Below, piece after piece: positions 1 through 64,000 of a stretch of 64,000 nt of DNA. The notes beneath the pieces are model-generated. The model did no database searches. It was given only the letters and a program-made list of their open reading frames with translations, and was not told where the DNA came from. This DNA comes from Tubulanus polymorphus (Eukaryota > Nemertea > Palaeonemertea > Tubulaniformes > Tubulanidae). How positions within the stretch are numbered: the stretch's first letter is position 1; each line of letters begins with the position of its first letter. The position numbers and the translations under genes were made by a program. Location: positions 5,527,001-5,591,000 of the forward strand of contig NC_134029.1 in NCBI RefSeq assembly GCF_964204645.1. The letters run 5' to 3'.

Positions 1-1649
1 TAATGAAAAAAAGCCTAATGCCTAATGCCCTCATTCACCTCGTCATGCACATCAGACATATCTATTTTTTCACCCACGGCTGTCTATCATAGATGAAGTC
101 AAGAGCGATGAGAAGATGCGCGGAAGTTAAGAATGAAAAATGAAAGGTTTCGATTTTCAGTCAAGATCGCATCGTTAGATTTCATCAAAAATTGAAAATG
201 GGGGGAAAACGGTCAATATGTTGCGCATATGATATCTTAAATTATTGATTAATTGTCGGCGTATAAGAGTAGAACCATGTTTAAACGAATTGCTAATGAG
301 ATTGTGATAGACAGAGCTAGTTAACTTAGCAAAGCTCACATACCTGCGCTGAGCGGTTAAAAGCATAACCTTTGTGCTCTGCAGTAATGCCCGAATAAAA
401 TCAAGTATTCCTCTTGTGGCTTCATCAATCAACAGGCTCGTTAATCGTAGTAAGATGCCGCTAACAACTCCTCATCGGAGCCTTGTCATTACCTTACAGC
501 AGTAAGGTTAGCTCTCCAGGGAATAACACCAAAACGGCGGAAATCACACGTTGACTATACCCCTGAAGAATGTCAAGAATGATTTATATTGATCAGACGC
601 AACATTGCCGGAATATCAGTTGTTCTTTTTCGGCGGACGGAACTCAGCAGGTCGACGAACTATGACCAGGCGGTTGCTGACTATGCCTCCATCAAAATTA
701 CTGAAGTCGATTATCTCAAAATTACTCGCCGAGAATCTATTGTAGTTGTGCGTCCTTCTTGATACGAAACTGTCGACCTTCTTAATGACGGTTGCTTCAA
801 CCAACCATGAATTTCTTTAAAGGGAACGAGACAAATCTGCAGCAATTTTACTTTGATCCATCCAAGGGGCCTATCCACGTGGACAGTATCGGCTTTAGCG
901 AGGATACGGCAACTTTTCACATTTTATACAGATTAACCGACCGAGTGGCAGGTCGATGAGTTTGCATGCTTGTACCCTCATAGATTTCAGATAATCAGAT
1001 GAACTTCTTGGCTGCACACATTGCTTTCCAACGTCAAAGCGACGAACAATTATCGAAGTGTCTGCCGGATCCCAGGGGATCAGAAAAAGTACGATTCATC
1101 TGCGACAAATCCGGTTTACAGCAATAAGAAAAAGAAACTAATACCATTAGTTCGCGGATAAGGGCGATTTTTTATTCCCTCTTTGTTTGCGTATCTACAT
1201 ATACGAAAAACGTCCATAAATATTTAATCATACGAAGATCCTGTTCGGGTCCGTATGGTTGTCGTGTCGCCGAGAAGAGGCTCGGGTCTTATGTCTACTT
1301 GGCTCCAGCGTGCTGCGATCGATGCCGTCCCCAGAGACGACTTGGTCAGCGATTTACATGCGCTACGTTAACCGTTGATGAGAAATAATGTTCGTTATCA
1401 GAGCGGTTACATCTGTCCTCAAATCACTATCCGTATTCCCCAAGGTTCGCAAGAAGCAATAACCTCGCGAAACACTGGCGTTTACTGTGATATTATCTGA
1501 CCCACGTCGAGAATGCCAATCTCTAAAACCACAATTAGTAAATAGTCCGAGTTGCCACCAGTCTTTTATGCGACCATGAAAAAAGCACGAAGCCTTCTAT
1601 CCGAATATGATAATACAACAGCCCGTTCCATAGTTCTTAATACGTCATA
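1..1649. other. Non-coding left flank (probably TRPC intron)
   Basis: Lies downstream of the TRPC exon donor, so it is most likely intron. I looked for the second ankyrin exon and the channel domain on the minus strand and found neither. Short frames near 175-432 and 616-920 match nothing I know. Confidence 0.5.
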
Positions 1650-1808
1650 ATCTGATCAGATTTGAAAAAATGAATGCCACAGGCCGAGTGAGTGGGTCAA
1701 TTAGAAAAATGAATACCACGGGCGAGTGAGCGGATCAATTTGAAAAATGAATACCACAAGCGAGTAAGTGGGTCAATTTGAAAAATGAATACCACAGGCG
1801 AGTGGGTC
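1650..1808 (+). repeat. 38-bp minisatellite, about 4 copies
   Basis: The unit is roughly GGGTCAATTTGAAAAATGAA plus TACCACAGGCGAGTGAGT. TCAATT recurs at 1697, 1735 and 1773 (38-bp steps), with a diverged first copy near 1655. Two short open frames across it are by-products. Confidence 0.88.
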
Positions 1809-2259
1809 TTTCTACATTGATGGTGTAGTTTTGGGTCAGTGAAATCTGGAATATGGATATTCGTAAAATTGATATTGAACAACATACAAAAGCATCGAAA
1901 ATTGCCGTGGAATTGAATTCAGAATTATAGGCTATTCCATTCGTGAAAAATGGGAAGCCTCCGGAAGTCACCGACGCAAAACGCAAATTGCCTGGAAACA
2001 CATCGAGTGGTACAAGTACCAATAGCCTCATTGTGACTGTTGAGAAACAAATCTAGAAGCAAATGCTGAAAATGGGAAAACTTAGATAGATAATACTTTG
2101 ACGCTTCAAGTCATTGCTTAGGAGATTATCAGTGAACACATATTTCGAGCAGATTATTAATGACTTTTAAAAGACAGATAGAAAAGTTTATGTGAGTGAA
2201 GAAGTATAACTTAACGTTCATTGAACAGATATTTTCAAGCGTCTTCTGATTTAACTTAC

Positions 2260-2685
2260 CGACAAGTCTTTCCCTTTACGTTGAGATTGGTGACTTAATA
2301 GCAACTCTACGGCTTCGACATTTTCCTCGTTAATGGCGTGCAACAATGCATCCGCTAATTCCACGTTGTAACTAAGCAACACCTCGATCATTTCAATGTT
2401 CTCATTTTCGATGGCAATGTGCAGCGCCGTCCGACCAAGCGGGTCAACGCAGTTGATGTTTATGTTAAAATAGATTTGAGCCTCATCGAGAAAGTTCCTC
2501 GCCCTGGCCATATCACCTCTCTCCACGGCCAGGAGGTATTGTCTCTCTTCATTAGTGAGGTCAATCTCTTTACGGATGACACCCATCCCCAGAGTATCGG
2601 AGCCTTCATTGAGCTCGATGCCCAGCTCCTGCATCAACTTCTCCGGATTCATTTGTTTTTTGTACTCCTTATACACCTTGTCCAT
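2260..2685 (-). CDS. TRPC-family cation channel, first coding exon
   Basis: Encodes the first 142 residues of a canonical transient receptor potential channel (TRPC), a plasma-membrane Ca2+/Na+ channel acting downstream of phospholipase C. Residues about 43-135 form the N-terminal ankyrin region. Visible blocks are [53 protein letters not shown] and [19 protein letters not shown], which match TRPC1/4/5 more closely than TRPC3/6/7 as I remember them. The start is the first ATG of the open frame. The exon ends in phase 0 at TCG|GTAAGT, and the frame closes two codons into the intron, so the exon boundary is clear. The next ankyrin exon, the six-helix pore domain and the TRP box are not in the 2.2 kb to the left, so the gene continues off the window or after a long intron. 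Family assignment is firm; the exact paralogue is not. Confidence 0.93.
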
Positions 2686-5600
2686 ATTGGCTGCTCAGCT
2701 CTGAAAGTAGAAAAAAAACAGATCATCATATCTCAGTACGGTGAAACTCAAAGCGTACGTGTATTTACCGGTTATTTTGCTAGGTAGTCACTAATTTCTA
2801 GTTCATAAAATCATGATAGCTGTCCAGTTACCATGGTAATCAAACTATACAAACCCTAGGGAAACACCAGCGAATGGAGTACCCCACGGCACTATTTGCG
2901 CATACGGTGGTGTGATGAGGAATTAAATGTTTTGCACTACAATGTTGTTTCATCGAGAGATTGTGGTTGCGGTTTGTTTGGCTCCGGTGGAGAGGAGCAC
3001 GCCCCACCGGAAATTTGGCGTGAAGATCAGATCCGTATCGATCAACCCCCGACTAGATTGTTTCCTTACTTGGTTCGACGGTGATGCTCTAACTCACGAT
3101 TACCATTTTCAATGAAACACTTATGTTACTCGACGAATAACGGCCAGGAATATTATGATAAAGAATTACTACAGTTAAGTTCGGTTTCAGTAATATCAAT
3201 AGCTTCATTTTTAGAATAAGTAAAATCTTGAATTCACGAACTGAAAAGACCCAGATCATTACTCCGATTGGCCAGGATAGGGTATTTGATTCAGTAGACG
3301 GTCGACTTGACGTTGTCTGAGATTCAGGCCAAAAATATACTCCGCCATCAAAATAAAGTTATTGTTAAATTTTCTATTGGTAAATTTCAAACATCGAATG
3401 TCAACCCCCGTGTCCTTAGTCTCCTGATGCTGATATCAAAACCGTGGCACACGATCCGAACGATCAACATCTTAATAATCGGCGCGTATGTCCAACATTG
3501 CTTGGAAGCTTCAAACCAAAGAAATTACGGCAAAACTCTAATTGAAGTTTCGAATTTCAGGTGGATTGAAATGTAAGCATACCGCACAGGTGGTTAATGT
3601 GGCTCTTGATAGTAGTGCTCTATAAGAGAAACCTTTTTCTCTTGTACACAGTTAGCAAATAGATGGAAGTATGGAAAAAAATCACGAACGCTTTGCTTTT
3701 GCTTACAGCACGCAACAGATATTTCAAGGTAGAGCAATAAACAAAAATATTATCATATCCTCGCGTCTTTTCTCGAATCGCTACCGATCGAGGAGTCGAC
3801 AGCGGCGAAGTGCCGATGGCATTTTCCATTTATACTCCTATTTCTGTATCAGCCGTTCTCGTGATATTGACTTCAGAAACTAGCGCTCTACACCACAACA
3901 CAACAGACGATTCGACCAATCCTACATTTGATTTCAAACGAAAACATGCGCGTACTTTCTGATATCGGGAAAAAACCAGGTGCGCTAGAAAGAGCTGGGG
4001 AATTGAATACAAACAAAACTTCACTAGCTTCAACGCGGTGTAGCCTGACAGATTTATCTCATTTGAAAAACTATCACTAGAAAATCATAGCAAATTGAAG
4101 CGACATATTAGTTATGGACACAAATGCATCGAATGAAAATATGCAATCATTGAAAGAATACAAAAATATGCAAGAATGAAAAATATAACCGAACGATTAG
4201 CACTATTTCGAGAGGTTCTTTACAACTATTTGCTTGATTCGGGCCATAACCCTAGAAGAAAATGTGAAACCCAAACACCACTAATTTTCGTGCTATGCAC
4301 ATAAAGATTGGTAGACATTGAATCTGATAGTTTTCTTTAATTACGGCCCGAATCAGCGACCATACTCAGTTGCCACGATCCAAAAATGGTTTAAAATGGT
4401 AATAATGTGTTTGATGAAGATGTCCGTGTGTATTGTCACCTTGATCAGACCTGGTCAACTACATGAGACAAGACCTTATCAATGATTCATTCCTGGACTG
4501 ATCATCATTCGCCAGTGTTGTGGCTTATGTTTATTCATGGATATTTCCATCTCATATAGGGGAAAAAGAAACATCAGATGGACCCTAAGTGGCAATCAGT
4601 TGGTTGATGCGAATAACTTTTGATATTTCGGATGAGACAATGGAGATGAAAGCGTCCTCGGCGTTCTTTACTTAATACGACCATCGGTTTTTTAGTATTG
4701 GATTATCTATTTTCATTTTTCATACATAATCTTCGCGGTTGTTTGTCACTGCCTCAAATCTTCCGTCGGCTTATCATCGAAGTTGTTCCTATTCAGATGT
4801 CAAAGAGATTTTGATGATCTTGTATTTCCGACTAATTCAAGCCCAATCTGTCATATAATCTGTCATTTTTTGTTCGATGTCTATATACGAGCTGATGTCT
4901 TTGAAAAATAAATCCTGCTTCGTCCTGGCTGATTACAACATGCTATACTGCATTTGCCGACGATTCGACAACGTCGTAGAGCGAAGGGACTTGATGGCAG
5001 CTGACATTTCGCTGATATGAAAATCTCGTAAATTTTCTTATCGTATTAAACGTGTCAGTGAGTTAAATGACAATCAAACACGAGACGTGGATCTAATTAA
5101 TTGAAACCGTACGTAAATTCTGCGTTTCCTAAAAAGCATATGTTATTCTTATTCAGCTTCACGTTTACGCGTTTATGCGCTAATTTGCCATAAACGCATT
5201 CAGCATTCACTCGCAAGTTCCTGACTCTGAATACTCTTGATTCTAATTCAAGCCATCGCGTAGTCCTATGCCTGGAATAGTTAGGCTACGTTTCAACTCT
5301 GCACCGTCTAAGAATAAGTTCTTATTCAAATATTTAAAATCTTTATACAAATCCATCAATAACTTACAACTTTGTAATCGTGTCCAATTTGTCAGATAAT
5401 TCAGATCCTTTCGTTTTTCTTTTTTTAGTCACTATAAAGCCTGCGCTACAGTTATTGGGTAATGGAGTCGAGATGAATGAATATGGACTAATTTTGAATA
5501 TTACTGCGTAACTGGGATCAGCACATTTCTAGAAATGACATTTTCCGCAGCGGATTTGTTTATACAGTTTCCTTGGTGGTATTTCAAGGCATAAAAGGGC

Positions 5601-6060
5601 CGGAATAAGTTACACCAAATCATAGAAAGTTCCAGCGCATTCGATGTTGATTGATCACCTTCCATTGATCGACAAACCAATGGCAGCAGATTATGGTCTT
5701 TAACCCCGATCGTAAACGAGTTCCCCGGGGAGCCAAAAATCGCTATTCTGGGGGTTCTTCGGTTCGTGATTCAAGAGCTAATTTTCTGTTCGACGACACA
5801 ACGCGGCGCGAAGTGTGATTTAGACATATAGCGATCACGGGCCAATCGTAGCCCTTTCCTGGATAATCAGACGGCAACGAATAAAAGCCGTAATATAAGA
5901 ATCGATTTTTTTTTTCAAATGCGACGAGTGTAGAAAATTCTATCCGAAGAATTAAGAACTGGAATTGAATGCGCAAACTTTAACGACAATGTTTTACGTA
6001 AATCGAGGAACTCGCTCTGAATGATAAGTGAAATCTTCGATCTTGAAATAGGTGTTGTCC

Positions 6061-6235
6061 CTCTTACTTACTTGACTGGTAGATTTTATTTGATTTGGTG
6101 TCCCTTACAAAGCCACCACACCTACCGGGAGCGAAACAGGAGGTTTGATTTTGAAATCGGAAATCGAAGTACAGATATAGTTGGGTGATGGGTGAAATTT
6201 GCAGAATTTTTGTTTATATCGAAGTAAATTGTAAG
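6061..6235 (+). repeat. Dispersed ~190-bp repeat, copy 1
   Basis: The core reads TTTGGTGTCCCTTACAAAGC, then CCGGGAGCGAAACAGG, then TTTGATTTTGAAATCGGAAA. The same core occurs at 10.3 kb (inverted) and 53.8 kb. It has no coding capacity and no tRNA-like boxes that I recognise. Confidence 0.85.
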
Positions 6236-9200
6236 TTTCGGGGATGAAAATTTTTTAGATGGCGGAATTGTCGAAGGGTGTTGTTGTAATAGGCGGATAG
6301 CAAACATGGCCGCAGTGTCGATTTAAAGTTACGACTGTTCGTTAATCTCCTGTCGGTCACATATCTGAAGCTTGGCTCGCGACAGATGTTCGATAACATC
6401 TAAAACCTGCGGAAATTAACTCAGACCGCTATTTACAAGCGAAATTCCTCTCTACAACACGTCCACCCAATCAGTGTCCAATGCCATGGTCACTACTCGT
6501 TAGATATCCATTTATAACAGGACCGTATCGACTTTCTCGATAAACGACCTCCACCAAACAATAAAACACAGTTCTATTCGCCATTTTGTTGTTAACGTTT
6601 CGCTTCACTATTGGATTAGATTTCGTATTTATCAATAAATTTTGTATTGAAATCTTTGCAAACGTGTTCAGATAATTTGAACAGCTTAAGAAAGGGAAAA
6701 ATCCGTGCATGGCCCTTAATAGTGGTGCACTGGTAATGCAGTGATTTAGACTGGACGTTGAACAGGTTAGAAGACAAGGCTAGGGTAAGAGTGGGTCTGT
6801 AAGATAGGCCTAAATCACGGTGCCTTAATGTGTGAAACGTATTGGCTTGGCCGAAAAAAGAGAGAAAACGAAAGAAGAAACAATTGTTTTTTGGTTACGC
6901 GTTTTCGTAAGCCTGTACGTCCGCCACATATTGACCGATCGACCGCCGGCTCAAAATTCTGAAGTTCATTTCACTCAATCTCAAACGACGTGTACAATTG
7001 ATTTGGGCGTTGGTTATCCACGTGCATTTCGTCAATATGGATACCGAACAATAACGAAATAGCTACCGCCCATAATTAGATGCAAACAGTCGTGTGACAA
7101 GCCTCAGTACTCTTCTATACCACGCCAAATAATTCTGCGTAAACCGACTATTTGGTGACATCGTTAATCGAATGATAACTTTGACGTCAGTAGTTGACAT
7201 TGGTCAATTCGGGTATTTCACGGCCAAATCTTTCCGTTTATGAATCGATTCCAGATGGAACATGTTCAACGCATGAACTGAAGATAAATCTACTGCTTAC
7301 TATTAGTTTAAGCTCGCAGCGCCTTCGAGTTCAAGTAGGTTTAATTGATTCGCTAATTAAACTTACAAACCGGATTAGTAATCAGATAAACGGTCGCGAT
7401 CGAAGTTCTTCCGAGTGGATGCGAATCAATGTAGAAATCGCCTGCCACGTCGCCATTGCGCTTACAGCCGTCGTCGAAAAATCGACCAAATTCCGACCAC
7501 ACTTTCAACAGTTCGCATCGGATCATGAAGTGTTCGCGGTGGAATATTCGTCTATACGAGTAATTCCGGATCTGGCTACAGTTTGCGAACGGTTGTGTTA
7601 TTGCTACTAGCCTTCACGAAAACGACATGAAGTAAACACAAGCACTGACGAAGTACCCGCCAAGTCATCTTATTTTTCAAGTCTGCTACAGACTGAAGTA
7701 ACCATGGTATCGGAAAGTCCACAACGCATCACACTTCACTTTGCCTAGCGGATACATTACAAATCAGTTTATATCTTTCTTTTTTTTGTTCTGTTAAATG
7801 CTGAGTGTCTGTTATTTTTTTCTCAGAAGTGATAACAGATTGCTCATATACGAGCATAATCCCAAAACCATTTTCATTTTGTAAGTGTTTATAATCCCGA
7901 AGGCACACTCGGCTAATCAGTCTATGGACTCTAAAACGAATAGTGTCCATGGTAAAAAGAGGTGTTTTAATCATGAAATGCAAAGGGAAATATTGTCAGT
8001 GACAAAAAATGCTCGATCATCTATATACTTTACCACTGAACGTAATTGAAATAGTTATCGTTTAAGCATCTTCGATTTAGAGTCCATGATAAAATCTAAT
8101 TCGTGGCCGGAGAGTATTAGTTATTTCTGAACGTTAAGCTCTTATACTTTGCATATCAGAACATCGAAAGCGTTCAGAGCAAGAATTCCTCGATCATGTA
8201 TTTCAATCAATTCACCCGTTCATGATAAAGACCACGCAGTTATACCCTAAATCACCAGCCAGTCACCATAATCACACCAGAAATTATATACATCATATCT
8301 AAAGATCATTGTTCACTACTTGAAATACATTAAGCTTTCCACTGAACAGCAAGGTAAGAGGCCAATAAGGTATGACAGAAGGCTTTTAGAATTAATTAGA
8401 TTCGCATTTCAAATATTAACTTATGGCAAAAACAACATTTAATCCACTACATTTAGACATATTTATTCTGAAGTTTCTGTTAGAGCCTTCATTCGCGTAA
8501 CTTCTTTTTCTTTTTAAGCGCCTATGGCATATCCACTGATTGAACTATGGACGCAAAGGTAGCCTTTTGCAGGAACCGAAAAAGAATGAATCGCAGCGCA
8601 ATATTAGCGCATTTTTCCATGTCCAGCGTTAGCATTACCAATACCAACGCCCACAAGAAACTATCTTTTGATAAATCTTTGACATATTATATTATCTTGC
8701 CAAGTTCATCGTCTAGTAGCTGCAATTGGCCATTTTTATCGCGACGCCAGACATGACTAGTGATACCAAGGTGAATCGAAGAATAGTCCGCCTAAAAACT
8801 AAACTCGAACACAACCTCACGCGATACTATACGATTGAAACTGCCACAATCGGGAAACTTACCCTTCGCCCTAATAGGTTTTACTTGTTGTAGATTATCG
8901 ATAATTAGCTTTGATGAAGATAACGATATCTTTTAGTGACAGGTATCGCAATTATTGATTACGAGTAGACCTGCGAATGACCCAAGGCTAAAGATAGCAG
9001 TGACTACCTCTTGAATGGACGACAATTCTGATAATTAACTCGCTAAACGGTTGCCATTACGCGCGGATCGACGTCTTCGCCTACATCATGCCATGGACTC
9101 TTCGCTGTTCAATAAATGATTATACAACCTGATGAACACTATTATAGAAGATGGTGACAGGGGAAGGCTAGGATACGAGATCAGTTCGATGCAATTTTCT

Positions 9201-10168
9201 AGCCAGAATATAGATCAAAGGCGGTTATAAACATAGTTTTTTCTATAATTTTCATATAATTTCGATGCACCGAAATGACTTAAACCTGATTGACCGGCAA
9301 GACTCGGACGACAGCGTCCGGTTTCAAGACTAAGCGAGTCAAATTGTGCAAGATTTATGAACATAAATATACAACGTTGTCTCTGATCGTCATTTCTCGC
9401 TTTCTCGAATAATCTCGACGTGCAATTAGAGGTTGGAAAGATTGCATCAAGTTAACCCAGGTCAAAGCGAGTAAGGCTCCGTAATAGTGCGATGTCAATT
9501 CGAAGTGTATACTGAAGATAATTCCTCGTCTAGGACCGCTTCGGTAATTTCATTCCCCTGGTAATTTGATCTGCGCTGTTCCACAAAAGAAACGATCGAA
9601 CTAAGAATGCGAACATCGAATGGAAAATACGGCGTCAAAAGAAAATTCTGAAGTCTTGCGAAGAGTTTGCCGATGAGGACTACTCGATATCCACCTAACT
9701 ATGCACTGTATATTAGAAACACAAAACTGCTCCCTGTGTACAACTTTTATTTTAAGGCAAACTCAGCACCGGATGTGAAGTATCAACTGCGCACCCCTTG
9801 ACGGAGAAACCCATCCTCATCGGAGCTGCACCGTCGATGTCGTACAACTACACTTCGGATACCCCAGGACCGGATACTCTCATCTGGAAAATTTGCGTTT
9901 CGAAATGTGCTTCCTTTCTATCTAGTCAAAACGCGGGACAATCAACTTAGAGGACTTCTACATCAACATCTACCCGAGAAAAAACTATAATAAACTATCG
10001 GATTATTTACACGTAGAAAACGACCAAAAAAAATTGAAAATGGACAAAATGGTCCTCAACCTTGTAATATAGATTTCGATGTATTAAATTAGGCAGCCAA
10101 GAAAATTCAACCCAATCAGTCGTTTACTGGTTCAGGCTGAATGAAAGATTGTTTGAATGAACCGGAAC

Positions 10169-10364
10169 CGAATTTCCCAATTATGTACTTCGATTTAAAC
10201 AAAATACTTTTGTAAACTCGACCGCCGATCACACGACTATATCTGTACTTCGATTTCCGATTTCAAAATCAAACCCCCTGTTTCGCTCCCGGCAGGTGTG
10301 GTGGGTCTGTGAGGGACACTCAATCAAAAAATCAAACGAAATTTACCAACCAAATAAATAACAG
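10169..10364 (-). repeat. Dispersed ~190-bp repeat, copy 2 (inverted)
   Basis: On the minus strand it runs from CCTGTTATTTATTTGGTTGG through CTGCCGGGAGCGAAACAGGG to ACATAATTGGGAAATTCGG. It is longer at both ends than copy 1. Confidence 0.87.
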
Positions 10365-13300
10365 GCACAATCCCTATTTTAAGATTAAAAAAAACAAGCT
10401 TCTGCTGTTATATATGCCCCGTTCTTCCGTGTCGTATGGAGACATTGAATCAACAATCACACCGTCGACATACGATATCGTCAAGAGACGAATCTCGGAG
10501 ACAGTATTTACATCAAGTTTATCATCGAGGTTAAGGTAATCACCGACGTCCAGGTGAAAACGAAAGCGTCCACAGATCAGAACACTATCAGATAAGCGCG
10601 CCGCAATGATCAGTTCGATCGACGAAGGTTAATTTCGTTTTCCTATTCTGGTGTTCAACTCATCTCATCCAGTTAGACATGTATTCGAGCAATCTTTTGA
10701 TTGTTTTGCGGGCATCGAAATAATTGAATACGTCTAACACAGACCCAACGGGACAAAGGGCGCTTTCGGTAATCCCACACTGGCATATAATCATACTTGT
10801 TTACCGAGCAAACGCACTGGTAATTTTGATAAGTGGCCGCGAACAAGTTTTCTAGAGTACGCACGAGAGTGTTTTGCGAACGAGCCAACGATTCAGGTTG
10901 AATTAATTGGGACCTGGGGGCTTTATGACAACAAGCCACGTTTCAGAATCAAGTCAGCTAATGAGGACCAACGCCAGATTGAATTTATCGAGTTATTCTG
11001 AATAACCATTCATAACGTTCGTATTTCATAGCTCCTAATTATTTTTCAATTTTAAGGCGTATGACTGGTAAAATTGTTTCGGAATAGTAATGCCTTGCGG
11101 ATGTTAAATGCGAAAACTCGACAGATTGGCACGCTGATATTTCAGGGAATCCAAATAAAATCTTTTTCATAAACCATGCAAACTCCTCGTTCAAGATGGC
11201 AGTCTGGCAGTGTGCTTGTAACGTATAAGAGAAATTCCTTCCATGTTGGCATTTACAAAACAATCACAATTTTTTTCAAGATGGCTGATAAACTAGAGAA
11301 ATAAACAGATCAATAATTGTTCGATTTGCCGAAAACTGCGCTCGTTTTCCATTTTCTTCGTCATACCTCAAAATGTTGTCCACAATTCAAATCAATGTTG
11401 CTTTGCTTTAGTGGTAAGTAACGTGTCAAACCGAAATCATTATAGATCAGCGCAGCTTAATTGAAAATGCGTGTAGCGTGGACATCTACAAGTGGCATCC
11501 TGTCTACCCGTATCATGAGAAATCGGAAGCTGTCCTGATTAAATCAAACCGGATACAATACTGGCACTTGTCGAATAACTGAATATTTCAGTGATTCTGT
11601 TTACAAATCACTTGAATTCCGTGTTTGCTTATCGCGTCCAAGTTGGTATTGCTAAATGCCTTCGACTTATTAAGCCATGTACCATTGGTCGTAATGAGCG
11701 CAGTACGGCGGCAATAAGCAGGCTTTCCATTTCACAGCTTCATCTATAACCCAGAATTGAGTTGACTTCGCGTTAAGTACTGACACTTTACCAGAAATAT
11801 TCATAATTGAAAATTAACTAAAACGCCAGGGGGGGGCATTTACCTAAACGTTGGTTAACCTGAATAACTTGACAAAGTGAAAATTAAAACTGCATTCCGA
11901 TTCCCTAGACATTTGCTATCTCATAAGGTGATAATTTCAACTTCAAAAGAAAATGGGGAAAACCACTAGATTATCTTGTAAAAAAGTATTGAAAATAGAA
12001 ACTTGTTTTCTGTTCTATTAATCTCGGAATCGGGTCCAGGGATGCACTACAGACAGAATTATAAGCGGAATATTCTGCTGTCTTTATTGGAAATATCATG
12101 AAAGCGCTTTTGTGTCGGATGAGAATTATTGATACTGTATTTATTATATGTGGCTGTATTTAGTCCCGTTGTTAATTCAATAAGAAGTCACAGTTTCCAG
12201 AACTTGCTCGCTTGCTAATCTACTTACACACATATACAAAGTGATGCGTCGCGATTGATGGAATAACCACGGTTTACTGAATCTAAATAAAACCTAGTTG
12301 TAGAGCGTCGGTTTCGCGGCGAGTTCAGTTTTAATTAAGCGACGGCCTTGCAGTAAAAATTTACGCGTCCAATCTACAGAAGACTTGATTCAATATCTTT
12401 GCTTTAAGTACATAAAATGCATCCGCGTAAAATGTAGCATATAATATTCATTTCATTTCAGCGTGTGGCCGAAAGCGGACGAATCGAGCCGCTTTGGCAC
12501 AGAAGATGTACATAACTACGAATACGCCAACCTTAACGGCTCTCAATGCGCGTTATTACTCTGAGCATATATCGCTCCAGTGAGATCTGAAAGGTTTCTG
12601 TTCATTCATATCAGTTACAAAGGTTTCCGTATTAGATTTGCTTCAATTCGCGGAAACATTCTTGTCGGTTTACCGATCATATAATATTCATCCTTGTACA
12701 AAAATGATGGCTGCATTATGAGATATATAAAATATATTGAATTCAAAAGAACCGTTTTTTTCTAAACGTCAACATCTATCCCATACCCATTTATATAGAG
12801 TTCTTATCAAAATCTTATAAACGGCTTGTTTGAAATTCTTAGAATGATCTCGGCAGAAACGTTATTATCCCTCAATTTGATTTGACGCGCATTTCATTAT
12901 TTCTTATCTCTTATCAATCTACTCGCTAGAAGAGTTTTTAAATTCTATTTTCCATCAGTGTGGTCCGTTGACGAGGTTACGCGCGGTCTTGGCCTTTTTC
13001 TTGCGATCGCTCGATCAGAACTAGGATTATATTTCGATCGGTTCGACGATCAATGCGTCGTCGTACTGCGGTTTCGGTGGCTGAACCAATAACTACCGCT
13101 CGTATATGACGATGGTAATGTGTGTTTAACAGACAAATTCCATCTCGTATTCTTCGTACAAGTAGTGGATTAGTTCCTTGGTAACGACTTGGACGTCGTG
13201 TAATCCCCACTTATAGATTAGGAGACACGACCGATTACTGGTGATCGTTTTCGACTATAATCTTCCGTTAAAGCACGCACCATTTTTCCACCTCTTTGTC

Positions 13301-13722
13301 AAACCATTGGTACTCTTATGCACGACAGTTCTATACGACAGCTTACTTGATATTCCAACCATACCAATATTCATCTCCGAGATTAAGACAACATTTGTAT
13401 AGCTGAACAATCATTTTTTCGCGTCAAGATAATGATACATGACTGGCTTTTATCCCTCAATTTGATGCCTTGGCTTTTACTGTTTGAATATGGATAAACA
13501 TATGATAATTTTTTAGAATTAGCCTCCTTTTCTTATTGCTTTCAACTTGATAATGGCAATTAGGTGACAGCCAAAACGTCGTGATCAAAATAGGACAATT
13601 TATAATTTGAGTTTGTTTAATTGATAAATATATCTATTGAGTGACTCACTCCTGATTCCACGCTATAATATCAGGTTCATGATATACAGACAGCTCTGTT
13701 GCTGTTGAATCATTATCCATTA

Positions 13723-18191
<4,469 letters not shown>

Positions 18192-18336
18192 CAGGACCGT
18201 ACCTAGCATCTGAATTTTGGGGGTAGAGAAACCAAAAAACGGCAGTTCTATTGGATATAACAATGATATTTTGCAAAAAAGGGACCAAAATTTCTGGGGG
18301 GCAATTACCCCCTGATCCCCACTAGGCACGGCCCTG
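18192..18336. mobile_element. Small MITE with CAGGACCGTACCTAG ends
   Basis: The left end CAGGACCGTACCTAG and the right end, mirrored, CAGGGCCGTGCCTAG match at 13 of 15 bases over a 145-bp element with GGGGG/CCCCC blocks inside. The flanks (ATATAAA, ATAAATG) are AT-rich, and I cannot settle the target duplication. Confidence 0.6.
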
Positions 18337-18467
18337 ATAAATGAAATTCAGAATATATTGACTTTCGATTTGTAATCGACTAGTGGTGGGGGATTTTTAC
18401 CTATACGCACTAGAATTAATTATGTCAATTGCGGAATTTCTTCCTTCTTTCTTTGTCGTATACCTTA

Positions 18468-18562
18468 GGAACCAGTTCTGCGGTAATATTGGTCGAAACT
18501 TGACTCTAAAATTGGAAACGAGTCAAGTTTTAACCGAGAACCGTGGAATTGGAACTGGGTCC
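18468..18562. repeat. Nested inverted repeat (hairpin MITE-like)
   Basis: The outer pair GGAACCAGTT / AACTGGGTCC encloses a perfect inner pair AAACTTGACTC (18497-18507) / GAGTCAAGTTT (18520-18530). Confidence 0.55.
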
Positions 18563-18608
18563 AATGGAGAAAATTATATATTACGCAGATCCCTATATCG
18601 TGTACTAA

Positions 18609-18635
18609 CGTGTACCTGTACGGTACATGTACACG
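18609..18635. repeat. 27-bp near-perfect palindrome
   Basis: CGTGTACCTGTAC, a central G, then GTACATGTACACG, with one mismatched pair of thirteen. GTAC repeats dominate it. Function unknown. Confidence 0.6.
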
Positions 18636-20054
18636 GTAATTATGCTAGGCAGAAGTTGGGCCACACCCTGTTCTGAACAATCGATTCCAACTGTTCTCGC
18701 TGATGTAACGATGGGTGTTCGTGACTCGATATTAAAATTATTCGCTTCGAGCAATTTTCTATCGGAAATGCCATTCTATAACGTCGTATTCTTCCGCGGA
18801 TAGAAATAGATTAGAAAATATTGACCACGTTCTAATAGCGAACAAAAGCTACGAAATGATATTTACCGCTTGCCGTTCGATTATTGACAAAAAACGAATA
18901 TCACTATCAATACCGGCATAATTTTCGTCTGGTATGCTATATTGATATTCTACTGCCGTTGAAATTCCGATTAAAATGTTGCTTTGTGTCGGAAAACGCC
19001 TCGGTCACACATGGATGTAGCCTAACGATAAAATAAACTTTCACAGCCATAATCGGAGATGAATCCTCGACATTGTCACTGTTAGATATGCTGTCTTTTC
19101 CTAGTGTCGTAATCGGTTTAGCAATATTGATCTTACTGTTAATAATGTTGGTATATTCTTGTTCACTGCCGCCTGTTGCAGTGTCGTCGCATGTGTACTT
19201 TAACGATGGGTACAGGATTTTTCATTTTTACTGAAATGAGTTATTCTCCTGGGAACATGTTGTACTTCATCAAGCATATCTCACGGGATTCGGTGTGAAA
19301 ATTCAATAATTTGAACGGTTGCCACCGTATTACGCATACCCACATGATTTGGTTTCGCGATTCTATTCGTTTTTAGCCGTTTTAGATGCTTATCATCGAC
19401 ATAGTTCAGGCATTCACAATAAGCAAAGCATTCAAAAAAATAATTTGAAAATATAGCTCTAAAGATTCAATGTTGTTTAAGAATGATCTAAATAGAACTT
19501 CTCCTTTGCCCAGTCATGATAATTGAACATAAAATGTTTTTTTTTTCAACCGATGCATTGACAGACACATACGTGTGAAGAGCTGGTTGATGAAGGAACA
19601 AAAAATCCCGATATCAGTTTTCATACCGCTAATTGTAATAAAAGTTGCAGCCTGTATAAGAGTTTCCTGGGGACTCGTCCGCACCTATCGTTTAGTTTAG
19701 TTTAATGGAAATTGTTAATATACATATTTGAATTTAAAAATGTTAAGCGCGTACATGAACGCTTGTTGTGAGTAATCACTGAGACTTGGGTGCGGTCCCA
19801 TTTAGTCGACAGAACATCAACCATCTCGTCTAACTACCGAGCATCAATTAAAATTCTAAATATCGATATCATATGTTACACAAATGACTGTTTTATTTTC
19901 TGAAGTTTGTTTCCTCTGCCGATTATATCATATGTAATTCTAAACTGAGCGAGACGCGGATTTATCTACTAACGCGAGTTTAAGAATTGAGGTTTTTCCG
20001 GCCATTTGGTGAGAAACAAAAATGGCTTTTCGAAATTCCTAACGGCTTTTAGCT

Positions 20055-20121
20055 CATCAGGTAAAAGTGAACTGACCCACGGGTAGCCGTTCGTTCAACC
20101 ACAGAGCTGTATACTGCCTCC
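20055..20121 (-). mobile_element. Possible tRNA-derived SINE fragment
   Basis: The minus strand has an A-box-like ACAGCTCTGTGGTTGAACG followed by CGGCTACCCGTGGGTCAGTTC, resembling a tRNA-type SINE head (AGCTCAGTGGTT...). The B box is damaged. Confidence 0.35.
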
Positions 20122-21374
20122 CGTGTACAGCATATGTTATTCACCTGTCGAACCAGTACCAGTTTTTGCCCACGATACCGATGCCATGGAACATCGGCAT
20201 ATATATCGAAGATAATGTTTATTTCCTCTGGGTAAGGATTAAACAAGAGTTCAATAAGAAGTCAACTGGCTTGTATCTCCACAACTCGGTCCAGATGTTG
20301 ATTTGATTTCGTAAAAGCAATAATGCACCGACATGAAATCTCTCCTCAACAATAGAACGTATCGTTTGGACCTCCGTATCGATGGCGATTGAGGCAGCCT
20401 CTGATTAGTTTGGGGCCGGGACATTTCCGATTACTGCAACTATATTCAACACCGATTTGTCGTCGGCGCCGTCGCATCCCGTGCCATCAGACACTTTGGT
20501 CTCGACTAGGTTCAGTTGAGGCGTCCAAATCTAGTTACAGGCCGTTTCATATTCAATTTTCTGAATTAATCGCTAATTTATTACAGTTATCAAATTTCTT
20601 AACACAATAATGAGCATGCATGAAAAATGGGATATGGGTATCGTTATTGACTCGGAATATAGAATTCCGGCAAAAATGTATTCTTTCCGAAATGTATTCT
20701 TTCACGAAATCTTTGATACATGTCACTAAACGGTATATAGACAAAGAATCGAAGCTTTATACATGTGATTACATATTCATTTTTACGTACATGCACGCTT
20801 GTAAAGGTCAAACTCAAGGCTTGATAAAGGAAGATAGAATAAAATCATCGACAAATCATAAATAAGCTTGGGTGTTACGTATACACTTATTTTTCGGAAG
20901 CCCCCAATAGGCGTTTTCTCGATAATAGAGGTGGCAATGTGATTGAAATTATACACTCAAGTCATATTCTATCACAAAATTGCTCTAAGTTCCGCTGTCG
21001 TACCATAATTAATTTCACCTACTGGGGTGTCACTTTAACAAGGAGAGAACAGGTGCGGCTTGCATCGTTTAATCGCAGTAATCGGCTTTCGGCTCCCGAG
21101 TCACAATCTACTGGTTGTGCACTGCGTTGTGAGATCATGGTCGATTAGGAGGACTTGACCTTCATCTTGACCTTGGGTTCAACACGTGCAACTCGGCGTT
21201 CATGCGAGAATCATTGCATAATAATTTAATTCAATTCTTTATTGCTCCGTAATGTATTTATACATTATAGAATGATATGTAAGATATGTGAAGATCAAAG
21301 CCGCAATCATACCGAGCCATTTGGCACGGGTCAAACTGGTCCAGATCAGCAAATAATTCTTGTAAATCACTCAC

Positions 21375-21555
21375 CTCGCTTGCCAGGGCACCATTTCCAT
21401 AGCATTTTCGCTCGAGGGTGTTTTAAAACTCTCCCGAAAAAGCTTCGAAACGATGCTGTGGCAAGTAAGGTCACTCCCAGGACCACTAGGCATTCGCACA
21501 GAATCTGACTAGTGCTGAAATCTTTTGCAACTTCGACGATTTTGTTCCGAGTCAT
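21375..21555 (-). CDS. Possible first coding exon with membrane anchor
   Basis: From a Met at 21555 the frame reads MTRNKIVEVAKDFSTSQIL, then a hydrophobic stretch CLVVLGVTLLATASF, then RSFFGRVLKHPRAKMLWKW. It ends at a strong donor, CGAG|GTGAGT, after 60 codons plus one base. This is the shape of a type II or N-terminally anchored protein's first exon. I did not find the next exon to the left and know no relative. It could be chance: the open frame extends upstream to 21831 without looking like protein. Confidence 0.3.
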
Positions 21556-23008
21556 ACTTGCTCGTGTGATCGCGGATTTAGTGGACACAACGATTGAGTT
21601 TAAAGTTCGAATGAAACATGAAACACGATGTCGATTCTGAGCGCGCATCATGTATACATATATATATTCCCTGGGATGGGCTTGTTTTTCTTCCGTCTTA
21701 GAGTAATTCATACCTTCGGGTATTAAAACCCGTAGGGTAAAGTCTACATAGACCACGCACTTCCTGATAATATGCATATACTGATGCGATTTGTAGTATC
21801 GAAAGTACTGCCTTCGATTTTCCAGTAGCATATGTAGGTCTATATTGTTTAATACACCTTTTGATCTGGTTCGTAGTTTTTGTTCTCGTCCGTCGTGTGT
21901 GGGAGATTAGAAATAGAACCCGCTACGGGTTCTCTCATCTTTCGTATTTATTCATCATTCCCTGTGCATTTCTTCGATTTTTGCATCCATACAAATCTCC
22001 CCGTCGCAATACAGTGCAAAGAATCCTTTTTTATCGATTATTTCGCTCGGAATTAAAACTAAAACTCAATGAGAAATGGAATCTTTGGAAGGAATTAGAA
22101 TATTCTGAATGATACAAAATCATTTTCCTTGAAAACCGGAGGCAAAATGTGCGTTGGTTTTGCGCAAAATGTGGTGGATCAAAAATCAAATTGATCGCTC
22201 GGGTGAGTTCTCATCAGTATGCAATGAACGGTTTGATTATAGCCGATATCCATTTCACGTAATTTCGATTTTACATTCAAGATGATTCGATCAATCATGT
22301 TTTACTTATTTCACTGTACAGACATTAGATTTAAAACGGCGATCGAAAAATGCCAAATACCACTTTAAAACCCAGTGATTCACCGAAATCCATATTCGTT
22401 AGGGTGACGTAAGGACACACGCAAGAAATATTGCCAAACAGGGCTTGTTGTTTGAAGTAAATCCGCTCCTTGTTTGCTGTGGTGAATATAGCAATTCAGA
22501 CGACATCCAATATCACTTTCATTTGGGAACTTTCCCCTCGTATCATTGTGACACCGACACAAGGTGACATTGAGAATTCGATGAATATTTGTTTGATGCC
22601 GCAGAAAGAACTATTACGTACAACTCAAGCGATCGCCCCTAATGTTACTGCTTCCTTGGAGTAATCATTGAATTATTACACCAAGCTGCTTAAGCGTTCA
22701 AGATCGCGATCAATGCATTAAAATGAAGAGAACTGGAAGATCCCGAGTGACAGTTTACAACCAACAATTAATTACATCTTGAACATCGCGCCTTCACTTC
22801 TAAACTAACATTTTCATTTTCACCGTACCATTAAATAGTACTTTAATGCGCCATTAGTTTTAGAAAAGCAAGCTGCCGGTTCGTGCAAGCCAGATGTACC
22901 TTGATCACTTCGGTTGTTGAAACAACCCCGTCGACCGCAAAAGCGTTCGTACTTTTGCGCCATGTTCATCACCCCGTTCAATGTTTACTTATGTAAATGA
23001 AGCTCTAC

Positions 23009-23023
23009 AGCGCCCCCTAGAGG
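23009..23023. promoter_or_regulatory. CTCF-like motif
   Basis: AGCGCCCCCTAGAGG matches 13 of 15 bases of the CTCF core AGCGCCCCCTAGTGG. It lies in a locally GC-richer patch. A single motif is weak evidence of binding. Confidence 0.35.
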
Positions 23024-23873
23024 AACGATCCCACCTGCATCATCTCCCCGATAGTTTATATAGTTGCATTGTTTACGTTGGCCGCTGTAACAAGTCCAAT
23101 GAGTAAACACGAAAATTGTATTAACGGAACATTTGCCTCTTTGAAAACGGAATACACCACACAACTCGTCATCTGGTAGATTTCAGAAAGTTTCCGTCGA
23201 TTAGTAATCTATATCATAATAACAATAAAATGCTTTTCATTACTTAAATATGCTACTTACGTTCTTCCCGCAGTATAAAGAATTTGCTCTTTTTTTCAGG
23301 CGCGGTAACACCCTTCCCCCAGTCTACTTGCTCGTAATGTACATTCTGTTTTCTTTAACAATAATCTTTTCGACACTTCTTAGATAATAACGAAATAAAT
23401 CCATGCGTAGTCATTGCGGAAAATTCTAAAATCTTAAGTTTTTGATTTTCTATCTATTCGCTATACAAATCCTACAGTATCCGTCAAATCAGTGGAAAGA
23501 AAGGTTCACCATCGGGGAACATCTATCGCTCAAGGCGGTTGCATTGCATATGAATCGCCTGTTGCTTTGATATCTGCGTACATCTCTGGAATCGGTTTTA
23601 TATCTCGGAGCTGGCTCAATTAAAGTATGGCACGCGAGTAATTCTACAGCGTGAAGCGGTGTGTATCGCTCATACATAACGAGACTTAAAGCGCCACCTT
23701 ACGATAAGAGTCCGGAGATGTTCCTTATGATTCTTAAATATCACGCTGAACGGTTAATGAACAACATTCATTATTGATACGAACGGTTCTATATCGTTCA
23801 AAGGCCAGTTTTGCCTGAGTTTTGAGTGATATTTTTTGTCTTGTGACAGATCTTTAATAAACGTGGATAATTA

Positions 23874-24068
<195 letters not shown>

Positions 24069-24776
24069 GTACGTGAATTAACCTACAATTCTTTACCGCG
24101 AAACCTGCTTAGATTTGTCGTCTGCATCTGGAGTGATAATCGTATTCACAAACTGAGTGGTCAATCAGATAATATTCGACTTCGACCAAAAACGGGTGAA
24201 ATTCAATGCGTAAAGCAGATGTAAATAACGCCCGCAGTATGTTACCCGAGGTGACGTCCACGGTATGCTGATGCACTACCTAGCGTTTAAAGACATCATT
24301 AACATTGCTTTGATCCTCGCCAACATGTCACCAGACACTCCAGACCAAAGGTTGCTAGGGAAATTCGGGCTTCAAATATGGGATGTGGAATCGAGACGAT
24401 ATGAAACAAAAAAGAACCGCTCACTCCCGGATTATGTATAGTTATTATGTACGCAACGATATTCAGAAAAAAATGTGAAAATTTCACTATTTACTGACAC
24501 TAAACGTGACAAATCGACATTTATGTATCATTAGTATATTTGAATCGGAATTAATTGCACCTTATCCTCTGAGGATATCAATCATTACAACGTACCAACA
24601 ATCCATTAAATATCATAAAATATTCAACTCACAAATTTCATTTCATCTGGCGTCGAAAAAGTAATGCAGGCAAATTCTACGGGCAATATTAGTTCCAGAG
24701 GCAATGATTTCTGGTTGAAGATTAACGAATTTATAACTATAAGATGTAATACATTTTACATGGCTATCACCTAGGT

Positions 24777-25000
24777 CCGGTTTCACGAACAGGGATTCAT
24801 TCATTCATTCATATTTTATTGGTCAAAAAGATAATTTGCATTGAGTAAAAAGTACAAATATACAGAAATTGATTTAGCAAAGATAATAACAGATCACAAA
24901 CCTTTAATAATATAAACAACGAGAAGGAGAGGAATTAAGCCCCTAATACGGGTCAATTTACTGATTCAGATTTAAAGTTAACCCCCGTTGGTGAAACCGG
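24777..25000. mobile_element. MITE with CCGGTTTCAC inverted ends
   Basis: The left end CCGGTTTCACGAACAGGG and the right end, mirrored, CCGGTTTCACCAACGGGG form an imperfect inverted repeat of about 18 bp around 190 bp of AT-rich filler. Just inside the left end is a short (ATTC)n run next to TATTTTATT, resembling a retroposon tail. No clear target duplication. Confidence 0.5.
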
Positions 25001-25645
25001 CACCTCGGAAATAATGATATGATTGTCAATCCAAGACCCTGGAAGCTCGTATGTCATTCCACCCCATATCCATCAGTTCATATCTTCATTGGGAAAATGA
25101 CCACCGCCCATCGTGATAATATTAAATTCAATTCCTGTCCAGAACAGCGGACATATTCTCTGAAATACTTGTCACACCCTGTCTATGTCCCGGGTGTATG
25201 TACATATTACGCTTTAGGGAAATAACTGAATGCAAACATTATCAGCAAATCGCAAAAACACATTATTGTTTGAAATACGTTAATGATATCTCTTCATTAA
25301 CTGTAAGCCATTAATGGCGCATTTTATTTGCAATATGCTCTTAGGCAAAGAAAAATACAAGAAATGAATTTAATTTTTTTCTGGCTTATTGTAGAGAATT
25401 GAAAAACGGTAATAGAGAATAGTAACGAAACAAGAAAACTAACTTGAAAGTTTATTAAAGCCTTGAAAAACAACAAACGAATATTGGTCAATATTGCTGA
25501 CAACTATGATACAGAAATTACCAAAAATACATAAAGAGGTAATTTTGATAGTACGTACAATATAGAGCGTCAATAAAGTTATTTCGCATTTGAATATATC
25601 GATTATTGAATTGAATTGCCTGGCTTCCAATCCAGCGCCGATGTG

Positions 25646-25777
25646 TTGATGACGTAGTGCACATCCTCTCAAAATTTACTCATCAAAAATTTATCAAATA
25701 GAAAATAGGAGTGATGAAATATGTTTAATTACAAAATAAATGCCAAATTTTGAGTTATTGATGACGTAGTGCACATC
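25646..25777. repeat. 20-bp direct repeats flanking a 92-bp insert
   Basis: TTGATGACGTAGTGCACATC occurs at 25646-25665 and 25758-25777. The 92 bp between begin CTCTCAAAATTT and end AAATTTTGAGTTA, a short inverted pair. It looks like a tiny inserted element with a long duplication, or a recombination product. Confidence 0.6.
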
Positions 25778-28700
25778 AACTCACAGGGAACTCCTTAAAT
25801 AATGCATAGCAGTTATCAATGTATATAAACATTATTGCAACGGTTTATACGGCGTCAAAAGCCTGTGTATTAACGTAAAGTATCCATTATAATTCAAGGA
25901 TCATATTGATTCAGTTGATTAAACAACTTTAAATCCTTCAGGTTTTGTGAAGAATCAATCGATTTATCATAATATTCCCAGTCTCAGGTGACATACTAAG
26001 TGATTATACATTTTGTTTAGTTGAAGCTGTTTGTAGCCTGCGGTGACAAAACAACGCGCTTCAATCACTTATCGTATATGTTGTTATCGACCGAAAGTGC
26101 AATCGTAGGCTGATTGTTGAAGCCTTCGAATTCTTATCCAGCGTCCAACTTTCAACACGCTACCTGGAGACTACGGAAGTGACCTAAAGACGCCATTCAG
26201 GAATGAATATATATTAATTTTGAAACCTTGTTTCTCACTTCGGCTGAGCTTAAGGAGTTCCCCGTCTAAGTACCATGTACATTATCTATTTCTAAATCAC
26301 GTTCAAGCTAGCAATAACAGACCCGGCAGTTTTAGAAATGAACTGATTACAAATTTGATCGCAGTTTACAAAAGTAACCTGGCCGATTAGGAGCAACAAG
26401 GTATCATTTTTGTTTAGCCTTAGATTTCATTTTATGTCGAGTTAAAATTTCAATCAAATTTCAATTACATACGAACAATAAAAGATTTTACCGATTTTAT
26501 ATGCGGTCCATTCAATGTTTACAGATATGTTTAAGTTGTATGTTTCGTAACTGACAATGAAAGTTGAGAGCTTTCAACAACACGAAAACAAAAGAAATAC
26601 CAAAAGGGTCACGTACGAAATCGTGTACTAGAAACCATAGAAACAGAGTTCGTTGCTTTTGAAAGAGTTGACTGGGTGATTTCTCAGATCTCTTGCCCAT
26701 TGTATTATCGGTTTTAAATAGCTTTTTTAAAAATCAATTTCCACATAGAATCTGCGTGCGTTTTTGAATCGCAATCTCGTTAATAACGATAAAAACCCGG
26801 GTTTAATTAGGACAGAATATAAACGTACTAATTCTCTGATGGGTAATCTGATAGCAAGTATTAGAAACTGAAATGTATGCACCGAGTTACTCCTACCGAG
26901 AACTGTGAAATGAAATCTTCGAGTCAATGTTCAATGTCAACCAGTGACATGGCCGTGACAAAAATTTGGTGCCGGTATTTAAATGGAACTGACTGCATTA
27001 GGGGCTGTTTCGGTTTTCTGGCATTTGTTTTTACTAATCGAATTAGATTTCTTTATATATTTCCTTATGGCCGAACGTTGTAGGCAAATGGAAAGGCCTC
27101 GGATGTTAGAATGGTTACAATAACTACGATTAATAGTGCTTATTTGAATATATTGTCTTCTTTACTGGAAAGGGGGAAGGTATCCAAAGGTGCTTGTACA
27201 TTTCAGTTTTAGATTGTTTTCTTTTTAAATGTTTTAGCCCAATGATAAAGTACTGATACTAGTTCTTTGCGAAATTATCATTCTAAGGATTTATTTCCAA
27301 TTCAAACATGACTTTCGGAAATCTTCAATTAGCATAATGTAAAAGTGCTACAACCCCGTAAGAGGTAAAATATATAATTTCAAGTACGAAAGTGATAGAA
27401 AATATTCAACAAATCATTAGGCTTTTTGAAAATGTCATATTTTTAAAAGTTCACTTTGAAAAATGATGATATGTTCCCTCGCTGAAAGGTATGTATAATA
27501 CAGTTGTAAAATATCTGAGGAAGAGGTGATTTGCATCAATCAAGTCGTTAAAGATGATCATAATTGAGGCTTCACATAAATAATTCCTATAATAAACTCG
27601 TTAATGGTGGCTATATCTGGCTACATCTGGCTACTCACGACAAGTATATTAACAACGTAAAGTGATTCGAGATTGAGTTCAATGAACCACAGTATTTATC
27701 TGAACACCGTGGTTTTGCGAACAGAATTGAAACCCTGGATCCAGTATCATCAGCAGAATGATGAATTTTCTTAGATGACATTTTAGCAAAAAAATAAATC
27801 AGAAACATCTACACATGTTCCTAGGGATATTTTTGAGAATTATGATGAATCGGGGAATGAATTTATTTTATTGCAATGACGACTAGTGTGTAAAATCGAC
27901 TGTCTTGTGGATAATTCCCGAAAACAAGGAAAAGTGACTCGATTCCGTTCGATTTCTTTATGAAAGACTTGGTTGGATTTCGCAATTTCTCTGAAAGGAA
28001 TTGACTGACTTTCATAACGGTAAAATACGTTAAGTTTCTCAGCCATTTCTTGCCTAATGGTTCCTATGCATTAAACCTATACATTTATACATGAGATTAA
28101 CTTCGTAATCTAACGTGAACGTGTAGTCTAGCTGAATATTTCAAATAAAATGAGTACTTTGCAAAAAGAAAACACTTAACATTTTATTTTTTATGGGATC
28201 CGAGGCCAGTCGCACAGTCTTCGCGACGTAAACGTCGTCTTACATCATGAGTAAAGAACTGAGATAGTCTTTTAAACATTACTGATTATCAAACTGAATT
28301 ACTGGTCTCAAATTTAGGCCAGACTGTACAAATGGGTTCCGAGATTCACAGCTAACAATAGCCGAGCCGAAGAAAAACTATCCATTCGTCAGAAAAAAAT
28401 AGTTTAAAGGATAAAACGAATCAAACTTACGCAAAGCTGAGCAGACGGTTCCTGTTAAAATCATGTTGGTAGTGTTGTAATGAGACAAAACGCCAATAGA
28501 CTGAAAACTTTTATTCCATTAGGCACACCGGCAAATATTCTCCACCGAATGTTTTAATCCATTTGGTAAATGAAAACGTTTGCAGCCGTTGCCGGATCGT
28601 GGATCTTTATTCCATTCAGTGGCGTTGAATTATCGCGGGTTGTGATGAATCGAGTGATGAACCGAGTGGTGATGATGATGTTATCCTCACCAACCACGTA

Positions 28701-29598
28701 CTGAAACTGTCGCTATAGGTACCATCGCACCACAGCTTAATTAACATAACGTCGCCACCCTTGTCAGAATATGCACAAAATAGGCGGATGTTTATTTTCG
28801 CTGGTTGATATATTTCGACGTCTGAAAATCGGCTTCCCTTAATTTGGCCACGGGTATCGCAACATAGGTTGTTGATTGCTGCTGAGAGTGGCAGAGATTC
28901 GAACGTTCACCGTTTCAAAAGCGATGACGATTGTTTCTGAATTTGTGAATCATCGAAAACTCATTCGAATAAACAATTGAAGTACATATTGGATCATTCG
29001 AATCGCGTGGCAGAGAAAAACGTTTTTTTCTGTTTGCCGCGAGTTCGTTTCGATCGCGAGATGTGTTCGTCTCGTCAAAGGTTGCCATAAGATAGCGTAT
29101 ATCGGAAGGGGGCGCTCAGCCAGAGCCGCCCCAAATTTCGGGGTTTTTCGTTTTTTTCTGCTCAGAATAGCCGGATGGTCGCTTCCCACTATAAATTGCC
29201 GGCGTCACGAATATACGTCACCTACTTAGCACGCGACCTTGGATCGACGTAATGATGACCCATGTGCATAAAGATTTAGCAGACAATCTAGCTATGAAGG
29301 CCACTGCAAACATTTTTGTTTCAGACAATGAACACCGTCTGTTTGGAAAATTCAGAATAATTTGACGTTGATCACTTGAAAATTCGTTTTTCATAGGGGA
29401 GAATTCCATTCTGGGTTGCATAAAAATCATATTTCCTGGCATGAAAAGATCTTCAGGGGAGGGCCCTATTTGTAATTCTGGGCCACCCCTGCCCTTTTAC
29501 TTCCGACGGGTCTGAAATGGATGTTATGTCAATTGCGCGTGACATGAATGCTGAGGTAATCAATAAGCTACAAGAGGCTGCAAACATTCACAGAAAAA

Positions 29599-29699
29599 TA
29601 CTACATATACTCGGATTCGAACCTGCGGCATGTGTCTTTCTCCGGGACGTTGATCATATAAGTTGTGCGGATGTTGATTAGACGAGGTAGCACCGAGGC
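29599..29699 (-). mobile_element. tRNA-derived SINE head
   Basis: On the minus strand a perfect RNA polymerase III B box, GGTTCGAATCC (29613-29623), lies about 75 bases after a degenerate A-box-like start (CCTCGGTGCTACCTCGTC). In between is a tRNA-like stretch (ATATGATCAACGTCCCGGAG). The T-arm 3' half does not pair, so it is not a working tRNA gene. Confidence 0.5.
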
Positions 29700-29801
29700 G
29701 AGGTTCAAAGATGTCACATGATTTACGGAGCTGTAGTTTCTGGCTCTTAGATAATTTATTAAAACCATGATTACTTTCGTGGTGAGGAATTCTAATGAGT
29801 C

Positions 29802-30030
29802 GCCAAGCAATCGAAAAACAACTAGGCGAAGAAGGCAATATCTAATCGCCTGTTCGTTGTTTTCTCCCTAATTTCTAGATGCAAATCTAGTATACAAATG
29901 GATTAAGATGGTTTTGCAAGTCCGTTTTCAAATATCACCAAGCAATGGAAAACAACTAGTTGTTTCCCCCTTCTGTCTATTATTCAAATGGATTCAGATG
30001 GTATTGTTATTCCAATTTCAAATTTGACAA
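29802..30030 (+). repeat. Imperfect duplicated blocks
   Basis: The block CAAATGGATTAAGATGG recurs 90 bp later as CAAATGGATTCAGATGG, with TTTTCAAAT / ATTTCAAAT following. The block CCAAGCAATCGAAAAACAAC recurs 136 bp later as CCAAGCAATGGAAAACAAC. The two spacings differ, so the duplication has been reshuffled. Confidence 0.55.
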
Positions 30031-30474
30031 ATGAGTTGAATATTTCAAAATGTGCAAATGCATTTGCCAAACGCTGTGCAAATTATGATACCTATATCAT
30101 CAGATGTGGAAAGCGATTTTCATTTGAAGACGTGGAAATACGTAATGAGCATTAATGAATACGAACTTACGATACCAACTTTACCCCTGCTAAATTGACT
30201 TTTAAATCATTAAATCGAATAAAAGCTGCCGACGCCCATATCACTGATGATGTACCATGTATCTAACGCCTATATCATCAAATACATATTATGTTAGGCA
30301 ACCAATTTTCATCAAAATCAGGGAGTATTCAATATTCAAACTTGGATTGATGATGTATTGCTGTCGAAAAGCTCAAGGAAGCCATGAACTGATCGTTAAG
30401 CATGAGAAATCGGCACAAAGAAATGTTTATAATGCTTTCATATATTTCGTTTTATTCCCATAAAAATAAACTAT

Positions 30475-30690
30475 GGCCACAGTATAACAACATGGAACGA
30501 CATTTATTCATATACCCGCTCTCCACTACACACCATAGAGCGATTCACATAAAATATATCATCAAACATTACATTTCAATAAAATGTCGTTTAAAATGGT
30601 AAATTTTAACATCAACATTCGTGCAGCTGCGTTGATTAAAGGGTAGATTGTTCCATAAAATTGGAGCAGCCGAGGCAAAAACTCTTTAAA
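30475..30690 (-). mobile_element. LINE relic: second ORF2 3' end
   Basis: From 30685 to 30569 the minus strand reads RVFASAAPILWNNLPFNQRS, then a variable part, then YHFKRHFIEM and a stop. 'SAAP.LWN.LP ... FKR' is the same non-LTR tail motif as in the relic at 37.5 kb, but from a different copy or family. About 90 bp of possible 3' UTR follow. No 5' part of the element is present. Confidence 0.65.
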
Positions 30691-31244
30691 CGTAAAACAT
30701 TGTATTGTTTTTCGTGTATATATCAATTTGTTTTATGCTATACAACGAAGGGAAAGACTTTGCGCGTACATATATATAAATATATGTATATACGTTGAAT
30801 ACAAAAATAATGTAATGAAAGAACAAGAGTTTAGCATAAATGTATTGATAATCTACGACTTATATTTCGTGACGGCATTCATTGATTATGTTACATTTAC
30901 CGTTTATCTTTATTATTTGTTAACAGGGTGTGGTTGGTTATGTAGTTTTACATCGCCCGCGAGCCTCTTCCAACGACTATATAGTTTGTGATTTAATGGA
31001 ACTAATTTCTCGCTGCAAATGCGGAACTTGCGTGTAACCAGCCACAAATCGTGCAGATCGATGTCTATCTAATCAAATGCCCGTGTTGTCTTTCGTGTGA
31101 CTTATTCCACCCTTTAGAATGAACCCAATTAAAAACCGTGTGTAAAACAAAAAATAACATGAATTGAACAATATTGTAAATGCTCAAAACATGTGATTCA
31201 AAAAATTATTGATATACTAAAAATGATTGATATTCTGTCACTGA

Positions 31245-31343
31245 CCCAGTTCCACAGTTTGGTGTTAGGAAATTTGACTTTATTGGTAGGTAATGGCAGT
31301 AGATTGACACAGAGTCATAAATAACTTGCAATGTGGAACTGGG
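31245..31343. repeat. Inverted repeat CCCAGTTCCACA (MITE-like)
   Basis: A perfect 12-bp inverted pair, CCCAGTTCCACA and TGTGGAACTGGG, lies 99 bp end to end. The arms resemble the outer arms of the hairpin at 18.5 kb (shared CCAGTTC/GAACTGG), so they may be related elements. Confidence 0.5.
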
Positions 31344-34157
31344 CCCTGGGGCAATCAGTATGACAACTACACTTCGCTGTTGTCGTCTTGTTCTGCGGCA
31401 ACGCAAAAGGACGACTATATGACGATACGCTACAAACCATCTGAAAATAAACCATCAATAAATGAAGTTATTACTAAGACAGAATAAAACGATGCAGGGC
31501 GAATTTATTGAAGATCCCTTCACCTTCATCGCCTCTTATTCTGTCGGCGTAGCGCTGTCCTGAGTGAATAGGAAGTAGTTGCCACTCGATCATCTTGGTC
31601 TCCGATTAATTTCATCGGTATAGTATTGGAATGACCACTGTTGCGATTTATGGGAATTGCATGTGCTGAGTTTGATTCGGAAACCCGATTCCGTGTTGCT
31701 GTCCAAACATCGTTTTGTCTGTCTATTGAACAGTGCTCCAGTCTCCTGTAAGAAAAGATTTTCAAATGCATACATATTTTTTTATTATTTTGAGACTATA
31801 TACATAACATCGTATTGCCTTCCGAAATGCTTCATACCGATGCGAGCTTTTTGGCACATTTTCGATACACAAAATATCAATGCCGACACTGAACTCTGGG
31901 ATTTGTGCCATAGGGTCTCCATACCAGTGATGTCGGTCATAAAAAGTTGCAGTGGGTTATTTGGTGTGAAACCATCAGTAACTTTCCCTAAGCAGAATAA
32001 ATCGACCAGCACAAATAGTTGTCATTGCGCAATGGCATCCATCGTGAGTAAACCGAAACGGAGAAGAGAAAAGTGAATTCTGTTGAATGGCGTGGTTTTG
32101 CTACGGTCTGATCTTGGAGTGATCATTGAATTCAATGTTTATTCCAAGGTCTGATCGTTTGAAATACAAAGCACGTACAGCAATGCCATTTCATCGCCGT
32201 CAGGCTCAATTAATTCCATTCCGATTTTCGCAGTTCTCCAAACTGGTAGAGAAATCACGGGGCGCCATTGCACTTGTCTTTCGTGCCTCCTCCAAAAATT
32301 TTTATTTCAGCATATTTATTATCAGGGAGGTCTGGGGATTCAAAATCAGTAACTTTTGACCCAAAAAGCTTACTTTTTCATTTGTTGAAATTTTGATATT
32401 TTGGGCCCTAAATCCGGTGTAAATTCGCCGATTCGCGACGTCAACGACGCCATATTGGATGTCAATCAGTTTCCCTCCACTGAAATGTCATGACATTAAA
32501 AGTTTGCAAAAACCATGTTTTCAAACATAACCATCTCTGAAAATGACGCGTATGTTTGCATTATTTTCATACGTAGCTATTGATTTAAAGATGTTCTGAT
32601 GAAGGAAAGTTATATGCCCTTAAACAAAAATTTGTCAATTCAATTCAATTATATTTATTGAGACATATTTATTGAGATGTTTTTAGGTGGTAATTAGTGC
32701 GGAAACATGGCCGACCCGTCGGGTTGAATCGAAGAAATCGGCGCCAAATTATCAGAATTTTGACTTGGAAAAAAATCTTCTTTTTTGGTCAAAAGTAATT
32801 TATTTTTACTCAACATACCTTCCTGATTAATAATATACAGGAATGAAAGTTTTTGGGATGGGGGTACGAAAGTGCACTAGCGCCAATTACGGTCTCAATT
32901 CTACTGGTTTATGCGAGTTCTGTTGAAATCGGTTTCACAATCTTTCTGATCATCTTTCCGAATTCCATGCATTCAGCAATGAGAACTGTGCCAAAACTCT
33001 TGATATAATTGAACCCATCCGATTAATTAAAATTTAAAGATTCGTAGTTTTACAGAATTACAAATACATGTATTGTCTCTATTGAAACTAGTCAGTAACC
33101 TGTCTGTGGTTTAGTTTCACAATCGGATATTTTCACAAACCACAGTCAGGAATGGGAAGGTCATTTTTGTATGAAATCTTCGTCAGCCAATTTGACTGAC
33201 GAGTAATTTGCCTGGCATTTCATTGTCTCTTAAGATATCTGTCTAATTTTTGTTGTAATCGACGCACAACAGATTCGTAGTTTGTCTGATACCTATAACA
33301 CCTCACCTGACGATCTTAATCCATGTGCAAATCGGCCGTAAAGTGAGAGTAAATTTCCGTCCAGTCAACAGCTGCCATTTTGAAAATTACTGGAGGTGCT
33401 GGCACCTGTGGACTGAGGCCAGGACAACAGCACAAACTAACAAAGCGAAACGACGAAATTTAAAAAAATTAAGAAATCAACACATTCACATTTTTCTTTT
33501 ACCAGAAATTTATTATTTCATTATTTGTTATGGAAAACACGAAGATTTGAAATAAAAGTTGGAAAACCATCAAAAATAAAAATTGTCGTTTCGTCTTGGA
33601 AGTTTTATATAAATCCTTGTAGGTCCCCTTGTCTTATCATGCCACATGTGCAATACAGAGAAATGGCGGCCAATGGCGAAATTTGTGGAGAAATTAATTA
33701 ATTTCTCAAAATAATGTTGATTAATCACTCGAAACATACATAAAATTGGATTATTTCGAAAGGTACCTGTGTTAGTTTGTGAATAAAGCCATTAATTGTG
33801 GACTGAAGTGAATAGAAAGTATATTTTTGAAGTGTTACTTTTTTCAACCGTGTTTTGGTCCTTGTCATCCCTAACGTTGGTATAAGCCCATCCGATTATA
33901 AAAAGCTTACCACCAACGATTAGGTAACTAACTATATTGAAACATGATGCGTACAATTTTTTTGGAAAGTAAAAAAGAAATCAAAAGCAATTATTCCGTA
34001 GTTACATCGCAGTACTAAATGAAAGTAAAATGTTCATAATTCAGGAATACCCTTCCAGTTACGTTTTTCACTACATTTTCCATTGTTTAGCCGTCCAATC
34101 CTCTGAATTTGGAAACATAGATAGTCCGTCCATCTGGTAACAAAATATCAGCTTGCA

Positions 34158-34403
34158 TTACTGGAACCTGGTAAATCCGCCTGTTCTCCGCATATACAGC
34201 AGCATGATGGCCAACATAACCATCACGCACAATCCAGACAGAATCGTAAATACTAATCCAGCAATCTGCAGATTCAAAAATCCAATTGGTGTTATAGGTA
34301 AGTAACCAGGCCCTATCGGAGACTGGGCATCGACTAAGCCTGCACCCATGAAGACTTGGAATAGACTGTAAAACAGCACGGTCAGTTCAATACGCGAATT
34401 CAT
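34158..34403 (-). CDS. Small single-pass membrane protein, unknown
   Basis: An 81-residue open frame that looks protein-like. It has a likely signal peptide (MNSRIELTVLFYSLFQVFMG, cleavage perhaps after VDA), a short Pro/Gly-rich outer part (SPIGPGYLPITPIGFLN), one strong membrane span (IAGLVFTILSGLCVMVMLAI) and a short basic tail (YMRRTGGFTRFQ). I do not recognise the family. Just past the stop another frame continues with ADILLPDGRTIYVSKFRGLD, ending in a stop at 34090. That also looks like protein, so the true tail may be reached by a frameshift, sequence error or splice. It sits 1.6 kb beyond the GalNAc-T exon 11, on the same strand, and could be a separate small gene. Confidence 0.5.
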   Translation of the reverse strand: MNSRIELTVLFYSLFQVFMGAGLVDAQSPIGPGYLPITPIGFLNLQIAGLVFTILSGLCVMVMLAIMLLYMRRTGGFTRFQ

Positions 34404-34451
34404 CTTCTAATCTCTTAAGCACTATTGAGTAAAGAGGATATTCAATGTGCA

Positions 34452-34603
34452 CACAGGGGCTCGTATCAGAGTTATAGATTAATGTAAAAACGATAATCTG
34501 TTTATCCAATGTCTATAGTATATATAAAATAACACTATAGTAGACATTGGATTAACAGTTTATAGTTTTTCCATTACCTACCACTCTGATACGAGTCCCT
34601 GTG
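34452..34603. mobile_element. hAT-like MITE with 8-bp target duplication
   Basis: A 152-bp element flanked by AATGTGCA on both sides (34444-34451 and 34604-34611). Its ends are inverted: CACAGGGGCTCGTATCAGAG and, mirrored, CACAGGGACTCGTATCAGAG. A second inverted pair lies inside (ATCCAATGTCTA ... TAGACATTGGAT). An 8-bp duplication with CA-starting ends is typical of hAT transposons. There is no coding capacity. Confidence 0.85.
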
Positions 34604-34673
34604 AATGTGCACCTGTTCGACGTAGTAGCTAAGTCGTCAAGTGCCTCGATTCACCCAGTCACATTAGTACCAT

Positions 34674-34763
34674 GCGCTGATCATGCACGGGGAAATCCCA
34701 TTTCCATGTATCTGCGCGGCGACGTGTTCTTACAGGCGCATGTGTTTGATATCGGTTTGTGAA
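34674..34763. repeat. 90-bp direct repeat, copy 1
   Basis: Identical, as far as I can read, to the stretch 509 bp downstream. It starts GCGCTGATCATGCACGGGGA and overlaps the outer end of the left arm of the large palindrome. Confidence 0.9.
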
Positions 34764-35186
34764 AGGGAGCATCTCAAAATTTCAATAGTTCCGTCGATAA
34801 GAATAACTGTCCAATTCGTTTTAAGGCATATGTTATCTTTATTGCACCGCAATAATCGATAGATCGGCAGTCGTGATGAATCCGCAGGTGGCCTGGTTTT
34901 ATCGAGTGAACAAATGCGACAAAACGAAAATCCAAGCCCATCGCCAAACCCCTGTGACTCAGACCAGACTTTTCGTTTTGTCGCATTTGTTCACTCGATA
35001 AAACCAGGCCACCTGCGGATTCATCACGACTGCCGATCTATCGATTATTGCGGTGCAATAAAGATAACATATGCCTTAAAACGAATTGGACAGTTATTCT
35101 TATCGACGGAACTATTGAAATTTTGAGATGCTCCCTTTCACAAACCGATATCAAACACATGCGCCTGTAAGAACACGTCGCCGCGC
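34714..35186. repeat. 217-bp inverted repeat with 39-bp spacer
   Basis: Arms 34714-34930 and 34970-35186 are reverse complements with no mismatch that I can see; the spacer is 34931-34969. The same peptide frame appears on opposite strands in the two arms, which confirms the match. No transposase and no target duplication were found. Arms this perfect imply recent formation, active gene conversion or an assembly fault. Confidence 0.93.
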
Positions 35187-35272
35187 TGATCATGCACGGG
35201 GAAATCCCATTTCCATGTATCTGCGCGGCGACGTGTTCTTACAGGCGCATGTGTTTGATATCGGTTTGTGAA
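35183..35272. repeat. 90-bp direct repeat, copy 2
   Basis: Second copy, lying directly after the right arm of the palindrome in the same orientation as copy 1. The outer arm sequence is therefore present three times: direct, inverted, direct. Confidence 0.9.
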
Positions 35273-36033
35273 CAGCAACGGCTTTGCGAGTTCGATTCAA
35301 TTGACGGGTAAAGATGTACAGGGTCAATCCCTATTCTAAGAGCAAAGATGTGCTCCAGGTGCGGATTCGCACACCGTCGCGAAAGTTTCATCCCCAATAA
35401 AATAAAAAGGCGTGGATCATCCCAATCAATCCAAAGTATCAATGTGGCGTCAGTTGTAAAAATTTAGAAGTTAAGAGATATTTGTCGTGTAGATCCGCTT
35501 TACAGATTGATAGAAATTTGGCTAGATTTTTTCAGTGTGATTGCGTCTTTGGAAGTTTAAAGTTCTTTACACTTAGGCATGGTAAGATAAAGGAAATTTA
35601 CTATATTGCCTCCTAGTGGAAGGAATGTGAACTAATCTTTCAAAGTATTGTGTGATATTTGATTACAGTTTACGTGTACCATTTCATCAGGGATATAGAT
35701 ATTTGTCTACAAATGTTTGTCGACGGAGAAATTAATCTTCTTTCAGATTCGTATGTGGTAAGGAAATATAAACATGGGAATAACAATAGTATTTTTGCCT
35801 CCCCGCAGAAACTAAATAAGTTTAACATTCATATTGTAAAACAAAAAATAAATGAACGCAAAATGAGAAACATATTCACATATAATAGAAAAAACTAAGT
35901 TGGAGGCACTTGGCCGTTCAAAAAACCCACTATCTTTTAGTACACCTCGGCATAGAGTTTTTTTTGGGGAAATGCCAGAAAGAAACTTCGGAGTTGTCAT
36001 TAAGCGGATACCAATTAAACATCGATTGCTGAC

Positions 36034-36177
36034 CTTGTTGTATTGCCATTGTTGGTGGAATCGAGGTGGGGTGTCACCGATTTCACAAGCTGCAATCGAA
36101 ACATACGAATCGCCACCGCTGTCCTGTAAACAGTCCAATTCACGTCGCAGTTCAAATCGTCTGCTCAACGAAAAAAC
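36034..36177 (-). CDS. GalNAc-T exon 11: ricin-type lectin repeat beta
   Basis: 144 bp to a possible donor AAG|GTCAGC, reading FELRRELDCLQDSGGDSYVS, IAACEIGDTPPRFHQQWQYN. The DCLQ and QQWQY pattern fits the second lectin repeat. The frame also stays open past this donor for 73 codons to 35812, but that extension (rich in F, I and Y at its end) does not look like a lectin repeat. The third repeat was not identified, so this exon's 3' end is the least certain boundary in the gene. Confidence 0.75.
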
Positions 36178-36287
36178 CTAAGAGAAAAAATCACGGCTGT
36201 TTTTCCCCAATTCGATTTTCTTAATTTTCAATTACTTAACGCTATATCTACAAATAACAAGCAGTCAAATTCACGCAAATGCAATAC

Positions 36288-36407
36288 CTGATATTGGAAT
36301 TCTAGTATCGGCGTTGTAATACAAGATCGAAGGGAGATGAAACATTTGATAGATCGATTGTCCATCCCCACTAGATGCATGCATGTTCCAGTTCCAATAT
36401 TCCGGAC
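36288..36407 (-). CDS. GalNAc-T exon 10: ricin-type lectin repeat alpha
   Basis: 120 bp, phase 0 to 0, reading VRNIGTGTCMHLVGMDNRS then IKCFISLRSC and ILEFQYQ. It fits the first repeat of the C-terminal R-type lectin domain (I.N..TG.CLD ... C ... F.Y). A longer Met-initiated frame here is in the wrong frame. Acceptor GTCTTCATAG, donor CAG|GTATTG. Confidence 0.85.
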
Positions 36408-36573
36408 CTATGAAGACAGACAGAGAATCTGTTTGATTAGTAGCCAGGGTCATATTGATGCGAAAAAAAACTCAAAACTGGCCGTTGGCATTTGCATTTA
36501 AATAAAGAAAATTTCATTTTGTTGCGTTATTCTAACTGGCCAAATAAAGAAAATGAGCATGACACGCGCGTAC

Positions 36574-36708
36574 CTGACCATATGCAGTAGAATGTTCTGT
36601 TGTCACATATTGAAAAGGGACAACATTCTTTAGAAACCATTTAAATTTCTTACAGTTCAATTTATTTTTCAGTCGTAACTGGTTTGTCAAGTTTCCTGCG
36701 TTGATTTC
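36574..36708 (-). CDS. GalNAc-T exon 9: linker to lectin domain
   Basis: 135 bp, phase 0 to 0, reading EINAGNLTNQLRLKNKLNCK and KFKWFLKNVVPFQYV. It matches the family block 'G DxSxRKxLRxxLxCKxFKWYLxNVYP'. Acceptor ATTTCACAG, donor CAG|GTACGC. Confidence 0.92.
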
Positions 36709-36870
36709 CTGTGAAATAAGAAATGCCGTAGCGTGATTCCTTATAATTCGCTCCGCGAGCGGTCGCATTTAGAACATCTGATTCACCTTATTATGATTCT
36801 TTTTAGGATACCTTCACTTGCAAAAGCTGGCATACCAAATCAGACTCATTCATGCGCAATGTATACATAC

Positions 36871-36965
36871 CTTGAGATCGGGTCGGTATAGATAAACTAG
36901 ACTTTTATAATCTTCAAACCAAACTTCAGCCAATCGCACCAGGTTCTTGCCGTATCCATAATTAC
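36871..36965 (-). CDS. GalNAc-T exon 8: end of catalytic domain
   Basis: 95 bp, phase 1 to 0, reading NYGYGKNLVRLAEVWFEDYK and SLVYLYRPDLK, followed by donor GTATGT. It corresponds to 'N..RVAEVWMDEYK..FY...P' in the family. Confidence 0.94.
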
Positions 36966-37062
36966 CTGCATTAGAAAATTCAATGTAAATCGATACAGAA
37001 TATACCCCACAACTCTCTTCCCTTACAAAAAAGTTGCAAGAGTATTGTAAGACAAGTCTCAC

Positions 37063-37153
37063 CATTCTTCCAATTCCATGAAGGTTTTACCCTATAAACG
37101 TGGCCAACTCGGGAACACGGGATGATGTTCACTGCCCCACCACATAACCAGAC
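37063..37153 (-). CDS. GalNAc-T exon 7: CSRVGH motif
   Basis: 91 bp, phase 0 to 1. It reads VWLCGGAVNIIPCSRVGHVY and RVKPSWNWKNG. The 'PCSRVGHVxR' block holds the His that completes the metal site. Acceptor GGATAG, donor G|GTGAGA. Confidence 0.95.
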
Positions 37154-37233
37154 CTATCCGATAAATTGAAATTGTGACCTAAAAGTATTTCATCATTCAT
37201 GTACTTTTGATAAACTTATTTCATTTGACTTAC

Positions 37234-37351
37234 CCTTATTGGCAGCTCAATGTTTTCGCCTCCCCAAACATCCATTCCTTCATCGAAGCCCCCGAGTTGG
37301 AAAAAGTAGTTTCGATCCATCGCAAACACGCAGCCAATCATCGTAGGCGAC
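37234..37351 (-). CDS. GalNAc-T exon 6: WGGEN motif
   Basis: 118 bp, phase 2 to 0, donor AGG|GTAAGT. It carries [19 protein letters not shown] and [20 protein letters not shown], the most diagnostic block of the family (SPTMAGGLFxIDxxYFxxxGxYDxGMDxWGGENxExxFR). Trp, Glu and Asn of WGGEN, which shape the sugar-donor site, are kept. Confidence 0.97.
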
Positions 37352-37460
37352 CTGGTTGAGATTTGGAGGTTTTAAGCATAGAAATAAGATTGAATGTCCA
37401 GAATATGCAGAAAAACGTGATTCGATGATATGATAAATCGTCAACAATTTATTTTTTCTT

Positions 37461-37642
37461 ATATAGCGTCGCACTAATTGAATTTAATCAAACAAAGTAT
37501 ATAAGTTTTAAGATAACGTTTAAAAGCGTCAATAGACTTGACTTTCCCTAGCAGTTATAGGTAAAGAATTTCATGGGTCAGGTGCTGAGATCTTAAAAGC
37601 TCTACTTCCGTAATTTCGTATTGGGACATGTCTGGCTAAAAT
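37461..37642 (-). mobile_element. LINE relic: broken 3' end of a reverse-transcriptase ORF
   Basis: Minus-strand translation gives ILARHVPIRNYGSRAFKISA, then PDP*NSLPITARES, then after a frameshift FKRYLKTYILCLI. The pattern 'YG.RAF..SAP..WNSLP ... FK..LKT' is the C-terminal tail of CR1/Jockey/L2-type non-LTR retrotransposon ORF2. In-frame stops and a shift mark it as dead. It fills much of the 341-bp GalNAc-T intron 5, on the gene's own strand. Confidence 0.7.
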
Positions 37643-37692
37643 AGTAGGATCCCGACTAGACCGTGGAGAACGATAAACATTGGATGACAAAC

Positions 37693-37896
37693 CTGATCGG
37701 TTGTGTACTGGAAGTTCGTCTGTCTAATGGTCGCGGCAGACGGATCCATGTAAATTCCAGATTCCAAAGAAACGTCGTTACGAGCGCATCTTCGGACAGT
37801 TGAATATATTCCAAAGTAATCGGCGAAATCATCGGAACTAGCGGAATAACTAGTTCCCGACGGTTGTGTTTTATCCGAGACAGCAGCGGCTCCAGC
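37693..37896 (-). CDS. GalNAc-T exon 5: catalytic core
   Basis: 204 bp after acceptor TATTTGCAG and before donor AG|GTTTGT. The reading is LEPLLSRIKHNRRELVIPL, VPMISPITLEYIQLSEDAL, VTTFLWNLEFTWIRLPRPLD. The opening WLEPLL and the LxWxLxFxWxxxP pattern match the family. The usual 'PVIDVID' stretch is PLVPMIS here, so two acidic residues are lost. A longer Met-initiated frame over this exon is in a different, wrong frame. Confidence 0.92.
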
Positions 37897-39445
37897 CTGC
37901 AAATAGTTTTCCATATAATTTCTGAGAAACAAGACGTAGTTTGTGGTTTTATCTTTTACCGCAAAATAGGTATTGCGAAATAAAAGTGATTGTATATTGG
38001 TAATCTGCAGAACATAACTATGTTCTATTTTGATTCGAATCATTTACTTGCTGCAAGAGTGGCAACCGAGTAATATTGCATTAAATGCACGAGGCGCCGG
38101 CAATAAGAATCGCTACGGGCTCTAAACGCCGTGTATTGAAATTAAACAAGATTTCACGATGCTGTAAACTTGATTACGTTTAATTCGAAGCAGTTATCCG
38201 CAGACAGCCAGGTATCACGAAACTGACTTCCTGCATTTAAATGAAGAGCGATTTTGGAGCGATAGGATTGTGCCAACGCAGCGTCGTCGCCGTCGACGTA
38301 TGAGATTTGAATTTTTCATCGAGTCTGCGCCTTGTCAAACTCGTCATCGAATATGCATGGCCTGCTGGCCCGCTTCGAAAGAAACGAGGGATTAGAATGA
38401 ATAGACACGAGATTTGATCCATGTATGAATGACAGTACTGGAGCATGTTTATTCGCCAGCATTGCTGTTCGTCTGTTCACATCACGCGGGACTACATTAT
38501 CTTTCTTATCGGACCGTTTCAACGATTTCTCGTCAAAGAACATATTATTTGCAATGGCTCAACGGCCATAGAATTGCGTGTTCATGGAGGCAGAAAATAT
38601 ACCAGATCGGCTTGCTACGCATTTCCCTCGTAGAACAACGATGCCTAAATCATAGATTACACGCGATTCGAGAAATCGCGCATTTTCTTCCTCAGAGTGA
38701 AGTGTCACATTTTAGAGGAATTATTTATCACGCTGCCTTCTTTTTCTATATTCTAATTTATTAGATAAAAGATGAAATAAAAACCGTAACTGACAGCCAC
38801 CATTTTAAAATGAAATTTGCTGTAAATGTTGCATACGCAGTTTAGCATATGGTGGATTACGCCACGTCAAAGTATAAGCTGACATAATCAATCCCTTGAA
38901 CACGAACAAAAATATTGCTGCAGGGCTGAGTGCGCAACTTTCGTTTCTCGATCGTAATTACCGATGTCGTTTGATAGTAACCTAATCAATGTCTTTCAAC
39001 TACAGCAGTAGGTATAGAGAGGGTTTCACATGAACCTAATCCTAGAATATTTCACCAAGTCCCCAAGGTGATGATCAATGCGACAGCCATCAACGCAAGA
39101 TGACAGACTAGACAGATGATGTATCTCAAACATCGACCAAAATGCATCTTCCATGTCGATGGTAGGCAATATAGTAAAAGGCAAAGGATGATGTTATGGC
39201 GGCAAAGGGGGCAATCTGTAATAAGATCGATGATATAGGTATAGCCTCCAATCAAACTCCATTACTGATCACATGACCTTTAGGAGCGTCCGAACGTCCA
39301 TTCTGTCGAGGTCGCTTGTTTTGGCCTACCAGAGATTTCGGATGGTCGCGCTCTTTTATGGCTTTCTATATCTCGTAAATTCCCAGTTTCAAGGTCGGTT
39401 GTACACCATACCAAGACTTTGTGAGATCACCATATGACTGTTTAC

Positions 39446-40422
39446 TATGGTGGCTGATAAGGGCCATAGCGTAAAATTCCTGGTATGTAAATGAGGGCGC
39501 CAGAACGCCAGAACGCAAAAACGAAAAAAAACGTCCAATTTTCTCAAAAAGTTCGTTTTGGCGCGCCAAAACAAAGAAAATTCCGTTTTGGCGCCCCCGC
39601 CAAAACGAACTTTCATTTTGGCGCCCCCGCCAAAACGAACTTTTGTTTTGGCGCCCCCGCCAAAACAACGAAAAACGTCCAATTTTCTCTAAAAGTTCGT
39701 TTTGGCGCACCAAAACAAAGAAAATTCCGTTAGAGAAAATTCAATTAGAGAAAATTGGACGTTTTTCGTTGTTTTGGCGGGGGCGCCAAAACGAAAGTTC
39801 GTTTTGGCGGGGGCGCCAAAATGAAAGTTCGTTTTGGCGGGGGCGCCAAAACGGAATTTTCTTTGTTTTGGCGCGCCAAAACGAACTTTTTGAGAAAATT
39901 GGACGTTTTTCGTTGTTTTGGCGGGGGCGCCAAAACGAAAGTTCGTTTTGGCGGGGGCGCCAAAATGAAAGTTCGTTTTGGCGGGGGCGCCAAAACGGAA
40001 TTTTCTTTGTTTTGGCGCGCCAAAACGAACTTTTAGAGAAAATTGGACGTTTTTCGTTGTTTTGGCGGGGGCGCCAAAACGAAAGTTCGTTTTGGCGGGG
40101 GCGCCAAAATGAAAGTTCGTTTTGGCGGGGGCGCCAAAACGGAATTTTCTTTGTTTTGGCGCGCCAAAACGAACTTTTAGAGAAAATTGGACGTTTTTCG
40201 TTGTTTTGGCGGGGGCGCCAAAACGAAAGTTCGTTTTGGCGGGGGCGCCAAATGAAAGTTCGTTTTGGCGGGGGCGCCAAAACGGAATATTCGTTGTTTT
40301 GGCGCGCCAAAACGAACTTTTAGAGAAAATTGGACGTTTTTTTTCGTTTTGGCGTTCTGGCGTTCTGGCGCCCTCATTTACATACCAGGAATTTTACGCT
40401 ATGGCCCTTATCAGCCACCATA
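39446..40422. mobile_element. Foldback (TIR) element made of palindromic units
   Basis: A 977-bp element with long terminal inverted repeats. The outer part starts TATGGTGGCTGATAAGGGCC and mirrors at the other end for about 100 bp with one or so mismatches. It is flanked by the direct repeat GTTTAC (39440-39445 and 40423-40428), a 6-bp target-site duplication. Inside are five units of about 144 bp: one inverted on the left, four direct on the right. Each holds GGCGCGCC and GGCGCC palindromes. There is no transposase, so it is non-autonomous. It lies in GalNAc-T intron 4, starting 11 bases after the splice donor. The open frames on both strands (up to 226 codons) are products of the repeat. 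Confidence 0.9.
39757..40331. repeat. Four tandem 144-bp units inside the foldback element
   Basis: The anchor GGACGTTTTTCG recurs at 39757, 39901, 40045, 40189 and 40332, giving steps of 144, 144, 144 and 143 bp. Each unit holds three copies of a shorter block with TTTTGGCGGGGGCGCC and one perfect palindrome TTTTGGCGCGCCAAAA. Units are nearly identical; the last one has lost a base or two (for example CCAAATG for CCAAAATG). Confidence 0.92.
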
Positions 40423-40432
40423 GTTTACTCAC

Positions 40433-40610
40433 CATCCATCAGTGACTTCAACGTGCGCGTCCATCACCACAATCACCTCGCCCGAAGCCATCCTCGCACC
40501 AGCATTTCGCCCTTTCATTAGACCATGTCGTTTTCGTAGGCGAAGGATCTTTACGAAACCTTCCGGCCACGTCGAAGCGATGTATTCCTCCAGAGGTAAC
40601 CCCAGATCAG
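40433..40610 (-). CDS. GalNAc-T exon 4: DxH metal-binding motif
   Basis: 178 bp between acceptor CCTGAACAG and donor TG|GTGAGT. It reads LPLEEYIASTWPEGFVKILR, LRKRHGLMKGRNAGARMA, SGEVIVVMDAHVEVTDGW. DAH is the Mn2+-binding DxH of GT-A folds. The segment before it is GLMKGRNAGA where most relatives have GLIRARLLGA, a noticeable divergence next to the active site. The donor overlaps the target-site duplication of the foldback element. Confidence 0.95.
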
Positions 40611-41379
40611 CTGTTCAGGAAAAAGCATTGATATTCTTTAATGATATTCTTTAATAATCTCGATTAAGATTATGGTGAATACACATTGGTTAGTTGCTTG
40701 CATATTCATCTAAAATTAAGCCCAGTAATATTTTAGAGAGATGCATGGCCTGAGTCAATACATTTTATCATCAATGGACGTATATCAAATTTGCCAATTT
40801 TATCGACTTTTCGTGAATTCTGGTCGATTTTCATCGGAAATCAGTTTTAGCTTGCCATTTGTCTTGCCGCGTGTGCACGTGACAACGTACGAGGCCAGAC
40901 GAATATAAGGAACCGTTCGATGTATTTATTAATGGAGGTTTATTCGTGATAAATCACATCCTATGAATGTTTTATGCGAACACGATATACGTCGTCGTTA
41001 CCGCAGACTGACTGACAAGTCCGCCACCGATGAATTTTTACGCGGCCGTATCTACTCCGTCAGTGCATATATACACAGGCTGTTGACGAAGCTAATTCTA
41101 TGAACTTGAATTCGAACAAGTTACATACATTGGTATGAAAATACACTTGGAATTGCTTTTTCTGATCAGTTGAAAGTGAACTTGTGGAATCGATGTGCAT
41201 TATCATGAATGATGGTGGAAATAAAGATCGTATCTATGTGATGACCATGGAAATAAAACCTTCCCAACAGTTTACAAATTTCTAAATCTCTGCGTGAACT
41301 TAAATATAAATTCAAAAATACAACAATCTCTAACTATATGATTTAGCTAATTATTCGCCATTTATTACATTATTGATTT

Positions 41380-41585
41380 TTCTTTTGTATGAATGTGAGT
41401 GTGTATGTGATTGTGTGATTGTAACAGTGTGTTGAGGTGACCCTTTTTACAAGAATTTCGCTTCTCGGGCACCTTCATCGATATTATATAACTTTTATAA
41501 CATATCTATATATCTATCTAATTGTGTATAAAACTGAATGTTATATTATGTTATAATTTCAATGTAAATAAAGATTATTATTAAG
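41380..41585 (+). mobile_element. Possible LINE 3' UTR and tail
   Basis: Plus-strand sequence with a long non-coding stretch ends in AATGTAAATAAAGATTATTATTA, that is an AATAAA followed by an ATT-type tail as in many non-LTR elements. No reverse-transcriptase remnant precedes it, so the call is weak. It lies in GalNAc-T intron 3, antisense to the gene. Confidence 0.3.
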
Positions 41586-42445
41586 AGCAAAAACTATAAG
41601 GGAACATGACTGTAGCTTTCGCCCTACGCGTTATAATACATATCTTTAAACGATGCATGTGTACAGGTTTCTGATTACTGGAAATTCTACACGCTAATCA
41701 TATGAGGCATGAAGTGACGGATCTCATTTCCGAAGATAGATAGATTCCAGTGAGGATGGATGCCGACTTGTCATAATGTTCTGCATTGTAAAAATGTATC
41801 AAAATTAGATTCTCAGAATTCAGGATTCTCCATATTGATATTTTTTTCATTCGGATGAAAGAAAAAGAACCGTCTACAGTGGCTCGTTTTCAATGTTGTT
41901 TCAATGCATAAAAATTCGTAGATGGGCTTCACTAATATCATAGGATACTGATTAACAGATGGTTAGTGTTAAATAAAACGATTGATAATATGTCCGTTAT
42001 CTCTATAACCAGCCAATTATAGAAAGAACATTTCTTTCGTCGACTCAACAAAAATAATCCAAAAACCCGTATTGTCACAACTGATGGTTTCCTACCCAAT
42101 GGACAACAAGACATACATCCGAAAAATACTTTATTTGATAGGACGTAGGATGATCGGCTGTAAAACTGATTTTTTTGAATCGGATATATCGCCAGCGGGG
42201 ATGCAAATGAATGACTACTTCTTGTAAGAAGTCGCCATTGGAAACCCGTAAGCTTTCCATGGATCAAATCCAACTCGGATGATGCATGGACGCATATGAT
42301 TGTAAATCGGTTTACCGTCGTCGTTGGTCATATAAACTGCGTATCAATATTTGCGATGAGTTATTTCGCAGTGGCACACACGTCTACGGACGAGTGTTTG
42401 GTAAATTGATTCGCGATTTGTGCGTCATAATCTAATCACTCTTAC

Positions 42446-42612
42446 CATGAGTACTAGCATCGTCCACTAGTATAACTTCAGCCAGCAGTTCCGCCGGAGA
42501 CCTGTTTACTATGCTGTGAACTGTGCGTAGTACCAGACTTTTTGCTTCATTACTGAATAAAAGGATGCAACTGGCTGCGGGCAGTTTCTTCTCATATCTC
42601 ATATTCTTGCAT
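42446..42612 (-). CDS. GalNAc-T exon 3: nucleotide-binding region
   Basis: Phase 1 to phase 1, 167 bp. It reads [53 protein letters not shown]. It matches the GT-A start of the family (CxxxxYxxxLPxxSVIICFHNEAxSxLLRTVxSVxxRSP...EIILVDDxS). The usual 'FHNEA' is FSNEA here. The acceptor is TTTTTTTTCAAG|A and the donor is G|GTAAGA. Confidence 0.94.
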
Positions 42613-43121
42613 CTTGAAAAAAAAAGAATCGCACATTGTGTTCAGGCGTGGGGGAATTTAGTTACGTCATCTAACACAGCAGCAAGTTTAAAGTACAGTG
42701 TCCTCGACTGAAACATGTCCTCTGCATCATTCTATATTTAGTTCGTCAAATGGAAACTGCTCGCGAAGGTAAAAAAAAACATGCCACGCGGGGCAATGGT
42801 TGATGCTTTGATGTCGTTGATGAAAGGTCGCGAATCCAAGCGGTTATCAACGACATCAGCTGCTTCCAAGAGGTTTAGGCGCTTTCGTATTGGAAATCGA
42901 AAAGCGCTGTTAAACTTGAGACGCCGTCTTTCTATTCCCAGTCATTATAGTTGGCTTTTATACCTTAACACACGAGGAAGACGTGACTAGAAACCCGATG
43001 AAAGGCTTCCGTCTTAGACAAGGCCATTAATTGTGGTAATAAATAGCAAAGATCGTGCTCATTAAACTGTTTGTATCAATGACGTTTCTTTGTGGTCATA
43101 TTTCAAATGAAACATGCTTAC

Positions 43122-43318
43122 CCCGTTGATCTATGATCGGCTAGGTGTCTTTCTAACGAAACTCTATCGCTAACAACCGTATTAATTCCGTACTTATCTA
43201 TTGCGTTTTCCGTCGCTTCTCTTTCGTCTGGCCCACTCGTTACCGGCTTACCCATCTCTCCGGGCCCGTTCAGATTTAAAGCTCGCATTTTGTAGTCTTC
43301 GTAATACGGCCGTCTCGA
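43122..43318 (-). CDS. GalNAc-T exon 2: stem to start of catalytic domain
   Basis: Sixty-five codons plus two bases, after acceptor ...TCTCATTAG and before donor GG|GTAAGC. It carries the family block VVSDRVSLERHLADHRSTG, matching the common 'SDRIxLxRxLPDxR' region just before the first catalytic cysteine. The stem part has KMRALNLNGPGEMGKPV, similar to the 'G..GKPV' stretch of GalNAc-Ts. No Met-initiated minus-strand frame shows this exon; it was found from the motif. Confidence 0.9.
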
Positions 43319-43450
43319 CTAATGAGAAGAAGTTAAAACGATGGGAGATACTGACTAAAACCGGTGCACGGGCACCACTTGCTGCTTGATAAGAGCTTAA
43401 TCTAACGGACGTATACAGAAAATATATATATATAAACATTTTTGACGTAC

Positions 43451-43735
43451 CTGTTTCCATGTCAACCGAGATCCTGATAGAGAGATATTTCGTCCTGGCA
43501 AACTGATATTTGTAATTTTATCCAAGTTATTAGGTAAATTAGTTGGTCTAATTGATTCCAGCGTGGTTACCATAAATTTGAATTTTCTCAAATACGCTGG
43601 CACAAGATGTCCGTTGTGTCGCAGTGTTAGTAGGAAGGCATTCCATAATATCAGTATCAGAAACACCAGCGCACTAATCCGTGCATACCTAATTCTACAC
43701 GTCTTCATACCGCCGCTTTGAATTCTGACTGACAA
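43451..43735 (-). CDS. GalNAc-T exon 1: cytoplasmic tail, membrane anchor, stem
   Basis: Ninety-five residues, phase 0, ending CAG|GTACGT. A short basic tail (CRIRYAR) is followed by one hydrophobic segment, ISALVFLILILWNAFLLTL, and then a polar stem with N-x-S/T sites (for example NIS). This is the usual start of a type II Golgi glycosyltransferase. A second Met nine codons further (MKTCRIRY) could be the real start. The frame runs into the intron for a few codons, giving a false longer ORF. Confidence 0.85.
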
Positions 43736-46407
<2,672 letters not shown>

Positions 46408-46670
46408 AATCGCTTCTATCGATCGATTTGGCATCTTACTGCTCATTTTATATTCTATGCACAGATGTTTTCACCAAATCTCTCTGTTCTTTTTTCACTC
46501 CACGCGCAGAAATTTCTATTCAACTAGACTAGTTTCATACAGTCTAGTTTCATAAGTTTGTCACCACTTGTTTCTGTTGTCGTTGAGAGTATTGTGAATC
46601 TGTGCCGAAGATGATCAATGCGAATAAAAACGAGCCCGCAAAAAGAAGACGACACCTGGCACGGAGCCGA

Positions 46671-46682
46671 CACGTGACGTCA
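46671..46682. promoter_or_regulatory. Overlapping E-box and CRE palindromes
   Basis: CACGTG (46671-46676) overlaps TGACGTCA (46675-46682), the full consensus sites of bHLH and CREB/ATF factors. A TATA-like AATATATA lies 25 bp downstream (46707-46714), and a good splice donor, TCG|GTAAGTT, at 46791. Together these could mark a plus-strand promoter and a short non-coding first exon, but no downstream coding exon was recognised. Confidence 0.35.
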
Positions 46683-46804
46683 CACGAGTACTGTTTAATT
46701 AGGCTAAATATATACCGCCTGGTCGACGTTGATGCTTGTAAGGCAAATAGCGTGGCGCAAGTGTCGAAACTTTTGATCACTGTAAATTCGGTAAGTTCAA
46801 ATAC

Positions 46805-49800
46805 CACTCATGGTGTAAAGCGCTTCTTTTGATTTTTCTATTCGGTAGATTTTTATTGCGTCAGAATTGAAAGGTTGTCCAACTCACCGGAGCTCGATTT
46901 ACGGCATCTATTGTCGGAACGCTTTAAAAATGTTTTTTTTTCACATTGCGGCCATTACCTGTTAGAATTTACAGCTCTCTGTCGGTCACACCTCGGGAAG
47001 TTGATCGTATTGCTTTGTCCCGATTTAGCCGCTTTTTTTAAGCGATGCGATCCCATCGTAGCGTTTATTACCAGCCTTCGCCTGAGAACCTCTCAAAACG
47101 TCTACCCGAAGTAATGCCTTGAAGATCACGAAAACTTGAGTTATGCAATGATTTCTGGGGGTTTCCACAAAAAGAACGTAACTAAGCAGCATGGAATCGG
47201 GGAATACTCCTCTGATGGGGTCGAAATAAGTTCAGATATATATATTGTTGTCGATGGTAAGTCTTTTGAAGTTGGGACAATGCTTGTTCGTTAGATTTTC
47301 GTCTCATCCTCTGACGCGAGAGAGTATATACACGTGTCTTCAAGGATGCGCACGCAGGTCTCGGCGCTCGGTATATCAATCGAACCAGCGCGGCCACACG
47401 CGCTAATTTAGCAACATAATGATTTTACAACGTTATTCAATCAAGTTTTAACGCTTATATATTTGGTTGATAATGAAAAACAGCTCAACGAATTAATTAA
47501 AACATTAATTTAAGCTCGCACGTGAGGACAAGTTCAATTGAAGTAGCTCATCACGACCGTTTAAAAATAATTGAATATGATGCGCGAACTGCGGTGTTCT
47601 GCGCATTCAAACAAAACAGTGGGAAACAATCCAAAATTGCTACAAATTGGGTACGAGAGACATGTCATCAATGAATCGTGCACCTTGTCCTTAATAGTCC
47701 GTTAAATGTTGTCTTTTGTCACGATTTCTCGAAAAACCGGTAGCGGTAAAAAAAAACACGATTGAAGATCGTCGCGTCGACGGTCGATAGGTCTCTGTAC
47801 ACCCCTGTGTCAAAACTCCCCAAACCATTAAGCCCTATACGATATTGCTTTTGAATTGTTTATTCTTAAATCAAAATCTTCGCCAAAAAACACTCGAGAC
47901 ATTCTAGACGGCGAACGACAAGTTCATCAAATACAATAAACAGCGGTTGAGGATGTGGGCCGACGTTTATGTCATAAATCGAGCATTTAATGCAAGCGTC
48001 GTTGGTGGCTTTTATTGCTAAAGAATTGACTCGTAAAACGTTGGTTGAATCGAGGATCGTTACAATGCCGAAATGAGTATAGCTTTACTGAACTTAACTG
48101 TGAACACAATCGCAATTTTATTTTGCTCGTATCAAGAATGCTTTGATACATTTGCCGTTCCCTTGAACGTCTTTTTAGATGATATCCGAGAGGAGATATC
48201 TTTATCTTTCTTCTGCTCTTATTAAAGGCGATTATGGAGTCAGCGCATTTTGACGTCGAAATACGATGGGCCAACCTAATTACAAAATAAACGTTTCATT
48301 GAGCCTACTTAAAAACCAGAATTTCCGGGTAAACGAAAATACCAAACGAAGTATTAGATCTTTGATATTGGAAAGCATTATGTTTTTTTTTCTTTGTTTG
48401 AAACGCCATAATCTCTAAGCATATTATATTGCTACGAGTCCCCAGTGAAATGTAGGTGCGAATTAATCGCAGTCATCATTTAAATCGTGGACTCTCTTTG
48501 GTTAAATCCATTTCTAGAGGCATCACCAGTCAGCGTCTGCATTCATCCTTAGTCGTTCATTTTTCCGTAGAAACGGACAGGTACCGTGAGAACTTTGCAG
48601 ATGCTTCAATGTGCAATAAAAACGCCAAAACAATCCAAATTATTGTTACTATATAGACATTTGCGGTTTTCGATGAAGCCACAAGTGAAAATGCCCGTGG
48701 GCTGGTTTCTCAGTTATTCTACCATTCATAACTTCTCCGACAGTTATTGGCAATTATCTGGCGCTAATGAGATGAATTCTAGGCTTTTTAGAATTAAATT
48801 CTTTTAAGTAATGAGAGCAGTCGCGTGGCTCAATTCAACATGTCGAAGAAAAAATACATTAACGGCACCGTAAGCTGCCTCGCCCACGGCCAGAACCAAA
48901 AACGCCTAATGGCGCTACCGTTCATATGGTTAATTTAGTCCAATACGGGGTTACGTTCCCTACGGGTCGGGTTATGTTATTCCTTAGGCGTAAGTCTGTT
49001 TGCCCGAAGGTTCGCATACCCTCCAGTGCTGGACGAGAACATGTCGTTTTTCGACAAACAAGTTCGCTAAATGGTATAATCATTTCATTCGACATGTCGG
49101 CACAAAAAGTCAAGATGCGAGTGAATTCAAGGTTAACGTTAGAAACGTCTGCTAGAAAAACCGCGCATTTAGCCGCGAGCGTTGTGTTACCCACGGAAAA
49201 GCTGTTCCCGTTTGGTCATTCCATTTCTGGAGCAATTATCATCTGCTAGCTGAAAATCCACTGGACAGATTGTTTTCGTCATATCGGCAATCGGGTCGTT
49301 CACGCAACTCCACGATTTAGAGAGAGCATATGTTCTGTCAGCTCAAATTTAAGCGATTCATCAGATAGGTTCTTTCATGTTATCGGGAATTTTTGTCGGT
49401 AATTGGAGGGCGTTTATTCACTTTCAATCGGCCCAGCGTTTATTCACAATTCTTCTGCTATCTGGATTCATAAAGCGACCTTTTAGTCGGTCAATTATTG
49501 AGGGAAGATAGACATCTTTTTGCTGCGCCAACCGGGACGAAGATCGAATTACAAGAGAATCAGTCGTTTTATGATCAATATTTTCCCAATTCCCATCTTC
49601 TCGAAATATTCTCAGAAATATTTTTTTCCGTTTGGCCCTTTTTAAGATCATATCGTAGCGTAAGAGATTGGATACGCCTGCCTACTTGCGCTGCACCGAA
49701 ACTTTGGCGAGGTTCGCTAGCAACGTTTATTTCCTTACAACGGAATAAAATGAATAGGTCACAATGAACCTTATGTTCACGAAAACAGAAAATTGCTTTA

Positions 49801-52800
49801 ACATTCCCTCTTCATTTTGAGTGTATTCATCGAAAAATCATCCCTTTGTGTTTAGACCAAATCGGCGAAGGGATTAAGTGCCCTTAGGCGGATGCATGGA
49901 TAAAAAACGACGATGTAAACTGTTTGGCCTGCGAGGTCAAGTGATACCGAAGCGAGTATGATCGTGGTCAGTCAGGCGCCTGAACATATAAAACACACGT
50001 AAAGTCAATGAGCCGGTGACATATTTCATGTATAGATACAGACTGAAGAGCTCCTTAATAAAGCACACAGTATTATAACGATTTGGATCGATGACCGTTA
50101 TGAAAAACGGTTGAAAGCAGCTTTGTTTGGATTCAATAATCACAACTATAACAAAAAATTACAAAGGAAACTTGTGGCTCAGATTCTAGACAGTGGTATA
50201 CGTGAAAGGGAACATTGAACATCATACAAGATGGAGGACTGATACCAGATGTGTTTAGGGGGAGGGGCAGTGTTACGGTCATTTTTTTTTTGTTATATCC
50301 TATAATCAAAGCACAAATATACGTACTGCAACACGATTCCTTGACTCCAGACTTCAAGATATGTAATAAGAAATGAACTGCTAAATCTTATCACTGGTAC
50401 AAGGATCCGTCCATGAAATTCAGGGAGCGAAATAGATTCTGGAATAATTTACCATCTCTATAGAGATATAGAGGGCGTGTTCACACGCAAACCACTCACT
50501 CGATACTAAGCAATGCTTAAACAAAGCGAAATGAGTCACTTCCGTAACCAGTTGCAATTCACACGCAATCATTTGACCCGTGCTAAAATTTGGCTCGAGC
50601 CTGGTCCGACGTTTTTCGGCGGGACAAACAGGCACGAGCCAATTTGGCACCCGTGTAAATAGTTGTTCCGGCCATGTTTGGCCAATCCAGGCCAAAAACG
50701 CTCATGTGATCGCTGCTATAGTTTAATCTCTATAAAGATTAAAGAGTCTAGACGCAATAATATCCAACTTCCGTTTCAGTGTAATCATTTTCATTCTAGC
50801 TATCGAATATCGTTATATATATCTCGTCATAACTTTCAGTCAGAACTTTTTGTGATTTGTTAATGTTTAGGTCAGGAACGAGATTGAATGTGAACGCATG
50901 GTGGACGAGAGAGTAGAACTATAGTTCAACCAGCTTTAGTTCTTCCTAAATTCGTCGTAGAAATAGGGGAATGGACCCTTGGTTGCATATCCAAATATCT
51001 AACAGTCCTATAGTCCAGAGATAAGTGGTCCCTCAACTACTTACGACTTCGCCTGTATATATAAATCACTACCAGTTATGACGGTGGTCTTGTCTAATTG
51101 GATTTTGGTTGATGAAGACCTGGAAATTAATTGCGTTTGGCGGATGGAAATGATGATTAGTAACCGTGTGATTCTAACTCAATCTGTTGGAAAAGCTTCG
51201 TAAATGAGCTCAATACATCGCCAGGGAAAACAGCTTGTTATAATTTGGCTTTTTGGTCCCATCCGACAATTTACATAATAATATCACTACCGCTACGAGG
51301 GATCTTTGCTCGGATGAAACGTATTTCGAGGGTTCGAATGTGAACCCATATGCCGTGGTATTTTGACGCCCCTGCGGGTTGGGGGTATCCCGGCGCGTTA
51401 CACAGGCAACACCGGCGTGGTCTCCTATGAGCAGACGAACTATTCCACTTCCGGCGATATTCACTTAACAGTTCGTGACAAATTGACGGCGCCCTTGGCA
51501 TTAGCTGCTGTGGATCTGTTAACTTTTGAAAGAGCTGCAAATCATCTCATCTTGAGATAATTAAATTTGCCTCTAGTCTCCACTTTGATTTTAACGGCGT
51601 CGATGCGAGATGAACGAGTGCTGCAACTTCCATTTATAGTTGTTAAGGTGCACGGCGTATCCGGTTCTATTTAAAAGTACCCGTTTTTTGACATTTTTGT
51701 AAAAAAACAACCATTCTCGAAATACAAACGATTCCAAGTACTTTTTTTTTGATAGAAAATTACTCGTGATTCTATGGATTTTCATGAAATCCTCAGTACA
51801 CTAGCGTACGTACACGGTTTTCATGTGACCGTTACGACGCAAGGGAAAGCGTCAAAAACCTCGGTGTGAATAATTATGATTATAGCTGTATAATTAATTT
51901 TGGCTTCGTCCTGTAGGCAGAAAAACTGACGGACTGTGATTTCATTCAAGTCACGCGCTAAGACGCGGGACATATGGCATACAAGCCACTACTGTACCGC
52001 CATGGGATCAGCCATGAATTTCACCACAGATGAGTGTGAAAGACAGCACAAAGACAAGCCGTTAGTCCGTCAACTGTCGCTATCTTTCACAATCAATTAC
52101 ATCGGTAACGTGAAAGAGTCGAGACGGGAGAAACGGTGCAAGGGTCGTATGGTAGTCGACTTACCCTCCAGGGGGCACGTGTCTCCGGTATAGGAGGTAT
52201 CCCCCAAACACGTGTGACCAACTTCTGCTTGGTGCGAAATTAACAAAATGTTTGACCGATTGGATCTGCTGAATGGTAAGCTGTTTGTTGCCGCCAAAAA
52301 TGAAGGAGAACTATTACAAAAAAACACTATTTCACGTGAACCCAGTATGGTTCACGATTTATTGTAGATTTCACTTTTGTTTCGGTATCATTGACATGGC
52401 CATCTTCTCTATTTCCCTCGTACATATTCTATTGAAAAATGTTTCCAAGCGACGCCGTTTACAAAAACGTTTTTCTTCGGTAAAAGCTAATAACAACAGA
52501 TGCGTGCGACGCGTCGTCGAAAAACACTCAGGTTTAATGCGTCAAATAACCTGAATTTATAGGAAACCTGCGTTTGAGGGCGCAGCGCACGGTTGATAGC
52601 CCCGGGCCCAACTAAAGTCTAAACGATTCAACTACTTGAAACGAATTTGTCGAATTTAAGCCAATAATGCGCATAAAGGAAAATCAAGATGAGAAATTAA
52701 TCGCGCGTTAACCAAAAAATGCGACCGGTTTGAGAGAGTTCTTTCCTCGAGGGTAAAACAAACAGTGCGTCGGTGTGGGAGTAAGCGCAAAATGTCGAAA

Positions 52801-53703
52801 ATAGAATTTAACCACTTGAACTTTTTCGTTTTTCAAATAATTCGCCACTTGAATTGTTCCAAATAAACGTTTTTATCCACAAACCGTGCACGCGACGGTG
52901 ATGGCAGGTGAGGTGAAATTATGTGAGAACCTGACTGTATAATGTTGATCAATCTGTTTGAAATCGAGATAAGTATTTTTATCTGCAAACTCGATACGTG
53001 AGTACATTGAATTATTTACGTAGGCGTTTTTATTTACAGATCAATCGCGATCATGATGACGTGTTCGAATTAGAATCTGTATTGAAAAATAGATAAACCT
53101 ATGGGAACTACAATACAGAGTACACTAGCCACCGCTGACACCCCCTGCGGCACACCCTCGATGTCTCAGCGATATGCCATGTTACGAGTAACTACGTAAA
53201 AAGAGTTCCCTTTACGCGATACAGTAACAATAACTATGATAGTATGATTGAAATTGTGACTTCAACCATAGACTCAAAAACGAAGGGACGTGAAACGAAA
53301 ACGCCGGCTTTTTCGTTTTAGAGCCCATGCTTCAATCAATCATTTATTTACCAGTTTTGTAACATGATTGCGGTCGTAAGTATGGTATCTTTCGAATAGT
53401 TATAGGACTAAAGAGTGCTTAGCCTGTGTGTATTCGAATGGGTCATGGGTCACGAGTTCGACTTTTGGGACACGCGCCTTTCTCTCTCTCGTAAGAGTCT
53501 CCGAATTTTCGAACCTACGACACGCTGATGGTGCGTAGGATCTATTCGATCGTCATTTGCATAACAAAGCAATTGCGAGCGTTGGACGTCGGGAAGAAAA
53601 AGTTAACTTTATAGTTTAGTACCTGCCATAATTCCTATTCGTTACGTCGTTATCTATGTACTGTTAACTTGAGGTTGTTTTTATCTTGAAATTGGGATTT
53701 TCC
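46805..53703. other. Intergenic, no recognised gene
   Basis: Patches near 48.9-49.25 kb and 51.2-51.6 kb are less AT-rich and open in frames on both strands (up to 107 codons). None shows a motif I can name. Confidence 0.45.
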
Positions 53704-53895
53704 CTGTTATTTATTTGATTGGTAGATCTATTTTGATTGTAATTTGGTGTCCCTTTCAAACCCACCACACCTGCCGGGAGCGAAACAGGGGATTTGATTT
53801 TGAAATCGGAAGAAGTACAGATACAAACTTGAGTTTATCGGCGGTCAAAATTACAGACATTTTTGTTTAAATCGAAATACATAATTGGAAATTCA
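53704..53895 (+). repeat. Dispersed ~190-bp repeat, copy 3
   Basis: Starts CTGTTATTTATTTGATTGGT, has the same central CTGCCGGGAGCGAAACAGGG, and ends ATACATAATTGGAAATTC. Sharing both ends with copy 2 defines the element as about 190-195 bp. Confidence 0.87.
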
Positions 53896-59441
<5,546 letters not shown>

Positions 59442-60649
59442 GCCAACTAACACAATCTGGTCGATGAAAAGTAACCCCTATTTATATACATGAAAACCCT
59501 ACAACGAGGAAGAGCGTGTTGATTAAGTTTTCATTATTTTTTGCTCTTCTGCCCAAGTGATAATTTCTAAACATCTATAGACGACCATCCTTCAAAGCCT
59601 ACTTCTACTTGGAAAAAATCAGTTTAAAATGGGTCATTTTCGTTGGAAATCATCTGTGTCACTAACCGAAATATCCACGAGTTATTGAACTTGTTAAAGA
59701 GTTTGTTTTGTCAGGTTCCCCGGAGAATATCATAATATTCACTTGGTACCGGCAAGTCAGTATTGAATTCTGGCGTCGATGTTGGGCTTTAAAAACGACG
59801 GAAACATAAAAACCGGATATACGAAAGCATGTACACACAATATTTCGCTATTCATATAAATAATTTATTAACAAAGACAAAAAATAAGTTATATAACAGT
59901 TTATGTACAGGTGTATATTGTTATTAAAATATATGAATATACTTCTTGCTGCCACCCGATGCATATTTATGAGCAACTTTGTAATATAGGGGTACAGAAG
60001 GCCTCTTTAGATGTTATCATCGTAATTTGGCTTGAAAGCGCGTCCCCGAAAATAACCAGTATATACATAGATAGCTTTATTTACTCGGGACACTCTGAAC
60101 GATGAAAAAACCAAACTGGCGATTGTAAGCGTGAATGGATACTGCGACTCAAACGATTCAATATCATGTATATTAGAATGTGATACAGAGGAATTACCGT
60201 TTTTGAACATAAGGCATGGACCGTCACGTATGATGAAGGTTTTCTTCATTGCATCTATGATTATAAACTTCATAATCTGAGGCCTGTCGTTAGATTTCAT
60301 AGAGTTTAGTTGGGTCCTGAATTGCGCATATTTGACTTACTACTACACAAAACCGGCATTAAAGATTTGTACCGATATGTGGAACTTCGATGGTCCGACC
60401 GTAAAGTATCATCTCGATTTTCAAAAACTAGATATCATTAGTTAGGCACAATCAATTCAACATTTTTTTTTTCATTTTCAAATGACTTTAACATCAATTG
60501 AGCTCGGGGGGGGGGGGTATTGAAGGCACACGTGACAGGGCATCGACTCTTATTGATTACCTAATGATTCATAACAAGATCTTTTGTATCAATAAAAAAA
60601 CCGCCTCCGTTTTGTATTTACATATACAGGATAAATTTTTAGAAGATTA
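59442..60649. other. Intergenic 3' of Gsx
   Basis: AT-rich, with a run of 12 G at 60506-60517 that stands out. No Xlox or Cdx homeobox is present. Confidence 0.5.
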
Positions 60650-60655
60650 TTTATT
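60650..60655 (-). other. Candidate polyadenylation signal for Gsx
   Basis: AATAAA on the minus strand about 420 bp after the Gsx stop codon. A 3' UTR of this size would be ordinary. Other A-rich hexamers exist, so this is only a candidate. Confidence 0.3.
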
Positions 60656-61076
60656 TTACCACTGTGTAGAGTTTATGAGCAAATTCCAAGTGATTGCATA
60701 GTTAACTTCGAGTTGTCGGTTCGATGGCAGCTGCTTAAAGTTACGTAGGATTTATGCATGAAATCTGTGCAAACATCATCCGATTGAATGATGAAAACAA
60801 TATATATCTATATAGATTGATAAAAGGATATCATTACTTCGCGATATAGTTTTACAAACTGATATGAAATGTTGAAATGCTTTGATAATCGAATTAAGAT
60901 GTTCGTTTAACGATGAAGGCAAAGTGTAAAACACCGATTTAAGACGGACGGTTTCTTCTTATATAAGCATACACGATTCATTTGCTACAAACAACAAATT
61001 TCATCCTACACAATATGCTCCAAGATTCGTCGTTTGCATGATAGTTTGATATTGTTACTGAGGTCGATGTTTTTTT

Positions 61077-61573
61077 CTATTTTTGGGTCGTGTCTGCTAC
61101 GGCGTTCGTCTGTTGGTGAAACACCGACGCCGTCGAGGCAACTTCGATGACGTTATCGCGGTCGCTAAGCAGTGAATGTTCATCGTCGGAAGTATCTCTC
61201 ATTTCTGCTTCATTGTCCGAGAAATAAATACTGTCCTTCGTCGATACTGAACTCTTCTCGTCCGAACTACAGCCGTGATGCCCGAACGAATTTTTCTTCT
61301 CATGTCTCGAGTTGCACGTGCGCAAACAACGACATTTTCGCTGACCCTCAGTGGCGTCTTCTTTCTTGTATTTTACGCGTCGATTCTGGAACCAGATTTT
61401 CACTTGCTTTTCGGATAAGTTCAGATACGTGGCGATCTCTATACGGCGCAGGCGAGACAGGTACATGTTACTGGCGAATTCTCGCTCGAGCTCCAAAAGC
61501 TGGGTACTGGTAAAAGCCGTGCGGATCCGCTTGCTGCTGTGTAAATCGTCGGGACTGACACTTCTATTGTTAC
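61077..61573 (-). CDS. Gsx: Gsx homeobox protein, exon 2 (homeodomain)
   Basis: Second and last exon of the ParaHox transcription factor Gsx (genomic screen homeobox; ind in Drosophila), a nuclear DNA-binding protein that patterns anterior neural or sensory tissue in bilaterians. Acceptor CCTATAG|GT completes a Gly codon started in exon 1; the stop is at 61077. The homeodomain is residues 159-218 (61356-61535): [20 protein letters not shown], then [20 protein letters not shown], then [15 protein letters not shown]. Gln50, Trp48, Phe49, Asn51 and Arg53 are kept. [10 protein letters not shown] separates Gsx from other ANTP-class proteins. Most Gsx proteins I recall have VKHKKE where this one has VKYKKE. 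The tail after it is Ser/Asp/Glu-rich with a CRCLRTC cluster and no domain I recognise. Confidence 0.97.
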
Positions 61574-63058
61574 CTATAGGAATACAAGAGTGGAGAACTA
61601 TAACAAATATCGTCAACAATCATCGAAAAGTTCAATATTTCTAATTATGTAACTTTCGAATTTGTTTGATTTGCAATTCAATTTAGGATTTCAAACAGCG
61701 TATACGATGTTTGTACTTTGCAATGGTTAGCCCACGTGGCATAAAATTAACTAAAGAATATGCAGTTTATTTATTTCCTTATTCAACGACCCGGTTATGC
61801 TTGCAGGTGTACAAACTTAATAATGAATACTTTATTTTACGCACGAGATCTAAGCAAACTTTTGAAATTATTCATTATCGACTCGGCGGTGTACGCATCG
61901 AATTAATGAATATAAATTCCGGTTTCAGCATCGATTTACACTGTGTAATTAAAAGTCAACCACGATTTGATACGGGCGCCGACATTATTCATGCATATTT
62001 TGAAATTAAAATTCATAAGCTATCTAATATAGATATCACTTATCAGTAAAAGGGATTATCATTTTTTTATTGTAGTCGTTTTGCATCGATTGATTCTGCG
62101 TATTTTCAGCAAGCTGTCTTAATATCAAACGTTTACAGTTGACCTTTTATGAATTCAAAATACAAAAATACAAATGCTAAATTGATAGGACTTTAAGCGG
62201 AATAAAATTTAGAATACAGAATTATGTAATGTGAGATAACTTATTTGGTAAAAAATCTTAAGAATCGGTAATCTTATCGCGAAATTGATTAAAATGGTGC
62301 CGTGAAATATTTTCAAATGTACATATGCATTCGAACGTCGAAAGTTTGCAGCAATGTGAAATTTTTTCCACCAAAAATTATTTGGCTTTATCAAATCACT
62401 CATGTTTTACTTAATATGTCATTTTGTTCAAGAACCACCGCGCGCTGGTTTTTTATTCGACTCCGAATGCGGCGCATACGAAATACGAAATCGTTATTTC
62501 AATTGAGGAATTGAGGGGTTAGCGATGAGCAACCCGTGGCTACAATGCGTGCAACGCGTGGCATGACACAACAGGGCGCTTAGCGTGTTTATGAATTCAT
62601 GTTGTCCCCGAGTCGTAACATCTGAATATCATCCCAATTAATTCAATTAATAAAATCTTCACACGTCACCTTAATGAGCGCGATGTATGTTTTTAATCGA
62701 GCGTAATATTGCCGAACCCGAATCAATCCGAATCTCTTTCTATTTTTCTTTGAAATTGATTTTTGTCCGAATTACGCGTGTGTTATACGGATATCAGTAG
62801 GGAACATTGTAATTTTTCCTCCAACAAGCAGCAGGGGTAAAAATCCCAATAGCGAAAATATTGCTGAATAATTGAAGATTAAAAATGTTCGGCCTTCTGT
62901 TCGGGATTCATCATGCGATCATTTTGGCACTAAATCTTTTTCGCAGCATTTGCCAGTAAAAAAATGCTACTAATTCTCTGCCTTTTTTACTCAAAAGTAG
63001 GTTTGTAACGAATGAATAAATGGTCGCCATGAAGTATTTAAGATTCAAATTGACTTAC
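61574..63058 (-). other. Intron of Gsx
   Basis: AT-rich intron with many TAAT cores, the basic binding site of homeodomain proteins. It contains a 112-codon plus-strand open frame (61711-62049) that resembles no protein I know. I see no transposon in it. Confidence 0.85.
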
Positions 63059-63494
63059 CGATGCTTGGATAACGTATTCTGTTGGAATCATGAGCAAGTC
63101 GGTAAGGCGTCGGTCTGTCCAACGGCGGGCTGATGTTGCTGGCAGTTGGTCGAGGCATTCCTAACGACGGACGAGGAGCTGCCCGAAACGCTGATGGTAG
63201 AACATGAGACGACATGACGCTATTGGCCGCAATACTGCTTACCGGTTTTATCAGCGGTAGAGCCGAGGTCATCGGGATCATACCGGCAGGGGTTCTCACA
63301 CACAGGGGGCAGCACATACCGAACATGTCCGCGGGATGGGACCCAGCGCGCGGTATACAATGAAACGAATGACCAGGCAGTCCGTGCATGGCTGGATGGT
63401 CAACGTGTCCAATATGTCCGTTATTCAACGACGGGGAATCGAGTCCATTGGCTTTCTTCACTATCAACGAGTCCACCAAAAATGAGCGAGACAT
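63059..63494 (-). CDS. Gsx: Gsx homeobox protein, exon 1 (N-terminal motif)
   Basis: First coding exon, 145 codons plus one base, ending ATC G|GTAAGT. The protein should start at MSRSFLVDSLIVKK, because MSRSFLVDSLI is the conserved N-terminal Gsx motif, likely an Engrailed-homology-type repression motif. An upstream in-frame Met ten codons earlier (63524) would only add MRSQWNNFIE and I rejected it. The middle is Pro/His/Met-rich and poorly ordered (HGLPGHSFHCIPRAG, MFGMCCPLCVRTPAG), as in other Gsx proteins. The complete protein is 310 residues. The 1.48-kb intron is placed shortly before the homeodomain. Confidence 0.95.
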
Positions 63495-63903
63495 TTCTAT
63501 AAAGTTATTCCACTGACTTCTCACCCAAATATAAAAGGTATCCGAAGGAACAGATTTAGATTAAGTTCGTAATTGGATAAATCCTCTTATGATACGTGGT
63601 GTATTTTTCTTCGCTCGTGCCGCGATGTCGCGCATGCGGTTCCAAACGACAGTTTGATGCGAGTCCACTCAAATCATGGCTTTTATATGGCGAGCTATTG
63701 TCCCGATCGAGTCGACGAGCTGGATTCCGAATATCACGCATCAATCAATGGAAATTTAATAATGCTGACGAATCTCATCATTATAATAAAAAGCTTAGTG
63801 CAAATAAAGGCGACGCTTCAAGCATAAATACGACACGCAAGTGAAGCATTTTACCAATCAAAATTCTGCAATGTTTTGTTGAGCACGCGGCGGTCGTGCG
63901 AAC

Positions 63904-63952
63904 GGGGCGGGGTCGGCTGGGACGTCCATCGATTCGGAGGGTTTTATTGGTC
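63904..63952 (-). promoter_or_regulatory. Possible Gsx upstream promoter: GC box, CCAAT box
   Basis: About 410-460 bp upstream of the Gsx start codon. Read on the minus strand there is a CCAAT box (63946-63950) next to CAATAAAA, a posterior-Hox/Cdx type site, and then a GC box CCCCGCCCC (63904-63912). The block around 63885-63930 is far richer in CpG than its surroundings. Function is inferred from motifs only. Confidence 0.35.
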
Positions 63953-64000
63953 CGCAAACTGTACGCAGAAAACGCCTTTAAACTAGAAACAATTTTCATC

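Follow-up and report, generated by a model that had tools for sequence, protein, structure and literature searches.

A GalNAc-T intron of Tubulanus polymorphus carries a 977-bp element close beside its 5' splice site, within the 64,000-nt stretch of DNA analysed here (the window). Probably this element is a recently active transposon of the IS3EU/GingerRoot kind that was mobilised in trans, and whose insertion kept the splice donor and had at most a modest effect on it. The element is foldback in shape only, not in family. The features discussed below are as follows, in coordinates of the window.

37659..37896, minus strand: next GalNAc-T exon, with its 5' edge placed, starting (W)LEPLLSRIKHNRREL
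39440..39445, no strand assigned: target-site duplication GTTTAC, copy far from the donor
39446..40422, no strand assigned: non-autonomous IS3EU-like element, 977 bp, termini TATGG..CCATA
39446..39731, plus strand: left inverted arm, comprising an outer end of about 70 bp and about 1.5 units of a 144-bp repeat
39745..40354, minus strand: right-arm tandem array, 4.2 copies of the 144-bp unit, 98% matches
40353..40422, minus strand: right outer end, 70 bp identical to the left end
40423..40428, no strand assigned: target-site duplication GTTTAC, donor-proximal copy, holding donor positions +5 to +10
40427..40432, minus strand: 5' splice site GTGAGT of the GalNAc-T intron
40433..40614, minus strand: GalNAc-T exon ending ...VTDGW, its open frame (40432-40614) reaching to 40614 and its true start probably at about 40610 on sequence grounds

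The insertion lies beside an unchanged splice donor

A preliminary description of this DNA had proposed an inserted element flanked by a 6-bp duplication at the donor, and direct reading found GTTTAC on both sides, at 39440-39445 and 40423-40428. On the gene strand the sequence reads ...GATG up to the exon edge and GTGAGTAAAC beyond it, and then enters the element, with donor position +1 at 40432, +5 at 40428, +6 at 40427 and the element beginning from +11 at 40422. The same description had ended the exon at 40433 and placed the donor GTGAGT at 40432-40427, and this was borne out by alignment of both exons to GalNAc-T structures, in which residue 131 of 1xhb was the last one matched by this exon and residue 131 the first one matched by the next. 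Since the two exons align contiguously at this residue, the junction at W131 of GalNAc-T1 is well placed. With the last base of the acceptor TTTGCAG at 37897, the intron spans 40432-37897 and measures 2536 bp, or 1553 bp once the element and one copy of the duplication are subtracted, the insertion having lengthened it by 983 bp.

The letters of the donor are unchanged, the sequence GTGAGTAAAC being also that of a modelled empty site, in agreement with the earlier view that the donor was left intact. The related proposal, that part of the donor comes from the duplication, is correct in that positions +5 and +6 lie inside the duplication, but says little, because the modelled empty site is identical here. 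When this assembly was searched for an empty site, the query being 400 bp of intron next to the insertion, only the query's own locus matched in full; ten further rows, at 69-80% identity, covered query positions 163-306 at most and ended short of the insertion point. The part they share, at approximately 39202-39345 of the window, belongs to another dispersed repeat that thus has ten further places in the genome.

Structure of the element and its copies in the genome

By direct reading the element runs TATGGTGGCTGATAAGGGCC...GGCCCTTATCAGCCACCATA over 39446-40422. Its first and last 20 bp are perfect inverted repeats, with the 20-bp end found at 39446 and 40403 with zero mismatches against 0.00 expected in shuffled sequence (100 shuffles). 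Matches between the inverted arms include 191 nt at 94% and 218 nt at 97%. The arms are unequal, carrying 2 and 5 copies of a unit marker, so the outer stem can extend only as far as the left arm reaches, about 285 nt. Each 144-bp unit contains three TTTTGGCGGGGGCGCCAAAA and one TTTTGGCGCGCCAAAA, and the 20-bp palindrome, present three times per unit, is TTTTGGCG-GGGG-CGCCAAAA. The very long pre-mRNA hairpin anticipated in the preliminary description was recovered in the predicted RNA fold, in which the inverted arms gave the element -716 kcal/mol, as compared with a mean of -279 (sd 8) for 20 shuffles (z -55). Elsewhere in the window, on the minus strand at 4345-4364, there is a lone end-like word, TATGGTCGCTGATTCGGGCC, with 3 mismatches to the 20-bp end, perhaps a relative of the element family as judged by its letters; a quick look for a partner end found none.

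The genome searched comprised 268 Mb in 77 contigs. The exact 20-bp end occurs 443 times genome-wide (235 + 208), while its reversed control gave no match, which corresponds to roughly 220 insertions. Both ends were in view in 23 of the 28 sources examined first, and an expectation that other copies with 6-bp duplications would exist was confirmed, as 19 of these 23 have a duplication of exactly 6 bp and the other four (L030, L039, L043 and L047) have none. A 7-bp reading of the duplication (GTTTACT, with the element beginning from ATGG) fits the window alone and was rejected, the other 18 duplicated copies giving 6 bp. Some copy lengths (1362, 1506, 1650 and 1794 bp) differ by steps of 144 bp, as expected from the gain or loss of units. 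Over 46 arms, the outer 70 bp deviate from the consensus by a mean of 0.28%, and as the copies measured were picked as best matches, the divergence of the whole family is probably higher. Judged by its sequences, the element family is young. One copy (L026:501-1834) is nested in an older, diverged relative, and its flanks, when joined with one CAAAAC, track the family arm save for substitutions and small gaps, in agreement with the 6-bp rule.

Some sources that share end sequences with the family require separate mention. L049, which resembled a full-length copy in the spacing of its ends, was rejected, as it is without a palindrome array; an inner end at 5391 and a reverse-transcriptase-like ORF seen by eye suggest a different, shorter element. 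L054 and L055 have the same 20-bp end with quite different arrays translating as ...FWFYRPRQFIILVLSPATIHYFGF..., which makes the palindromes a subfamily trait and not a trait of the ends; several of their ends are bordered by AAGGCTTTAG-like sequence.

Large relatives point to an IS3EU-like transposon

Two large relatives of the element were identified, L046 with 9888 bp between its ends and an AATATG duplication, and L048 with 8831 bp and a TAAAAC duplication, the flanks of both having been read. In each, a centre of about 7 kb is bordered on either side by dense palindrome arrays. Four ORF pieces from L048 match Pfam PF24764 (integrase core) in order, over profile positions 5-32, 62-103, 103-141 and 142-173, with E values from 7e-6 to 0.07, one of the four pieces passing the Pfam cut-off, and candidate D, D and E residues were seen by eye. 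A 627-bp integrase-core piece gave 19 match rows genome-wide; in 11 of these the whole piece was matched at 98-100%, an argument for recent activity. On the strand opposite to the integrase-core ORFs lies a 632-aa ORF, at L048:4779-6674 (minus strand), which matches part of the HECT profile with an E value of 8e-9; a corresponding 632-aa ORF is present at L046:5500-7395 (minus strand), the HECT match itself having been obtained for L048. None of the 12 L048 ORFs scanned with Pfam matched a THAP or P-type transposase.

IS3EU elements are described as having TA..TA termini and usually 6-bp target-site duplications (PMC10045372), and the termini given for rust-fungal IS3EU are TAYGG..CCRTA (PMC12730594). 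The TATGG..CCATA ends found here, the predominance of 6-bp duplications, and the candidate integrase-core and HECT ORFs of the 8.8-9.9 kb relatives point to an IS3EU-like element, and the family name Foldback, used in the preliminary description, was set aside in favour of IS3EU/GingerRoot.

Target duplications in FB, TU and P elements are 8-10 bp long, as opposed to the 6 bp found here. A classical Foldback-type element (Drosophila FB or sea urchin TU), or Galileo of the P superfamily, would nevertheless look much alike: tandem-repeat inverted arms, unequal arms and a hairpin shape are all shared by our element, and the arms of Galileo and Foldback in Drosophila are likewise long and internally repetitive, those of Galileo holding many transposase sites according to the account in PMC3688188. 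The likeness is one of shape alone, however, as duplication length, TA..TA ends and the integrase-core matches in L048, which indicate another transposase class, all argue against membership of these groups, which we regard as most improbable.

The IS3EU-like element also differs from IS3EU as so far described, in having inverted arms of tandem palindromic units that reach more than 1 kb (L046) and a HECT-domain ORF in its large relatives. Passenger genes are on record in fungal IS3EU, namely TET/JBP and alpha-kinase (PMC12730594). A literature search for IS3EU together with HECT found no paper with both. IS3EU and foldback were found together only in PMC8268682, where foldback occurs just in the title of a reference. 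The same oyster paper lists two satellites labelled DNA/IS3EU, which gives some precedent for an association of tandem repeats with IS3EU (PMC8268682).

The position beside the donor looks like chance

Target preference was analysed in 100 of 224 pattern-fitting ends, all on C1-C4 and including some elements with both ends. Among these 100 listed ends, C/G occupied position -6 in 65 and position -1 in 61, and A/T occupied -4 in 89 and -3 in 86, a weak symmetric preference for S-WWWW-S, which GTTTAC fits. One could envisage a family that prefers splice donors, the +5 to +10 positions of which often read like S-WWWW-S, and the GTTTAC/GTAAAC target would agree with it. The flanks speak against such a preference, to which we give hardly any credence: GTRAGT occurred on either strand in the 15-bp flanks of none of the 100 listed ends, and GTAAGT lay within 20 nt of an end twice genome-wide (at L062 and L063), against 3.1 expected from an assumed base composition. 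For GTGAGT within 20 nt of an end 1.9 were expected, the copy in the window being one. In a family of this size, one donor-adjacent copy needs no special explanation, and from these counts the position looks like chance.

The IS3EU-like reading suggests the following course of events. Short members, which retain just the ends and the inverted tandem arrays, would depend for their movement on integrase-type transposase supplied in trans by the 8.8-9.9 kb relatives. This transposase would cut its target with a 6-bp stagger at the weakly preferred S-WWWW-S, and gap filling would then yield the 6-bp duplication. With positions +5 to +10 of the GalNAc-T intron as the target, the donor letters would stay, and the hairpin would fold on itself within the intron and most likely be excised with it, making the insertion nearly neutral.

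Predicted effect on splicing is modest

The possibility that the insertion alters splicing, either through a donor that is less open or through use of a donor-like GTATGT in the element by nascent transcripts before the far arm is made, was assessed with folds of matched flanks, in which five exon lengths were combined with two flank lengths to give 10 settings. These are equilibrium folds, which ignore co-transcriptional folding and proteins. The unpaired probability of donor positions +1 to +6 was 0.42 with the element as compared with 0.65 without it, and was lower in all 10 settings; over positions -3 to +8 the mean fell from 0.64 to 0.54. The idea that the donor may be masked thus has some support, in that the donor was less open, but no pairing partner inside the element exceeded 0.1 in the matched folds. 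With the element present, pairing of the donor to exon positions -8 to -14 increased, and pairing of +1 to +6 with the far copy of the duplication was small (up to 0.24). Eight artificial hairpins of about equal length gave 0.41 for +1 to +6 in every case, while the mean over 12 shuffled inserts was 0.27, with nine of the 12 falling below 0.41. As the donor has no partner above 0.1 in the element and artificial hairpins give an equal value, the hairpin keeps to itself in these folds. In these models the closing of the donor most likely stems from separation from its former local partners, and masking of the donor by the element is at most weakly supported.

An earlier run compared models with unequal flanks. 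For 60 and 150 nt of exon, respectively, the mean over -3 to +8 came to 0.64 in both cases at the empty site; a model with 60 nt of intron gave 0.54 and 0.55, one with 300 nt of intron gave 0.53 and 0.47, and one with the whole element gave 0.55 and 0.66. The reading of no change in donor openness drawn from this run was rejected, since the matched run, which takes precedence, shows a moderate drop.

The GTATGT lies in the inverted end, and in short transcripts it was no less open than the true donor (0.59-0.65 vs 0.47-0.55). Its use would place a TGA directly after the W codon, and the coding frame, read on across the donor, gives TGG TGA. Once both arms are present, however, GTATGT is fully paired (0.00), and the coding frame joins well over the two exons. 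Together with the exon pairing and the behaviour of artificial and shuffled inserts, these points make altered splicing unlikely; any such effect would, by these models, be modest and not peculiar to the element found here.

E2F-like palindrome arrays

The splice-site story is near ordinary, being that of an intronic insertion at a position that fits chance with a modest predicted effect on the donor. The element itself is worth recording: its family is young and IS3EU-like, and combines foldback arms and a HECT-domain ORF with E2F-like palindrome arrays. These arrays are more interesting than the splice-site location. The arm palindromes TTTTGGCG fit the E2F consensus TTTSSCGC, a word that published text names alongside E2F, and 26 of the 33 TTTSSCGC words on both strands of the window lie within the 977-bp element. 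Genome-wide, in and out of the family together, the 20-bp palindrome has 934 exact occurrences (472 + 462) and the 16-bp palindrome occurs at 523 places, while the reversed controls of both gave none. At least one dense palindrome array sits inside an intron.

Conservation of the palindromes was examined in 133 units from 22 loci, each with at least 130/144 matches to one window unit. Changes seen singly fell 14 times in a palindrome and 11 times in a spacer (p 0.84), while all eight variants found in four or more loci lay in spacers. The split between shared and private variants gave a Fisher p of 0.005, or 0.022 with linked variants merged, a comparison that was chosen post hoc and in which units inside one element are related; there is thus only a hint in these sequences that damaged palindromes spread less. 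A first count that gave a 9- to 27-fold conservation of the palindromes was discarded, as it reflected overlapping loci (L045 and L050) and shared ancestral variants, and in the cleaned set the singly seen changes showed no difference.

It could be envisaged that the arms are working E2F/DP sites and that copies with damaged palindromes stop multiplying, with expression or transposition tied to host S phase, or with the palindromes serving as docking sites for a transposase or host factor, hundreds of them having been spread through the genome. We hold this to be rather unlikely. A precedent of a kind exists in Brassicaceae, where transposons are reported to have amplified E2F-type motifs (PMC12595863, citing Henaff et al. 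2014). The likeness lies in the multiplication of such motifs by transposons; the plant case, as set out in PMC12595863, involves mainly hAT, PIF/Harbinger and MULE MITEs together with Helitrons, in contrast to the dense arrays of putative E2F-like palindromes in an IS3EU-like element of an animal host described here. If the palindromes are bound, the family would be a natural case in which to ask whether, outside plants, a cell-cycle regulator can be titrated or borrowed by a transposon.

Apart from the element, the 64-kb window contains five long (AT)n runs, at 13741-13864, 15662-15921, 23878-24059, 46282-46403 and 59267-59434.
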